From: Polyangia bacterium
GTDB lineage: Bacteria; Myxococcota_A; Polyangia; Nannocystales; Nannocystaceae
Direction: 5' to 3'
Assembly (NCBI GenBank): GCA_030429545.1
Contig: JAUIFF010000006.1
Coordinates: 310,001-374,000 of the forward strand
DNA: 64,000 bases
In this document: one piece after another, positions 1 through 64,000 of the stretch
Layout: each line of letters begins with the position of its first letter
How positions within the stretch are numbered: position 1 is the stretch's first letter
Program-made: the position numbers and the translations under genes
Notes under the pieces: generated by a model
Told to the model about the DNA's origin: nothing
Database searches by the model: none
What the model saw: only the letters and a program-made list of their open reading frames with translations

Positions 1-399
1 CGAGTTCTCAGGGCTCCGTTCGCAGACAGCTTTTACCCGTGAACCGAGCCCTGAGAAGTCGCCTACTGCGAGCTTCTTAGAGCTCCGTTCGCGGAGAGCT
101 TTTACCCGTGAGTCGAGCCCTGAGAAGCGAAGCTGTAGTCGCCTACTGCGAGCTTCTTAGAGCTCCGTTCGCGGAGGGCTTTTGGCCGTGAACCGAACCC
201 TGAGAAGTCGCCTACTGCGAGCTTCCTAGAGCTCCGTTCGCGGAGGGCTTTTGGCCGTGAACCGAGCCCTGAGAAGTCGCCTGCTGCGAGCTTTTTAGAG
301 CTCCGTTCGCGGAGGGCTTTTGGCCGTGAACCGAGCCCTGAGAAGCGAAGCTGTAGTCGCCTACTGCGAGCTTCTCAGGGCCGGTCTCACGGCCAAAAG
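1..399. repeat. Tandem hairpin repeat array 1 ending in a long hairpin
   Basis: Units begin at 1, 69, 149, 218 and 287 with lengths of 68, 80, 69, 69 and 80 bases. The longer units differ by an 11-base insert (CGAAGCTGTAG). Each unit pairs GAGCCCTGAGAAG with CTTCTTAGAGCTC-type arms. The last copy forms a near-complete hairpin: 317-345 pairs with 371-399 through about 28 base pairs with two bulges. The loop itself folds as GCTGTAG-TCGC-CTACTGC. The array starts 18 bases past the stop codon of the minus-strand ABC gene. No uridine tract follows on either strand, so it is not a plain terminator. Array 2 near 8500-9030 has the same apical element. Confidence 0.8.
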
Positions 400-416
400 A
401 ACCCGCGAGCCGGAGG

Positions 417-2249
417 TTAGGCGGTTTCGGTCTCGTCACCCTGCTCGGCAAAGCCCTGGCGATAGAGCTCGGCGTAGAGGCCATTTTGGGCCATGAGCTG
501 CTCGTGTGAACCCTGCTCGGCCAGCTCCCCACCGTCGAGGACGAGGATTTTGTCGGCCCGGCGAATCGTGCTCAGACGGTGGGCAATGACCAACACGCTG
601 CGCCCCTCCAGCAGGGTTTCGATGGCCCGCTGAACGCGATGCTCGGTCATGCTGTCGACGCTAGCGGTCGCCTCATCGAGGATCAGCAACGTCGGTTCAC
701 GGGCGGCGACCCGGGCAAACGCGATCAACTGCGCCTCGCCAGCCGAAAGGTTGCGACCCCGTTCCTCGATCCACATCTCGTGACCACCGCGCTCAGCGAC
801 AAAGTCGGCTGCCTGCACAGCCTCGAGCGCCCGGTCGATTCTGGCGGGGTCGTCGACGATCCCCTCCTCGCCCAAACTGACGTTAAACCGGACGTTGTCG
901 GCGAACAAAAACACGTCCTGCTGGACCATCAAGATATGTTGGCGAAGGGTGTCTGGAAGGACAGTTGAGAGTTCGCACGCGCCCTCGGGCAACTCGAGCG
1001 CAATCGATCCGCTGTACCCCTGGTAGGTCCGGGTGAGTACCCGCCCCAGGCTCGACTTACCCGATCCGGTGCGACCGACCACCGCCACCACCTCGCCGGG
1101 AGCGATATCAAAGTTGAGCCCCTTGAGTATCTCGGGGCCCTCCTCGCGGTAGCCGAAACGCAGGTTGCGTACGCACATACCCCCGCGCCAGTTCACGAGT
1201 GGGTCCGCAGTCTCAGGCTCGCTGCGCTCTTCAGATGTCTCATCGAGCAGGCCGTAAATCCGCTCGAGTGAGGCCAGTGCCCGCTGGATTGTTGCCAACT
1301 TGCCGGAGAACTCGCGGATCGGAACAAACACCCGTTGCAGATAGTCGATGAACGCAAACAGCAACCCCAGGGTGATCGGGCCGTGGGTCTCACTGACCCC
1401 GGGCGCCCCAAAGTAGATCAGCAGGGCGATGCACATCGCACTGATCCCGTCCATCAATGAGTAGAGCAGGGCATCGTAAATGTTGGCCGACTTGGTCGCC
1501 CGCAAATAGCGGGTGCCGAGGCGTTCAAACTCCTTGGCCGCTGCCTCCTCGCGGCGAAACAACTGGACCACCGTGACGCCCGCGAGCTGCTCGGCGAGGT
1601 AGCCACTTTGCACACTTTGGGCCTTGCGTACCTCTAGCTGCAAGCCACGCAACTTTCCGGAGAAAAACCGGACGATGATCGCCAACACCGGGGCGACCGC
1701 AAGTGAGATCAGCGTGAGCCGAACATCGAGCCAGAACATCGCGCCGAGGGTCGTTAAAATTACGACGATGTCGGTTAAAATTGTAAATACACCAAAAGAC
1801 AGGGTCTCGCTGAGGGCTTCGACATCGCTCGTCGAGCGCGACAGCAACGAACCCACCGGGTTTTGGTCGTAAAAGCTTGCCGGCAGGCGCAACACATGGC
1901 GGTAAATCGCCTGGCGAACATCGCTGATCACTGTATGACCGGCGCGTTGCAATGCATAGATCTGGGTGGCCTGGGCCAGAAACTGCGACACCACCGCGGC
2001 CATAAACAACATCGCGGTGACACGCAGGGCCAGAATGTCGGCATTGGGGATATCGACATCGACGGCTTCCTTGACCAGCAACGGCCGCAGGGTCGACATT
2101 GCCGCGACCACCGGAATCATCAGCAGGCCGAGGATCAACCAGCGTTTGTGCGGGGCGACATACGGCCAAAACCGCATCAGTGGCGCCACGGTGCGTTCGC
2201 GAAAGCTTTGTTTGCTAGCCACCGCTGTCCTCCGTGCGTTGGTGGACAT
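417..2249 (-). CDS. ABC exporter subunit with canonical ATPase site
   Basis: This 610-residue protein is a type I exporter half-transporter with an N-terminal six-helix membrane domain and a C-terminal nucleotide-binding domain. Visible motifs are Walker A (GRTGSGKSS), the signature region LSAGEAQ, Walker B with catalytic Glu (LLILDEATASVD) and the H-loop (IAHRLSTI). It overlaps the 3' end of the upstream ABC gene by 35 bases, so the two are translationally linked and probably form a heterodimer like MdlA/MdlB (SmdAB) or TM287/TM288. This subunit would carry the consensus-type Walker B. The substrate cannot be read from sequence; multidrug or lipid export is typical of the group. The start is the first Met and could be slightly later. 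Confidence 0.9.
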   Translation of the reverse strand: MSTNARRTAVASKQSFRERTVAPLMRFWPYVAPHKRWLILGLLMIPVVAAMSTLRPLLVKEAVDVDIPNADILALRVTAMLFMAAVVSQFLAQATQIYALQRAGHTVISDVRQAIYRHVLRLPASFYDQNPVGSLLSRSTSDVEALSETLSFGVFTILTDIVVILTTLGAMFWLDVRLTLISLAVAPVLAIIVRFFSGKLRGLQLEVRKAQSVQSGYLAEQLAGVTVVQLFRREEAAAKEFERLGTRYLRATKSANIYDALLYSLMDGISAMCIALLIYFGAPGVSETHGPITLGLLFAFIDYLQRVFVPIREFSGKLATIQRALASLERIYGLLDETSEERSEPETADPLVNWRGGMCVRNLRFGYREEGPEILKGLNFDIAPGEVVAVVGRTGSGKSSLGRVLTRTYQGYSGSIALELPEGACELSTVLPDTLRQHILMVQQDVFLFADNVRFNVSLGEEGIVDDPARIDRALEAVQAADFVAERGGHEMWIEERGRNLSAGEAQLIAFARVAAREPTLLILDEATASVDSMTEHRVQRAIETLLEGRSVLVIAHRLSTIRRADKILVLDGGELAEQGSHEQLMAQNGLYAELYRQGFAEQGDETETA

Positions 2250-4047
2250 GAGCCTCGGCGTAGTGCCCGTCCCGGGCGATCAATTCGGCGTGGGTGCCCC
2301 GCTCGATCACCCGACCGCGGTCGAGTACCAGGATTTCGTCGGCATGCTCGAGCACGCTTGTGCGGTGCGAAACGATCACGGTCGTCGGCGGGGGCGTGTC
2401 GTCGCCGTGGTCTGAAAGCCCGCGGATTGCCGCGACGAGGCGCGCCTCGGTGCCCTGGTCGACCGCGCTCAAAATGTCGTCGAGCAACAGCAGCGGCGGT
2501 GCCTGGTAGAGAGCGCGTGCCAACGCGGTGCGTTGCCGCTGACCCCCCGAAAGCATGACTCCGCGTTCTCCGACCACGGTGTCGAGCCCTTCGGCGAGAT
2601 TTTGGATGTCCTCCACAAGGCAGGCATCGGCCAACACGCGGTCGAGCATGGGGTCGACAATTTTTTGTGTAGGTACATCTTGTGGGGCATCGAGCGAACC
2701 TTCACGGGCATCGCTTGTACGTGCATGGCCGGTCTTTTCGCCCTTGAGACGAATGTTGTCGCGCAGGGTCGTCGAAAACAAAAACGGGTCCTGGGGCACC
2801 ACGGCCAGATGTGCGCGATAGGTGTGTAGCGGTACTTTGGTGATGTCCTGGCCATCGAGCATGACCGTGCCGGCGGGGGCCGTATAGACCCGGGCCAACA
2901 GGTTGACGAGCGTGGTTTTACCCGAGCCAGTCCGGCCAAAAATCCCGAGTGTTTGGCCGCTTCCCAGGTTCAGCGAAATATCCGAAAGTGCCGGCTCGTC
3001 GGCCCCCGGGTAGGTGAAGTGGAGGTCTTGCAGGGTCAGCGCGGGCGGTCCTTGTATCTGCAACTCGGCTTCGACCGCCGGCAGTTGATCATCGGTTTGC
3101 ACAACCGCATCGATCCGCCCCAACGCGACAATTCCCCGGGAGATCGCAGCCAGCACCCAGGCCAGTGCCATCAGCAGGCCCACCAAGCTGATCAGCAGCG
3201 AGGTGAAGGTCGCCAGCTCACCGATTTCCATTTGCCCGCCGATCACCCGATCGCCGCCGACCCACAGCACCAAACTGGCACCGACAAGCCCGGAAAACGA
3301 CAGCGCAGGCATCGAGAACGCGCGGATCTTGGCAATTCGAAGCTGGAGGTTGAGATAGGCTTGGTTGCGCTCGGCGAACCGCCGCACCATCGCCTCCTCG
3401 CTGCCGTGTGCCCGCGACGTGCCAATGCCGGCGTAGCTTTCGAGGATGCGGTCGGACAGCTTGGCCAGAAGCTCGAGCGACTGGCGGATCATCCCGTAAA
3501 ACAGCCGGACTGTCCGGTGCATATACACAGCGCCGAGCGAGACCGGGGCCAACACCCACATGGTCAGCACCGAGTCGGTCACCCACATCTGGTGAATATG
3601 CAAGGGAATCGCCACCGCAACGTTACACACCTGCAGCCCGGCAAACCCGATCAGCAAGCGGACCGAGGAGGTGTCGTTGGTGGCAATGCTGACCAGCTCT
3701 CCGACCTTGCGCCGTAGGTAAAACGGGCTTTGCAGCGACAACAGCTTGCGAAACAGGTCGACACCTAGGCGGAACTCGACCGTGCGCCCCGGGTTGAAAA
3801 ACAGCACCCGCGACAGTGTCCGGGCGACGACGACAGTCACCGCCCACAGCATCAATTCAAAGGCAATATCGCGACCGGCCTGCGCCGCCTGGGCGCCACC
3901 ACCTTCGAGCAACGTGAGCGCGTTGCCAACCAGCGTCGGGATGCGAACGATTGCGTAGTTGGTGACGAACAACATCACCAGCCCCAGCGCGTACTGGGGA
4001 AGGTTGGGAACGGCGTAGCGCCGCAAAAATCGCAGTATCGGCTGCAC
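2215..4047 (-). CDS. ABC exporter subunit with degenerate Walker B (Asp for Glu)
   Basis: This 610-residue half-transporter has the same architecture as its downstream partner. Walker A (GRTGSGKTT) and a perfect signature (LSGGQRQR) are present, but Walker B reads LLLLDDILSAVD, so the catalytic Glu is replaced by Asp. In heterodimeric bacterial exporters such as MdlA or TM287 this marks the subunit with a weak ATPase site. Its intact signature loop would complete the partner's active site. It is the first gene of the two-gene minus-strand operon. Substrate unknown. Confidence 0.9.
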   Translation of the reverse strand: MQPILRFLRRYAVPNLPQYALGLVMLFVTNYAIVRIPTLVGNALTLLEGGGAQAAQAGRDIAFELMLWAVTVVVARTLSRVLFFNPGRTVEFRLGVDLFRKLLSLQSPFYLRRKVGELVSIATNDTSSVRLLIGFAGLQVCNVAVAIPLHIHQMWVTDSVLTMWVLAPVSLGAVYMHRTVRLFYGMIRQSLELLAKLSDRILESYAGIGTSRAHGSEEAMVRRFAERNQAYLNLQLRIAKIRAFSMPALSFSGLVGASLVLWVGGDRVIGGQMEIGELATFTSLLISLVGLLMALAWVLAAISRGIVALGRIDAVVQTDDQLPAVEAELQIQGPPALTLQDLHFTYPGADEPALSDISLNLGSGQTLGIFGRTGSGKTTLVNLLARVYTAPAGTVMLDGQDITKVPLHTYRAHLAVVPQDPFLFSTTLRDNIRLKGEKTGHARTSDAREGSLDAPQDVPTQKIVDPMLDRVLADACLVEDIQNLAEGLDTVVGERGVMLSGGQRQRTALARALYQAPPLLLLDDILSAVDQGTEARLVAAIRGLSDHGDDTPPPTTVIVSHRTSVLEHADEILVLDRGRVIERGTHAELIARDGHYAEAHVHQRTEDSGG

Positions 4048-4265
4048 GGGCCGGGGGCAGCCATACCCTCAAATCCGCGGTGCGTCTAGCGGTGGCACGG
4101 GTTTTGCCTCACATCGGGGCAATTTTTGCCCGCAGTTGGCCCGGCCAACCGTATTTGCGACATGCCCTAGCCGCGCAAACCGCCAACCGGGCGCGGGTGA
4201 CATCAGCCAATCTAGATGCTGATACACATAAGATTAGAAATCATGCCTATACACTTGGTCGGCGT

Positions 4266-4985
4266 TCAGGTCCCCGGCCGGTGGCCAAAAATCGCAATAT
4301 GCAGGCGTTCGCCCAGGCGAAATCCACGCTCGATGCAGGTCTGAACCAAGCTTTCGTAGGCGCCTGACAACAGCTCAGGCCTGGTCCCCTCGGGCATCAA
4401 CAACACCCGTCCACGGTCCTGTGGGCAGACCTTGAGTTCGCCTAGAAGCGACTCGATTTCACGCAGATCGGCGGCCAGCTCGAGTGCGCTTGTACGCACA
4501 ACAAACTTGAGTTGCCAGGGGTAGTTGGCCATCAACCGCCGCAGGATTTCGGGCTGCAAGCGCCGCGTCTCGTGCTTGACGGCAGCCTCGGGATCGCGCG
4601 CATGCGGTGTGCTGTGGGCGAGTTTGGGACTGAGCGACATGAGATCGGCGGCGGCCCCCTCGAGCCACACGGTCCCGGCGGTCTCAAACGTGACATGGTG
4701 GCCGTTTGCTCGTAACGCGCAACTGAGCTGCCCCATGGCGGGGAACAGCAGCGGTTCGCCACCGGTCAGGACGACGTGACGCGGGCCGCGAGCGCACCAG
4801 GCGACAAGTTCGTCGACCGCCGTCATCTCGCCAACCGGGGCCCATGACGTTTGCGGGGAGTCGCACCACTGGCACCGCAGATTGCACCCGGCGACCCGAA
4901 TGAACGCCGAGGGCACGCCGACGAGCATGCCCTCGCCCTGCAGGGAGACAAATCGCTCCTGGATGCGCAACCGCGACCCGACCAT
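4266..4985 (-). CDS. queE: 7-carboxy-7-deazaguanine synthase (radical SAM, QueE)
   Basis: QueE converts 6-carboxytetrahydropterin to 7-carboxy-7-deazaguanine in queuosine precursor synthesis. The N-terminus carries the family's FVSLQGEG stretch and the radical SAM cluster motif CNLRCQWCD (CX3CX2C), followed by a TGGEPLL S-adenosylmethionine-contact motif. Length (about 239 residues) fits the family. The ATG chosen lies a few residues before the conserved start; an in-frame GTG at 5021 would add 12 residues, and neither has a strong ribosome-binding site. No other queuosine genes lie nearby. A 180-base gap separates it from the ABC operon downstream. Confidence 0.88.
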   Translation of the reverse strand: MVGSRLRIQERFVSLQGEGMLVGVPSAFIRVAGCNLRCQWCDSPQTSWAPVGEMTAVDELVAWCARGPRHVVLTGGEPLLFPAMGQLSCALRANGHHVTFETAGTVWLEGAAADLMSLSPKLAHSTPHARDPEAAVKHETRRLQPEILRRLMANYPWQLKFVVRTSALELAADLREIESLLGELKVCPQDRGRVLLMPEGTRPELLSGAYESLVQTCIERGFRLGERLHIAIFGHRPGT

Positions 4986-5120
4986 CGCCGGGTGATGCCA
5001 CAGCCCGCCGGCAAACGCCACGGCCGTTTCTCACGAAAAATCAATGCATACACATGATTAGCTGCGCGAGGTCGCGCAAAAACATCGGGCCCGGCGATTT
5101 TGGCCGCCAAGCCCGATGTA

Positions 5121-5194
5121 TGCGCCCGGCAGGACTTGAACCTGCGGCCCCCGGATTCGAAGTCCGGTGCTCTATCCAGCTGAGCTACGGACGC
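5121..5194 (-). tRNA. tRNA-Arg, anticodon TCG
   Basis: The minus strand folds as a full cloverleaf of 74 nucleotides. The acceptor stem pairs GCGTCCG with CGGGCGC, the D-arm contains AGCTCAGCTGGATAGAGC, the anticodon loop is CTTCGAA with anticodon TCG, and the T-arm contains GGTTCAAGTCC. No CCA is encoded. It lies alone between queE and the subtilase gene. Confidence 0.95.
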
Positions 5195-5362
5195 AAGGTC
5201 GGCGAGCATATCAGAGTCTTTGCACGCGACCCACCAAAGTTTGGGTCGACGGGAATCGCGGGATTCGCCGGGCGGTAGGGCATTTGTCAGCGCGCAACGT
5301 GCACCCATCCAGACCTCCTCTATACTCAGGCCCGGACTTCCGATCGCAGTCAAAGCCACATC

Positions 5363-7237
5363 ATGAAATCACCATCTTCGACCCGTCCCTCCCATCGCCG
5401 CCTCGCGCTCGCCTCGACCGGCCTGCTGGTCCTCTCCACCATCCTGTGGGCGCGCCACGCAAGCGAAGACACCGGCGTCTCGGCCAACGACCTCACAACC
5501 GATGCCGCGACGGTGTTTGCCCAGACATCGGGACAGCAGCGCACCGGTGCACTGTTGATCGACCTGGTCGAACCGGAGGCGGGCGAAGGCGGATCTGAAG
5601 TCGAGATCGCAAAGCTCGCACGTGACCTCGGGGCCGAGCCGGCAGGTTTTTATAGCGAAGGCGAGCATCTTTACCGGGTGGCCGGGACCCCGGGCCAGCT
5701 CCAGGCACTCGCCGAGCAGCTCGCCGACCACCCACTCGTCGAGGGCACCGAGCCGGAGATGGTCTACGAGTTGATCGGCACCGATGCCCAGCCCGCCGGG
5801 CTCGACAACGGACCGGAGCGGTCGACGCGATTTGAGCCCAATGACGAGATGTTCCCGCTGCAATGGCATATGGAGCAGATCCACGCGCCGGAGGCGTGGA
5901 CCCAAGTCCGCGGCGAAGACACCATCGTCGCGGTCATCGACACCGGGGTTGCATGGAAAGACGGCCCCGGCGGCGCGCGCCAAGTGCCCGACCTCGCCGG
6001 CACCTCATTTACCCACGGCAAAACGTTTTTGAGCAACGCCCTGCCCGACGGGCTCGACGACCACCTCCACGGCACCCATGTGGCCGGCACCATCTCGCAA
6101 TCGACCAACAACGAAATCGGTGTGGCCGGGGTCGCGTTTGAGTCGACCATTATGCCGCTCAAGGTGCTGTCTGGCGACGGGCGTGGCTCGGTTGGCGCGA
6201 TCGCCAATGCCATTCGCTACGCGGCCGACAACGGGGCCGACGTGATCAACATGAGCCTCGGCGGCCCACTGCCCTCGCGGGTGCTCGCCAAGGCTGTTGC
6301 CTATGCACACAATAATGGCGTCACAGTTGTCTGTGCCGCGGGCAACGAAAAGAAGGGGCGGATCGGCTACCCCGCTGCCCACGAAGGTGCCGTCGCCGTC
6401 GCCGCAACCGACTTTGCCGGCGAACGCACCTGGTACTCCAATTGGGGCAAACATCTCGATATCTCGGCACCTGGTGGTGATACCCGGGCCGACAAAAATG
6501 GCGATGGCCACCCCGATGGCGTGTTGCAGGACACCATCAAACTGCAAGACCCGCGCTACCACGAATACATGTGGCTACAAGGAACTTCGATGGCCTCGCC
6601 CCACGCCGCCGGCGTGGCCGCGCTGGTGGTCTCGGCCGGGGTCAACAACCCCGACGAGGTCGAGCGCATCCTCAAACAGACCGCCGTCCACCCCAACAAC
6701 GTCGAGTGGGACCAGGACTACGGGGCCGGCATCATCGACGCTGCCGCCGCTGTCAGCGCTGCGAAATCCGACTACACACCCGAACGCGGGGGGATCTTGG
6801 CGCTTTTGGGCCTCGGGTTGTCGGGCCTGCTCGTCGGCTCCGCCTCGGGTCTTAGCCGCCGCCGCAAATTCAAGCTCGACGCCGCCGCGGCTGGTGGCGC
6901 CGCTGTCGGGATGGGCCTTGGCTTCGCCCCCCTCGCCTACGGGCTCGCCTCCGCCACAGGTCTCGGATTCGGCTCGCCTCTGGTGATGTCCGCCGCGCTT
7001 CCGGTACTGGCGATTTTGAGCCTCCTCGGGGTCAAATCCCTGCGGGCACCACTTGCCGGACTCGCGCTGGGCTACGCCGCTGTGCTCCTCCACGGGGCGA
7101 TTGTATTGCCGACGTTACTTACCGAGCTCCCTGGAGGCCCCGTTGTCGACCAGCTGTGGCTCGCGGCCAATGCGATACTCGCGCTTTGGGTGGGGCTCTT
7201 AACGATGCGCTCAGCCTATCGCGCAAAACACGCATAG
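5363..7237 (+). CDS. Subtilisin-like (S8) serine protease with C-terminal membrane domain
   Basis: A secretion signal or anchor (residues about 12-30) is followed by an inhibitor-I9-like propeptide region and a subtilase domain. The catalytic triad is visible as Asp193 (VIDTG), His236 (HGTHVAGT) and Ser409 (GTSMASPH), with the oxyanion Asn328 in AAGN. After about residue 470 the protein becomes a hydrophobic C-terminal region with four or five likely membrane segments separated by an RRRKFK loop. That is unusual for S8 enzymes and suggests a membrane-tethered protease acting outside the cytoplasm. It is transcribed alone and followed by a terminator hairpin. Confidence 0.9.
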   Translation: MKSPSSTRPSHRRLALASTGLLVLSTILWARHASEDTGVSANDLTTDAATVFAQTSGQQRTGALLIDLVEPEAGEGGSEVEIAKLARDLGAEPAGFYSEGEHLYRVAGTPGQLQALAEQLADHPLVEGTEPEMVYELIGTDAQPAGLDNGPERSTRFEPNDEMFPLQWHMEQIHAPEAWTQVRGEDTIVAVIDTGVAWKDGPGGARQVPDLAGTSFTHGKTFLSNALPDGLDDHLHGTHVAGTISQSTNNEIGVAGVAFESTIMPLKVLSGDGRGSVGAIANAIRYAADNGADVINMSLGGPLPSRVLAKAVAYAHNNGVTVVCAAGNEKKGRIGYPAAHEGAVAVAATDFAGERTWYSNWGKHLDISAPGGDTRADKNGDGHPDGVLQDTIKLQDPRYHEYMWLQGTSMASPHAAGVAALVVSAGVNNPDEVERILKQTAVHPNNVEWDQDYGAGIIDAAAAVSAAKSDYTPERGGILALLGLGLSGLLVGSASGLSRRRKFKLDAAAAGGAAVGMGLGFAPLAYGLASATGLGFGSPLVMSAALPVLAILSLLGVKSLRAPLAGLALGYAAVLLHGAIVLPTLLTELPGGPVVDQLWLAANAILALWVGLLTMRSAYRAKHA

Positions 7238-7260
7238 CACGAAATCCGCCGCTGTTACCG

Positions 7261-7288
7261 CCGCCTCTTCTCACAAGGGGCGGTTTTT
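7261..7288 (+). terminator. Rho-independent terminator after the subtilase gene
   Basis: CCGCC with an inner CTT pairs with AAG and GGCGG, followed by five T residues. Confidence 0.65.
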
Positions 7289-7348
7289 GATTTTCGTTTT
7301 CATTATCTTGTCAGCAGACGGATCCTCGTTTACAACGATCATGAGTTT

Positions 7349-7369
7349 TGAAAGTGATTATCAATCACA
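7349..7369 (+). promoter_or_regulatory. Fur box upstream of bfd
   Basis: The 21-mer with the core TGATTATCA matches about 16 of 21 positions of the 7-1-7 Fur consensus. It lies 25 bases before the ferredoxin start, where a repressor would block transcription. No Fur gene is in the window. Confidence 0.65.
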
Positions 7370-7393
7370 TCAAAACGCGCGGAGGACATACCG

Positions 7394-7594
7394 ATGATCG
7401 TTTGTCTGTGTAAAGGCGTTTCATCCCAAACCATCGTCGACGAGGCACGTCGCGGTGCCTGCACGCTCCCGCAAATCCAGACGCGCTGCCAAGCCGGGAC
7501 CGGTTGTGGTGCCTGCGTCAACCAAATCCGCCAGTTGCTCGAGACCTCGGGGCCGATCCGCCGCGACGGTCAGCAGACCATCACAAGCGATTAA
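7394..7594 (+). CDS. bfd: Bacterioferritin-associated ferredoxin (BFD-like [2Fe-2S])
   Basis: This 66-residue protein has the BFD/fer2_BFD cysteine pattern: Cys4 and Cys6 in VCLCKGV, and a second CxxC pair in GTGCGACVNQI. BFD donates electrons to bacterioferritin to release stored iron. A Fur box lies just upstream and the bacterioferritin gene follows after a terminator, so the pair is probably iron-controlled. Start ATG is preceded by GGAGG (7381-7385). Confidence 0.9.
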   Translation: MIVCLCKGVSSQTIVDEARRGACTLPQIQTRCQAGTGCGACVNQIRQLLETSGPIRRDGQQTITSD

Positions 7595-7616
7595 CCAGTC
7601 GCGCTCCAAGTGAAAC

Positions 7617-7641
7617 AAGCCGGGCACTTCGCCCGGTTTTT
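7617..7641 (+). terminator. Rho-independent terminator after bfd
   Basis: CCGGGC-ACTTC-GCCCGG hairpin followed by five T residues. Confidence 0.8.
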
Positions 7642-7696
7642 CGTTTCGAACCGGCGAGATTGTTGCATCCTCAACGATTTTCATTGCAACTTCAAT

Positions 7697-7717
7697 TGAA
7701 AGTCATTCTCAACTTCA
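7697..7717 (+). promoter_or_regulatory. Weaker Fur-box-like site upstream of bacterioferritin
   Basis: TGAAAGTCATTCTCA and flanks match about 14 of 21 positions of the Fur consensus and repeat the TGAAAGT left arm of the site before bfd. It is about 110 bases upstream of the bacterioferritin start. Confidence 0.45.
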
Positions 7718-7828
7718 TGCACCGGTCGACATTGGAGTTGACTGCCGCTTTCAGTCGCAAAATCTTGCAGGAGCCGCATATGGCAAGCCCCTAGCAAGAT
7801 TCAAGGAAAGTGGTAGCTTGCCGCTGAG

Positions 7829-8296
7829 ATGAAGAGCAAAGCCAACATTATCGAGACGCTCAACGAAATCCTCACCGCCGAGCTAACCGCGATCAACCAG
7901 TACTTTATCCACGCGAAGATGTGCGCCAACTGGGGCTTCGGCAAGCTCGCTGCCAAGGTCCGCGCCGAGTCGATCGACGAGATGAAGCACGCCGATCAGC
8001 TGATCGACCGGATCCTGTTTTTCGACGGCGTCCCCAACCTTCAGCGATACAACAAGGTCAATGTCGGCGAGACCGTCAAAGAGCAATTCGAGCTCGACCT
8101 ACAACTCGAATACGAGGCCATCGACCGCCTCAACAAGGCCGTCGCCCTGTGCCGCGAAGCCGGAGACAACGGCACCCGCGAGCTTCTAGAGGGCATCTTG
8201 GTTTCGGAAGAGGAACACACCGACTGGCTCGAAACCCAGCTGGAACTCATCAACAAACTCGGTGAGCAACTCTACTGCGCACACCAGCTCGGCTGA
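7829..8296 (+). CDS. bfr: Bacterioferritin
   Basis: This 155-residue four-helix ferritin matches the usual length. The di-iron ligands are visible: Glu18 in the first helix ([11 protein letters not shown]), Glu and His in DEMKHAD, and Glu/His in SEEEH. The Met in DEMKHAD is the family's haem ligand, so this is a haem-binding 24-mer that stores iron as ferric mineral. It follows bfd, its electron donor, in the same direction, with a terminator and a Fur-like site between them. Confidence 0.95.
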
Positions 8297-8316
8297 GACA
8301 CCACACAACACCCACC

Positions 8317-8345
8317 AAAACCCGACCCCAGAGGCCGGGTTTTTT
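8317..8345 (+). terminator. Rho-independent terminator after bacterioferritin
   Basis: AAAACCCG pairs with CGGGTTTT around an 11-base loop, followed by further T residues. Confidence 0.75.
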
Positions 8346-8476
8346 AGTGGTTAGACGCCAATCCAGATGTGTCCGCGTCTGCCTGACAAGCAAGAGTCAG
8401 ATGGCGAAACATGCACTTACAAATAAGGCCGGCAGTAATGTTTGGTGCAGGCCATCGCAACGAGGGCCCCGCAAAT

Positions 8477-9030
8477 ATCCTCGCCCCCAACGATTCGGAC
8501 TGCCGCAAACGTTCAAACGTCTCGGGCCCTCGTCCCAACGATTCGCGGTGAGCAGGCCGCTAGTCAACACACGTCTCCGGCCCTCGTCCCAACGATTCGC
8601 GCTCACACTTCTGCTCAGAACCCCGTCCCCCTACCCCAGCGATTCGCGCTCAGACGTGCCGCTGTAGTCAACCTACTGCAAACGTCTCGGGCCCCAACGA
8701 TTCGCGCTCACACTTTTGCTCAAAACCCCCCCTGCCCAAACGATTCGCGCTCACACTTTGCTCAAAACCCCGTCCCCCTACCCCCAACGATTCGCGGTGA
8801 TATTTCGGCTCAGGAGTGCCGCTGTAGCCAACCTACTGCAACCTCTCCGGCCCCAACGATTCGCGCTCACACTTTGCTCAGAACCCCGTCCCCTACCCCA
8901 ACTTCTGCTCAAAACCCCGTCCCCCTGCCCCAACGATTCGCGGTGATATTTTGGCTCAGGAGCGAGGCCTGAGACGTGCCGCTGTAGTCAACCTACTGCA
9001 AACGTCTCAGGCCCGCTCCTGAGCCAAAAT
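8477..9030. repeat. Degenerate repeat array 2 ending in a long hairpin
   Basis: The gap between bacterioferritin and mnmE is filled with decayed copies of a unit containing CAACGATTCGCG, GCTCACACTTTTGCTCA and AACCCCGTCCCCCTACC. Three copies of GCTGTAGTCAACCTACTGC or a close variant occur near 8660, 8820 and 8980. The last copy sits in a hairpin in which 8948-8977 pairs with 9002-9030 (29 base pairs, one bulge). The apical stem-loop GCTGTAG-TCAAC-CTACTGC matches array 1, although the lower stem sequence differs. The hairpin ends 24 bases past the mnmE stop codon. No gene was seen in this stretch. Confidence 0.75.
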
Positions 9031-9054
9031 AGCCCGCGCGTACGACGAAGCTCA

Positions 9055-10365
9055 CTACTTGCCTATACAAAACTGACCAAATATCGCATGGAGCACCTCG
9101 GTGCCCACGGGCCCCACATCACTGCGCCCGGTAATCTCATCGAGTCGGCGCCTCACCACATCGATCGAAAAGGCGACCAGCTCCAGGCCCGCGTTGTCCT
9201 GCAGCAGTTGCTTAGCCTCAACCACGGCTTCGAGCGCATCGTGGGCCCGGTCGCGGTGCCTCGCTAACCCGATCCATGGGTCGATGCCATCGCTGGCAAA
9301 CCACCCCTCGAGTTTCGCTAGCAAGCGATCGCAGCCGTGTCCGGTCGATGCACTTACACCTATCCAACGGTCTCGGGTTTGTCCGAGGTCACGCTTGTTT
9401 TCGACACGTAGGACCTCCACTCCCTTGAGGCTCGGCTGGGCCCCATCGGCCTCGGTTGCCGACTCCACCCAAATCACCAAATCGGCGCCGGACATTTGCT
9501 CGTGACTTCGGTCGATCCCCTCGACTTCGATCGCATCGGCTCCGTGGCTGCGGACGCCTGCGGTATCGACGAGGGTTGCCCGGTGCGGGCCGAGTTCCAG
9601 CGTCGCTTCGACATAATCGCGGGTGGTTCCTGGGGTGTTCGATACGATCGATCGACCGCGCCCGATCAGGCGATTGAACAGGGCACTTTTTCCGGCGTTT
9701 GGTGGTCCGGCGAGGACAAACCTCGCACATTCTCGGGCTCGCCTTCCCTGCTCAAAGCGTCGGCCCCAGGCTTTGAGAGTGGTTTCAAACTCGGTGAGCT
9801 CGGCGTGCCATCGCTGCTGGTCGTTGGTATCGACATCCTCGGGAAAATCGAGATTTGCCTCGACCTCGCACAGCAGTTGCCAGACATTGGTTCGCAGTTC
9901 ATCGACGGCACGTCCGAGTTCGCCGGCCACGAGTCGTCGCGCCTGGTGGAGCGCCGCCTGGGTTTGGGCACCGATCAGTGCAGCGATCCCTTCTGCTTGG
10001 TCGAGGCTGAGCTTGCCGTTGGCGAACGCCTGTCGGCTGAACTCGCCTGGCCCGGCAGCCACGGCTCCGTGGGCGAGGATTGCCTCGGTGACCTCGCGGG
10101 TGTTGGCTAAACCTGCATGTACATGTAGTTCGACCACATCCTCGCCGGTAAACGAGGCTGGACCTGGCATCCAGGCCACGAGGGCCTCTTCGGGTGCGCG
10201 GGATTTGAGCGCCAAGCGGGCGAACGTCAGTCGCCTAGGCTTGGGTAGTTTTCCCAGCAGTTCGACCGCGATTGGGCCCGCTTGGGGGCCACTTATACGG
10301 ACAACCGAGACGCCCCCATCGGGTGTCCCGGTTGCGATGCCCACGATCGTGGGGTTGTGGTTCAC
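9055..10365 (-). CDS. mnmE: tRNA modification GTPase MnmE (TrmE)
   Basis: With MnmG, MnmE installs the carboxymethylaminomethyl group on wobble uridine 34. The 436-residue protein has the N-terminal tetrahydrofolate-binding domain, a GTPase domain with G1 (GPPNAGKSALFN) and G2/G3 (NTPGTTRD, VDTAG), and the invariant C-terminal FCIGK. Its start overlaps the jag stop codon (ATGA), placing it last in the rpmH-rnpA-yidD-yidC-jag-mnmE series typical of the replication-origin region. A copy of the dispersed TTGY-N4-RCAA palindrome overlaps the FCIGK codons. Confidence 0.95.
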   Translation of the reverse strand: MNHNPTIVGIATGTPDGGVSVVRISGPQAGPIAVELLGKLPKPRRLTFARLALKSRAPEEALVAWMPGPASFTGEDVVELHVHAGLANTREVTEAILAHGAVAAGPGEFSRQAFANGKLSLDQAEGIAALIGAQTQAALHQARRLVAGELGRAVDELRTNVWQLLCEVEANLDFPEDVDTNDQQRWHAELTEFETTLKAWGRRFEQGRRARECARFVLAGPPNAGKSALFNRLIGRGRSIVSNTPGTTRDYVEATLELGPHRATLVDTAGVRSHGADAIEVEGIDRSHEQMSGADLVIWVESATEADGAQPSLKGVEVLRVENKRDLGQTRDRWIGVSASTGHGCDRLLAKLEGWFASDGIDPWIGLARHRDRAHDALEAVVEAKQLLQDNAGLELVAFSIDVVRRRLDEITGRSDVGPVGTEVLHAIFGQFCIGK

Positions 10366-10868
10366 GCCTCGGCGCGCTTGGGAAAGACGACCACGTGGCG
10401 ATGGCGGCCCTCACCCTCGGACTCGGTCTTGAGACCCATTTCACCGAGTGCCAGGTGGATCACGCGTCGCTCCATCGCACTCATCGGATCGCAGTGATAG
10501 GGGCGACCTGAGTTGCGAACCTTCGAGGCGATTCCGCGGGCCAGCTCGCGCAGGGTTTTCTCGCGGCGGGTTCGGTAGCCACCGACATCCAGGGTAATCC
10601 GCATGCGCTCAAAGCCCTCGGCCTGCAAAACCCGCAGGGTGAGGTATTGCAACGCATCGAGTGTCGCGCCGTGACGGCCGATCAGCAGCCCACCATTTTG
10701 CGGGCTCGTGTTGAGGTCGCAGTGCAACCCATCGGTTTCGATATCAATGTCGACTTCGACCTCGACGCCCAGCAGCCCCAACACCGATTCGAGGAAAGAG
10801 CGGACGACGGGAACGGCCCGGGCGAAGCGATCCTCAGGATCTGCGGATGACGTGTTTTGTTCTGACAT
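10362..10868 (-). CDS. jag: Jag/KhpB RNA-binding protein (KH and R3H domains)
   Basis: This 168-residue protein has a KH domain with GRHGATLDALQYL (the conserved G-x-x-G loop) and a C-terminal R3H domain with RREKTLRELAR and the RHRHVVV strand. It lacks the long N-terminal Jag_N linker of Bacillus. In other bacteria Jag/KhpB (EloR) binds RNA and affects cell elongation. It sits between yidC and mnmE with tight spacing. Confidence 0.9.
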   Translation of the reverse strand: MSEQNTSSADPEDRFARAVPVVRSFLESVLGLLGVEVEVDIDIETDGLHCDLNTSPQNGGLLIGRHGATLDALQYLTLRVLQAEGFERMRITLDVGGYRTRREKTLRELARGIASKVRNSGRPYHCDPMSAMERRVIHLALGEMGLKTESEGEGRHRHVVVFPKRAEA

Positions 10869-10883
10869 GAATCGAACTCGCTT

Positions 10884-12518
10884 TTACTTTGCCGCTGCGG
10901 CGGCCGCTTTTTTGTTGGGCCGCAACTGGATGGCGCTTTGGATCAGCGACAGCAGTACGTTGGCGAAGATATAGACGCCGAGGCCGGACGGCAAGAACAG
11001 CATCATGAATGTGAACATGACCGGCATCATCCACATCATCATCTTGGCCTGCTGATTGTCGCCGACCGACGGCTGCAACCTGGTTTGCAGGAACATCAGG
11101 GCGCCCATTGCCAGCGGCAAGATGTAGTAGGGATCCTGCTTGGTGAGGTCGGGAAGCCACAAAAACGGCACCCGGTAGAGCTCGACCGCGGTTGCCAGCA
11201 TCGCGTACAGGGCGAACCAGATCGGCATTTGCAGGAGCAACGGCAAGCAGCCGGCGAGTGGGCTCACACCCTCGCGGGCGAACAACGCCTGCATCTCCTG
11301 CCCCTGGCGCATCCGGTCGTCTGCGTACTTCTCTTTGATCTCCTGCATCTGCGGCTGGATTTCTTTCATCCGCCGCATCGACCGCATCTGCTTGAGCGTC
11401 AGCGGGAGCATGACCAACTTCACCACCACGGTGAGCATGAGAATCGCCACACCCCAGATACCGGTGAGGCTATAGAACCACCGGAGCAGTCGGAGCATTT
11501 GCTTGCCCAGCCCGGAGCTCAGGCTGCCAAACCAGCCCCAGTCGATCGCCCGCTCGAGGCCGACGCCCGGAACCGTCTGATAGTTCTCGAGGTACGAAAG
11601 TTCTTTGACACCAAAGTAGAGGCCAAATTCGTAGACCCGCGACTCGCCCGGCTCGAGTTCGACATCCTTGCCGCGCAATGAGCCGATCAACATCGAAGCG
11701 TCGTCGCTCGACTCGATCTCGCAAACCCGCATGGCCTTTTCGGGGACGATTGCCGCGAGGAAGTACTTGCTGTCGACGCCCATCCATTGGATCCCACCGC
11801 GGGTGCGTTGGGGACCCTCTTCGACATCGTCAAGCTCGACCTCTTCGACGTCGTCACCGGTTGCACACAACCCGCGGTGAATGTCGTATTGGCTTTTTTC
11901 TTGGGGCTCGGCCAGACGATTGATGATGCCGAGTTGATGGACCTGGGGTTTCCCCGAACGGTTGATAACCTTGACCCGTAGGCGACCCTCATAACCGTCG
12001 CCGAGTTCGAGGTCGCGGATGATCTCAACATCGTCGGACACGTAGCTCAGCTTGAAACGATTGGGCTTATCGCTGTCGATAACTTCCCAGTTGGCGCGCC
12101 GGGACACGCGAAAGTCACTGCGTTCGCCAAACGTCAGCTCGAGGGTCGAGACCCCATCGAGACCGTAGATATCGAGGCCGTTGCCGGCCTCATCCAAAAA
12201 CTGCTTGCTCAGCATCGAGGCCGAGCGCAGCATCCCGCTGGCGTTTGTCACCTCGAGCGCGAGGATGTCGTTTTTCAGCACGCGGCTTTGGGCCTCGGGC
12301 CCGGCCGGCTCGCCTGCGTCGGTCCGGTCTTCGCGTTCGTCGGCACCGGACGGTGAGTCGTCACCATCATCTGCCTCGTCGTCGTCTCCGCGGTCGGTGA
12401 CTTCGATGTCGTCAGAATCCTGGGGAGCCTTTTGAGGTTTGGGCGTAATCATGTCGAAAACGGCCCAAATCAGGACACACAAAATGATCGCTAGAAGCGT
12501 ACGGCGCTGGACATCCAC
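10884..12518 (-). CDS. yidC: Membrane protein insertase YidC
   Basis: This 544-residue protein has the Gram-negative layout: an N-terminal membrane anchor, an Asp/Glu-rich linker of about 50 residues, a large periplasmic beta domain, and a conserved C-terminal membrane region. That region contains the cytoplasmic MRRMKEIQPQMQEIKEKYADD coiled hairpin and the LAGCLPLLLQMPIWFALY segment. It inserts and folds inner-membrane proteins alone or with Sec. Neighbours yidD, rnpA and rpmH are in standard order. The very acidic linker is longer than in enterobacteria. Confidence 0.95.
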   Translation of the reverse strand: MDVQRRTLLAIILCVLIWAVFDMITPKPQKAPQDSDDIEVTDRGDDDEADDGDDSPSGADEREDRTDAGEPAGPEAQSRVLKNDILALEVTNASGMLRSASMLSKQFLDEAGNGLDIYGLDGVSTLELTFGERSDFRVSRRANWEVIDSDKPNRFKLSYVSDDVEIIRDLELGDGYEGRLRVKVINRSGKPQVHQLGIINRLAEPQEKSQYDIHRGLCATGDDVEEVELDDVEEGPQRTRGGIQWMGVDSKYFLAAIVPEKAMRVCEIESSDDASMLIGSLRGKDVELEPGESRVYEFGLYFGVKELSYLENYQTVPGVGLERAIDWGWFGSLSSGLGKQMLRLLRWFYSLTGIWGVAILMLTVVVKLVMLPLTLKQMRSMRRMKEIQPQMQEIKEKYADDRMRQGQEMQALFAREGVSPLAGCLPLLLQMPIWFALYAMLATAVELYRVPFLWLPDLTKQDPYYILPLAMGALMFLQTRLQPSVGDNQQAKMMMWMMPVMFTFMMLFLPSGLGVYIFANVLLSLIQSAIQLRPNKKAAAAAAK

Positions 12519-12692
12519 GGTTAGATGACCTCCAAATTGGCGGTGTGCCGGCCCCTGGTGATGGACCGGCGAGTTGCGGAACTTGCATCAGCAACAAAAT
12601 GGGGAACCACACCCGAGGCACCCATCTGGTAGGCGAAAGCTCGGGGCCGGTATTCCTGTGTTTTATGCATATGCAATCCAAGCAGCGGACAG

Positions 12693-12953
12693 CTATCCGG
12701 GCTGGTGCTGCGAACAATCGTGCTTGGGACCTGGCCCGAGCTTTGGCGGCGGATGGTCAACTCCGCCGGGGTTCCACGGGTGGCAACGACAAAGCCGGCC
12801 AATCGTCAGCCGGCTGCCTCGCCAAAATCCGTGCACCTGGTAGCACTGCATCGCGTAACGCGAACAACTGGGGTAAAACCGGCAACTCGGACCGAGCAAC
12901 GGCGAAATCAACACCTGGTAAAGGCGGATACATGCGATCGCCAAGTGTTTCAT
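12693..12953 (-). CDS. yidD: Membrane protein insertion efficiency factor YidD
   Basis: The 86-residue protein contains the family core YQVLISPLLGPSCRFYPSCSRYA and ends with HPWNPGGVDHPP. The start is the ATG that overlaps the rnpA stop codon (ATGA). YidD is a small membrane-associated helper of YidC. The 174-base gap down to yidC holds no gene, only two copies or near-copies of the dispersed palindrome (12583-12594 and 12664-12675). Confidence 0.93.
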   Translation of the reverse strand: MKHLAIACIRLYQVLISPLLGPSCRFYPSCSRYAMQCYQVHGFWRGSRLTIGRLCRCHPWNPGGVDHPPPKLGPGPKHDCSQHQPG

Positions 12954-13342
12954 CGCCGGCGGTCTCCGAGCTTTCGGCTCACAACGTGCATACCCGATAG
13001 TACGTCTGAAAAAACGACTTCTGTCGCACCCCGCTTGGCGATCCAAACCATGTCCCAACCCGGTGGAAAGTCGCTGCGACGGCGGCGAAATGCTTCTCGG
13101 ACAAGACGTTTGATGCGGTTGCGGCGGACGGCATTGCCGACCTTTCGTGTGACTGTGACCCCGATCCGTGTCGGTGCAAGTTCGTCGCCACGTGTGCCAT
13201 CTCCCGAATTAGCTTGCGACCGCCGACGGGTCGCAAACACCAAAAAGTGTCGGGTATGGACTCGGGTACCGCGTCCTTGGACACGGAGAAACTCGGGACG
13301 GCGCCGGATCCGACAGTAACGCGGGAAGCCTTCGGGTTTCAC
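12950..13342 (-). CDS. rnpA: Ribonuclease P protein component
   Basis: This is the basic 130-residue protein subunit of RNase P, which helps the RNA subunit remove 5' leaders from pre-tRNA. The RNR signature is visible as [14 protein letters not shown], and the central strand [12 protein letters not shown] is typical. It overlaps both rpmH upstream and yidD downstream by four bases, so the three are translationally coupled. The protein has a modest insertion ([13 protein letters not shown]) before the GVTV strand. Confidence 0.95.
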
Positions 13343-13491
13343 TTACCGCCGACGCTGACGCTCAGCCGCTTGCGCCCACGGCGACGACGCGCCTTGAGAA
13401 CTTTGCGACCGTTGCGAGTCGACATCCGTGCGCGGAAACCGTGGGTACGGGACCGGCTCAAATTATGCGGTTGATAGGTACGCTTGGTCAT
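13339..13491 (-). CDS. rpmH: 50S ribosomal protein L34
   Basis: The 50-residue sequence [19 protein letters not shown] continues into the Arg/Lys-rich [18 protein letters not shown] end of L34. The start with MTKRTYQP fixes the gene; a 35-codon upstream extension of the frame is not coding. A GGAGCTC ribosome-binding site lies just before the ATG. It leads the minus-strand operon that faces away from dnaN. Confidence 0.96.
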
Positions 13492-13941
13492 GGGAGCTCC
13501 TGTACATCCAGCCGAGGTTTTTGACGCACGATGCGCCCAAACGACCGGCAGTCGGCCCGGATCGATAACAGCGGTGTAACCACCTGTCAAACACATGTGG
13601 CGCGGATGGACTCACAAATTTCGGTGGGCGAGGCTATCCACAGATCGGGGAAAAGACCTGTGCACGAACGGGCAAAAACAACCCTCAAGTCCCCAAAAAC
13701 GCGCGTGCTATGCGCCAATGTGCGCAAGCCCGGATTTATCCCCGGGGTGGGTCAATTGCGCTCCACCAAGAAACAAGATTGATATCAAACAATTGGGACA
13801 CTTGGGCACATTTTCACAGGACCGATCAAGAAGACGAGATTTAAAAATTTAATGATTAACAACTTCACCTCAACGCCCGGCCATTTGCCCGGGTGCGCTT
13901 TGCAGCCGGTTCAGGTACAGTGCGCGCGCCCTAGGTCGCCC
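13492..13941. other. Candidate replication origin or divergent promoter region
   Basis: This 450-base gap separates rpmH from dnaN, the position normally filled by dnaA and oriC; no dnaA reading frame is present. It holds one near-perfect DnaA box (CTATCCACA, 13634-13642), a weaker one (TTATCCCCG, 13736-13744), and an AT-rich stretch from about 13775 to 13862 that could unwind. Only two boxes is few for an origin, so it may simply be the divergent promoter region. Strand-specific GC skew would help decide. Confidence 0.4.
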
Positions 13942-15042
13942 ATGGAATTCGAGATCGAACAACCCAAATTCTCCTCGGCCCTCGCACTTGCTCAAACAGT
14001 TGCCGACAAACGCGGCACCATGCCCGTGCTCGCCAACGTCCTGATCCGTGCGGATGCATCCGGGCAGGTGATCTGCAGCTCGACCGACATGATGATTTCG
14101 CTGACCGAGACCATCCCGGCCGAAGTCAAGAAAGCTGGCTCACTATCGCTCGGAGTCCATCACCTCTACGGGATTGTGCGCACGCTTTCGAACCGAGCGA
14201 TCACCATGCAAGGGCTCGACAATCACTGGGCCAGGCTCGCGGTCGGACGCAGCGAGTTCAAGCTCATGGGCATGGCAGAGCTCGATTTTCCGGAGCTGCC
14301 GAAAACCGAGGGGCACACCTTCACCAAGATTCCCAGCCACCAGCTTGTCGACCTTATCCAAAAGACACAATTCAGCGTCTCGACCGATGAGGCACGGGTC
14401 AATCTCAACGGCGTCTTGTTTGAGTCTGACGGCACCTACGCGACCATGGTCTCGACCGACGGCCACCGGCTAACCAAGCTCACGGTGCCGTTTGCAGGTC
14501 CGAAGTTGGAACGCGGGATCATCATTCCACGCAAGGGGATGATCGAGATCAAACGCGTGCTCGACCGGGTCGAAGGCGATGTCGAGCTCGCGGTGGGGTC
14601 AGACCACCTGTTTATTCGCGCCGATCGGCTCACGCTCTCGGTCAAGCTCAACAACGTGACCTTTCCGCCCTATCAGCAGGTCATTCCCAAGGAGCACCAA
14701 CGCCAGGCCACTGCCCTGCGCGAGGAGCTGATCAACGCGCTCAAAACCGCCGCCGTGATGGCCCCCGAGAAAACCGCGACTGTCCGTGTTCAGCTCGAGG
14801 AAAACAACCTCAAGCTCACCGCGGACAATCCGGACCTAGGGGTTGCCCACCAGGAGGTCGAAGTCGACTTCCAAGGCAAGGGTCTCACGGCGGGGTTTAA
14901 TGCTCGCTATTTGATTGAGGTGCTCGAAGCCATCGACTCGGCGCAGGTTCACCTGCAGTTCCAAGGCGAGCTCGACCCCTGTGTCATCCGCCCGGTCGAC
15001 GGTCTCGACTACCTCGGTGTTGTCATGCCGATGCGGATCTGA
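13942..15042 (+). CDS. dnaN: DNA polymerase III beta subunit (sliding clamp)
   Basis: The 366-residue protein has the usual clamp length and begins MEFEIEQPKFSSALALAQ. The GTMPVLANVLI stretch and the C-terminal VMPMRI, typical of DnaN, are present. The clamp encircles DNA and tethers the polymerase. An in-frame extension upstream to 13852 is rejected because family starts lie at the chosen ATG. It is followed by recF and gyrB in the conserved order. A palindrome copy (15052-15063) lies 10 bases past the stop. Confidence 0.97.
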   Translation: MEFEIEQPKFSSALALAQTVADKRGTMPVLANVLIRADASGQVICSSTDMMISLTETIPAEVKKAGSLSLGVHHLYGIVRTLSNRAITMQGLDNHWARLAVGRSEFKLMGMAELDFPELPKTEGHTFTKIPSHQLVDLIQKTQFSVSTDEARVNLNGVLFESDGTYATMVSTDGHRLTKLTVPFAGPKLERGIIIPRKGMIEIKRVLDRVEGDVELAVGSDHLFIRADRLTLSVKLNNVTFPPYQQVIPKEHQRQATALREELINALKTAAVMAPEKTATVRVQLEENNLKLTADNPDLGVAHQEVEVDFQGKGLTAGFNARYLIEVLEAIDSAQVHLQFQGELDPCVIRPVDGLDYLGVVMPMRI

Positions 15043-15051
15043 GCGTAACGT

Positions 15052-15063
15052 TTGCATACGCAA
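15052..15063. repeat. Copy of dispersed palindrome: TTGC ATAC GCAA
   Basis: Intergenic copy 10 bases after dnaN. It is purely alternating pyrimidine-purine across TGCATACGCA. Confidence 0.6.
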
Positions 15064-15122
15064 CAAGTGCTGTTTAACATCCACGGGTGCCCGGTCGTTT
15101 CCCGGGCAGTCAGGCTCATTCG

Positions 15123-16277
15123 GTGAGGCTTTCCCAGCTCGAACTGCGAAATTTCCGGAACCTCCGCGAAGTTCAGCTGACCTTTGGACCAGGGCTTACA
15201 GTTCTGTTTGGGCACAACGGTGCCGGTAAAACCAATATTCTCGAAGCCCTTTATTTTACCAGTACCCTGCGGTCCTTTCGCTGTTCCGAACTCGGGCCGC
15301 TGGTGCTGCGGGGTGCTCGTCAGGCCGCGGTAACCGTAACCGGGCGCGACCTTCAGCTCGGCCTCGACAGCAAGCTGCATGTGCAAATAAATCGCGGCGA
15401 ACGGTCGACCCGCAGGCTCGCCCAGGCCGATGGTAAAACCGTGCGTTCAGCGGTCGATTTTTATGGCCGCCTACGAACAATTGTATTTACACCGGAAGAC
15501 CTGACGATCCTGCGTGGCTCCCCCGGTGATCGGCGAAAGTTCATCGACCGCGCCCTGTTTGCCCGCGAGCGGATCCACATCAGCGATATCCAAGCCTACG
15601 AAAAACTCGTGCGTTCGCGTAACCACGTGTTGCGCGATGATTTTGGTGGGCGAACGCCCGCGAACCGTGAGCAGTTGCTCGACACCTACGAGCAGGGCCT
15701 CGCCGAGGTCGGGGCCCGGATCTGGACCCGTCGGGTCGACTTTATTTCGGCGATACGCAACGGGTTTCAAACGACCTATCGGCAGATTTCCGGGGGAAAG
15801 ACGGCGGCCGAGGTCCGCTACAAATCGGGGCTCGGCAGCGTCGGTGCGGACCAACGCGAGGCGGCCCTGCGCAAGACCCTACGCGAGCGTCGCAGCGAGG
15901 ACTTTCGCCGCGGTCGAACCACGACCGGACCCCATCGCGACGACCTCGAAGTCCTGCTCGATGACCAAATTGCCGGGACATTTGCCTCCCAGGGTCAGTC
16001 ACGCGCCCTGATGTTGAGCCTCAAACTCGCCGAGCTACAAATCAGCCAAAACCCGGCTGGGCAGGCCCCGATTTTGTTGCTCGACGATGTCTCGAGCGAG
16101 CTCGACCCGCAGCGTTCACGTCAACTTTTTGAGGCATTACAGGGCTTGGTGCATCAGTGCGTTGTCACCACCACAGCCCCGCACTTCATCCCGTTGCCGG
16201 CGACTTGGGCTGCCCATCACTTCGAGATAAGCGACGGTTCTGTGCGTAAAGTTTCGATCGGCGATAACCCCAAATAA
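15123..16277 (+). CDS. recF: DNA replication and repair ATPase RecF
   Basis: RecF loads at single-strand gaps with RecO and RecR to help RecA. This protein starts at a GTG giving RLSQLELRNFRNL, the family's usual N-terminus. It has Walker A (GHNGAGKTN), the signature region SQGQSRAL and Walker B (ILLLDDVSSELD). Its length of 384 residues is normal. The frame is open further upstream to 15087, but that extension does not resemble RecF. Confidence 0.95.
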   Translation: MRLSQLELRNFRNLREVQLTFGPGLTVLFGHNGAGKTNILEALYFTSTLRSFRCSELGPLVLRGARQAAVTVTGRDLQLGLDSKLHVQINRGERSTRRLAQADGKTVRSAVDFYGRLRTIVFTPEDLTILRGSPGDRRKFIDRALFARERIHISDIQAYEKLVRSRNHVLRDDFGGRTPANREQLLDTYEQGLAEVGARIWTRRVDFISAIRNGFQTTYRQISGGKTAAEVRYKSGLGSVGADQREAALRKTLRERRSEDFRRGRTTTGPHRDDLEVLLDDQIAGTFASQGQSRALMLSLKLAELQISQNPAGQAPILLLDDVSSELDPQRSRQLFEALQGLVHQCVVTTTAPHFIPLPATWAAHHFEISDGSVRKVSIGDNPK

Positions 16278-16375
16278 ACCCCTCAAACCGGCGTTTTTTA
16301 GCTGATCTGTGCTTGGCCGCGATCCCCTGCGCATGCTACTATTGCGCGCCAAAAATCGGGTTTCCTTAGACCTGA

Positions 16376-18883
<2,508 letters not shown>

Positions 18884-18907
18884 ATTTAGGCCGGGGGGCA
18901 AACTACC

Positions 18908-18942
18908 AAAAACCGCGACTGGGGATCCCGGCCGCGGTTTTT
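18908..18942. terminator. Bidirectional terminator between gyrB and the DUF3347 gene
   Basis: AAAAACCGCG pairs with the CGCGGTTTTT arm around a 15-base loop, giving T tracts on both strands between convergent genes. Confidence 0.75.
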
Positions 18943-18990
18943 GTGTGCCTACAACAAATCGAAACTACCTGGCCTTATTTCGTGACCGTA

Positions 18991-19500
18991 TTACGGGGCC
19001 TTATCCCACGGGACATGGTCACCGCAGTGCAGCATCATTTTGCCGTGGTAGGGGTTGATGAGCTCACCCTTGGCCTGCACCCAATAGGCACCCTTGTTGT
19101 TGAACGCCATTGGGCAAAAGGCGACTTCGTAACCCTTTTGCAGCTCCGGGTTGCCCTTGAGATAGGCGATGAGCCCCATGCTCATTTTTTGAAAACCCGC
19201 CCGCGCAGTCGCGATGTCCTTGGCCGCAGCCCGACCCGCGCCCTGGGTGATTTGGTCGACGCCGGGCTGACTTTGTAGCGGCTCGGCGGCGGCGATGACT
19301 TGGGCAGCGAGTTTGGGCAGGTCGTCGACCTTGTCATCGGCGAGCAAGGTTTGAATCGCGAGGTACTGATCGACCAAACTGCCGGTACTCGCTGGTGCTT
19401 GCTTGGCCTGACCACTCGAATCCTTGGCCGGAGCAGCTTTTTGGTTACCCGAGCAGGCGAGTACCAAGATCGAGACGATTGCCAAACAATAGTGCTTCAC
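18991..19500 (-). CDS. DUF3347-like lipoprotein
   Basis: The protein starts at a GTG giving MKHYCLAIVSILVLACSGNQ, a lipoprotein signal with lipobox LVLAC. The mature part has YLAIQTLLADDK near the N-terminus and ends with AFCPMAFNNKGAYW and NPYHGKMMLHCG. This matches the DUF3347 family, also found as a C-terminal domain in some CusB-like metal-efflux adaptors. The Cys, Met and His residues in this end suggest metal binding, but no efflux genes are adjacent. Role unknown; family call moderately sure. Confidence 0.75.
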   Translation of the reverse strand: MKHYCLAIVSILVLACSGNQKAAPAKDSSGQAKQAPASTGSLVDQYLAIQTLLADDKVDDLPKLAAQVIAAAEPLQSQPGVDQITQGAGRAAAKDIATARAGFQKMSMGLIAYLKGNPELQKGYEVAFCPMAFNNKGAYWVQAKGELINPYHGKMMLHCGDHVPWDKAP

Positions 19501-19615
19501 AACCCCCGCAGCATACCTGAGTTCCACGGGCCGAATCCACCACACGTTTGCCCAGTCGTGGTCGACAACAGGCCCACCGGCAAGCTCCCGTGCGGTACAG
19601 TGCGGCGCGTCAGCC

Positions 19616-21466
19616 ATGGCCCTCGCACCCGTCAGTTTGGGACTTCTCGCCCAGTTAGTTGCTGTCCACGCCGCACAGACGCAAGCGCCGCAGTCCGCGT
19701 GTGTCCCATGTTTGTTGCAGATGCAACTGCATCACGAAGAGCCGGGTGGGCAAACCGAGGGATTTTTTGGCAGCGACGTTCAATCGCCCGATGCCACTGA
19801 GCCGCAAGGTGCCCAACCGTCCGAGACGCCGCCGATGCCTCCGGTCGAGGAGCTACCCCCGCGTGGTGAACCCAGCTCGCCAGCCGAGGTCACAACCCCG
19901 GTCGAGGAGCCGCCGCGCGAAGGTACGCCAGCCATGCCCCCGGTTGAGGAGCTGCCGCCGCGCAAGGGACCGCCAACCATGCCACCGGTCGAGGAGCTGC
20001 CGCCGCGCGAGGGTCCGCCGGCCGACACAGGTCCCGTGGTGTTTGGTGGGGATGCCGATCGCAAGCCCATCAGTGGTGGCGGCAGCGACTTTTTTGACCC
20101 GGGCAAACTCAACGATACCGGGCCTTCGGGCGGCGCCATCCAGATTCGTGGGTACCTCGGCGTCAATTTTTCGGTCACCGAGCGGACCGATCAAACCATG
20201 CGCAACCCCGACACCGGGAGGTTTGAACAACTGCGCAGCCTGCCGCACTTTGGCGGCGGCGCAGCCAATATCTATGTAGGTGCACCGATTTATTCGGATG
20301 TCGTCTACGTGCGGGTTGCATTTGAGTTTTTGTCGATTCCCCGGGCGTTGCCGGGCTCGGCTGATGTCTCACCCGCCTCGGCGCCCGTCGTGCTCATGGA
20401 ATCGGCCGCCCTCGAGGTCAATCCGTTTGCCTGGGCCAAGAAGTCACCGAGGTGGTTGAGCGAGGGGTTCAAGCTCACCGGTGGTGTGTTTGTGGTCCCG
20501 TTTGGTCTCGAAGACGAACAGCACGATGCCCCGGTTCGGTGGTTTGTCACCCGTCCGCTGCCGATGAGCACCGGCCGTGTGTACCCGGGTTCGTGGATCG
20601 ACGCCGGCATCATGCTCAAGTGGCACCCGGTGTTTCGCGCCAACAAACCGATCCGCCCGATCGAGATCGATGTGGGGGCGATCAACGGTGATGCATGTAC
20701 ACAGACGCGAACAACCGACCTGCTGTACCGCTACCAACCGATCGGCCAGGTCGACGAGGTCTGCGAGCATCGCCTGCGGACCGCCGAAATTCCCCGCGGC
20801 GATGGCTCGGTACTCGGCATCACGCCCGACAACAACGGCAACAAGTCGTTTTTTGTGCGTATGCAACTACACCCGCTGCCGGCGCTCAACCTCGGCGGCT
20901 CATACATTTGGGGGACCCACCCGCGCAGTACGTTTGTGGTCCAGGGCAATCAGGGGCAATCGTTTATCGATACCGAGCAGGCGCCGACCTGGCGTGCCGG
21001 GGCCCATTTCGATCTCAACCTCGACGAAATTTTCCAAAGCCCCTATCCCCTTCCCTACCTGCGCAGCGAGTTTGTCTACGGCATCGACCGCGCGGCTTCA
21101 CCGGTCGATCCAGATATGCCGGTGCTCGCCGACCGTCACATGATGGGTGCCTATGCACAGATTGCCCAACCCCTGTGGCGGCGCAAGAAAACCCGCTTGC
21201 CCGGGCTCATCTTGCAGTATCGCTTTGACTACGCCGACCCCAACCGCAGCGTCCCGCGCTCGCTGCCCGGGGGCGCCGTGGTGTCCAACTTTGCCGACGA
21301 GTTTTTGTACGACGAGGCGTTTGTCGGTCACATCATCGGGCTGAGGTTGCCGGTGCTGCCGCGATTTACCCTCAAGGCCGAATACGGAATCCTGCTCGAG
21401 GACGGCGGGACCGAAAACCAGCTCCACAACAACTTTTTTAGCCTGCAAGCGGTGGCCGATTTTTGA
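19616..21466 (+). CDS. Outer-membrane beta-barrel (porin-like) protein with Pro-rich repeats
   Basis: The 616-residue protein has an N-terminal signal-like segment and a Pro/Glu-rich linker (residues about 70-140) with three copies of MPPVEELPPR or a close variant. About 430 residues of predicted barrel strands follow, with aromatic girdles and a terminal Phe (LQAVADF), typical of outer-membrane proteins. I do not recognise a specific porin family. The same MPP-E-LP repeat appears in the polyferredoxin encoded at 23727, three genes downstream, which links the two. Substrate unknown. Confidence 0.75.
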   Translation: MALAPVSLGLLAQLVAVHAAQTQAPQSACVPCLLQMQLHHEEPGGQTEGFFGSDVQSPDATEPQGAQPSETPPMPPVEELPPRGEPSSPAEVTTPVEEPPREGTPAMPPVEELPPRKGPPTMPPVEELPPREGPPADTGPVVFGGDADRKPISGGGSDFFDPGKLNDTGPSGGAIQIRGYLGVNFSVTERTDQTMRNPDTGRFEQLRSLPHFGGGAANIYVGAPIYSDVVYVRVAFEFLSIPRALPGSADVSPASAPVVLMESAALEVNPFAWAKKSPRWLSEGFKLTGGVFVVPFGLEDEQHDAPVRWFVTRPLPMSTGRVYPGSWIDAGIMLKWHPVFRANKPIRPIEIDVGAINGDACTQTRTTDLLYRYQPIGQVDEVCEHRLRTAEIPRGDGSVLGITPDNNGNKSFFVRMQLHPLPALNLGGSYIWGTHPRSTFVVQGNQGQSFIDTEQAPTWRAGAHFDLNLDEIFQSPYPLPYLRSEFVYGIDRAASPVDPDMPVLADRHMMGAYAQIAQPLWRRKKTRLPGLILQYRFDYADPNRSVPRSLPGGAVVSNFADEFLYDEAFVGHIIGLRLPVLPRFTLKAEYGILLEDGGTENQLHNNFFSLQAVADF

Positions 21467-21560
21467 GCCTGCCAGCCCGGGGCCGGCCGTTTGGTATAGT
21501 GAACAGGAGCCCGCTTGTTGCGTCTAGCAGCCAGCGCAGACCAAAGGGCGAGACAGACGG

Positions 21561-22166
21561 ATGATGCGACGGTTTTTGAGTGCTCTATTGTGTGGGACCC
21601 TACTGTTTGCGGGCGGCTTGGCGCAGCCCGTTGCCGAAGCGCACCTGGCAAAGTGGGGTAGCTGGGAGATCACTCACAGAAACCTGATGAAGTTGTTCCC
21701 CAATGCCGACCCCAACGGTTGGCGGATCAAACGCTACCAGTACTCCGACGCCGAGGTTGCCTACCTCGAAAAATCCCTCGGGTTTGAGCTCTACCCCGAG
21801 GACAAGCAGCCGGAGTTTTACATCGCCCAGGACAAGGCCGGGAAGTTTCTCGGGGTCGCGATTTTCATCGACCCACGGACCAAACCAAAAATTCTCGACG
21901 GGAGTGTTTTGACCCTCGAAGTTGGGATCGGTGTGTCGGCCGGTGGCTCGATCAACCGCATCAAAGTCTACGACTACCGCGGCAATCTAGAGCTCACTTC
22001 CGACGCGTTTTTGGGCCAGTTGCAGGGTCGCAAACTCGACTCGAATTTCACCATGGGCCAGGATGGACTGACGCCCGTTGGTGGGGAACCCGAAGAGTCG
22101 CAGTTGGTCAGCAACGCCGGGCGCGAGGCCCTGCTGTTGATGAAGGTCGCCCTCGGTCGACGTTGA
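21561..22166 (+). CDS. FMN-binding-domain-like exported protein
   Basis: The 201-residue protein has a cleavable signal (LCGTLLFAGGLAQP) and a soluble domain resembling the FMN_bind family of RnfG/NqrC/NosR. It has LFPNAD, a YIAQDKAGKFLGVAIF strand pair and DAFLGQLQGRKL. The flavin-attachment consensus (D-x-[ST]-G-A-T) is not clear; DGLTPVGG occupies the position, so flavin binding is uncertain. It stands two genes before a NosR/NapH-like iron-sulfur membrane protein, suggesting that the two halves of a NosR-type electron path are split here. Confidence 0.6.
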   Translation: MMRRFLSALLCGTLLFAGGLAQPVAEAHLAKWGSWEITHRNLMKLFPNADPNGWRIKRYQYSDAEVAYLEKSLGFELYPEDKQPEFYIAQDKAGKFLGVAIFIDPRTKPKILDGSVLTLEVGIGVSAGGSINRIKVYDYRGNLELTSDAFLGQLQGRKLDSNFTMGQDGLTPVGGEPEESQLVSNAGREALLLMKVALGRR

Positions 22167-22302
22167 GCTAACCACATCTTCGGCATTGTCCATGCGTCGG
22201 CAGTTCGCACGCGTCGATCGCTTGTCCAATGGCCACGCACCTAGCCGGCGCCACAAAGTTGGCAAATCCGCGTGTAACCGAGTGTGATAGGTTGCGTGGG
22301 CG

Positions 22303-23730
22303 ATGTGGCTCACACGGACCGGTCCCCTACTCGCCCCTCTTATCGGCCTTTCGCTCGTAGGCTGCCTTCCCGATAACCCGAACCAGGGCACCGACTCGGA
22401 CACCGGTACCGAGACCACCGGCGATCCCGAGGTCGAGGGGTTGTTTGCCTGCGAACAGGCTCCCTGCTGGGTTTTAGTGGCGAGCCAGACCCTCGACGAT
22501 CGTGTCGATGTGTTTGACGTTGGCAGTCAACAGGGGCTGCGTGGACGCATCGGCATCGACCTCAAGCCGGACCCGAGTGGCCAGCAACTCGAAGGAAACC
22601 TGCTCGATGAGCCATACGGCCTCGTGCTCAGCAGTGCCCTGCATGTGTTAGTTGGCCACTTTCCAGACATCGACCGCGGCTCGATGCTCACATATCCCCT
22701 GACGGCCTTCAACAACGTGGCACCGGGCGGATTTTACAATGTCAACGAGTACTTTAGCGGCGGTGAGTTTCAAAATGGCATCCAGCAGCTCGACCTCGCC
22801 ACCGAGGAGCCGCTGTTTATTGTCGAGCAGGAAAGCGGCAAACTGATTGTAGCTGCATTTAAAAACTCGCTCACCGCCATCGAGTGGGTCAAGACCAGTG
22901 AGTTGTTGGTGCTCGACCCGATCGACGGGCCGCCGGCAGTTTTGTCGCTCGATATTCTCGACGACTCGTGCCGCGGGGCCTGGGGCATGCAGGCCCTCAA
23001 CGCCGAGGGCTCGATTGTGGCGATGGCCTGTGATGGTAGCGACTCCCTGGCCATGGTTTCGCTGCCCAACGACCCCGATATCGGCCCCGCGGATGTCGTC
23101 GCCCAGGCAACAGGTTGTAGTGTCACGTTTCCCGCGGCCGTGTCTGAAACCTGGACAACCCGGTTTTTGGCCCCTGACGGCGCTGGCGGGGTGATTGTTT
23201 CGCAGTCGCGGATCGACGGCGAACCCCGGCTTTGGCACGTCAACTCGAGCTGTGGCCTCAGCGGCGCCGCCGGTAGCGATTTGCCCCCCGGGCTCGAAAT
23301 GGTGCGATCGCTACGGGAGATGGTGCTGTTGCCAACCAATGCAGGTACACCTTATTGGCTGGTCGCCAGCGGCCTGCCCCAGCCCGGCGTGGCGATCATT
23401 CGCGGCGGCGCAAGTCCTTCGGTGTGTGGCCTCGTCAGCGGGCTCGAGACTGCGTTTACCGGTGACAACGACCCCTACGCCTTGGTGCTCCACCCCGATG
23501 GTACCCACCTCGGGATCGGTGCCGGACCGACCATCAACCCCGAACTCAGCGAGGGCTCGGGTCAGGTGTTGTGGGTGACGCTCGACACCTCGCAACTCGA
23601 GGCGAGCTGTGCTGTTTCGGCCACCGAAGTTGTCGACCTGACCGCGGGGCTGTTTTCCGCCGGCGATCCGACAACGTGGATGCGTGCCCCCAACATCTTG
23701 CAGTTGCGCGACCTAGGAGCACAGCCGTGA
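22303..23730 (+). CDS. Lipoprotein of unknown function, beta-propeller-like
   Basis: The protein begins with a lipoprotein signal ending LSLVGC and a TDSDTGTETTGDPE linker characteristic of myxobacterial surface lipoproteins. The remaining 430 residues contain repeated strand patterns such as LLVLDPIDGPPAVLSLDI and PYALVLHPDGTHLGIGAG that suggest a propeller, and four to six Cys residues that could form disulfides. The stop overlaps the next gene's GTG start (GTGA), so it is translationally coupled to the polyferredoxin. No specific family was recognised. Confidence 0.7.
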   Translation: MWLTRTGPLLAPLIGLSLVGCLPDNPNQGTDSDTGTETTGDPEVEGLFACEQAPCWVLVASQTLDDRVDVFDVGSQQGLRGRIGIDLKPDPSGQQLEGNLLDEPYGLVLSSALHVLVGHFPDIDRGSMLTYPLTAFNNVAPGGFYNVNEYFSGGEFQNGIQQLDLATEEPLFIVEQESGKLIVAAFKNSLTAIEWVKTSELLVLDPIDGPPAVLSLDILDDSCRGAWGMQALNAEGSIVAMACDGSDSLAMVSLPNDPDIGPADVVAQATGCSVTFPAAVSETWTTRFLAPDGAGGVIVSQSRIDGEPRLWHVNSSCGLSGAAGSDLPPGLEMVRSLREMVLLPTNAGTPYWLVASGLPQPGVAIIRGGASPSVCGLVSGLETAFTGDNDPYALVLHPDGTHLGIGAGPTINPELSEGSGQVLWVTLDTSQLEASCAVSATEVVDLTAGLFSAGDPTTWMRAPNILQLRDLGAQP

Positions 23731-25970
23731 GCCGTCGCCGGTTGCGACTGCCGGTCGTTGGCCAGCCCAGCGAAAGCGACGCCGACGATCCCCTCCGTTT
23801 ACTGCGAGGTGGCATGTTTGCCCGGCGGTTTGCCATTGGCCTCGGAGTGCTGGGGCTGGTGTGGATCGCCAGTTCCAAGGTGCGTGCCCGCGGGGTGGCC
23901 AATGAGCACATTTTTGTGCATACGCAACTTCTAAGCTCGGCGAGCCTTGCCCCGCCCAAGCCGGTTGTCGAGGATATCCCGACAAACACGGCACCGCCCA
24001 AGCCAGTCGTTGAGGACATCCCGACGAAGACGGCACCGCCCAAGCCGTTGGTCGAGGACATCCCGACAAACACGGCACCGCCCAAGCCAGTCGTCGAGGA
24101 CATCCCGAACGCTGGGGTGCCAGCGATGCCACCGATTGAGGATTTGCCGACCAACGACAGTGCGCCAGCGATGCCGCCGATTGAGGAAATTTCGGGCGAC
24201 ACCGGGGAATCGGTCGACCGTTTCGGTCGCCGGCGGACCAAGACCGGTGCCCTCGTCCTCGACGAGTCGGCCGGCGAAACCGGTGATGAGCTCGGGCTGC
24301 CAAGCGAGCATCTGGGCGCCCTCGATGCCGGTGGTTTTTTCGATCCTGGTGCCTTTGGTGATGCCAAGGTTGTCAAGCGCAAGGCCTATGTCCACCTCAT
24401 GCCGGGGATTCCCAACGAGGTGTTTTTTGCCTCGGCGGTGCTGATTTTGCTGCTCTCGTTTGGTCTGTTCGAGCGGCAAAAACCCGGCAAAGACCCGCGC
24501 TCCCGCGTCCGTCGTTACTGGAAACGCGACCTCATGCGTTCGCCGTTTATCAGCCGGCTGGTCAAAAGTCGGTGGTTTCAACCGGCGATCCAGCTGCCCG
24601 TCGTCATCGGTTTTGTCGCCGTCATCGTCATCGGGCTTGTCGGTTCGCAGGAGCCCGGTCGCAACCTCGCCCCGGTGCTCACCTGGAATGTCTGGTGGAT
24701 CGGGCTGATCTTCATGGTGCTGGTGTTCGGCAACCTGTGGTGCATGATGTGCCCGTGGACGGCGATTCCCGACTGGTTTATGCGGCGCAGTTTTACAGCT
24801 GTTCGCAAGGTCAGGTCGCTCGGCCGTAAATACCCGCGTTTCAAACTGTGGATGTGGCCGGCAATCATTCTGTTTGCCCTGGTGACCTGGCTTGAAATCG
24901 TGTTTGATGCCGCCAATCGCCCGTGGCTGACCTCGGTGTTGGCGATCTTTATGGTCGTACTTTCGTGGCTATTGCTACTGGTCTACGAGCGCAAGGCGAT
25001 GTGTCGCTACGTATGCTTTGTCGGCCGTGTCTCGGGCCAGTACGCACTCATGGGTATGCTCGAGTTGCGTCGCCGCGACAACGACACGTGCCGCACCTGC
25101 AAAACCAAGGACTGCTTTCACGGCAGCGAACGTGGCTACCCCTGCCCGACCCATGAGTTTATGGGGGCAATGAACGAAAACCAGTATTGCACGCTGTGCA
25201 CCGAGTGCGTCAAAAGCTGTCCCGAAGATAATATCAGTTTTAATGTACGTACAAGCGGGGCGGATGTGCTCTACCCCCACCGTTCCAAGATCGACGAGGC
25301 CTACATGGCCATCCTGATCTTTATCGTCAGTGCGTTTCACGGGGCGGCCATGATCCCCCTGTGGATGGAGTGGGAAAATGCCCTGCGCGGCGCCCTGATC
25401 GATGGCCAGGTAGCTGTACTCGGCAGTGATGTCCTCGGATTTGGTGGCACCTACGGCGGGACCATGACCTTCACCGTGATGATGTTTGGGTGTATCGTCG
25501 TGCCCGGTATCTTGTATTGGGCGCTGTGCCGCATCATGCACGCCGTCAGCGGGCGTCCCGATGTGACCACCCGCAAGCTCTTCATTAAGTTTGCCTATAC
25601 ACTTTTGCCGATCGCACTATTTTACCACCTTGCCCACAACGCCGTGCATGTGTTTTGGGAGTGGTCCAAGTTGCGACGCTTGGTCAGCGACCCGCTCGGT
25701 TGGGGGCATGACTTCTTTGGCACAGCCCGGGCCCCACTCACGGCTTTGTGGTCGCCCGAAAGTATTTGGTATATACAAGTAGGCTTGGTCATCATTGGCC
25801 ACATCTACGGGATTTATGTGGCCCAACGCGAAGCGGTGCGGGTGTACAAGGGCGACCGCAGGGCGGCTTTTCGGGCGCATATCGTGATGATGGTCGGGAT
25901 GATTTTGATGAGCCTTTTGAGCCTGTGGCTGCTGGCCCAGCCAATGTTTATGCGGACGGCCGACATCTAG
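23727..25970 (+). CDS. NosR/NapH-like membrane polyferredoxin with Pro-rich repeats
   Basis: The GTG start overlaps the previous stop and has AGGAGC upstream. A short N-terminal membrane segment is followed by an extracytoplasmic region holding four APPKPVVEDIPTNT-type repeats and two AMPPIED repeats. Several membrane helices follow, with Cys motifs LWCMMCP, MCRYVCFVGR, CRTCKTKDC and CTLCTECVKSC. Those last two sets fit two 4Fe-4S clusters like NapH/NosR/CcoG. It probably passes electrons across the inner membrane. The natural partners are the FMN-binding-like protein (21561) and the barrel protein (19616). The final acceptor is unknown. Confidence 0.82.
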   Translation: MSRRRLRLPVVGQPSESDADDPLRLLRGGMFARRFAIGLGVLGLVWIASSKVRARGVANEHIFVHTQLLSSASLAPPKPVVEDIPTNTAPPKPVVEDIPTKTAPPKPLVEDIPTNTAPPKPVVEDIPNAGVPAMPPIEDLPTNDSAPAMPPIEEISGDTGESVDRFGRRRTKTGALVLDESAGETGDELGLPSEHLGALDAGGFFDPGAFGDAKVVKRKAYVHLMPGIPNEVFFASAVLILLLSFGLFERQKPGKDPRSRVRRYWKRDLMRSPFISRLVKSRWFQPAIQLPVVIGFVAVIVIGLVGSQEPGRNLAPVLTWNVWWIGLIFMVLVFGNLWCMMCPWTAIPDWFMRRSFTAVRKVRSLGRKYPRFKLWMWPAIILFALVTWLEIVFDAANRPWLTSVLAIFMVVLSWLLLLVYERKAMCRYVCFVGRVSGQYALMGMLELRRRDNDTCRTCKTKDCFHGSERGYPCPTHEFMGAMNENQYCTLCTECVKSCPEDNISFNVRTSGADVLYPHRSKIDEAYMAILIFIVSAFHGAAMIPLWMEWENALRGALIDGQVAVLGSDVLGFGGTYGGTMTFTVMMFGCIVVPGILYWALCRIMHAVSGRPDVTTRKLFIKFAYTLLPIALFYHLAHNAVHVFWEWSKLRRLVSDPLGWGHDFFGTARAPLTALWSPESIWYIQVGLVIIGHIYGIYVAQREAVRVYKGDRRAAFRAHIVMMVGMILMSLLSLWLLAQPMFMRTADI

Positions 25971-26093
25971 CCCCAAGGTTTTGCGGCCGGGTACTTTTGT
26001 CGGTGATGGCCCGCGGGCTGTGACCTGACCCGCCCGTGCGCCCGGCTTGACCACTGTCAAAAACCCCGGCCGACCTGCTAGTCTCCCCGCTCC

Positions 26094-27464
26094 ATGCAAA
26101 CGCCACGTACTCGAATCAGTGACGCTCTCGCGCTCGAGCCCGTGCAATCCGGAGTCCGCATCAAGGGCTGGCTCCGTACCGTGCGCGATAGTAAAAAAGT
26201 TGTCTTTTTGCAGGTCAACGACGGCTCGTGCCTGGCCAACTTGCAGGTTGTGGTCAATCCCGAGGTCGACAATTTTGAGGACGTGCGCAAGCTGACCACC
26301 GGGAGTTCGGTCGAGGTCGTTGGCGATTTGATTCCGTCTCCGGCCAAGGGGCAGTCGGTCGAGCTCAAGGCCACCGGGGTTCAGGTGATCGGCCGGGCCG
26401 ACCCGAGTTTTCCCCTGCAAAAAAAGCGGCACTCGTTTGAGTACCTGCGTTCGATCGCCCACCTGCGGGTGCGCAGCAACACCTTTGGTGCGGTGTTTCG
26501 GGTTCGCAGCATGCTTGCCCAGGCGGTGCACGAGTTTTTTGCCGCCCGCAAGTTTGTGTATGTGCACACACCGATTATCACCGGCTCGGACTGCGAAGGT
26601 GCCGGCGAAATGTTTCGCGTCACCACCCTACCGGCGGGTTCGAGCACACCGGCGAGCGAGGATTTTTTTGGCAAGCCGACATTCTTGACCGTCTCGGGTC
26701 AGCTCAACGGCGAGACCTTCGCCATGGGCCTGTCCGACATCTACACATTTGGCCCGACGTTTCGCGCCGAAAACTCCAACACCGCGCGGCATGTCGCCGA
26801 GTTTTGGATGATCGAGCCCGAGATGGCGTGGTCCGATCTCGACGACGATGCCGACCTCGCGGAGGCCTTTGTCAAACACCTGCTGAAGTCGGCACTCGAG
26901 CGCAGCAGCGGCGATCTCGAGTTCTTCAACAAGCGGATCGATCGCGGGCTTATCGAGCGCCTGCAGCATGTGGTCGATGCTGACTTTGTCCGCATGACCT
27001 ATGCCGAGGCCGTCAAAATCCTCGAACGAAGCAAGCAGTCGTTTGAATACCCGGTGCACTTTGGTGCCAACTTGCAGGCCGAGCACGAGCGCTACCTGAC
27101 CGAAGAGCACGTCGGTCGGCCGGTTTTTGTGGTCGACTACCCCAAGGAGATCAAAGCATTTTACATGCGCCGCAATGACGACGGTCGCACGGTCGCGGCG
27201 ATGGACTTGCTGGTCCCCAAAATCGGCGAGCTGATCGGTGGCTCGCAGCGTGAAGAACGGCAAGATGTGCTCGAGCAGGCGATTACCGAAGCCGGCCTTG
27301 GGCTCGACGAATACGCCTGGTATCTCGATACCCGGCGGTTCGGCACCGCCCCACACGCGGGCTTTGGCCTCGGGTTTGAGCGGCTGGTGATGTATGTGAC
27401 GGGCATGGAGAACATCCGCGATGTCCTGCCATTCCCACGGACGCCACGTCACTGCGAGTTTTAG
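26094..27464 (+). CDS. asnS: Asparaginyl-tRNA synthetase
   Basis: This 456-residue class II synthetase has an N-terminal OB-fold anticodon-binding domain ([20 protein letters not shown]) and catalytic motifs 2 ([21 protein letters not shown]) and 3 ([13 protein letters not shown]). The AEFWMIEPE sequence distinguishes AsnRS from AspRS. It charges tRNA-Asn directly. A strong terminator follows the stop codon. Confidence 0.96.
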
Positions 27465-27484
27465 TCATCGGCTCGCAGCCAACA

Positions 27485-27521
27485 CCGGCAGCTTGGCGAA
27501 CCTCGTCGCTGCCGGTTTTTT
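27485..27521 (+). terminator. Rho-independent terminator after asnS
   Basis: CCGGCAGC pairs with GCTGCCGG followed by six T residues. A palindrome variant (TTGT ACGT ACAT) starts within the T tract. Confidence 0.8.
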
Positions 27522-27587
27522 GTACGTACATCTACTCGCGAATGAATCGGGCTTGACCTCGGTATCGACCCGGGCGATGCTACCCCG

Positions 27588-28076
27588 ATGGCTGGCAAGC
27601 TCGACTACATCACGCCCGAGGGGATGCAAAAACTCCGCGATGAGGTCGATTTTTTGTGGAAGGTCGAGCGGCCCCAGGTCACGCGCGACGTTACAGCCGC
27701 GGCTGAACTCGGCGACCGTTCGGAGAACGCGGACTACATTTACGGCAAAAAACGCCTGCGAGAAATCGACCGTCGGCTGCGGTTTTTGGCCAAGCGGATC
27801 GAGGCACTCAAGGTCGTTGCGCCGCGTAAACACCCCGACCAAAAAGTCACGTTTGGTTGCTGGGTGACGCTCGAAGACGAGGACGGCAAGGTCCAAACCT
27901 ACCGGCTTGTCGGTCCCGACGAGGTCGATGCCACGGCCGGAAACATCAGCATTGGGTCGCCGGTTGGTCGCGCATTACTCGGAAAATTTGAAGACGACGA
28001 GGTGGAGGTCGATCGTCCCCGCGGCGTTGCCGAGTTCACGATCGTCAAGGTCGCCTACGAACGGCCTGGTAGCTAG
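27588..28076 (+). CDS. greB: Transcription elongation factor GreB
   Basis: The 162-residue protein has the Gre coiled-coil N-terminal domain with the acidic tip AELGDRSENADYIYGKK, whose acidic residues stimulate RNA polymerase backtrack cleavage, and a C-terminal FKBP-like domain. The DYIYGKKRLREIDRRLRFL sequence is of GreB type rather than GreA. Confidence 0.93.
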   Translation: MAGKLDYITPEGMQKLRDEVDFLWKVERPQVTRDVTAAAELGDRSENADYIYGKKRLREIDRRLRFLAKRIEALKVVAPRKHPDQKVTFGCWVTLEDEDGKVQTYRLVGPDEVDATAGNISIGSPVGRALLGKFEDDEVEVDRPRGVAEFTIVKVAYERPGS

Positions 28077-28081
28077 CCTGT

Positions 28082-28093
28082 TTGTATAAACAA
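28082..28093. repeat. Copy of dispersed palindrome: TTGT ATAA ACAA
   Basis: Intergenic copy six bases after the greB stop codon, within a longer AT-rich inverted patch. Confidence 0.5.
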
Positions 28094-28247
28094 TTATTGT
28101 GATCGCGGAGAACTCGGTGGCTGGCGAACTCGCGCATGGTCCTGGGTCGGTGTATGGTCAACAAGTTGGTGCCACAACCCGGCGCGCAGGTTTTCGCGCT
28201 GTTGAATCGACGTGAGAAATTGGCCAAGGCTTGATACAACCACGCCG

Positions 28248-29072
28248 ATGGCAAGTCTTCAGGGGAAAACACTCTTCATCTCGGGTGCGAGCCGCGGCAT
28301 TGGCAAGGCGATTGCGGTACGTGCTGCCGCCGATGGTGCCAACATCGTGATCGCAGCAAAAACCGCCGAGCCGCATCCGCGACTTCCGGGCACGATTTAC
28401 AGCGCCGCCGAGGAGATTGAGAAGGCCGGGGGCAAGGCACTTCCACTCGTGGTCGACATCCGTTTTCCCGACCAGGTCGAGGCTGCTGTCGCCAAGGCGG
28501 TCGAAACATTCGGTGGCCTCGACATCCTGGTCAACAACGCCAGCGCGATATCCCTCACCGGAACCCTGCAAACTTCGCTCAAGCGCTACGACCTGATGCA
28601 CCAGGTCAACGCCCGCGGCACATTTTTGTGCTCGAAGGTTTGCATTCCCCACCTGCTCAAGGCCGAAAACCCGCATATTCTCAACATCTCGCCTCCGTTG
28701 AATATGCATGCAAAATGGTTTCAAAACCATGTGGCCTACACCAGCGCCAAGTACGGGATGAGCCTGTGTGTGCTCGGGATGGCGGCCGAGTTCAAGGGGC
28801 AGGGGCTTGCGGTCAACGCTCTGTGGCCGCGCACCGCGATCGCGACCGCGGCGGTGATGAACCTACTCGGGGGTAAGGAGGCCTATTCGCGGTGTCGCAA
28901 ACCGGCGATCATGGCCGACGCCGCGCATGTCGTGCTGACCAGCGATGCCAAGGCAACCACCGGAAACTTCTTTATCGACGATGAGGTACTGCGCGGGGCC
29001 GGGGTTGAGGATTTGAGTGTATATGCAGATGTTCCCGACGAAAAACTCATGCCGGACTTCTTTGTCGACTAG
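28248..29072 (+). CDS. Short-chain dehydrogenase, HSDL2-like
   Basis: This 274-residue Rossmann-fold oxidoreductase has cofactor motif SGASRGIG, the NNASAIS strand, and the active-site YTSAK. The long loop after the first strand (AAKTAEPHPRLPGTIYSAAEE) and NISPPLNMHAKWF are typical of hydroxysteroid dehydrogenase-like protein 2. Substrate is not known; fatty or sterol-like alcohols are plausible. The ATG chosen gives MASLQGKTL; an upstream in-frame ATG at 28212 would add a non-conserved leader. Confidence 0.85.
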   Translation: MASLQGKTLFISGASRGIGKAIAVRAAADGANIVIAAKTAEPHPRLPGTIYSAAEEIEKAGGKALPLVVDIRFPDQVEAAVAKAVETFGGLDILVNNASAISLTGTLQTSLKRYDLMHQVNARGTFLCSKVCIPHLLKAENPHILNISPPLNMHAKWFQNHVAYTSAKYGMSLCVLGMAAEFKGQGLAVNALWPRTAIATAAVMNLLGGKEAYSRCRKPAIMADAAHVVLTSDAKATTGNFFIDDEVLRGAGVEDLSVYADVPDEKLMPDFFVD

Positions 29073-29191
29073 ATAAAAACCCGAACGGCGCAACGTTGCT
29101 CGAATGTGCACGGGTGCGTGCGGAGGATCGTTGGAAGCTTGCGGCGGTTCGTGGTGGATTTCGCGAGCCGTTTTGGGGCACCATCAAATAG

Positions 29192-29893
29192 ATGGTTCGC
29201 AGGGCCAAGGAACGCTCGTCACGTCGCAGATGGCGCCGCGTAGCGATTGCTGGCGCGATGGCAGCGGGTTGGCTTGTCGGCACCGAGGCTACCGCGCGCG
29301 AGCCACTCGATCCCTATCCGCGTTTGGTGGTTGCCGGAGGTCCGGTACTCGGGCCGACGATTGCCAGCGAAGAGGACTGCCGGCAAAACGGGCCGGCCTA
29401 CTACTGTGAAAACAACGGTTACTTTCTGGGCGCCGGCCTAAATCTAGAGCTACGGGTGCGTTTGCGAAAGTTGTTGTATTTGCATGGACGTAGTTTACTT
29501 GTCGGCAATACATCCCGGACCGAAGGAGCCTATCGCGGGGCAGGGGGGGCCGGCATCGGGCTTGGCGTCTATCACAAGTACCTGTTTGCCCGGGGCGAGT
29601 ACCTCCTGTTGGGGCCATTTGGCGATAACTCCTATCGCCCCCCGTTTCAGATGGAGCGGACCGCATCGGTGGTGATGGGCAACCACGCCGGTTTGATGAG
29701 TTTGGGGTTGCGAACCCACCTCACCAAGCGCCTCGGCATCGAGCTGTGGGGAGGTTTCGTGATCGGGCCGCGGATTGTTCGCTCGACGATGCGAACCGAA
29801 CTCAACGAGGATCGGATTCAGTTGAGCTTTTTGGCGGGTTTCAATCTGACGTTCGATGCGCTCGTCAGCCCGGCAAAAGCGAGTGGGAGCTAG
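29192..29893 (+). CDS. Small outer-membrane beta-barrel protein
   Basis: The 233-residue protein starts with a basic leader and hydrophobic segment (AIAGAMAAGWLVG) followed by alternating-strand sequence such as GAGLNLELRVRLRKLLYLHG, GIGLGVYHKYLFARGEYLL and IQLSFLAGFNLTFDALV. This pattern is typical of 8-stranded outer-membrane barrels. Two Cys residues early in the mature part (DC, YYC) may form a disulfide. No specific family recognised. Its 3' end runs into decayed sequence related to the bioF tail. Confidence 0.65.
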   Translation: MVRRAKERSSRRRWRRVAIAGAMAAGWLVGTEATAREPLDPYPRLVVAGGPVLGPTIASEEDCRQNGPAYYCENNGYFLGAGLNLELRVRLRKLLYLHGRSLLVGNTSRTEGAYRGAGGAGIGLGVYHKYLFARGEYLLLGPFGDNSYRPPFQMERTASVVMGNHAGLMSLGLRTHLTKRLGIELWGGFVIGPRIVRSTMRTELNEDRIQLSFLAGFNLTFDALVSPAKASGS

Positions 29894-29895
29894 CA

Positions 29896-29985
29896 GCCTT
29901 TGCGGGGACGGTGGCTCGTAGTTCGAGGTTCGCCGGGTAAACTTGTTGGCCGGTCTGGGATCGTGATCGCGGCAGGACTGGGGAA
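29896..29985. repeat. Decayed tandem copy of the bioF 3' end
   Basis: The stretch near 29910-29942 matches 30014-30049 (GGTGGCTCGTAGTTCGAGG against GGTGGTTCGTAGCTCGAGG). It lies just beyond the bioF stop codon. The CCCGGCAAAAGC-GTGGGAG-CTAG end of the barrel gene also resembles 30039-30065. Confidence 0.65.
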
Positions 29986-31146
29986 CTAGCTGAGCAGCGG
30001 TTCGTCGTTGGGCACGGTGGTTCGTAGCTCGAGGTTTCGCCGGGCAAAAACCTCGTGGAGACTAGATGTAAGTGCATCGATTTGGTCCGGGTTGTGGGTC
30101 GCACACACGGTGAGTCGCAGACGGCTTGCGCCTCTCGGAACCGTCGGTGGGCGAATCGCTTGCACGTGAAACCCGCGCTCGAGCAACTCGCGGCTGATGG
30201 CGAGGGCATCGCGGTTGTTGCCGACAACGAGGGGCACAATTGGGCAGCTTCGTGGGGGGAGTCCGAGGCCCTCGCATAGGCGAGCCAGGTTGTTTGCGAG
30301 GTGCGCGCGTAGTTCATCGCCCTCATCACTGGTGACGATGGACAACGCCTGATCAATGGCCGCGAGCAGGAGCGGCGACGTTCCGGTACTAAATACGATT
30401 CCACGCGAGTGCGTTCGGATCCACTCACAGATCATATTCGTGCTTGCGACAAACGCACCGGCGCAGCCAAGTGCCTTGCCAAATGTACCCACCAGCAGGG
30501 TGGGCCGAAGGTTGTGGTCTGCGCTCCAGGTGAGGTTTTTGTGGAGTCCAAAACTATGGGCCTCATCGAGGTACACGAGCCCGCCGCAATTAAGATGTCT
30601 ATACATCTTTTCTGCAGGAGCGTAGTCACCATCCATCGAGAAGGCCGACTCGGAGAACCACCACGAGAGAGTGGAGGCCGAGGGCTCTGGGGGCGCAGCC
30701 CGGTGCGGCAGAATTGTTTTTTCGCTTCGGGAAAGACGTAGACCGTCGATGATGCTGGCGTGGTTGAGACGGTCGCTAAACACGCGATCGCCGTCACCGA
30801 CGACGCATGCCGGAACACTTGTGTTGAGCTGAAATCCGGATGGAAAAAGTACGGCGTCGGGGTAGCCAACGAGATGCGCGAGGCGCTGCTCAAGTGCGCG
30901 ATGTGCGGGGAGGTTGCCGCAAATCAGGCGAGATGCCGTCGAGCCACACTCCGCGGGGTTCGGAATGCGAAGGGTTTCGGCAAGGCCTAAGTAGTCGTTG
31001 CTACAAAACCCGAGGACACGTTGGTCACCGAGTTTGTAGTACACGCCCTGGCGCTCGGAGATTTTTGGCAGCGCACGTGCGAGGTTGTGATTGCGCTCGA
31101 GCGCGATTTTTTGCTCAATTCGTCGCTCGAGAAGGCTGAGTGACAC
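29986..31146 (-). CDS. bioF: 8-amino-7-oxononanoate synthase family enzyme (BioF-like)
   Basis: This is a PLP-dependent alpha-oxoamine synthase that condenses an acyl thioester with an amino acid; in biotin synthesis the substrates are pimeloyl thioester and alanine. Visible are FCSNDYLGLA, DRLNHASIIDG, DEAHSFGLH and the PLP Lys region GTFGKALG. Related enzymes (KBL, HemA-type) share the fold, and no biotin genes are adjacent, so the exact product is inferred. The GTG start at 31146 gives MSLSLLERRIEQK. Degenerate copies of its 3' end lie between the stop codon and 29893. Confidence 0.8.
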   Translation of the reverse strand: MSLSLLERRIEQKIALERNHNLARALPKISERQGVYYKLGDQRVLGFCSNDYLGLAETLRIPNPAECGSTASRLICGNLPAHRALEQRLAHLVGYPDAVLFPSGFQLNTSVPACVVGDGDRVFSDRLNHASIIDGLRLSRSEKTILPHRAAPPEPSASTLSWWFSESAFSMDGDYAPAEKMYRHLNCGGLVYLDEAHSFGLHKNLTWSADHNLRPTLLVGTFGKALGCAGAFVASTNMICEWIRTHSRGIVFSTGTSPLLLAAIDQALSIVTSDEGDELRAHLANNLARLCEGLGLPPRSCPIVPLVVGNNRDALAISRELLERGFHVQAIRPPTVPRGASRLRLTVCATHNPDQIDALTSSLHEVFARRNLELRTTVPNDEPLLS

Positions 31147-31202
31147 GCGGGAAGGATGCTTGCTTTTGCCAGCAAGTTCGAGCAAAACAGCGAGGTTGGG
31201 AT

Positions 31203-31814
31203 GTGACCTACCCCGTGAACGACCGCGCACAACTCGTCGAACAGAGGCTCGCGAATCTGCGGCAGCTGTGGCAGCGCTATGGCCGGGTCATGAACCTGAC
31301 CAGCGATCTACGCGAGGCGTCGTTGACGCGCCATATTGCCGAGGCTCAGCTGGTCGTACAACTCGCGCGCAGACGGCACAACTTCGAAGGCCTGCGGTGG
31401 CTTGATGTTGGGAGTGGCGGAGGGTTTCCGGGTCTTGTGATCATGGCGTTGGCTCCCGAGGTCGAGATGACGCTTGTTGAGCCGAGGGCGAAACGGGCAG
31501 CCTTCTTGGAGATTGCGATCGCGTCGCTGTCGGCAACAAACTCGCGGCTGTCTCGGGCAAGGTTCGAAGGTGGTCGGTGGACGGTGCTGTCCGGAACATC
31601 GCCAGGCAAGGATTTTGATGTGGCGACGGCGAGAGCGGTTTTTGCGCCTGAGCGCTGGCTCGAGGTCGGGATGCAGCTGGTTCGCCAAGGTGGGACTGTG
31701 ATCGTTGAGAACCCGGCGAAGATGAGGAGAGCGCCGGCGATGTCGGTATCGGCGGGTGAGTGGACAGCCTCGGCGTTCGAGCGAGATACGCTTGAAGCAG
31801 AACCGCGAGCCTAA
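31203..31814 (+). CDS. rsmG: 16S rRNA (guanine-527 N7) methyltransferase RsmG
   Basis: RsmG methylates G527 of 16S rRNA. The GTG start gives a protein of about 203 residues with the family's LTSDLREASLTRHIAEAQ region, SAM-binding motif LDVGSGGGFPGLV, and the acidic strand VEPRAKRAAFL. The upstream region between it and bioF is only 57 bases, so the two are divergently transcribed. In most bacteria parA and parB follow rsmG; here three parS-like palindromes follow instead. Confidence 0.92.
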   Translation: MTYPVNDRAQLVEQRLANLRQLWQRYGRVMNLTSDLREASLTRHIAEAQLVVQLARRRHNFEGLRWLDVGSGGGFPGLVIMALAPEVEMTLVEPRAKRAAFLEIAIASLSATNSRLSRARFEGGRWTVLSGTSPGKDFDVATARAVFAPERWLEVGMQLVRQGGTVIVENPAKMRRAPAMSVSAGEWTASAFERDTLEAEPRA

Positions 31815-31830
31815 GTTTCACGTGAAACTT
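31813..31830. promoter_or_regulatory. parS site 1 (perfect 18-bp palindrome)
   Basis: AAGTTTCACGTGAAACTT is a perfect palindrome matching the parS consensus TGTTTCACGTGAAACA except for the outermost base of each arm. It overlaps the rsmG stop codon. ParB binds such sites for chromosome segregation. Confidence 0.85.
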
Positions 31831-31851
31831 GCTTGAGTTAGGTTCAACTGA

Positions 31852-31980
31852 AGGCCGGTCATCTCCAAAGTCGCCGGGTTGACCCCAATCTTCGATGGTC
31901 TAGAGGTCCCTTGTCAGGCCGACGACGACAACCTCACCGAGTACGAGCGCCGCGAGCAGGGCTACTACCGGATCTTGTGA
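31852..31980 (+). pseudogene. Possible gene remnant (gamma-glutamylcyclotransferase-like end)
   Basis: One frame open from a stop codon at 31849-31851 to a TGA at 31978 encodes ISKVAGLTPIFDGLEVP and ends with LTEYERREQGYYRIL. The Y-x-R-R-E-x-G-Y-x-R pattern resembles the core of gamma-glutamylcyclotransferase-like domains. There is no start codon and only 42 codons, and the following sequence loses the frame. It may be the remains of a gene displaced near the parS sites, or chance. Confidence 0.3.
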
Positions 31981-32104
31981 GTGGCAGTTTGTCCTGCGGG
32001 CCGAGGCTGTGTTCGACAACGTGGTCGAGCTTCCGCGGCGGAACGCAGGTGGGCACGCATGTGAACAGCGAGGGGCTACGCTAGGCTCGTGAAGCCGTTA
32101 TGTC

Positions 32105-32124
32105 GACGTTCCACGTGAAACGTC
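32105..32124. promoter_or_regulatory. parS site 2
   Basis: GACGTTCCACGTGAAACGTC contains the myxobacterial-type parS core GTTCCACGTGAAAC, with one mismatched pair. Confidence 0.85.
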
Positions 32125-32223
32125 GCTGACCGACTTCGGTTCACGTAGCAGTACTTCTCGATTCCAGGCTCGTTGAAAAGTCTTCTTACCGACTACGACA
32201 AGACCTAAGTCCCTCGGTCGCGG

Positions 32224-32239
32224 TGTTCCACGTGAAACT
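32224..32239. promoter_or_regulatory. parS site 3
   Basis: TGTTCCACGTGAAACT repeats the same core 117 bases after site 2. A decayed half-site (GGTTCACGTAGC) lies between them near 32138. It overlaps the 3' end of the rhomboid gene by two bases. Confidence 0.85.
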
Positions 32240-33320
32240 AACGCGGGCCGACTTCAGCGCATGTTACCCAATGCTCCTCGATTTCCTCATTGGGCTCGTC
32301 GAGCAGATCCCGGGCCTTGCCGATTTCGACACGACCCTCCTCGACCTTACCTTGGCGGCACCAGATCCAGCCAAGTGTGTCGAGAAAGTCTGGCGACTCG
32401 GGGTCTTGGGCAAGGGCTCGCTTGACGAGCTCCTCCGCTCGGACCAGTTCGACGCCCAAAAGTGCAAACTGATAGGCAACGAGATTCTGCAAAATCGGAT
32501 CGTCGGGCTGTCGTTCGAGGGCATCCTCGAAGTAGGGAAGGGCGCGGTCGATATCTTCGGATTCGATCCAGCGAAGCCCACAGAACAACGGATAGTTTGG
32601 CCGCGGGCTTGGGTTGACACTGGCCTCGAGGATGATGGCCGCCATGGCGATTGCCCCAAGTGTGACAGGGATCCGGTAGTGGCGATTGCAGGCGACAAGT
32701 CCGCACAGCACACCCGCAACAAACCCTCCCAAGTGCCCGGCCTGGGCGATTGCCGGAATGAAAAAGCCGAGGAGAATGATCGCGCCGAGCATCCATCCGA
32801 GTCGACTCGCCAAAATAGGTTCGAGCTTGCGACGAATGTCATCTGGGCCCCAGACCCTGCCTATCCACAGTAGGGCGGCTAGACCGAGAATCCCGGCCGA
32901 TGCACCGACGACAAAGCGAGCTTCGACCCACGCTGCAGATGCCAATGCGCCGGCCAATGCCGACAAACAAAACACGCCGATGAGTCCGCGGCTTCCCCAC
33001 ACCCGCTCGACCCACGGGCCGATTGAGATCAGCGCCGACATGTTGAGTGCAAGGTGGATCAGCGAGCCGTGCATCAAGCTCGTGGTCGCCAGTCGCCACC
33101 ACTCGTTTTCAAACCACAGGCGAGTGAGGTCAAGCGCTCCCACCGCGACCAAGTGTTTGGGGTCGAGGATCCAATAGGACTCGAGCAACGCAGCGGTGGG
33201 GTCGTCGGCGAGCTGGGCAACGGACCACAACTCAATGCCGAAGTAGCCGACGCAGAGTCCGACAAGTGCGAGTGTCGCCGGACTTGTCCGCAAACTTGGG
33301 TCGTCATCGGTGATGTGCAT
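32238..33320 (-). CDS. Rhomboid-family intramembrane protease with C-terminal TPR repeats
   Basis: Six or seven membrane segments contain the rhomboid signatures: WWRLATTSLMHGSLIHLALNM in the L1-TM2 region, catalytic Ser in VVGASAGILGL and catalytic His in AGHLGGFVAG. After the membrane domain, about 110 residues form TPR-like helices (DIDRALPYFEDALERQPDDP, EELVKRALAQDPESPDF). Rhomboids cleave membrane-embedded substrates; the TPR tail could hold a partner in the cytoplasm. The ATG at 33320 gives MHITDDDP; a longer frame to 33482 would run into tsaD. Confidence 0.88.
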   Translation of the reverse strand: MHITDDDPSLRTSPATLALVGLCVGYFGIELWSVAQLADDPTAALLESYWILDPKHLVAVGALDLTRLWFENEWWRLATTSLMHGSLIHLALNMSALISIGPWVERVWGSRGLIGVFCLSALAGALASAAWVEARFVVGASAGILGLAALLWIGRVWGPDDIRRKLEPILASRLGWMLGAIILLGFFIPAIAQAGHLGGFVAGVLCGLVACNRHYRIPVTLGAIAMAAIILEASVNPSPRPNYPLFCGLRWIESEDIDRALPYFEDALERQPDDPILQNLVAYQFALLGVELVRAEELVKRALAQDPESPDFLDTLGWIWCRQGKVEEGRVEIGKARDLLDEPNEEIEEHWVTCAEVGPR

Positions 33321-33398
33321 CGGCGGCCGGAGGATACCAGCCTGCTTGGGTAGTTGAAGCTTGAAGTCGGCGTGTTTACGGAGTAGTCCTGCCTTCCG

Positions 33399-34481
33399 AT
33401 GTCTCCTGCGCCGCGCGTGCTTGCGATTGAGTCCTCGTGTGACGAGACGGCCTGTGCCGTTGTCAAAGGGTTGTATGTACAATCATCCCAGGTCGCTTCG
33501 CAGATCAAAGTCCACGCCAAATTTGGTGGTGTGGTGCCCGAGCTGGCGAGCCGTCACCACCTGAGCGCAATTGTTCCGGTTGTCGAGCGGGCGCTCGAGC
33601 AGGCCGATGTTTCACTTGCACAACTCGATGGCCTGGCCGTAACCGACGGGCCCGGACTTGCTGGAGCGTTACTTGTGGGGGTGCAGATGGCCCGCGGGCT
33701 CGCGGCGGCAACCGGTTTACCGCTGCACGGCATCCATCACATGGAAGGGCATGTCTTTTCGCCGTTTCTAGGTGATGGCGATGAAGCGCCTACCGCGTTT
33801 GAGCCGCACGTAGCCCTGCTGGTGTCGGGTGGGCACACCGAAATTGTCCATGTCGCGGCCTTTGGCGACTATCGGATGCTCGGTGCAACCCGCGACGACG
33901 CAGCCGGCGAGGCCTACGACAAGGTCGCAAAGATGCTCGGCCTCGGTTATCCGGGCGGACCTGTCATCGATCGATTGGCAGCGGAGGGGAACCCCAAAGC
34001 CTACGCGTTTCCGCGGGCGATGATGACGCGACGCGACAATCTCGAGTTCTCGTTTTCGGGTTTGAAAACTGCGGTCTTGGTGACCTTGGAGCGCGGTGGG
34101 CAACCCCAATCGCGGGCGGCACTGGCCGACATATGCGCGAGTTTTCAGGCGGCAGTGGTCGAGGTTTTGGTGACCAAGGCACTTCGTGCATGTACAAGTG
34201 TTGGCTGCAAGTTGCTCCACGTCGTCGGCGGGGTCTCGGCCAATCGCGGATTGCGAGCGAGTTTGGCCACGCGGGCAGCCAAGCTCGGGGTACGCACGCG
34301 TGTGCCAAAGCTCCGCTACTGCGGTGACAACGCGGCGATGATTGGGGCGGCGGCGGCCTATCGTATGGCGCACGGGTCTGTGCCACATGTCGACGTCAAC
34401 ACCAGCCGTAGCCTCGACGAGGTGGGTCCTGGCGATTCTAGTATAGTTGCTGATACAAATGAACCTGGCGGTGCCCGATGA
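33399..34481 (+). CDS. tsaD: tRNA N6-threonylcarbamoyladenosine transferase TsaD
   Basis: TsaD transfers threonylcarbamoyl onto A37 of ANN-decoding tRNAs with TsaB and TsaE. It has the ASKHA nucleotide-fold start VLAIESSCDETACAV, the metal-binding HHMEGH motif and the GGHTE strand. Length of 360 residues is normal. A copy of the palindrome (33471-33482) lies inside the coding sequence just after the first strand. It overlaps rsmA by four bases (ATGA). Confidence 0.96.
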   Translation: MSPAPRVLAIESSCDETACAVVKGLYVQSSQVASQIKVHAKFGGVVPELASRHHLSAIVPVVERALEQADVSLAQLDGLAVTDGPGLAGALLVGVQMARGLAAATGLPLHGIHHMEGHVFSPFLGDGDEAPTAFEPHVALLVSGGHTEIVHVAAFGDYRMLGATRDDAAGEAYDKVAKMLGLGYPGGPVIDRLAAEGNPKAYAFPRAMMTRRDNLEFSFSGLKTAVLVTLERGGQPQSRAALADICASFQAAVVEVLVTKALRACTSVGCKLLHVVGGVSANRGLRASLATRAAKLGVRTRVPKLRYCGDNAAMIGAAAAYRMAHGSVPHVDVNTSRSLDEVGPGDSSIVADTNEPGGAR

Positions 34482-35317
34482 TCGAACGGCCCGAAGTTGT
34501 CCTGCGCCGTCACGGGATCCGTGCGCGTCACAGTTGGGGGCAAAATTTCCTGCGCTCGCCTGAGGTTTTGCGCGAGATCGTGGAGGCCAGTGCGGCCCGG
34601 CCGGGGATACGGGTTGTCGAGATCGGGGCCGGGCTCGGAACGTTGACCGGGGCATTGCTGGCGACCGGCGCCGAGGTTTGGGCTGTCGAACGCGATCGCG
34701 ACCTTTGTCAGGTCCTGCGCCAGGAGTTTGTCGACCAGACACGCCTGCAGTTGTTCGAGGCCGATGCGGTGCGTTTTGACTATGGAACCGCCGCCGAGGG
34801 GGGCGCTCGCCCGGTGATTGTCGGCAACCTTCCCTACCAAATCACCGGACCGCTGCTGTTTGGGTTGTTGGCGTTTCACACCCAGACAGGGCCCTGGATC
34901 GTCATGGTGCAAAAAGAGGTGGCCGATCGTCTGTGTGCCGAGCCAGGTTCTCGGCGATACGGCGGGGCCACGGTTTTGCTGTCGCACCAACGTGTGATCA
35001 GTCGGGTATGTGAGGCTCCGCGGCAGTGTTTTTTACCGCCGCCCAAGGTGGACTCGGCCGTGATCCGCTTCGACCCGTTGCCCCAGCCGCGGGGCGAGGT
35101 TGGTGATGTCGAGGCCTTTCGCGTGCTCGTGCGGACCGCGTTTCAGCGGCGGCGAAAGGTATTGACCAATTGTTTGGGCGCGCTGGCTTCGGCCGACGAG
35201 GTCCGGCACTGGTGTGCGCTCGCCGGCATCGACCCAAAAGTTCGGCCCGAACGTTTGTCGTGCGAGCAGTTCGCGGCGTTACAACGGGCGAGGGAGTCCA
35301 GTGCCGGAACTACCTGA
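34478..35317 (+). CDS. rsmA: 16S rRNA dimethyladenosine methyltransferase RsmA (KsgA)
   Basis: RsmA dimethylates A1518 and A1519 of 16S rRNA. The protein shows HSWGQNFLRSPEV at the N-terminus, the SAM loop EIGAGLGTLT and the catalytic motif NLPYQIT. Its last codons (ARESSAGTT) overlap the first copy of the mutM start, because the gene end is part of the repeat described at 35281-35951. It follows tsaD in an operon. Confidence 0.95.
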   Translation: MIERPEVVLRRHGIRARHSWGQNFLRSPEVLREIVEASAARPGIRVVEIGAGLGTLTGALLATGAEVWAVERDRDLCQVLRQEFVDQTRLQLFEADAVRFDYGTAAEGGARPVIVGNLPYQITGPLLFGLLAFHTQTGPWIVMVQKEVADRLCAEPGSRRYGGATVLLSHQRVISRVCEAPRQCFLPPPKVDSAVIRFDPLPQPRGEVGDVEAFRVLVRTAFQRRRKVLTNCLGALASADEVRHWCALAGIDPKVRPERLSCEQFAALQRARESSAGTT

Positions 35318-35951
35318 AGTTGAGACCGTGCGTCGGGGGATTGCCGCGGTCAGGCTGACCGAGCCGGTTGTTTCGACTGACCGGAGTCGGCTCAAGATGC
35401 GGAAGGCGCGTTACAGTCTTGCGAGGGAGTCCAGTGCCGGAACTACCTGAAGTTGAGACCGTGCGTCGGGGGATTGCCGCGGTCAGGCTGACCGAGCCGG
35501 TTGTTTCGACTGACCGGAGTCGGCTCAAGATGCGGAAGGCGCGTTACAGCCTTGCGAGGGAGTCCAGTGCCGGAACTACCTGAAGTTGAGACCGTGCGTC
35601 GGGGGATTGCCGCGGCTGGGCTGACCGAGCCGGTCGTTTCATCCGGAGCCGGCTCAAGGTGCGGACGGCGTTACAGCTTGCGAGGGAGTCCAGTGCCGGA
35701 ACTACCTGAAGTTGAGACCGTGCGCCGGGGGATTGCCGCGGCCGGGCTGACCGAGGTTGTTTCGATTTCCCGGAGTCAGGTCAAGTTGCGGAAGGCGTTA
35801 AAGCTTGCGAGGGAGTCCAGTGCCGGAACTACCTGAAGTTGAGACCGTGCGCCGGGGGCTGACCGAGCCGGTCGTTTCGATTGACCGGAGTCGGCTCAAG
35901 ATGCGGAAGGCGTTACAGCTTGCGAGGGAGTCCAGTGCCGGAACTACCTGA
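35281..35951 (+). repeat. Tandem repeat of the rsmA/mutM junction
   Basis: The unit joins the last ~30 bases of rsmA (GCGAGGGAGTCCA) to the first ~105 bases of mutM (VPELPEVETVRRG). GTG starts with the same GAGGGAG ribosome-binding site occur at 35301, 35434, 35567, 35693, 35820 and 35935, with spacings of 133, 133, 126, 127 and 115 bases. Copies 1 and 2 encode 49-residue peptides, copies 3 and 4 are fused in frame to 35836, copy 5 encodes 43 residues, and copy 6 is the real mutM. Each stop (TGA) lies 14 bases inside the next copy. Confidence 0.92.
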
Positions 35952-36795
35952 AGTTGAAACCGTGCGCCGGGGGATTGCCGCGGCCGGGCTGACCGAGCCG
36001 GTCGTTTCGATTTACCGGAGTCGGCTCAAGTTGCGGACGGGTGCCCACTGGCGGCGCGAGGGCCTGCGCCAACTGATCGGGGCCACACCGGCACAGGTCC
36101 GCCGCCGTGGGAAGTACATCATTTGGGAGTTTACTGGCGGTGGCGAGCGACTCGGGTTTTTGATTCACCTGGGCATGAGTGGCCGGTGTGGGGTTGTGCA
36201 AGCGCAGGAGCCCCGGGTCAAACACACCCACGTCGCGGTGCGTTTCGACTGCGGCAAGGAGTTGCGATTTGTCGATCCCAGGCGGTTTGGTGGTGTGCGA
36301 GTTGAGCGGCTCGATCGCCTCATGGCCACTGCGCCGCTGGGAAAGCTCGGGCCCGAACCGCTCGACCCCGGATTTGACGGCGAGGTGTTGCGGGGTCGCT
36401 TGGGCAAAAGCCAGCGGGTGATACGCGACGCCCTCCTCGACCAACACGCGATCGCGGGGGTCGGCAATATCTACGCGATTGAAGCGCTTTACCAGGCGAA
36501 GATCCATCCGCTTGTGGCGGCGCGTCGGTTGCGACCCGAGGCGTGGGCACGGTTGGCCCAGGCCCTGGTTCGGGTACTTCGCGTCGGGATCGAAAACGGC
36601 GGCACGACCCTCAAGGACTTTCGCAACGTCACCGGTGAGGTCGGGCGCAATCAGGACGACCTGCGGATTTATGGGCGCGCGGGTATGCCGTGCCCGAGCT
36701 GCGGAGCTGTCCTCGAAGCGGCGGTACATGGCGGGCGGAGCTTGATGTGGTGTCCACAGGAGCAGCCCAAGCCGCGGACCCGTTGGGTGCGATGA
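35935..36795 (+). CDS. mutM: Formamidopyrimidine-DNA glycosylase MutM (Fpg), altered zinc finger
   Basis: MutM removes 8-oxoguanine and related lesions. After initiator removal the catalytic Pro2-Glu3 (PELPEVETVRRG) is intact, and the Lys of RRRGKYIIWE and the helix-two-turn-helix NQDDLRIYGRAG are present. The C-terminal finger has CPSC and a third Cys in MWCPQE, but the fourth zinc ligand expected as Cys is Glu (CPQE instead of CPxC). The protein may bind zinc poorly or use the Glu. Five upstream partial copies of its start precede it. Confidence 0.93.
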   Translation: MPELPEVETVRRGIAAAGLTEPVVSIYRSRLKLRTGAHWRREGLRQLIGATPAQVRRRGKYIIWEFTGGGERLGFLIHLGMSGRCGVVQAQEPRVKHTHVAVRFDCGKELRFVDPRRFGGVRVERLDRLMATAPLGKLGPEPLDPGFDGEVLRGRLGKSQRVIRDALLDQHAIAGVGNIYAIEALYQAKIHPLVAARRLRPEAWARLAQALVRVLRVGIENGGTTLKDFRNVTGEVGRNQDDLRIYGRAGMPCPSCGAVLEAAVHGGRSLMWCPQEQPKPRTRWVR

Positions 36796-36960
36796 GTTTC
36801 GACAATCGTTGAGGATACATGTTTTTGTTGTGGGCGGGCTATTTTGGCCAGTTCCGGCATCCTCCGGATCAGATACGAGCCTTCGACACCCGGGATTTGC
36901 TTGCGTAAAAAGCGCGGGGTGTCAGGTGCTTGCCACCCACGCGGATCCCGGCGCAAACTC

Positions 36961-37557
36961 ATGCCGGCAGTGGAGGACGGGCGCACCGACGAAGAATTGA
37001 TGCTCGCGTTTCGGGAAGGAGATTCCCGGGCGTTTGAGCCACTTGTCGTTCGTCACCGTCGCGGGCTGTTCAACTTTTTGCTCCGGAGTGTGCAAAACCG
37101 AAGCCGGGCCGAGGAGCTGCTCCAAGAAGTTTTCCTGCGGGTCGTGAGGAGTCGGGCCCGCTACCAGCAAACCGCAAAGTTCACGACCTGGGTCTACACG
37201 ATTGCTCGCAACTTGTGTGTCGATGAAAGTCGTCGGCAGAAGTTTAGGCGGACGGTGTCACTCGATGCGCCACGGGGCAAGCGCGACGACGGTGGCGGGG
37301 TGTCGATGCTCGACCAGACGGCGGCCCAGCAGGTTGGAACCGACGAAGCGGCCGAGGGTCCGCGGATCCAAAACCGGGTGGCGGCTGCGGTTGCGCGCCT
37401 GCCAGATGACCAGCGCGAGGTGTTTTTGATGCGCCAGATAAGCGGTCTCTCGTTTAAGGAGATTGGTCGGGCTGTCGGCGCCCCCGAAAATACCGTGAAA
37501 AGTCGCATGCGATACGCCCTCGAGAAGCTACGCAATGAGCTCGCGGACATGCGCTAG
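36961..37557 (+). CDS. ECF sigma factor
   Basis: The 198-residue protein has sigma-70 region 2 (FNFLLRSVQNRSRAEELLQEVFLRV and FTTWVYTIARNLCVDESRR) and region 4 (LPDDQREVFLMRQISGLSFKEIGRAVG). The DNA-recognition helix ends ENTVKSRMRYALEKLR. An extension of the frame to 36844 is rejected because the leader lacks sigma-like sequence. No anti-sigma gene is adjacent; speA follows. A linker between regions 2 and 4 is Gly/Asp-rich. Confidence 0.9.
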   Translation: MPAVEDGRTDEELMLAFREGDSRAFEPLVVRHRRGLFNFLLRSVQNRSRAEELLQEVFLRVVRSRARYQQTAKFTTWVYTIARNLCVDESRRQKFRRTVSLDAPRGKRDDGGGVSMLDQTAAQQVGTDEAAEGPRIQNRVAAAVARLPDDQREVFLMRQISGLSFKEIGRAVGAPENTVKSRMRYALEKLRNELADMR

Positions 37558-37563
37558 TCAATT

Positions 37564-37575
37564 TTGCATATACAA
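37564..37575. repeat. Copy of dispersed palindrome: TTGC ATAT ACAA
   Basis: Seven bases past the sigma-factor stop. A related copy (GTGC GTAT ACAT) follows 22 bases later, forming a close pair before speA. Confidence 0.6.
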
Positions 37576-37699
37576 CCGAATTGTGGTGCGTATACATGTA
37601 AGTGACCTGTGGCCGCGGGTGTAACCGCCAGTCGAGTGTGGATCTTCACGATGACATACGTGTGATTGGGAGAGCGCGGCGGCCCATAATGACGCCGTC

Positions 37700-39655
37700 A
37701 TGTCGACCGCGAGGAACATTCCCCAGGCCGCCCCCACGGGCGGGGCCCGTAAGATCAAAGCCACGATCCTCAACTCGTTCAAACGCTACGGGGTTGAGCG
37801 CTGGGGCAAGGACTTTCTCCATGCCAATGCCGACGGTCACCTGTGCTTTCGTGCACCTGGGTTTCCAACCGTCGATCTTCACGCGCTCTCAGTTGCCCTC
37901 GAAAAGCGCGGCATTCACAGCCCCTACGTCGTCCGCTTTCCAACCATGATCGAGCGTCAGCTCGGGCGAATTCGCGATGCCTTCCAGCTCGCATGTACAG
38001 ACAACGAATTTACGGGAGGGCACGTCGGGGTGTTCCCGCTCAAGGTCAACCAACGGCGGGCTGTGGTCGATACGGTGTGCCGCGTGCGTGAGTCCCACAA
38101 GTACGGTTTGGAGGCCGGTAGCAAGCCCGAGTTGTTGATGGCGATGTCGCAGTCCGTGGTCGATGGCGTGCCGCTTATTTGCAACGGCTACAAGGACCGC
38201 GAGTTTATTCGCATGGCATTTCATGCGGCGGAACTCGGGCATCACGTGGTGTTGGTGCTCGAGAGCGTGCGCGAGGTTCGTCGCTATGTCGATGTGTTTG
38301 CCGAGCACGATTGGCATCGGGTTCCCGAGCTCGGGATGCGGGCCAAACTGTATACGCGGGGTAGCGGGCGGTGGCAGAGCTCCGGCGGTGAGGGGTCGAA
38401 GTTCGGGCTCAACACCGGGGAGATGTTAGAAGTTGTACGTGCACTCGAATCGGCCGAACTCGTTGGCAACCTGTCGCTGTTGCACTTTCACATCGGCTCG
38501 CAGATCACCCAGATCAAGCGGATCAAGCAGGCAGTACGCGAGGCCACCCGGATCTATGCGGCGATGCTTAAGTACTGCCCAAATCTCAAAATGCTCGACC
38601 TAGGTGGCGGGATCGGGGTCGACTACGACGGCAGTCGGACCTCGTACCCGTCGTCGGTCAACTACACCCTCGAAGAGTACGCCTCGCAGGTTGTGTTTGA
38701 GGTGTGCGAGGTGTGCGAAGAAACGAACTCACGCCATCCTTGTATCGTCACCGAAAGTGGGCGGGTGGTGGTTGCCAACCACGCGGTGATGGTGGCTGAC
38801 CTGCGCGAAGTCCAGGGCGAGGAGCTCCCGCTTGCGCCTGCGCGGCCCGACGAGCATCGCCTCGTCGCGCAGTTGCGGGAGAATCTCGAAACGATCAATG
38901 TCAAGAATATCGAGGAGTACTTCCACGACGCTCTCGATGATCGCGATGAGTGTTTGCAGTTGTTTTCGCGGGGGTATCTCAGCATTGAAGATCGGGCGGC
39001 AGCGGAGGGATTGTTTTTGCGAATCCGCAACCGTTGCCAAAAAATCATTGATGCAATGCCGCAGAAGCCGGAGGAAATTGTCGACTATCTCGCGTTGGCG
39101 CAGCGCAAGTACCTCGCTAATTTTTCGATTTTTCAGTCGCTACCCGACACCTGGAGTATTCAGCACGTGTTCCCGGCGGCTCCGCTGTCGCGGCACAATG
39201 AACGGCCAACGATTCACGCGACGATTGTCGACATTACCTGCGACAGCGACGGTTGTGTCAAAACCTTTGCCCATCCCGAGGACAATCTTGTCAACCTACC
39301 GTTGCACGACAATCGCGGGCAGGATGAGCGCTACTATCTCGGGTTCTTTTTGGTCGGTGCCTATCAGGATAGTTTGGCAAATGTGCACAATCTATTTGGC
39401 GAGTGCCACGAGGTGGTGTTGCGCGACCCCGACGACGACCTCCTACTCGCACACAGCGATCGTATTGAGTTGAGTGAACGAATCCACTTTGAGATCCAGC
39501 TCGGAGCGACCTGCGAGGATATGCTGGCCTCCATGGATTACGACGTCGACACCATGATCAAGGCCCTGCGCGATCGGCATTTGCAAGACCCAACCACACT
39601 TGGTCAACAATGGGCCATGGGGTTGCTACAAAGCTACCCGTATCTCGCCCGTTAG
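37700..39655 (+). CDS. speA: Biosynthetic arginine decarboxylase SpeA
   Basis: SpeA makes agmatine from arginine, the first step of polyamine synthesis by this route. The 651-residue length and domains match the alanine-racemase-fold decarboxylases. The PLP Lys lies in GVFPLKVNQ, with the strand YGLEAGSKPELL and the loop HFHIGSQI. The C-terminal LFLVGAYQD-type region is present as GFFLVGAYQDSLANVHNLFG. Ends with SYPYLAR. A strong bidirectional terminator follows. Confidence 0.95.
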   Translation: MSTARNIPQAAPTGGARKIKATILNSFKRYGVERWGKDFLHANADGHLCFRAPGFPTVDLHALSVALEKRGIHSPYVVRFPTMIERQLGRIRDAFQLACTDNEFTGGHVGVFPLKVNQRRAVVDTVCRVRESHKYGLEAGSKPELLMAMSQSVVDGVPLICNGYKDREFIRMAFHAAELGHHVVLVLESVREVRRYVDVFAEHDWHRVPELGMRAKLYTRGSGRWQSSGGEGSKFGLNTGEMLEVVRALESAELVGNLSLLHFHIGSQITQIKRIKQAVREATRIYAAMLKYCPNLKMLDLGGGIGVDYDGSRTSYPSSVNYTLEEYASQVVFEVCEVCEETNSRHPCIVTESGRVVVANHAVMVADLREVQGEELPLAPARPDEHRLVAQLRENLETINVKNIEEYFHDALDDRDECLQLFSRGYLSIEDRAAAEGLFLRIRNRCQKIIDAMPQKPEEIVDYLALAQRKYLANFSIFQSLPDTWSIQHVFPAAPLSRHNERPTIHATIVDITCDSDGCVKTFAHPEDNLVNLPLHDNRGQDERYYLGFFLVGAYQDSLANVHNLFGECHEVVLRDPDDDLLLAHSDRIELSERIHFEIQLGATCEDMLASMDYDVDTMIKALRDRHLQDPTTLGQQWAMGLLQSYPYLAR

Positions 39656-39659
39656 GTTT

Positions 39660-39671
39660 TTGTAGCTGCAA
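39660..39671. repeat. Copy of dispersed palindrome: TTGT AGCT GCAA
   Basis: Perfect 12-base palindrome five bases after the speA stop and immediately before the terminator. Confidence 0.6.
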
Positions 39672-39674
39672 ATA

Positions 39675-39701
39675 AAAAAGCGCCGACATGCGGCGCTTTT
39701 T
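39675..39701. terminator. Bidirectional terminator between speA and the cytochrome gene
   Basis: AAAAAGCGCCG pairs with CGGCGCTTTTT around ACATG. Confidence 0.88.
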
Positions 39702-39720
39702 GTTTGTGAACCGGTGGCGC

Positions 39721-40779
39721 TCAAGAGCCGCCCTTGGCGAATTTCTTGACCATGTACCAGCGGGTCTTGGTGAGGTCGTCCTTGCTCGCTTCCATGCCGT
39801 TGTCCTCGATCATGCGGGCGATGAGGGCATCGACCTCGGCGGAGTTGGTCGGCGGTGCAGCATCGACATCCGCGAGCTCGTGACAGGCCGAGCAGGTGGT
39901 TTCGTAGGCAGCCTTGGCGGCGGCCTCATCGAACTCGGGTTTGGGGGCATCGCCCGACATGGTTGCGGCCAGGGCCTTTGCCGTTTTCTTCTGCTCGATT
40001 TCTGCTTCGCGCCGCTTCTTGGCCGACTTTTGCAGGTCACCGCTGATGGCGATGAGATAGGCCGCACTTGCCCACTGCTCCTCGCGGGAGATCGGGCTGG
40101 CGAATGTCGGCTTCTCGGCCATGCGGACGACGGTGCGGTACCAGGCCGCTGGCCCGCGCGGCCGCACGAGGATTGTCTTGAGGTCGTGGCAGACAACGCA
40201 CTTGCGCACGAGCACGGTCCGACCGGCCTTGAGTGTGCGGGGGTTGGCGAGCTCGTCGAGCGGGGCGGCCTCGGGAAAGCCCGCCTCGGGCAACAGCCGG
40301 GCCAGGCGTTCGAGGTTTTCTTGGCTGTAGGCGCTGCCACCATCGGACTGGTTGGCAAGTGCATATTCACGGAACGCAAACGGAATCGACAGGCCCGAGA
40401 GTAAGATCGTGAAGCCTAGCAGCAAGGTGCCGAGGACAGGCATCCACTCTTCGAGGTGACGAAAAAACCGGAGAATCGAAACCTTCACGAGAAGGACGAT
40501 GCCGATGCTCATGCCGAGGCACAGGTGGGCGACTGTGCGGGGCGGGAACTCGACCTGGTAGTTCCACAGCCGCGGAACCATCTCGTACATCATGACGAGG
40601 TAGATCAGCAGGTAGATCCACCCCAGGATTCGATGTAGACGCATCAAACTCGGGGGCGCAGCGCTGGTCCGTGTCGCCTTGTCAAACGGGTACCCCCACA
40701 GGTGGTACATGAGGAACACTGCCGCCGAACCGATGACGAGAAACAAAATCCCAAGGGTTGCGCTGACTGTTACGTCCAT
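39721..40779 (-). CDS. Membrane-bound di-haem cytochrome c protein
   Basis: Four likely membrane helices lie in the first 135 residues. The extramembrane C-terminal part has two covalent haem-binding motifs, CVVCH (194-198) and CSACH (296-300). A Lys/Glu-rich stretch separates them (KKRREAEIEQKKTAKAL). The lack of matched His pairs in all helices argues against a full cytochrome b. It probably acts in periplasmic electron transfer. The partner is not seen in the window. Confidence 0.8.
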   Translation of the reverse strand: MDVTVSATLGILFLVIGSAAVFLMYHLWGYPFDKATRTSAAPPSLMRLHRILGWIYLLIYLVMMYEMVPRLWNYQVEFPPRTVAHLCLGMSIGIVLLVKVSILRFFRHLEEWMPVLGTLLLGFTILLSGLSIPFAFREYALANQSDGGSAYSQENLERLARLLPEAGFPEAAPLDELANPRTLKAGRTVLVRKCVVCHDLKTILVRPRGPAAWYRTVVRMAEKPTFASPISREEQWASAAYLIAISGDLQKSAKKRREAEIEQKKTAKALAATMSGDAPKPEFDEAAAKAAYETTCSACHELADVDAAPPTNSAEVDALIARMIEDNGMEASKDDLTKTRWYMVKKFAKGGS

Positions 40780-40902
40780 TCGGTTTTCTCCGCTCGTCGG
40801 ACCTCCTGCAAACGACCCGACGACCTAGAGCTTACAACGCCCACGCCTCGGTTCGCGGGCGAATCGTGTCGCCCGATTTGGCCGCGCGGATGAGCCCGTG
40901 GC

Positions 40903-41736
40903 CTATCCCGTTGGCGGGTCGTTGCCAGCGATATCGTGCAGTACATACAACATCGCAGCGGTCGCGGCCGCGACCCCGAGGGAGTCGATGGCCTGTGCCA
41001 TGCGAATCGTGACTTGAAAGTCGGCGAGTTGCAAAAGCTGTGGCTCGACACCAAAACCCTCGTGCCCGACGAGCAGTACCAGATGGCTCGGACGGTGCGT
41101 ACGGGCGTGTTTGAGAGGGGCCGCCGTCGGATCTGGCGTGCTTGCCCACCACCGAGTTCCATGTCGCGTAGAACGCCGTATCTCTTGTCTGAGGTCGTCA
41201 ACGAGGGCGATCGGCTGGTGAAACACATGTCCCATGCTGGCGCGAATAGCCCGGCGCGAAAGCGGATCGGCGCAGCCTTTGTCGAGTAGGATGTGGTTGC
41301 AGCCAAAGGCCCGCGCCGTGCGTATGAGCGAGCCGATATTGGCCGGATCGCTGACCCCGTTGACGGCCAGCACGATTGAAGATGCTTGTGCACATTGTGT
41401 GCGCCAGTCGACCCGCGGCCAGTCGGGGCGTGGGGCTGCCGCGAGCACGCCGCGATGGAAGTCAAAGCCCAAAACCTCGCGCAGCAGCGGGCGGGGAGCG
41501 ACCAAAAATTGGGTTGGACTGGCGACCATGGGGGCGAGCTTGGCCACCCGATTTGGCGTTGTGACCACGGTTGCGACGGGCCATCCCGAGCTCAGCAAGC
41601 GCTCGACGGCAAAACCACTCTCGACCACAAACTCAGACTCGTCGCGGCGGCCTTGGAGATCCCGAAAGGGTCGGAGGCGGGGATCGGAGGCCGAGGAAAT
41701 GGTCTGCGGCTGCACCGGGCCACAGTAGCAGTTCAT
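40903..41736 (-). CDS. SpoU-family RNA methyltransferase
   Basis: The 277-residue protein has an N-terminal substrate-binding domain (FRDLQGRRDESEFVVES) and a SPOUT knot with motif 1 NIGSLIRTARAFG, motif 2 LVGHEGFG and motif 3 IRMAQAIDSLGVAAATA. It resembles RlmB/TrmH-type 2'-O-ribose methyltransferases; the RNA target cannot be told. Downstream (by transcription), a gap separates it from the cytochrome gene. Confidence 0.88.
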   Translation of the reverse strand: MNCYCGPVQPQTISSASDPRLRPFRDLQGRRDESEFVVESGFAVERLLSSGWPVATVVTTPNRVAKLAPMVASPTQFLVAPRPLLREVLGFDFHRGVLAAAPRPDWPRVDWRTQCAQASSIVLAVNGVSDPANIGSLIRTARAFGCNHILLDKGCADPLSRRAIRASMGHVFHQPIALVDDLRQEIRRSTRHGTRWWASTPDPTAAPLKHARTHRPSHLVLLVGHEGFGVEPQLLQLADFQVTIRMAQAIDSLGVAAATAAMLYVLHDIAGNDPPTG

Positions 41737-41769
41737 TGCGGCCGGCGCATGTTATCCGCGGCCAGGTTG

Positions 41770-41864
41770 CATGCTCATACAAGGAGTACAGAGAGCTATC
41801 AGGTTCGCGGCTGCGACGACACGGGGCTGCCAGCTGCGCAGCTAGGTGTCCCGAGGGCCTTGCC
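41770..41864. repeat. Decayed copy of the 3' end of the 41963 gene
   Basis: This 95-base stretch matches 41933-42041, including the post-stop ATGCTCATACAAGGAG motif and the codons for the gene's last residues (CCAGCTGCGCAGCTAGGTG against CCAACTGCGTAGCCAGGTG). It lies downstream of the gene's stop codon; nothing else is recognisable in the gap. Confidence 0.75.
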
Positions 41865-41962
41865 AGCGAGTAGCCCGACGGAAACGATGTCCAGAGCACT
41901 GCGCCGGCGGATGTCGTCCGTCGCAAAAATACATGCTCATACAAGGAGTGTAGGCGTGTCAG

Positions 41963-43579
41963 TTAGCGACTGCGACCACCACGGGACTGCCAACTGCGTA
42001 GCCAGGTGCCCCGGGCACTATCCGAGGGAAGGCCCTTGCCATCGAGCAGCGCGAGGGCGCCGATGTAGAGCCAGGCATCGCCTTTTTGTGTGTGTGCATC
42101 AATACAGGCCCGTACATCGGGGTTGTTGCGTGGTAACCACAGCCGCCCTGGGGCGGGCCCCGAGCGGGTTGGCGGTCCGTCACCCTCACACATGGCAATC
42201 TCGGTGGGGCATCCGCGGCCGGTGCCTGCGGCGATTGCCTGCAAGCCAGATAGGAAGTCGCGTTCGGGGCGGGTCAACTGTGACTCCGGAACCGCCGTCC
42301 GAGCCCGCCGCAGCCAGCTTACCGAGAATAGATCGCCGACAAAAAGCCGCATGCGGCTTGTCCAACGCCGGCCGTCGCGACGCAGTGCGGGGGTGCGAAA
42401 GCGGATCTTGAGGAGTTCGCCGAGCGCTCCCCGGGTGGCGGCATCGAGCACGAGCACGCGGTTGCCGGCAAGTGTGTAGTGTGCAGGATTTTGTTCGGGA
42501 AACAGTGCGAGGATTGGCGAGCGTTGTTGGCGGGCGAGAGCCATGAGCGCGGCCAAACTAATATATGTATATGCATGTGTCTCGGGTTCGAGGCATGGCA
42601 AAACCGGTAATTCGGCGAGCCGCTCAAGCACCTGTCGCCGGCGGGCCGCGAGTAAAACCAAATTGAGGATGCGTTCGCGAACCCGCGGCCCTGCCCGCTC
42701 AATTTGACTGGCGAGGTGGTGCAGGAGCTCAACCGCTTGGTCCGTCAGCGGCTCGAGCCATTCACGGATGGCGGCGCGCAGGGTTTCGGCTGTCGTCGCC
42801 CGTGTGAGGGCTGGGCCGACGTCGATGATCGCCTCGAAGCACGGGGCATTTTGCACGCTCACATGGGTTGCAACCACTCCGTGACGCAACAGTACGACCC
42901 TTGCACTTTCGCCATGGGCTGGCATGCCGACGGTACCCGAGAGTTCGCGCGCATTGATCTGCGAGTTGGCTTGCCAGCGCGGGTCTTTGGTATGCAGCGG
43001 TCGCGTCGCTAAAAACGCATCGAGCCCGGTCGCCACGGATTCTCCATGTAGATACACATAGTCCGGGCCATAGCGGCACTTGCTTTGCAACCACTGACGC
43101 GCGCGGTTGTGGTCGAGTTTGATACCGGCCACCCGCACGCGTGTGCCGTTGTGGTTGGGCTGCGCCCGTAGGGTTACGGCTGTCGGTGTTGCCGACAGAT
43201 GCCACGGGCCCGAACCAACTTCGATGTTGGCCGTGAGGCCGCCTAGGGCGAGTAGTGATGGTGCATCCTCAGCTTCGAGTGCCAGCAGGGCGCGGTGGCG
43301 TCGGGTCGCCTCTTGACGGGTGTCGAGCAGGGCGGCGAGATGCTCGAGTAGGTCCTTGGACAGGGTGCGACCGGTGTCGTCAACTTCAAAGCCTTGGCGG
43401 CTGAGTTTGACATCGACGCGACTCGCGGCGGAGGCGAGTGCCCGCCGAACAAACTCCGTCGGCAATTGCCAGGTGCCTTGAAACTGGGCAACCGCGAGCT
43501 TGCGAAGCTCCGCACCGACATCGATCGTCAGCAGTTCATCGACGTTGAGCGCGATTGGCTGGCGCTCAGGCGTGGTCAC
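41963..43579 (-). CDS. Partner protein, possible degenerate Hsp90-like (GHKL) fold
   Basis: The 538-residue protein has no named family I recognise. Residues 40-90 (LPTEFVRRALASAAS, then EVDDTGRTLSKDLLEHLAALLD) line up in pattern with the N and G1 boxes of Hsp90-like ATPases, but the invariant Asn/Asp pair and the Gly motif are lost. The next stretch (SGPWHLSATPTAVTLRAQP, NGTRVRVAG) resembles the corresponding region of the neighbour at 43667, so it may be its degenerate paralogue. It is separated from that gene by 87 bases on the same strand and probably co-transcribed. No signal peptide or membrane segment is evident. Confidence 0.55.
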   Translation of the reverse strand: MTTPERQPIALNVDELLTIDVGAELRKLAVAQFQGTWQLPTEFVRRALASAASRVDVKLSRQGFEVDDTGRTLSKDLLEHLAALLDTRQEATRRHRALLALEAEDAPSLLALGGLTANIEVGSGPWHLSATPTAVTLRAQPNHNGTRVRVAGIKLDHNRARQWLQSKCRYGPDYVYLHGESVATGLDAFLATRPLHTKDPRWQANSQINARELSGTVGMPAHGESARVVLLRHGVVATHVSVQNAPCFEAIIDVGPALTRATTAETLRAAIREWLEPLTDQAVELLHHLASQIERAGPRVRERILNLVLLAARRRQVLERLAELPVLPCLEPETHAYTYISLAALMALARQQRSPILALFPEQNPAHYTLAGNRVLVLDAATRGALGELLKIRFRTPALRRDGRRWTSRMRLFVGDLFSVSWLRRARTAVPESQLTRPERDFLSGLQAIAAGTGRGCPTEIAMCEGDGPPTRSGPAPGRLWLPRNNPDVRACIDAHTQKGDAWLYIGALALLDGKGLPSDSARGTWLRSWQSRGGRSR

Positions 43580-43666
43580 GAGACCTCCATAGTATTTTGT
43601 ATGAGCAACGAATGTCAGGCGAATTCTCGTTGCACCCAGGGCGTCGCCGGGAGGGGCCTTGCCTGG

Positions 43667-46648
43667 TCATGCTCCCTCCCGAATCACACGCTTTGCACAG
43701 GCGCCCAACACCACGGCTCGGCGGGCAACCGCGAGGTCGAGGCGTTTGGTCAACATATCGACCATGCGTAAGACCGCGAGCCGAGGCGTTTGCGAATGGG
43801 CGGCGGCGGCCTCAATCAGGGAGGGGTTGTTGCGGTCGAGGACGATCAGTCGCGTCCCCTTCATCGGAGATCTGCGCAGGCGTAGCGGCCCTAGATCGAG
43901 GCTTTTGAGGGACGAGCCGAGGCCGTCGGCGACCCGTACAGTCCAGCGCTCACCCGCGCTGGCAAATGCTGCGTTGACATCCTCGAGCAGCGGCGTGGTT
44001 TGGGCTGTGCGCATGAGTTTGTCCCACATGTCGAGGTCGACGGCACCGAGTGTATCTGCAACGGTTCGAGCCTCGGGGCTGCGGGCATCGAGTACCGCAA
44101 CGTTGCCGCTGTGGGCATCGCCGGCGAGCTTGGACGGTTGTCCACTGCGAAACAGGGCACTGCTGGCAGCGAGACCTAGCGCCCGCTCGAGTGAGATCTG
44201 GCGACCGCCGAGCAGGGGGATAAGCGGCCGTTGGTAGAGGGCAGGCAGCGAGCGAAAGGCGTCGGGTTGCAGCAGCGCACCCTGCAGGAGCCGCGAGAGA
44301 TCACCCCCGTTGTCGAGCTGGGTGTCTCGGCGTGTGCGTCGACGCAGCAGGCCACCAACCACGAGGATCATGCCGAACGCCGCGACACTCGGGGCAACCC
44401 ATGCCGGCAACGTCACGGCTTTGGCAGCGGGCGGCGGGGATGGGGGACCGGCGACCGTTGGGGCCGCAACCTCCCCTGTGGGCTGTTCAGGCTGTGGTTG
44501 CGTGACGGGTCCTTGGGCCGACCCTGTGTCTGGGCCTTCGCCGGTTGGATCACTCGGTCCCTGCGCGGCCTCGGCGAAGGCCATGGGGTTCGCCCCACTA
44601 CTTGCATCAGCATGTTTCCAGAGTCCGTTTTTGTCGCGATACTCGACCCAGGCATGGAGCCACCTCGCCGGCCTACCGTCGCGCCCGACATAGCCCACGG
44701 CGAGACGCGCTGGGACCCGCGCGTGCTGCAATAGCGACACGAGTAGTCCGTTTTGCACATCGCAGTCGCCAGCGCCGATCTCGAGCGCGCGTTCAAAGAA
44801 CTGTTGACCGCGGTCGCGGGCTTCGCCGTGGCGACGGGCCACCTCCGGGGAAATGCTGTAGCGAACCCGCTTAGAGACCTCGCGTGTAAGTCGTTTGACA
44901 CGTTTTTCGAGTGGCTGGCGGCGGAGATTTCGGGCCAGCTTTTCGAGCTCTGGCGGCAGCTTTGCCCGTTGGGCGTAGAGGGTGGGGGGTTCCTGGGGCG
45001 GCGCCACAACAGTGACGTAGCGCAGCGTCGAGGTGGTCTCGGCCGGCAACACGAGGACGGGCTCGTCGAGACTTGTTGCAAATACACTGAGGTCATCGAC
45101 GCCGTCGAGTTCGACCTGGTCGGTGTCGAGCCGGTGGCCAGTCGGAATCGGGATGCGCATCACCCCGGCTTCGACATCGACCGCCATGGTGATCGAGGTG
45201 CAGGTGTCATTGTTGCTGCTACATGGCGTGCCGACGTATTGTGTCAGGGCTTCGGGGTTGGTATCGGCAAGTTGGGGATGGCCGCGCTCGTCGAAATTCT
45301 CGATGATCAGGGCGGCGAGTCGCAGGACTTGGTCGGTGGGTTCGTAGCGCAGATCGAGAGCCACACCCTCACTGTCGAGGACATCGACCTGGGGCCCCTG
45401 GTAGGTCCGCGCCAGGTCGTGGTAGCTCGGTGTTCGCCGGACAACCGTTGTCGGTTCGGCCGCGACGGTATGGACGACCGGGGTTTTTTGCAGCCCAAAC
45501 CGCACCAGGACCTGCTCGCGCCACAGCCAGACCGCGATCAGGGCGGCGATTGTTGCCCCAATGAGTGCAGCTACAACAAGTCGCCAGGCCAGCGAAGTGC
45601 GCAGGATATGCATCACTCCGGTGATCAGCCGCTGCGGCAGGGGAAGTGGGTGGGCGGCGTCGATCTGTCGGGTAATCAGGCGTTCGAGCTCACGTTGAGC
45701 CAGGGTGATGAGCCGGCGTAGGGTCCGGTCTTCGCGGGCGTCGGACCGCGACAGCAACAGCTCGAGGGCATCGCTTTCGAGTAGAGCTTGGGGCGCGAGG
45801 CGGCCCGGAAGCTCGGTAAATTGCACGCGGCTGCGATCGGTGTGACGCCCTCCAGCCGATAAAAACTCGCTGAGTGACGAGGCCGAGCGCACCCGCAGAC
45901 CCCGCGAAAACAGCTCGACACGGGCCGAGGTGCCGAGGCCAATGACCCCGCGTACCCGGCCGCGGGAAAACGCCGCAAATGGCGGTGGGAGGGTAAACGG
46001 CTCGTTGATCGCGTTGCCGTTGACCGTGATCAGTAGCGGTTTTTGTGGATCATCCCGTGTACATACAAATCGAGCATTCTGGTGGGCGGCATCGCGGATT
46101 CGCCGGTCGAGTTGACCATCGCCGGGCCCACGCTCGAGTATCACTTCGGTACCCGTCGTCAGGGCAGGCTGGTCGAGCGAGGCCTGGTCGAGCGAGCCCT
46201 CGAGCGTGACCTGCCAGGGCTTGCCTGAGGTGGGTGCAGATGCAATCAAAATCCGCTGCGGCTCAAACCGCAGAATCGACCAGAATCCAACCCCAAACTT
46301 GCCAACCTGGTTGCGGTTGGACTCCTTGCTCGAGGCGTATAGCGAAAACAAATAGCGGCGGGCATGCTCGTAGCTCATGCCCTCACCATCGTCGCGGCAA
46401 ATCACCCGCTCGCCGGTCGATGTCTGCTCAACGATGAGTTCGACCCGTGTCGCACCCGCGTCGCGGGCGTTTTGCAGCAACTCGCGAACAAAGATCCACG
46501 GATCTGGACCGTAGCGATCGGCTTCGAGACGGGCCCGCGCCCGAAATCCAGATGCCGGTTTACGCCCCACGAACGTCACTTCTCCGCTTGTGGGGGATGG
46601 ACACCACAAAGAGTGTAACGCCCCGGGTCGCGATTCGCCTTCCCGCAA
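43667..46648 (-). CDS. Membrane Hsp90-like ATPase fused to a transglutaminase-like domain
   Basis: The 993-residue protein begins with an Hsp90-like ATPase: N box ELLQNARDA (56-64), G1 DDGEGM (86-91) and G2 GKFGVGFWS (117-125). A membrane helix follows (about 353-376), then an extracytoplasmic region with a transglutaminase-like papain-fold domain. Its triad is Cys629 (GAGDCD), His665 (LHAWVEY) and Asp681 (KHADAS). After a Pro/Gln-rich linker a second helix (748-768) leads to a C-terminal cytoplasmic domain. The fusion implies ATP-driven control of a periplasmic or surface enzyme. Exact role unknown. Confidence 0.85.
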   Translation of the reverse strand: MREGESRPGALHSLWCPSPTSGEVTFVGRKPASGFRARARLEADRYGPDPWIFVRELLQNARDAGATRVELIVEQTSTGERVICRDDGEGMSYEHARRYLFSLYASSKESNRNQVGKFGVGFWSILRFEPQRILIASAPTSGKPWQVTLEGSLDQASLDQPALTTGTEVILERGPGDGQLDRRIRDAAHQNARFVCTRDDPQKPLLITVNGNAINEPFTLPPPFAAFSRGRVRGVIGLGTSARVELFSRGLRVRSASSLSEFLSAGGRHTDRSRVQFTELPGRLAPQALLESDALELLLSRSDAREDRTLRRLITLAQRELERLITRQIDAAHPLPLPQRLITGVMHILRTSLAWRLVVAALIGATIAALIAVWLWREQVLVRFGLQKTPVVHTVAAEPTTVVRRTPSYHDLARTYQGPQVDVLDSEGVALDLRYEPTDQVLRLAALIIENFDERGHPQLADTNPEALTQYVGTPCSSNNDTCTSITMAVDVEAGVMRIPIPTGHRLDTDQVELDGVDDLSVFATSLDEPVLVLPAETTSTLRYVTVVAPPQEPPTLYAQRAKLPPELEKLARNLRRQPLEKRVKRLTREVSKRVRYSISPEVARRHGEARDRGQQFFERALEIGAGDCDVQNGLLVSLLQHARVPARLAVGYVGRDGRPARWLHAWVEYRDKNGLWKHADASSGANPMAFAEAAQGPSDPTGEGPDTGSAQGPVTQPQPEQPTGEVAAPTVAGPPSPPPAAKAVTLPAWVAPSVAAFGMILVVGGLLRRRTRRDTQLDNGGDLSRLLQGALLQPDAFRSLPALYQRPLIPLLGGRQISLERALGLAASSALFRSGQPSKLAGDAHSGNVAVLDARSPEARTVADTLGAVDLDMWDKLMRTAQTTPLLEDVNAAFASAGERWTVRVADGLGSSLKSLDLGPLRLRRSPMKGTRLIVLDRNNPSLIEAAAAHSQTPRLAVLRMVDMLTKRLDLAVARRAVVLGACAKRVIREGA

Positions 46649-46658
46649 TCGGTTCTGG

Positions 46659-48260
46659 TTACGGAATCGGTTCGTGGGCAGGTCGTTGTGTTCCCCACCC
46701 CGCTAGGCTCGCATAGGCGCTCCCCTGGCCATATCCCAGGGACACGACCAAAAACGGTTCGTCGGCGGTGAGAATATGGGCCATGCCATCGGCGAGGGGG
46801 ATGGCCGCAAACTCGTACATCTCACCGGCTGGAGCGAACAGCTCGTCATCGACGACCTCTCCGTTGAGCGCAACCTCCGAACCCGCCGCGCGGGCGACCA
46901 CGGCATAGGAGCGCTCCCATCCTGGCAGGGTAAACACGGCGTAGTAGTCGAGCCACCGGGTTGTCGGACTCAGGGTAAAGATCTCGGGGCCGCCAATCGG
47001 CATGGTCGACGGCTTGTCGGCATGGTTGGTGACATAGCCCGCGACCGCGATTTCGCGACTGGTCGAAATCTCGAGCCCGTTTCCGGTGTGCCACAACTCA
47101 AAGGTTTCGCCGGCCTTGAGCACAAGTTCTTGGCTCGAGTTATTTGCGTCTACAATTTCTACGGAGGTGCTGTTTTCGAGGGCATAAAGTTGCCACAGCG
47201 TGGCCTCCGGATTATCCGGGTCGCGTGGGGGCAGTGGCGGCGCGACAAAGTGGGTACCGTAGAGATAGGGGCTGAGCTGTTCTTGGATGTGGTTGCAGTT
47301 GGGCTCTTCGTCGGGGACCGATGCACATGCATGGGCTGTGAACAGGGCAATTGGGTGCTCGCCACCAGACTGCACCACCGAGCCGGTGAGACCATAGTCG
47401 AGCTCCTCACTCGATTCGGCAACTGCGACCTGGGTGACATCGCCGTCGTTGAGGGCGATCGACAGCGGCGACTGTGGGCCACCGCCTGCGAGCAGGTTGC
47501 CCGGCAGGGTTTGGGCCGAGGGAACCATAGACACCACGGTGCCACTGTGATGCCCGATGGTGGCGACATACGAGGGGATGTTGCCGGGCGAATGGGTTTG
47601 CCAGCCAAGCACGTGATAGTTCGATGACCACGCGGACAGTGGGAGCAACAGGGTCGAGGCGGAACCCTCCAGCGAAAACGCGTCGACACCACTAAACTGG
47701 TACACGGTTGCCGGCAGGTTGGTCCTCAGACGAAACGCACCCCCCTGAAACCACCCGGAGCCGTCGATGTGCTGTTGTGGAAGTGTATATACATGGTAGC
47801 TGCCCGCGGCGACTTCAGCCTCGGGTTCGAGCTCGGTCCACTCGTTGTCGAGCCGCTGAAACAGCGTGCTGTGCATCGGCGTGTCGGCGTGGGGATTGAC
47901 CACGACAACCCAGGTCGGCGTTGGGTCGGCGGGATCTGTCCGGTCGAGATCGAAGGGGTAAAACAGGCAGCCCGAGTGGGTCGCCGAGAGATGGGACTGC
48001 AGACAGTTGGTCGGCAGCAAAGGTGGGTCGGTCCACGTCGGCGCAGCGACGTCGAGTTTGGGCAGGTCAAACGGATCGTCGAGCTCGGGCTCGGCACCTG
48101 TGGTCGTCGACTCCGGGTACTCGTCACCCGTTGTGCTCGACGAGCCTTCGCTACTGCCGCTCACTCCAGTGATGACATGGATGTCGCCGCTCCCGAGGCA
48201 ACCTGTCGCCAAACAGGCCACCAAGCACCCGGTCCATGCAGATGGGCGAAGTTCCACCAT
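46659..48260 (-). CDS. IgGFc-binding-domain-like lipoprotein
   Basis: The 533-residue protein has a signal with lipobox LATGC and a GSSEGSSSTTGDEYPESTTTG linker. Its body resembles the IgGFc-binding protein N-terminal domain found in many myxobacterial lipoproteins: WVVVVNPHAD, FQGGAFRLRTNLPATVYQF, SYVATIGHHSGTVVSM and ending LGYGQGSAYASLAGWGTQR. Predicted surface lipoprotein; ligand unknown. It sits just upstream of the Hsp90-like fusion gene, separated by 10 bases, so it might belong to the same transcript. Confidence 0.75.
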   Translation of the reverse strand: MVELRPSAWTGCLVACLATGCLGSGDIHVITGVSGSSEGSSSTTGDEYPESTTTGAEPELDDPFDLPKLDVAAPTWTDPPLLPTNCLQSHLSATHSGCLFYPFDLDRTDPADPTPTWVVVVNPHADTPMHSTLFQRLDNEWTELEPEAEVAAGSYHVYTLPQQHIDGSGWFQGGAFRLRTNLPATVYQFSGVDAFSLEGSASTLLLPLSAWSSNYHVLGWQTHSPGNIPSYVATIGHHSGTVVSMVPSAQTLPGNLLAGGGPQSPLSIALNDGDVTQVAVAESSEELDYGLTGSVVQSGGEHPIALFTAHACASVPDEEPNCNHIQEQLSPYLYGTHFVAPPLPPRDPDNPEATLWQLYALENSTSVEIVDANNSSQELVLKAGETFELWHTGNGLEISTSREIAVAGYVTNHADKPSTMPIGGPEIFTLSPTTRWLDYYAVFTLPGWERSYAVVARAAGSEVALNGEVVDDELFAPAGEMYEFAAIPLADGMAHILTADEPFLVVSLGYGQGSAYASLAGWGTQRPAHEPIP

Positions 48261-48334
48261 ATCGCCGAACCAAGGTTACCGCAGGCTTCGCGCATACAGT
48301 GGCCAAGCCCGCTGGAATTTCGCCGTGAAACCAT

Positions 48335-48363
48335 AAAAAACCGCCCAGGATGGACCTAGGCGG
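48335..48363 (-). terminator. Minus-strand terminator downstream of the FecR-like gene
   Basis: CCGCCTAGG pairs with CCTGGGCGG around TCCAT on the minus strand, followed by six T residues. Confidence 0.75.
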
Positions 48364-48377
48364 GCTGGATTTCCGTG

Positions 48378-48501
48378 CTTTGCTCGGTGGGAACCGGAGG
48401 ACATCACGGGATGCTCCGGCGGGCAAAGCGGGACTCTCGAAGGGGCGGCGAAGTCGAGCTTCGGACTGAATCAAACCAAGAGAGGCCTGCCCATCTTGGG
48501 C
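48378..48501. ncRNA. Candidate structured RNA or 3' UTR with nested hairpins
   Basis: In the 320-base gap, GCTTTGC pairs with GCAAAGC around an inner CCGGAG/CTCCGG and CATC/GATG stem. A second hairpin pairs CCAAGA with TCTTGG. On the minus strand these precede the terminator at 48335-48363, so they could lie in the FecR-gene 3' end or a small RNA. No family was recognised and no expression data exist. Confidence 0.35.
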
Positions 48502-48583
48502 TCGCGACTGTAGACCTCCATTGATCCAGTGGAGAGCCGGTGGAAAATCGGGTGGACTTTTTTTCAGAAAAAATCCGCGAGCG

Positions 48584-50167
48584 CTAGAGCTCAGCCAAGC
48601 GTTTTCGCATTACCTTGGCCTCTAGGCTGTTTGGGAATTCGGCCAGGAACCGGCCAATCGCGGCCTTCTCTTCCGATTTTCGACCCAGCGACCGAAGTGC
48701 GCGAATCTCTCCGCTCCTCGCTTCACGCGCCAGTGGGCCCCCGCGCCGGAGGTACGCTCGATAATTTTCGAGGGCACTCGAGGGATCTGCCAGGTGAACG
48801 CGGAAGAGATCTCCAAGCTGAACGCGCGAAGTTTGTGCGACGGCCGAGGCGGGAGCGGCCTCGATGAGTTTGGCCAGCAACTTGGCTGCGCGGGACCAAT
48901 CGCGGGCTTGCCGCGCCGAACGGACCGCGGCCTTGAGGTCGGCTACGGTGTCCACCGGTTTCGCCCGTTTTGGTTTGGGCGTTGGCGCCAGGGCTGCAGG
49001 GAGTGAGGCCTCGGTCGGGTTGCCGCGGGTGAGTTCGATGGTGTGCTCACCCCGGGTTCCGCGAACACTGAGCTGATGCTGACCCGCGGGTGCAAGGAGT
49101 GACCCCGAGGGACCGACAACAACCGTATCGAGCAGGTAACTGTTGCCGCGGTCGGGGAGGTTGAGCTGGGCGAACGCCTCGACCTCGCTGCCGCGCCAGA
49201 GGTTGCCAAGCGCCGCCCGGGATGTGCTCCACGGATCGGGGCTCGCGGCGGTTGGGGCTTGGCTGCGCTCGTCGATCGTCATATTTGCATGAACAAGTAC
49301 TTCGCGACGTGACTCAGAGGACACCCCCACGGTTCCTTCGTGGACCGTAACCTGGCTACCGGTGTCGTCGTGGTGCACGTCGAAGATCGTGCCGATGGCG
49401 GTGGCCGAGGAGGTGGGCGATGCAACGACAAAGTGTTGGCCCTCGGGTAACTTATCGAGGTTGGCGACAACCCGGCCGCGGTCGAGCTCAATCCGCCGGG
49501 TCTCGGCATCGATGCCCAGGGTGAACTCACTACCACGTTCGACACACACGGCAGCAAAAGGTTGTTGATACACAAAGCATAGATCCGACTGGGCCGTATG
49601 CCGGGTGTTGAGGGCGATGGCTTCGCCAACATGGGTGGGGTTTTGGCCGCCGACAAACGTGACCCGCGGGGCGACGGGTTCGCGTTGTTTATGAACCACG
49701 GGATGGTCGGGCTGTTCGGGTTGCTCGGCGGCTTTGGGTTGCTCGCCGTCAGGTGCCGGAGTATCGGCGAGCTGAGCGAGCGAGCTCGGACTTGGTGATT
49801 GTTCCGCAGGGGAAGTTGGCCATGCAACGATCGCTGCTGCGGCCGCGGCCACGGCTGCGATGGCGGCATACCAGGGGCGTTTGGTCGGCTGTTTGAGGGG
49901 AACAACCCGGTCTGAAGTGCCAAAGCTCGGGTTATCGACATTGGCCAGGACCGAATCGATCAGTTGCTGCCGTCCGGTTTCCAAGTCGGAGGAGTGTGCA
50001 TGTGCAAGTGTCCCGAGCATGGCCTCCCAGGCCGTCGACTCGCGGGCACACAGCGGACGCTTGCGCTCAAAGTCCCGACGGAAGGCCGCGTCGGCGGCAG
50101 AGATCGGTTCGCCGAGGACCTCGCGGTCAACGATTTCCTGCCAGCGTTCGTAGTCGGCGTCGCTCAT
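48584..50167 (-). CDS. FecR-domain anti-sigma-like membrane protein
   Basis: A cytoplasmic N-terminus (residues 1-95, with an ERKRPLCARESTAWEAML motif) is followed by one membrane helix (about 100-115), a Pro-rich linker and a FecR-like domain (VYQQPFAAVCVERGSEFTLGID ... VVASPTSSATAIGTIFDVH). A C-terminal tail of TPR-like helices (WSRAAKLLAKLIEAAP) completes it. In the family, such proteins hold an ECF sigma factor at the membrane. The upstream sigma gene overlaps it by four bases, supporting this pairing. Confidence 0.82.
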   Translation of the reverse strand: MSDADYERWQEIVDREVLGEPISAADAAFRRDFERKRPLCARESTAWEAMLGTLAHAHSSDLETGRQQLIDSVLANVDNPSFGTSDRVVPLKQPTKRPWYAAIAAVAAAAAAIVAWPTSPAEQSPSPSSLAQLADTPAPDGEQPKAAEQPEQPDHPVVHKQREPVAPRVTFVGGQNPTHVGEAIALNTRHTAQSDLCFVYQQPFAAVCVERGSEFTLGIDAETRRIELDRGRVVANLDKLPEGQHFVVASPTSSATAIGTIFDVHHDDTGSQVTVHEGTVGVSSESRREVLVHANMTIDERSQAPTAASPDPWSTSRAALGNLWRGSEVEAFAQLNLPDRGNSYLLDTVVVGPSGSLLAPAGQHQLSVRGTRGEHTIELTRGNPTEASLPAALAPTPKPKRAKPVDTVADLKAAVRSARQARDWSRAAKLLAKLIEAAPASAVAQTSRVQLGDLFRVHLADPSSALENYRAYLRRGGPLAREARSGEIRALRSLGRKSEEKAAIGRFLAEFPNSLEAKVMRKRLAEL

Positions 50168-50781
50168 GCGGTCCTCCGGTTGCTGGCGGGTGCGATGACA
50201 TGGTCGCGGCGGATCATGCGACGGAATTCACGGCGAGCGGTGAGAAGGCGGTCTTTGACAGTATTTGGCGATACATTCGTGAGCTCGGCAATTTCGGCAA
50301 CCGAATGGCCAAGGACATGGCGCAGGACGAGGGCGGTGCGTTTGGGTGGTGAAAGCCGGTCGAGGTATTCTTCGACGGACCGCGGTATCCGGAACTCGGG
50401 GGCTTCGTCGGCCGGCCGCGCTTGGGTGGCGAGGGTATCGGGGTCGGCTTCGGGGTTGACCCGCTCGTTGCCGCGGTTGCGTTGCTTGGCGTAGCGAAGT
50501 GTGGTCCGCACAACGATGCGGTCGGACCATGCTTCGAGCGAACCCTCGCCGCGGTAGTTGCCGGCCGAGCGCAGCAACTCCATCAGGCAAAGTTGGGTGG
50601 CATCGTCGGCATCGGCCCGATTGCGCAGGAGCGAACGCGTGGCACGACGAACCCGCGCGAACAGACGTTCGATCAGTTCCTGCTGAGCCCGGCGATCGCG
50701 GGATGCCACCAACTCCATAAGTTCTCGGTCTCCGTGCGGCGAGTTGCGACCAACTTCGTGCGCGTTTGTCACGGTCGTCAT
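50164..50781 (-). CDS. ECF sigma factor paired with FecR-like protein
   Basis: The 205-residue protein has sigma region 2 (ADADDATQLCLMELLRSAGNYRGEGSLEAW) and region 4 (LSPPKRTALVLRHVLGHSVAEIAELTNVSPNTVKDRL). An in-frame upstream extension (from 50847) is not conserved. The ATG at 50781 precedes MTTVTNAHE. The 4-base overlap with the FecR-like gene indicates translational coupling. The regulon is unknown. Confidence 0.87.
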   Translation of the reverse strand: MTTVTNAHEVGRNSPHGDRELMELVASRDRRAQQELIERLFARVRRATRSLLRNRADADDATQLCLMELLRSAGNYRGEGSLEAWSDRIVVRTTLRYAKQRNRGNERVNPEADPDTLATQARPADEAPEFRIPRSVEEYLDRLSPPKRTALVLRHVLGHSVAEIAELTNVSPNTVKDRLLTARREFRRMIRRDHVIAPASNRRTA

Positions 50782-51076
50782 AGGGTTAGTGATCCAAACC
50801 AGGGCAAGCGGGTGGAAAAAACTGAGACGAGGATGACACGGCGGCAATGCGCGTCACCAGTTGTTCGTCGCTAAGCCCGCAAGCCCGTGAAAATACAGGT
50901 TCGGCCAATGTTATCCGACCAACGGCTCAGCCGGTCACCCGGGCCTTGGGCATGCGCGACGCCGGCCCAGCTCAAAAACGACCACCGGCCAGGCGGCCTT
51001 TTGCGGTGAAAACTCAGGCCTACTAGGGGAGTATGGTAGGAGCAAAGAGCACCACAGGGTGTTTGGGGGTGACAAA

Positions 51077-51928
51077 ATGAAAGTACGAAGTGGAAATTTC
51101 TGTTTTTCGGTCGTTCCCGTGGTCGCCGCCTTCGTTGTTTGTGCATGTGCAACAAATCCCCAGCCGTTGCCCGCTCCAGCCCAACCAGCGGGCGGGGAGC
51201 AGCCGACCAACGAGGCCCCTGCCGTCGCCGCAGATAATCGGCCGCAAACGGGCGAGACCTGTGTGAGTTTTTTGCAGCGGCTATCGCCGGCGGTTGCCTG
51301 TGAGGCGATCGACGACGGAACATGCACATGCAAAATTACCGATGACATGCCGACCGTCGCCGCAGGGACGCCCCCGGGTGCCGACGGACCCCCGGCTCCG
51401 CAAACCCCTCCGGCGGGTAACGCCAAGCTTGCAACCTTGCAGTTTGGCAACACGCCACCCAACACCCTGGTTGTCTGCTCGGGCGATCCGTGCCCCGAAA
51501 AAGCCCCGGTTTTGGTGTCGGCGGGCTATCCGGGTATTCCCGTGACTGGCGACGAGGTCGCGGTCCGTCTCGAGTTTCGTGCTCCGGGGCACACCTCCCA
51601 AGCGCTTGACTATACACTCAAGCCCGGGGTCAACCAGATCGACGTGGTGTTACAACCCGTCAACGCCCAGCCGGCGACCAACTCGGCCACGCTGCGGTAC
51701 TCGGGCGCGCCAACTGGCACGACAGTCGAGTGTATGAGTGGGCCATGTCCCGACCAGCAGGTTCACCCGGTCACCGAAGAATTTCCGGCGATCCCGATGT
51801 CGGGCGACCGTGAGACCGTGCTGTTGCGGTTTCGGGCCCCCGGCTACCGCACGGCGATGGGTCGCTACGAGCTGCGACGCGGGCCCAACCTGATCCCGAT
51901 CGAGCTCGACCCCGTCAAGGTTGATTGA
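51077..51928 (+). CDS. Lipoprotein with two PEGA-like repeats
   Basis: The signal ends VCACATN, a lipobox. The mature protein carries a Cys-rich N-terminal part (ETCVSF, TCTCKI) and two tandem domains of about 75 residues each: ATLQFGNTPPNTLVVCSGDP and ATLRYSGAPTGTTVECMSGP. Both continue as RLEFRAPGHTSQALDYTLKPG and RFRAPGYRTAMGRYELRRG. This looks like a duplicated PEGA-type beta domain. The ATG at 51077 has GGGGGTGACAAA upstream; an ATG at 51059 is less likely. Function unknown. Confidence 0.7.
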   Translation: MKVRSGNFCFSVVPVVAAFVVCACATNPQPLPAPAQPAGGEQPTNEAPAVAADNRPQTGETCVSFLQRLSPAVACEAIDDGTCTCKITDDMPTVAAGTPPGADGPPAPQTPPAGNAKLATLQFGNTPPNTLVVCSGDPCPEKAPVLVSAGYPGIPVTGDEVAVRLEFRAPGHTSQALDYTLKPGVNQIDVVLQPVNAQPATNSATLRYSGAPTGTTVECMSGPCPDQQVHPVTEEFPAIPMSGDRETVLLRFRAPGYRTAMGRYELRRGPNLIPIELDPVKVD

Positions 51929-51963
51929 CACCGGAATTGCGGGGAGTTTGATATAAGGGCGAG

Positions 51964-53208
51964 GTGGTGAAGCCCGCCGTTGATGAAGGTTCCCGCGACA
52001 ACGATGCCACCCCGGTGGTGATGAAGTTTGGCGGTAGTTCTGTCGCCGACCTAACGCGCCTGCGGGCTGTCGCCAAACGCGTGAGTGAGCGGGCCAAGTC
52101 CTGCCCGGTTGTGGTTGTGGTTTCGGCCATGGGCAAGACGACCAACAACATCGTGGCCATGGCGCGGGAGCTGATGGACCCGCCGCCGGCACGCGAACTC
52201 GACATGTTGCTTTCGACAGGTGAGCGCAACGCCATGGCCCTGCTGGCGATTGCCATCCACGCCTGCGGCCAGCGGGCGATCAGCCTCACGGGCTCGCAAT
52301 GCGGCATCATCACCGACCATCAACCCGGACGCGCCCGCATCATTGAGGTTCGTCCGTTCCGCATTCTCGATGAGATCGCCGCGGGCCATATTGTGATTGT
52401 CGGCGGGTTTCAGGGGGTCAGCTACAAACGCGAAGTGACCACGCTCGGGCGCGGTGGCTCCGATACCTCGGCCGTGGCCCTGGCAGCCGCACTGGGAGCG
52501 GATTGCGAAATCTACAGCGATGTCGACGGGGTCTACAGCGCAGATCCGAGGGATGTCCCCGAGGCCAGGCGGATTGATGAGCTCGACTATGAGCAGGCCC
52601 AGGCACTGTCGCGTGCGGGGGCAAAAGTTTTACATGCACAGGCCGTGCAGCTCGCCGAAGAACGGTCGATTGCAATCTATGCCCGTCACAGCAACCCGGC
52701 GATCCAGGGCCAGACGGTGATTCGCCGCAACCCGGTGCCACGCCCCACGGGGGTGCTTGCGATCGCAAGTGACCCGGACATCGCCTCGGTTCAAATTATC
52801 GCCCCGGACAGTGGTGCACTCGTCGAGCGCCTCATGGTCGAGCTCGCCGGCAACCTCGGGCTCCGCTACCTCACAATCGATCCATTTGGTGCCCGCGGGT
52901 TGCTCTCGTGCTCACAGCAGACAAATGCCGAAGAGGTATTGTCGGCCCTGCAAGCTCGCGCATCCGAACACGGATTGCCCAAAGTACAGGTTCAGCGCGA
53001 ACGGGCGGTTGTCAGTTGCGTGGGGGCGGGGCTCGAAGAGCGCAGCGATTTGCTCGCGCGGGCCGTGTCGATTTTGGGGCGGGCAAACATCTCGGTGTTT
53101 GAGATCCACAGCGACGCGCGAACGCTCGCGTTTGTCATCCCGGCCAGCCGGCGCACCCAAGCCGTTCGGATTTTGCACAGTGAACTGGTAAAAAGCCAGG
53201 GTTCCTAG
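51964..53208 (+). CDS. lysC: Aspartokinase
   Basis: Aspartokinase phosphorylates aspartate at the head of the Lys/Met/Thr pathway. The protein has the kinase start [12 protein letters not shown], the [14 protein letters not shown] strand and two C-terminal ACT domains ([20 protein letters not shown] and [25 protein letters not shown]), which normally sense lysine or threonine. Length of 414 residues fits the monofunctional class. The start is one of two consecutive GTG codons. Confidence 0.95.
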
Positions 53209-53293
53209 GCACATAGGATCCACGGTGTGTCGGTGAAATTCGGTCGGCACAGCAAAAGCCCGTGTATCATCGCCCGACAGCTAGGAGACTTAA

Positions 53294-53812
53294 ATGCGAA
53301 TGAAACATACTCAAGTTGGTGTTGCGATTGCGCTGGGCTGGGTCCTGTCTGGGTGCGTCATTGTCAATGATGGCGGGACTTCGGATACCAACAACGCGAC
53401 CGGTTCGACCACGGAGCCGGCGACCGAGTCCGATACCGAGGAGACGACCGAAGCAGGGACCGAAACCGAGGCAGGGACCGAAACCGAGGCCGGTACCGAG
53501 ACCGGGACCGAGACGCAGGGCGAGACCGAAGACACCGCTGGGCCGACAACCGACACCGATGACACCACCGGTATGCCGGGGATGGCCGGGTGCGGCTGGA
53601 ACCATGATGCAATGTACTACGACTGCACAGCCGACAACGCCGGTGGTGGCGACCCTGTGGGCGTGGAGCCGATCAACTGCCCAGACCAGGAACTCATGAA
53701 CGACGGTGAGTGTGGTGGGATTTCCGGGGTTGGTTGCTGCGATGCCGAGGGGGCCCTGTGGTACTGCGATGTCCAGGGCGACAATCTACTTGCGACCCAG
53801 GTCTGCGAGTAG
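53294..53812 (+). CDS. Small lipoprotein with Thr/Glu repeat linker
   Basis: The signal ends VLSGC. The linker is built of ETEAGTETEAGTETG-type repeats. The remaining 90 residues hold eight to ten Cys, including NCPDQE, ECGG, GCCD and QVCE, probably disulfide-linked outside the cell. A terminator follows. No known family. Confidence 0.72.
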   Translation: MRMKHTQVGVAIALGWVLSGCVIVNDGGTSDTNNATGSTTEPATESDTEETTEAGTETEAGTETEAGTETGTETQGETEDTAGPTTDTDDTTGMPGMAGCGWNHDAMYYDCTADNAGGGDPVGVEPINCPDQELMNDGECGGISGVGCCDAEGALWYCDVQGDNLLATQVCE

Positions 53813-53827
53813 GTTGCCTACGACCTT

Positions 53828-53859
53828 AAAATCGGCGGGCGTGGTGCCTGCCGGTTTTT
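53828..53859 (+). terminator. Rho-independent terminator after the Thr/Glu lipoprotein
   Basis: CGGCGGGC pairs with GCCTGCCG (one G-T pair) followed by five T residues; the palindrome copy at 53858 abuts the T tract. Confidence 0.7.
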
Positions 53860-53869
53860 GTATACACAA
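53858..53869. repeat. Copy of dispersed palindrome: TTGT ATAC ACAA
   Basis: Intergenic copy at the end of a terminator, between convergent genes. TGTATACACA is purely alternating pyrimidine-purine. Confidence 0.6.
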
Positions 53870-53881
53870 GGTTTGCGGCGG

Positions 53882-56287
53882 CTAGCTGGTGACGCCGTCG
53901 CAGGTATCGACCTCGGTGTCGGGCACACTGCCGAGTCCGAGCTCGCCGATCAACGTGTGGATGGGGCGGCGGTAGTCGGCGAGGCACCGCAGTGCCGCAC
54001 AGGCCTGCCAAAACCCGGTGTTGATGGCGGTGCTCAGGCGCTTTTGAAACCCACTCCAGTCGGACTCGGGCTGAACGCGCCCGTTGAGTGCGGCCTCGGC
54101 AAATTCGTAGAGGCGGTCACCAAAGTTGGGATCGGTGGCGAGGCCCTCAAACTGGATGACACCGATTGGGTTTTTCCGTGTATCCGCAACGAGTGGGAGA
54201 CAGACGATCCAATCAAACTCCGATTGCCAATGGCGATGGGGCGGGGGTTGGTAGACCAGCGCATCGCGGGTGTGGGTAGCCTTGCGCGACCAGGCGACCG
54301 TGCGGTTAAATCGAAACGCATGCCCGGCGATCCCGGCCCCGCAGGCGTGGCGGCAACCCCATTGGCAGTTGGGGAAGTTGCCAAAAGCCGTCATCAGGGC
54401 TCTTAGCTCGTCGTTCCACAAAAACCCTGTCCACTGCACACTGTTGAGGTTGTGGCCAAACACGGCACGGACCGCCTGGGTGATGGCATCGCCAAGCCGC
54501 AGCGAAACCTCGGGCCCACGGGTGCGGTCGCCTAGGCAGCGGCCGAGCAGACGTTTGGCGATGCGGCTGGCGGTGTAGTCGAGGTGGCCACCGGCCTTGG
54601 ACGGGCGGTAGGCAATGGCGTAGCGGTTGCCAACGATCGGAGCCTCGATGTGCAGGTGGATCTCGGTTTCGCTGACAGCATGGACCTCGCACCGCCGCTC
54701 CTCACTCAAAACCCGCACCCAATGGCGCTCAAAGTTGGCACTGGTCGGCCGCTGAACCCGGGCCTCAACGCTTGCATGCTCAAACAACGGCTCGTCGAAG
54801 GTAAACTTGAGGGTGAGGCTTTTGCAGGCAAATCGCACACAGTGCGGGCGCAGAACAAAGACGTCCTCGCCGGGCGAACGCCCCAGCGCCTTGTTGTAAA
54901 GCGGGAGTTCGGCCTGTGTCAGGGGCACAAAGTTGGAGGCTTCGTAGCGCCACGAGATGTCGATTGGGCGATATTCATGTGGATACACCTTAAACCGAAT
55001 CCCACCGTCGTTGACCAGGGTTCGCCGGACCTCATAGCCGGGGCTGAGCTCCGGGCGATCGACACTGCGGGCGTCACACACGGGGGCGCCGACCTCGGCC
55101 AGCGGGACTGGGCGTGGCGTCAACAGGTTTTTGAGTTGTACATGCACCGCCGAAATGCCATGGCGATCGAGATGGTAGTGGCGGTGGTGAACGCCGGCGC
55201 TCGGCTGCCGATGGTCCTGCTCGATCGGATTGAGCAGCGAGTAGGAGCGCGAGGGTTTAGGTGTATATGCAGTGGAGCTGTTGGTGCGCTCGTAGACCTG
55301 GACGTTGGCCTGGTGCGGGTACAACTGCACAATCGAAAACTGGCGACCGACCGCATCGGGGCGATGCTCTTGGTTGGCCCCGAGCGAGCCGGTACTCACC
55401 AGCACAAAGCGCCCACCGATCCAGCTGAGGAGGTCGCCTGCGGCCCGGTGGGTGTGCCCGTGAAACCCAACTTGAAAGCCCGAGACGATCAACTCGCCAA
55501 CATCGGACTGGTTGAGGTAGTCGGGGCGGTAGCTGTCGGTATGGATACCGTGGTGCCACACCGCGATCCGCAAAAAATCCCTTGCATGTTCATTGGCATG
55601 TGTTGTGGCCCGCGCGATTGACTCGTGGCAGATCGCCGCCCCGGTCCAGTAGCGGTCGTTCATAAAGCACGAGTTAAACCCGTAAAACGCGATCCGCTCT
55701 TCGGGGAACAGGTGGGCCGACCAATCGTTGCCCTCGCGGTGGTGGCTGAGCAAGTCGAGGTGTTTGTCGGGGGCACAGCTGGCGTCGTCGTAAAAGTCGT
55801 TGAAGAACTTTTGGACGTTGGCAAACCGATTGGCCTGCTTGCTGTCGTCTAGGCGGATCCACTCGATATGGCCGAACCGGCTGATCGAGCGACGGATCCC
55901 GGAGCGGGCGGGGTCGTTGTGGTAGCTGCGGACCATGGCCGCAAGTTCACCTTCGCCACCCTGGCGCGACAGCACTTCGCTCATGCCGACCGACGTGCCC
56001 AGGTCTGCGCTCCAATCGACATCGTGATTGCCCGGCACAAAGATCACGCGACGGCGCTCGCCGGGCTTGCGCAACAGGTTGAGCAACACGTCCTCGGCAA
56101 ACCCGAGCAGCTCGGCGTATTCGTGGGGGGCGGCACGCGACGAGAGGTCGCCACTGACGATGATGAAGTCGAATTTTTGGTCGGAGTTGGGGAGCAGCCG
56201 CAGCGCGCCCTGGGGCGCATTCCAAATGGCGTGCAGGCTGTCGTGGGCGTCGTCCTTATGGAGATCGGAGAGATGGAGAATGCGCAT
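53882..56287 (-). CDS. Calcineurin-like metallophosphoesterase with GAF-like C-terminus
   Basis: The 801-residue protein starts with the metal motifs SDLHKD (Asp8, His10), VSGDLSS (Asp47), PGNHDVD (Asn87, His88), and later HHGIHTD and GFHGHTHR. A central region of about 200 residues has a beta-sandwich pattern (RPIDISWRYEASNFVPLTQAE). The C-terminus resembles a GAF sensor domain (GAGIAGHAFRFNR, DWIVCLPLV, PIGVIQFEG). The combination suggests a phosphodiesterase-like enzyme regulated by a bound small molecule; the substrate is unknown. It lacks a signal peptide. Confidence 0.8.
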   Translation of the reverse strand: MRILHLSDLHKDDAHDSLHAIWNAPQGALRLLPNSDQKFDFIIVSGDLSSRAAPHEYAELLGFAEDVLLNLLRKPGERRRVIFVPGNHDVDWSADLGTSVGMSEVLSRQGGEGELAAMVRSYHNDPARSGIRRSISRFGHIEWIRLDDSKQANRFANVQKFFNDFYDDASCAPDKHLDLLSHHREGNDWSAHLFPEERIAFYGFNSCFMNDRYWTGAAICHESIARATTHANEHARDFLRIAVWHHGIHTDSYRPDYLNQSDVGELIVSGFQVGFHGHTHRAAGDLLSWIGGRFVLVSTGSLGANQEHRPDAVGRQFSIVQLYPHQANVQVYERTNSSTAYTPKPSRSYSLLNPIEQDHRQPSAGVHHRHYHLDRHGISAVHVQLKNLLTPRPVPLAEVGAPVCDARSVDRPELSPGYEVRRTLVNDGGIRFKVYPHEYRPIDISWRYEASNFVPLTQAELPLYNKALGRSPGEDVFVLRPHCVRFACKSLTLKFTFDEPLFEHASVEARVQRPTSANFERHWVRVLSEERRCEVHAVSETEIHLHIEAPIVGNRYAIAYRPSKAGGHLDYTASRIAKRLLGRCLGDRTRGPEVSLRLGDAITQAVRAVFGHNLNSVQWTGFLWNDELRALMTAFGNFPNCQWGCRHACGAGIAGHAFRFNRTVAWSRKATHTRDALVYQPPPHRHWQSEFDWIVCLPLVADTRKNPIGVIQFEGLATDPNFGDRLYEFAEAALNGRVQPESDWSGFQKRLSTAINTGFWQACAALRCLADYRRPIHTLIGELGLGSVPDTEVDTCDGVTS

Positions 56288-56325
56288 GTGGCAGTCGGGG
56301 GGCGGGGTGTGGGTGTTGGCTAGTA

Positions 56326-56337
56326 GTTGCTTCTACA
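56326..56337. repeat. Copy of dispersed palindrome: TTGC TTCT ACAA
   Basis: Lies 39 bases upstream of the metallophosphoesterase start. Confidence 0.5.
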
Positions 56338-56555
56338 ATATTTCCATAACTTTTCCGACCGTCGCGTTCGTGCTGCGTGGATAACGCGAACGGACGATGG
56401 CTCCCGGTGGGTCTAGACTTTTGTCGGCTTCGCGGCCGACATCAGACAACCAAATTTCGGCGATGTTCAAGGTGTCTGCCTGCGTCACGCGGGTTGTTTT
56501 CGCCGGTTTGATCGCAGGTGCTCAACTGCTGGGCAGGAGACGTGTTGACGGGCGG

Positions 56556-56750
56556 TTAGGCGGGGGGTTGGGCGGCGGACTTCTTTTTCGCAAGCGCGGC
56601 CTGGGCCGAGGGTTGGGTGATTCTTCGTCGCGTGCGTATCGGAACAGCGCGGATCGCCTCGCGGGCGGCACGGCACGCCTGTTCGACGGCTTCGGGATCG
56701 ACGCTGAATTCTTCGGGCAGTAGGGCGACGCCCCCTTCGACCTTGCGCAT
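56556..56750 (-). CDS. Small hypothetical protein
   Basis: The 64-residue frame begins MRKVEGGVALLPEEFSVDPE with GGGGGGAAG just before the ATG, a good ribosome-binding site. The protein is helical, with an Arg-rich centre and an Ala/Lys-rich tail. No family recognised. An opposing plus-strand frame here (from 56462) has a signal-like start but is mostly Gly-rich antisense sequence. Confidence 0.5.
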   Translation of the reverse strand: MRKVEGGVALLPEEFSVDPEAVEQACRAAREAIRAVPIRTRRRITQPSAQAALAKKKSAAQPPA

Positions 56751-56966
56751 GACTTCCCCCCAGGAAATCTGTCTATCAGTGTACTGCGCTACCCCGGGCA
56801 AAAGTCAACTTCGGCCGCAACTTGCTCAATACAGCCCGCGAATGCGGTGGCAACTGGGGTGATGATGTGTGTGCGTATGAACCGCCAAACCTAGAATCTG
56901 TGTATCGCCAACATCGGTCAGGTCGATCGTGCGCCGGATTGAGCGTGTGTTCAGGCCCGGCGATCG

Positions 56967-57932
56967 ATGTCAAAATACCGCCGTAAGGTGCTCCCGCGAT
57001 GGCGACAGCAAGCGTGTAGAAGGCCGGAGTCGTCGGGAGATCTCTTGCGAGTGGTGCTCGGCGGTTTGCTGGCAGTATCCGGATGTGCCGAAATTATCAC
57101 GCGAACCGAGACTCGCCTGCACCGAGATCCGGCGCGCGAGGCTGTTGAGGCCACTGTTGCCGGGAGTGCGGGGGATGATGCCGGGCGCCGGATTACGTCG
57201 CGGCAATACGGCGCGAAGTGGCGGCAGCAGGGCGCACAGCTCGACATCTGGCTGACCCAGTCGCGGACCTGCCAGGTCGTCTACCAGGTGCCGATCATTC
57301 GCGAGACGCGAACCATTCGCACCGCCGACGCTGCGCTTTATTGGGAGTACGGCATGGCAATCGTCGCCGGGGGCTTGGGGGTGGTCGCACTGGCATCTCC
57401 CAAGACCTTTTCCGCGGCCGCGATCGATGAGACCGGGCAGCTGTACCGCGACGCCTCGGCCGGCTACACGTTTGGCGGGCTGTTTGCCGGTATCGGTGCA
57501 ATTGCATTGATCGCAGCGATCCACGACACCGTGCAGACCCGCGACAGCATCGAAACCGAGGAGACGTTTGTTCTGCGCGACGGGCCAACAACAACCTGTG
57601 AGCCCCCAAAGGCCCCCGCGAGCGGCTTGGCCGTGACATTCGTGTTGGGCAGTTTACGGCTTGCCGGCAGCACCGATGCCGCAGGGCACTTGCAACTACA
57701 ACTTCCCCCCGAGGTCGATGCCGCTGCCGCTGCCGGTGGTGCGACCGATCAACAAAACGGGTCTGAAGGCCCGAGAAAGGCGCCAAAGGTCGACAGGCGG
57801 GTCCTTCATGGGTCGGTGCGGATCGGCCAGTTTGATGCCGTTGCCATTGATGTTTTGGTTCCGTTTGCACTCACCCGCGAGCAGGCGCGGGTGCTAGAGG
57901 CGTTGCCACCGAGTCAGCAACCGCGGCGGTAA
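56967..57932 (+). CDS. Lipoprotein-like membrane protein of unknown function
   Basis: A hydrophobic stretch (VVLGGLLAVSGC) after a basic leader looks like a lipobox, so the true start could be later than the ATG used. Residues about 125-180 contain two membrane segments (ALYWEYGMAIVAGGLGVVALA and GYTFGGLFAGIGAIALIAAI). The C-terminal third is soluble, with a possible beta domain (LRLAGSTDAAGHLQLQLPPE). No family recognised. Confidence 0.6.
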   Translation: MSKYRRKVLPRWRQQACRRPESSGDLLRVVLGGLLAVSGCAEIITRTETRLHRDPAREAVEATVAGSAGDDAGRRITSRQYGAKWRQQGAQLDIWLTQSRTCQVVYQVPIIRETRTIRTADAALYWEYGMAIVAGGLGVVALASPKTFSAAAIDETGQLYRDASAGYTFGGLFAGIGAIALIAAIHDTVQTRDSIETEETFVLRDGPTTTCEPPKAPASGLAVTFVLGSLRLAGSTDAAGHLQLQLPPEVDAAAAAGGATDQQNGSEGPRKAPKVDRRVLHGSVRIGQFDAVAIDVLVPFALTREQARVLEALPPSQQPRR

Positions 57933-58025
57933 GTTGCAGGTGTCCGTGTCGAGCCGGTTTACCAAAGCCCGGGTTTGCTACTGACCGACACTGACCGACC
58001 CTGTCAGCCGGCAATACATTTCGAA

Positions 58026-58052
58026 CGTCTGCAGGCTTTCAACCTGCGGACG
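58026..58052. other. Hairpin between 57932 and metH
   Basis: CGTCTGCAGG pairs with CCTGCGGACG (nine of ten) around seven bases. No T tract follows on either strand. It could be a weak terminator for metH or the opposing gene. Confidence 0.35.
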
Positions 58053-58082
58053 CGGCAAGAGTGATTGCAGGTACACCCAGAT

Positions 58083-61000
58083 CTAGGCCGCGGCCGACGG
58101 ACTGTATCCGAGGTTTGGCCCGAGCCAGCGCTCGACCTCGGCCACCGAGATGCCCTTGCGTTCGGCATAGGCCTCGACCTGGTCGCGACCTATCCGGCCG
58201 ACGGTGAAGTAGCGGGACTGTGGGTGGGCAAAGTACAGCCCACTCACGCTGGCTGCCGGTGTCATGGCGAAGTGCTCGGTCAGGTCCATCCCGATGTCAC
58301 GCGCGCCGAGCAGCTCAAACAGCTTGGTCTTTTCGCTGTGGTCGGGACAGGCCGGGTAGCCAAATGCGGGGCGAATGCCGCGGTAGCGCTCGGCGATAAG
58401 GTCCTCGTTGCTCAGTTGCTCAGCCTTGCCGTAGCCCCACTGGCGCCGGACTTTTTGGTGCAGTTGCTCGGCAAACGCTTCGGCCAAACGATCGGCGAGG
58501 GCCTTGACCATGATCGCGTTGTAGTCGTCGCCCTTTTGTTCGTAGTGCTTGACCAGCTTCTGGGTGCCAATGCCAGTGGTGACGGCAAACGCTCCGATGG
58601 TGTCGCGCAGGCCCACGGTCTGCGGGGCGACAAAGTCGGCGAGGCAGCGAAACGGCGCCTTACCGCGTTGCTGGCGGAGCATGTTAAACCGCAAAAGTTC
58701 GCGTTCGGGTTTGTCGTGTGCGTATACAATAATGTCGTCGCCGGCCGAGCACGCCGGCCAAAACCCGTAGACGCCGTTGGCCGTAAGTTGACATTCCGAA
58801 ACAATTTGCTGCAGCAACGGTTTGGCGTGGTCGAACAGCTCACGCGCCGCCTCGCCATAGCGAGGATGGTCCAAAATGGCCGGAAATCGGCCCTTGAGCT
58901 GCCACGCGGTAAAAAAGAACGTCCAGTCGATGTACGGAACAATCTCGCTGAGCGGGAAGTTTTGGATGACTCGGCGCCCCAAAAACTCGGGTGTTGCCAG
59001 GTCGTCGGGCCCCCACGAAATCTCGGGGCGTTGCTCGACGGCCTCGGCGTAGCTGGTGAGCGGGCGGTTGTGTTTGGCCTGGTGGAGCTCGCGAAGTTGC
59101 TGCTGCGACTCGCGGTTTAGGCGATCGAGCTCGATCCGGCGGGTCGGGTCGAGCAGGTCGGATACCACGTTGACGACCTGCGAGGCATCGAGCACGTGCA
59201 CGGTCGAGCCCTCGTAGTTGGGGGCGATTTTCACGGCGGTGTGCTGGCGGCTGGTCGTCGCGCCGCCGATCAACAGCGGCGTCGAGGTGTCGGTGCGTTG
59301 CATCTCGCGGGCGACGTGGACCATCTCGTCGAGCGAGGGGGTGATCAGCCCACTGAGGCCGATAATGTCGGCCTGTTCCTCGCGAGCCGTCCGTAAAATC
59401 GTTTCGCAGGGGACCATCACACCCAGGTCGATCACCTGGTAGTTGTTGCAGCCCAAGACCACGCCGACGATATTTTTGCCGATGTCGTGGACGTCGCCTT
59501 TAACCGTTGCAAGTACAACCTTACCCTGGCTGTTGCTGGCACCCTCGCCCTTTTCGGCCTCCATAAACGGGGTGAGGTAGTTGACGGCCTGTTTCATGGC
59601 CCGGGCACTTTTGACGACCTGGGGCAGGAACATTTTGCCGGCGCCAAACAGTTTGCCGACAACCTTCATGCCGTCCATCAACGGGCCCTCGATCACGCGC
59701 AGTGGGCTTTTGAGTTTTTGCCGGGCTTCTTCTGCGTCTTGTTCGATGAAGTCGACCATGCCCTTGACGACCGCATGGGAGAGGCGGCCCTCGACTGGCT
59801 GTTCGCGCCACGACAGGTCGACAACCTTCTTTTTGCCGGCACACTTCACGGTTTCGGCAAACTCGACCAGGCGTTCGGTGGCATCGGGGCGGCGGTTAAA
59901 CACGACGTCGTTGACGTGTTCCAACAGGTCCTTGGGAATCTCTTCGTAGATCGTCAGCTGCCCGGCATTGACGATACCCATGTCCATACCGGCCGCGATC
60001 GCGTGGTAGAGGAATACCGCGTGCATGGCTTCGCGGACCGTGTTGTTGCCGCGAAACGAAAACGAGAGGTTGCTGACCCCACCGCTGATACGACAACCCG
60101 GGCAGGTCTTTTTGATGATGCGGGTGGCCTCGATAAAGTTGACCGCGAAGTTGTTGTGTTCTTCGATACCTGTCGCAATGGCCAGGATGTTGGGGTCGAA
60201 GATGATGTCGGTCGGGTCAAAACCCGCCTGTTCGGTCAGGATTTTGTAGGCGCGTTGGCAAATCGAAACCTTGCGCTCGACGGTTTCGGCCTGGCCCTGT
60301 TCGTCGAATGCCATCACCACCACGCCGGCGCCGTATTGGCGAATGACCCGGGCCTTATCGAGGAAGTCGGCTTCGCCCTCCTTGAGCGAGATCGAGTTGA
60401 CAATGCCCTTACCCTGCAGGCACTTGAGCCCGGCCTCCAAAACCGTCCATTTGGAGCTGTCGACCATCACCGGGATCCGGGCAATCTCCGGCTCGCTGGC
60501 GATGAGGTTTAAAAACTTCGTCATCGCGGCTTCGCTGTCGAGCATGCCCTCGTCCATGTTGACATCGAGGATGTTGGCCCCGCCGCGGACCTGGTCTAAG
60601 GCGACTTCGAGGGCCTTTGAAAAGTTGCCCTTTTTGATCAGCCGACAAAAGCGTTTGGAGCCGGTGACATTGGTGCGCTCGCCAACCATGATGAAGTTGG
60701 ATTCGGGCCGGATTTCGAGGGGCTCTAGGCCGGAAAAACGCGAGACGTCGAGGTGTTTTTTGGCGCTTGGCAGCGGCCGCGGAGCGAGCCCGTCGACCAC
60801 CTGTGCGATGGCTTCGATGTGTGCAGGCGATGTCCCACAACATCCGCCGACGAGGTTGACCAACCCACTTTCGGCAAACTCCTTGAGCAGGCCGGCGGTG
60901 ATTTTGGGGGATTCGTCGTACTCGCCAAACGCGTTGGGCAACCCGGCATTGGGGTAGCAACTGATAAACGTGTCGGCGAGGCCGGCGAGTTGGGCGACAT

Positions 61001-61772
61001 AGGGCCGCATCTCGCGGGCGCCGAGTGAGCAGTTGATGCCGACGGCCAGCGGTTTTGTATGTGCAACGGATGTCCAAAACGCATCGACGGTTTGCCCCGA
61101 AAGCGTCCGCCCGCTGCGGTCGGTGATGGTGACCGAGAGGATGACCGGCAGCTCGCGGCCGCGTTCGATAAAGACGTCGGACATCGCCAGGATGCAGGCC
61201 TTGAGGTTGAGCGTGTCGAACACGGTCTCGGCGAGCAGCAGGTCGACCCCGCCATCGACGAGCCCACGGATTTGCTCGGCGTAGGAGTTGCGAACCTGGT
61301 CGAAGGTGACCGCGCGATAGCCCGGGTCGTTGACGTCGGGGGACAGGGAGAGCGTGCGGTTGGTCGGCCCGATGGCACCGGCCAAAAATCGCGGGCGCTC
61401 GGGGTGCTTGGCGACAAAGGCCTCGATCGCCTCGCGGGCAGCCCCGGCGGCAGCCCGGTTGATCGCATAGGCATGGGCCTCGGTCCCATAGTCGGCCTGG
61501 GCGATCGAGGTCGCGGTAAACGTGTTGGTCTCGATAATGTCGGCCCCAGCCGCGAGGTAGGTCGTGTGGATCTCCCGCAGGACATCCGGGCGTGTGAGCG
61601 AAAGCAGGTCGTGATTGCCCTTAAGCGGGCTTTTGTGATCTTTGAGCAGGTCGCCGCGATAGTCGTCTTCTTCTAAGTTGTAGCCCTGCAGGAGCGTACC
61701 CATGCCGCCGTCGAGTAGGACGATGCGGCGGGACAAGATGGCGTGGAGACGGCTGCGGATATCGGTGGACAC
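58083..61772 (-). CDS. metH: Cobalamin-dependent methionine synthase MetH
   Basis: MetH transfers methyl from methyltetrahydrofolate through cobalamin to homocysteine. Domains in order: homocysteine-binding ([11 protein letters not shown], Cys ligands in GINCSLGA and GGCCGTSP), pterin-binding ([14 protein letters not shown]), cobalamin-binding with the lower-ligand motif DVHDIG, and the reactivation domain with [15 protein letters not shown]. The GTG start at 61772 gives [16 protein letters not shown]; the frame extends upstream to 61874 but that part is not conserved. Two palindrome copies (58806 and 59507) lie within it. Confidence 0.96.
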
Positions 61773-62031
61773 GGGGCGGACTTTCGAGCTTGCGGGCCCT
61801 GCCCGCAAATGTACGTGTTCTCGCAGAGTCTTCGCCCGGCGGTAGGAAGTCAACCCCATGGCATTTGCCGGCAACTAGGCGTCTTTTAGGGGGTCCGAAC
61901 CGGGCTGGCATCGCCAGGTAGCGGAAAATGCGCGCTCGCCGGCTGTTTGACGACTTTGGCTGTGCTCTCTATCGTAGGCCTAGCGGTTAGGCGCGAGTTA
62001 ATGTGCGCGGCCACCCGTTTGCCAGGCTCAC

Positions 62032-62805
62032 ATGAACGATACGATCAACCCCGAGATCATCGCCCTTCGAACGCTGCAAAAACAGGACCGCCGCTTGACC
62101 GTGCTGGAGCGCAAGCTCGCCGCCATTCCGGCGCGGGTGAAGGAGCTCAACGGCGACCTCCAAGCACTCGAGCACATGCTCGACAACGAACGTGGAAAGC
62201 TCGAGGAAACCCGCGCATTTCAAGCGCGTCAGGAGAGCCAACTCGCCGAAGAGGAAGACCATGTCCGCCAGGGCAAAGCCCGACTCGGCCAGGTCAAAAA
62301 CACGCGCGAGTACAACGCCACCAAACGCGAGATCGATTCGACCCGCGAGATGATGAACGCCCGCACCAAAAAAATCGCCGAGCTCAAAAGTGCGGTCGCC
62401 GAAACCGAGGCTCGCATCGCCAAGATGGACGGTGCACTCCAGGGGCTGCGGGCCCAAGCCGAGTCGGAGAACGCCCGGCTGCAGGCCGACCAGGCCAAGT
62501 ACGAACGGGCGATCGCCAAGTCGCAAAAGTCGCGTTCCAAACTGACATCGGGCGTCAGCAAGTCGATTCTGCGCAACTACGAACGGATCCGTCGGCGGAC
62601 CGGCAGCCTCGCGTTTGTGCCGGCCCACCGCGAGCGCTGCACCGCTTGCAAGATGGTGATTCCCCACATCATCTACACGCAGTTGCTCAAGGGCAAAGAG
62701 ATATTGCCGTGCGAGTCATGCAGCCGCCTGCTGTACTGGTCGGGGCACTTCCCGGCCGACGAGAAAAAGCACGAGCCCAAGCCCAAGGCAGCCCCGGGTA
62801 CCTAG
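62032..62805 (+). CDS. Coiled-coil zinc-ribbon protein (C4-type, DUF164-like)
   Basis: About 180 residues of heptad coiled coil (LEHMLDNERGKLEETRAFQAR, KIAELKSAVAETEARIAKM) end in a zinc ribbon with Cys pairs RCTACKM and PCESCSRLLYW. This matches the widespread C4-type zinc-ribbon family (CdsZ/CT398-like), whose cellular role is debated. It is monocistronic and followed by a palindrome variant (GTGC ACGT ACAA). Confidence 0.85.
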   Translation: MNDTINPEIIALRTLQKQDRRLTVLERKLAAIPARVKELNGDLQALEHMLDNERGKLEETRAFQARQESQLAEEEDHVRQGKARLGQVKNTREYNATKREIDSTREMMNARTKKIAELKSAVAETEARIAKMDGALQGLRAQAESENARLQADQAKYERAIAKSQKSRSKLTSGVSKSILRNYERIRRRTGSLAFVPAHRERCTACKMVIPHIIYTQLLKGKEILPCESCSRLLYWSGHFPADEKKHEPKPKAAPGT

Positions 62806-62831
62806 CAAAAGGTGCACGTACAACTTGTGTT

Positions 62832-62962
62832 CACCCACCGCGCCATCGGTTGCGGAGGGTGGCCACAGGCGGTCGACGAACAACCTCCGCGCCATAGGTC
62901 GTGGAGTTGCCCACAGGAACTCAACGCACAAACACCGCGCCATAGGTCGTTGTGTTGAGATT
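62832..62962. repeat. Tandem 48-base repeats of a gene 3' end
   Basis: CCGCGCCATNGGT begins at 62838, 62887 and 62935, spaced 49 and 48 bases. The 62935 copy is the end of the broken lipoprotein gene; the other two lie past its stop codon (62921). Confidence 0.7.
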
Positions 62963-63546
62963 GCCCTGGTCGCCGCCACAGCCGGCAAAGTTCCCGACCG
63001 GATCGTTGGAGGTGCCGCAGGCCGTACCGATGCCCCCAATGCCAATCCGCGAGTCGGTCGTGTTGCAATCACCCTCATTGTTACCGACGATCCCGATCCG
63101 CACACTGTGGTGGTTGGGGGCCGGGTTGGGCTGAATGTTGAAGCCTTCGAGGTTGCAGTTGGGTTGTAGCGAGGCTCCGCCGTCGATCAGGGTTTTCCAC
63201 TGGTCGCGGCCGATATTGGTCGTTACCGGCATATCTGGTGACATCAGCTCAAACATCGAGTTGGCGGCCACGTCGGCGGAGATGTAGTTCATCGCCGGCG
63301 GGTTTTGGTTGTCGTCGATCGGGAACTCTAGGCCGACCATCACTTCGGTGACGGGGATCGCGTTCCAGCCGTGGAGTTTGCCCTAGGTGTGGTCGAAGTC
63401 GGGGCTGTCCTCGTTGAGCAGAGCATTGTCGAGCCAGATGGCATTTGCATAGGCAAATGTTGGGTTGCGGCCATCGAGGCTTCGCCACCGCCGCAGCCTC
63501 CAAGAAAGACCAGAATCAAAAGGGTCGAGAGGCTGTTGCGTGTCAT
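62921..63546 (-). pseudogene. Broken lipoprotein gene (frameshift and in-frame stop)
   Basis: The 5' part encodes a lipoprotein signal, MTRNSLSTLLILVFLGGCGG. The coding then shifts frame near 63460-63475 into FAYANAIWLDNALLNED, meets TAG at 63384-63386, and resumes in the same frame as GKLHGWNAIPVTEV and on to NTTTYGAVFVR. The continued protein-like sequence on both sides shows this was one gene with two lesions. A palindrome copy (63445-63456) lies by the frameshift. It could be a recent pseudogene or a sequencing error. Confidence 0.6.
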
Positions 63547-63588
63547 GTAACGATCACAGCACCCTCGGGGCGTGGCTGTAAAACTTAA

Positions 63589-63604
63589 ATGTCTCTTAAG
63601 ACAT
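63589..63604. promoter_or_regulatory. Inverted repeat ATGTCT-N4-AGACAT (copy 1)
   Basis: Perfect six-base half-sites around CTTA, in an AT-rich region upstream of the broken lipoprotein gene. Same half-sites recur 49 bases away, suggesting a repressor or activator operator pair. Confidence 0.5.
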
Positions 63605-63637
63605 ATTGATTTGGTGTGCTCAGGTGGTGTGATTTGT

Positions 63638-63653
63638 ATGTCTAAAAAGACAT
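63638..63653. promoter_or_regulatory. Inverted repeat ATGTCT-N4-AGACAT (copy 2)
   Basis: Identical half-sites around AAAA. Confidence 0.5.
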
Positions 63654-63688
63654 GTCAATGGTGCTGCTCGGCGTCGGTTTGTGGACGC

Positions 63689-63716
63689 AAAAAAGCCACC
63701 GTTTAGGTGGCTTTTA
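63689..63716. terminator. Bidirectional terminator before the window-edge gene end
   Basis: AAAAGCCACC pairs with GGTGGCTTTT around GTTTA. Confidence 0.85.
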
Positions 63717-63734
63717 TTCGTCGCAGGTTGTTCG

Positions 63735-64000
63735 CTACTGGGTCGCACAGGTGGCGTCGGCTCGCCAGCCGCCGCCGGACTGAAACGGGTCGGTGTTCAT
63801 AATCAATGTATTACCACCGTTTTTCCCGCAGTGGAACGCGGCCATGTCGACGGCATCCTGGGCCGACGGGCCCTGGCCGCGGGCGACTCCAAGTTCGGTG
63901 TAGCTACCGGTGACGAGGTCGGCCGACTGGTAGGTTTTGACGTCTTTGGCCGCGACCGGGGTGCCGGTGCCCTTGCCCTTGAACATGCCGGAGAGACCGC
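63735..64000 (-). CDS. C-terminal part of a small secreted protein, cut by window edge
   Basis: The frame is open to the window's last base, so the true start is outside. The visible 88 residues include FKGKGTGTPVAAKDVKTYQS, GVARGQGPSAQDAVDMAAFHCGKNGGNTLIMN and a final Cys in ATCATQ. Two Cys suggest a disulfide in an exported protein. No family recognised. Confidence 0.55.
   Translation of the reverse strand, partial: GLSGMFKGKGTGTPVAAKDVKTYQSADLVTGSYTELGVARGQGPSAQDAVDMAAFHCGKNGGNTLIMNTDPFQSGGGWRADATCATQ

Follow-up and report, generated by a model that had tools for sequence, protein, structure and literature searches.

In this study, we analysed a window of 64,000 nucleotides (contig JAUIFF010000006.1, positions 310,001 to 374,000) from the 8.6-Mb genome of a member of the Nannocystaceae, whose closest named relatives carrying the gene pair described here are Nannocystis, Plesiocystis and Enhygromyxa of the same family. 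The pair consists of two adjacent genes on the minus strand, A and B (Table 1). The first-pass annotation, made from the letters of the window, had reported open reading frames of 993 and 538 residues at this place. Both frames are present, but the length of the first did not stand: the frame of A can be extended to a TTG at 46648, which is an unlikely start, and because of homology and an in-frame GTG at 46579 we place the start there, giving a protein of 970 aa. The gap to the upstream lipoprotein gene is therefore 79 nt and not the 10 bases given earlier. Upstream of A, the window holds genes for an ECF sigma factor, a FecR-domain protein and the IgGFc-binding lipoprotein (46659-50847).

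Table 1. Features of the A-B locus, in positions of the window
Feature	Position	Strand	Remarks
Gene B	41963..43579	-	538 aa, predicted degenerate Hsp90-like protein; no membrane helix called
B degenerate ATPase domain	43085..43543	-	E42 retained; Asn and G2 box lost
A-B spacer	43580..43666	.	87 nt in this genome
Gene A	43667..46579	-	970 aa; predicted Hsp90-type ATPase with transmembrane TgpA-like transglutaminase insertion
A cytoplasmic Hsp90-like scaffold, continued	43670..44302	-	small alpha-beta-alpha subdomain and C-terminal domain
A membrane helix 2	44345..44401	-	residues 727-745, then RRRTRR
A extracytoplasmic TgpA-like domain	44600..45427	-	Transglut_core (Pfam); structural match to PDB 6g49
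A triad	Cys606 44762-44764; His642 44654-44656; Asp658 44606-44608	-	
A membrane helix 1	45524..45580	-	residues 334-352; insertion begins here
A Hsp90 middle domain, first part	45650..46042	-	has R278 (45746-45748), paired with Arg of HtpG LPLNVSRE
A N-terminal Bergerat ATPase domain	46070..46555	-	E33, N37, DDGEGM and G-x2-G-x-G all intact
IgGFc-binding-domain lipoprotein gene	46659..48260	-	upstream of A; accessory at most
Terminator-like hairpin	48341..48363	-	between FecR gene and lipoprotein-A-B; pattern match only

Pfam searches with A matched HATPase_c_3 (E = 8.6e-13) and Transglut_core (E = 3.2e-11), the NCBIfam model NF047352 (sacsin-type N-terminal ATP-binding domain) matched as well, and the N-terminal ATPase domain aligned with HtpG in hhalign (E = 2.9e-17). 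In the alignment of 38 A homologues, the ATPase residues E33, N37, D63, G65, G67, G93, G96 and G98, the middle-domain residue R278 and the triad C606/H642/D658 were invariant in all 38, which bears out both the Bergerat ATPase motifs and the triad (Cys629, His665 and Asp681 in the longer numbering) recognized earlier. Since the residues of both sites are invariant, we argue that A has two working active sites. In nearly all members, membrane helices are predicted on either side of the enzyme (in two, one helix fell below threshold); topology prediction places the arginine-rich ends of these helices in the cytoplasm, in agreement with the topology first proposed. Two cysteines of the outer domain, C453 and C460, are also conserved. 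The AlphaFold2 model of A is of moderate quality (pLDDT 77, pTM 0.51); in Foldseek it matched the N-plus-middle domains of TRAP1/Hsp90 (E = 4e-12). A separate match, the best structural one outside Hsp90, was to the periplasmic domain of TgpA (PDB 6g49, E = 3.1e-11).

The canonical HSP90 Pfam model PF00183 matched neither A nor B, and NF003555 was far below cut-off. We defined the scaffold of A as the alignment minus residues 313-744 (helix, outer domain, helix). This scaffold aligned with soluble Hsp90-like proteins of about 600 aa from the same genomes, here called K proteins, over 470 columns and unbroken across the cut (E = 6.7e-44). It also aligned with HtpG (E = 2.5e-16), where R278 falls on the arginine of the LPLNVSRE motif, and with B from the N-terminal domain through the C-terminus (E = 2.8e-16, 431 columns). 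The C-terminal domain of A alone matched the K proteins in hhalign (E = 5.6e-8) but not the C-terminal domain of HtpG (E = 0.088), and is only tentatively comparable with the Hsp90 dimerisation domain. Because the alignment with the K proteins is continuous across the cut, the enzyme sits within the middle domain and is not a terminal fusion; the insertion point comes right after the helix downstream of the catalytic arginine. A is thus an Hsp90-type protein whose middle domain has taken up a TgpA-like surface enzyme, an anatomy that is well supported.

Genuine Hsp90s are homodimers, soluble or lumenal, and have no membrane enzyme inserted in them. A is like HtpG, TRAP1 and Hsp90 in combining a Bergerat ATPase with a middle domain that carries the catalytic arginine, but differs from them in the membrane-crossing enzyme. 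With TgpA it shares a periplasmic transglutaminase-fold domain that has the Cys/His/Asp residues and is anchored by membrane helices. TgpA of Pseudomonas aeruginosa has 688 aa, is predicted to cross the membrane with six helices and is co-transcribed with PA2875-PA2874 (PMC3507681). It has neither an Hsp90 ATPase nor an Hsp90-like partner, whereas A has two helices and carries the enzyme inside an Hsp90 scaffold. TgpA has been reported to be critical for viability and to have transglutaminase activity in vitro, and a cell-wall-linked role has been proposed for it (PMC3507681). Its reported importance for viability and proposed role, together with the Hsp90 nature of the scaffold, would fit a membrane-tethered chaperone, in which an A-B clamp folds or assembles inner-membrane or envelope proteins while the outer enzyme cross-links or trims the same clients with no gating by ATP. 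We consider this quite unlikely, as insertion into the middle domain, rather than fusion at a terminus, suggests mechanical coupling.

No match to B was found in the Pfam, NCBIfam or PADLOC models, in keeping with its first description as a protein of no recognized family, and none among PDB sequences. BLASTP between A and B likewise revealed no similarity, so their homology is visible only by profile comparison and structure. When the profiles of A and B were compared with the insertion left in place, the E value was 1.2e-11, and B aligned with the K proteins in hhalign (E = 3.7e-17). For the C-terminal domains of A and B alone, hhalign gave 1.1e-4 versus 0.08 for the best of 60 column-shuffled controls and 0.44 for a reversed control, and chance likeness was rejected. 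An unrelated fold for B, named beforehand as the outcome that would count against a pair of this kind, was not what structure prediction returned: the model (pLDDT 87) matched TRAP1 (Hsp90) in Foldseek (E = 4.6e-14). The likeness to the ATPase that had been noticed over the first 170 residues of B is real, but the limit was wrong, as B is Hsp90-like over its whole length. The statement that B lacks the catalytic residues also holds in part: the N-box Asn is present in 0 of 38 homologues, and B has also lost its G2 box and the Arg of the middle domain, but the N-box Glu E42 (43454-43456), at the position of the general base, is kept in 38 of 38. Asp20 is invariant as well. Profiles and predicted structure together show that B is a degenerate Hsp90 colinear with the scaffold of A, and its residues no longer make up a working ATP site; the invariant Glu shows that B is more than an inactivated copy.

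In all 37 loci with both genes near-complete, which are spread over three phyla, B comes immediately after A, so that the linkage looked for in other genomes is upheld; 26 of the 37 have an A-B overlap of exactly 4 nt, and the window has its spacer instead. The full architecture was found in Myxococcota, Acidobacteriota (Thermoanaerobaculales, Vicinamibacteria, Holophagae and Sulfomarinibacter) and Aminicenantes by a scan of 84,980 species genomes, the source of the second-phylum evidence, which used two exact peptide patterns on named genomes and for that reason missed distant members. Of 285 Myxococcota genomes that were sampled evenly, nine had full-length B and eight the C-terminal domain of A, the odd one lying at a contig end. 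A and B are nearly universal in Nannocystaceae, and the lone genus without A (sampled twice) is also without B. In genomes with apparently only one of the genes (G004, G012, G013 and G186), the gene stands at a contig end, and a fragment in G017 is consistent with loss at a contig end. In the assembly of Nannocystis pusilla Na p29 (L114 / L071), neither A nor B stays in a single frame, unlike in close relatives, probably through sequencing error. The distance matrices of A and B correlate with r = 0.94 (permutation maximum 0.33), and their trees are congruent and follow taxa in structure. Omega was 0.14-0.32 for A and for B, indicating purifying selection, and this together with the strict linkage to A rules out B as a decaying pseudogene. 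A and B are obligately linked and have co-evolved, and their invariable joint occurrence points to an undescribed machine.

The PADLOC models for TmtA matched the ATPase domain of A (E = 2e-11), which might suggest that A-B serves anti-phage defence, with a sacsin/TmtA-like ATPase at its core. This domain is all that A and TmtA have in common, and the match covers only residues 38-128 of A, that is, about 90 of some 1500 model positions. No matches were found in phages or plasmids, nearly all Nannocystaceae carry A-B in a tree that follows taxa, and no defence genes were seen among the neighbours. A defence function is thus highly improbable, and the partial TmtA match and the empty phage and plasmid searches led us to reject identification of A-B as a defence system.

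Apart from the A-B pair itself, the gene neighbourhood varies. The lipoprotein gene adjoins A in only a few Nannocystaceae, and was therefore dismissed as a third core component; the lipoprotein is kept in several genera of this family and the FecR gene in some (L083, L117, L092 and L104). In Acidobacteriota and some Nannocystaceae, A is adjoined by a gene for a protein of about 1100 aa that combines an MFS-like transporter, HEAT repeats and a cyclic-nucleotide-binding part (L099:1908-5276, L101, L103, L116, L091, L094 and L096) and is a candidate accessory partner. In another Myxococcota family, genes for an ABC1/UbiB-type kinase and a PP2C-like phosphatase lie directly upstream of A (L118:3410-5926, L126 and L115). 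Across the loci, A-B has no kinase, response regulator or DNA-binding protein as a constant neighbour, and no gene nearby in the loci examined points to a target. This bears on the idea of an outside-in receptor, in which the TgpA-like domain would capture or process an envelope ligand and thereby change the Hsp90 clamp inside, with B as output or inhibitory subunit, much like a sensor kinase run with Hsp90. The topology is that of transmembrane sensors and B, a soluble pseudo-enzyme, could be released; still, with no constant signalling partner and an invariant outer triad that exceeds the needs of ligand binding, we regard such a receptor as unlikely.

The K proteins belong to a wider pattern in the same genomes. 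They are soluble Hsp90-like proteins of about 550-620 aa with no membrane helices and no transglutaminase; of the NCBIfam models, NF010683 (HSP90 family protein) and HtpG come nearest, both far below cut-off. In 13 of 16 loci checked, the K gene is followed by a gene for a degenerate Hsp90-like multi-module protein of 1250-2300 aa. The loci concerned are L184-L189, L192, L195 and L197-L201, with G000 C1, C18 and C28 in the genome of the window itself. The first 290 or so residues of these giant partners match B (E = 4e-24), and where scanned the giants gave no Pfam or NCBIfam match. The K/giant loci may represent another, larger family of Hsp90 pairs with one active and one inactive member. 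Common to both families are the scaffold and a degenerate Hsp90-like partner encoded downstream, but the partner of K has several degenerate modules whereas B, of about 540 aa, has one. The several Hsp90-like modules that sacsin carries in one polypeptide recall the giant partners; sacsin is like A in its N-terminal ATP-binding domain (NF047352), but has no transglutaminase, no membrane insertion and no two-gene active/inactive split. In pairwise profile scores, A is nearer to K and B nearer to the giants than A and B are to each other; the pairing therefore looks older than the insertion of the enzyme. On the simplest reading of these scores, which give the order of events from pairwise comparison and not from a rooted tree, an active/degenerate Hsp90 pair would have come first and the A-B branch would have gained the membrane enzyme later. 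The insertion of the enzyme inside an Hsp90 scaffold, the colinearity of B to its C-terminus and the recurrence of active/degenerate Hsp90 pairs in these genomes all go beyond the first-pass annotation.

Hsp90s close on ATP as the N-domain and the middle domain dock by way of the catalytic arginine. Both membrane helices leave the middle domain of A, and ATP-driven movement is thus placed to act on the outer enzyme. Since B is colinear with the scaffold but lacks a working ATP site, we suggest that it is the second half of the clamp. On balance, we favour the view that A-B is an active/inactive Hsp90-type clamp whose ATP cycle acts through the membrane helices on the enzyme outside. A would bind and presumably hydrolyse ATP in the cytoplasm; its chain would leave the middle domain through the membrane, form a periplasmic papain-fold transglutaminase or peptidase and return to finish the scaffold, and B would pair with A as a pseudo-enzyme subunit, probably in an A-B complex. 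When the clamp closes on ATP, the middle domain would move and carry along the two helices that emerge from it, and the shift of the helices could open, position or pull the outer enzyme, which would then modify or cleave an envelope protein as its presumed substrate. That both hydrolysis and catalysis are used is argued from the invariant residues of both sites, and we prefer the inside-out direction on account of the invariant outer triad and the lack of any constant downstream partner in signalling. A-B may be a regulated switch, with energy-coupled control of the outer enzyme, as first suggested.

A search of 5.39 million open papers, with subscription papers and preprints outside its scope, found no published A-B-like pair, no Hsp90 whose middle domain carries a membrane-crossing enzyme and no active/pseudo-Hsp90 pair that is obligate in bacteria; papers on TgpA and on HEPN/sacsin surfaced. 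The remark that the arrangement was not recognized as described has held up in this literature, where the component folds are known and the combination of a membrane-crossing enzyme inside an Hsp90 middle domain was not found. The strictly conserved B family, for which Pfam, NCBIfam and PADLOC have no model, is here assigned a fold. More tentatively, we propose that A-B may be a transmembrane Hsp90, that is, an obligate active/pseudo-Hsp90 heteromer that uses cytoplasmic ATP hydrolysis to control a covalent reaction outside the cell, and that could have arisen from widespread, undescribed soluble pairs of active and degenerate Hsp90s. If so, Hsp90 cycling, which is usually investigated as chaperoning in the cytosol or in organelles, would act across a membrane too, and A-B would be a naturally occurring heterodimeric Hsp90 that allows a direct test of what one dead ATP site does. 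It also yields a concrete hypothesis of how the ATP-free periplasm may run an energy-controlled transamidase or peptidase.
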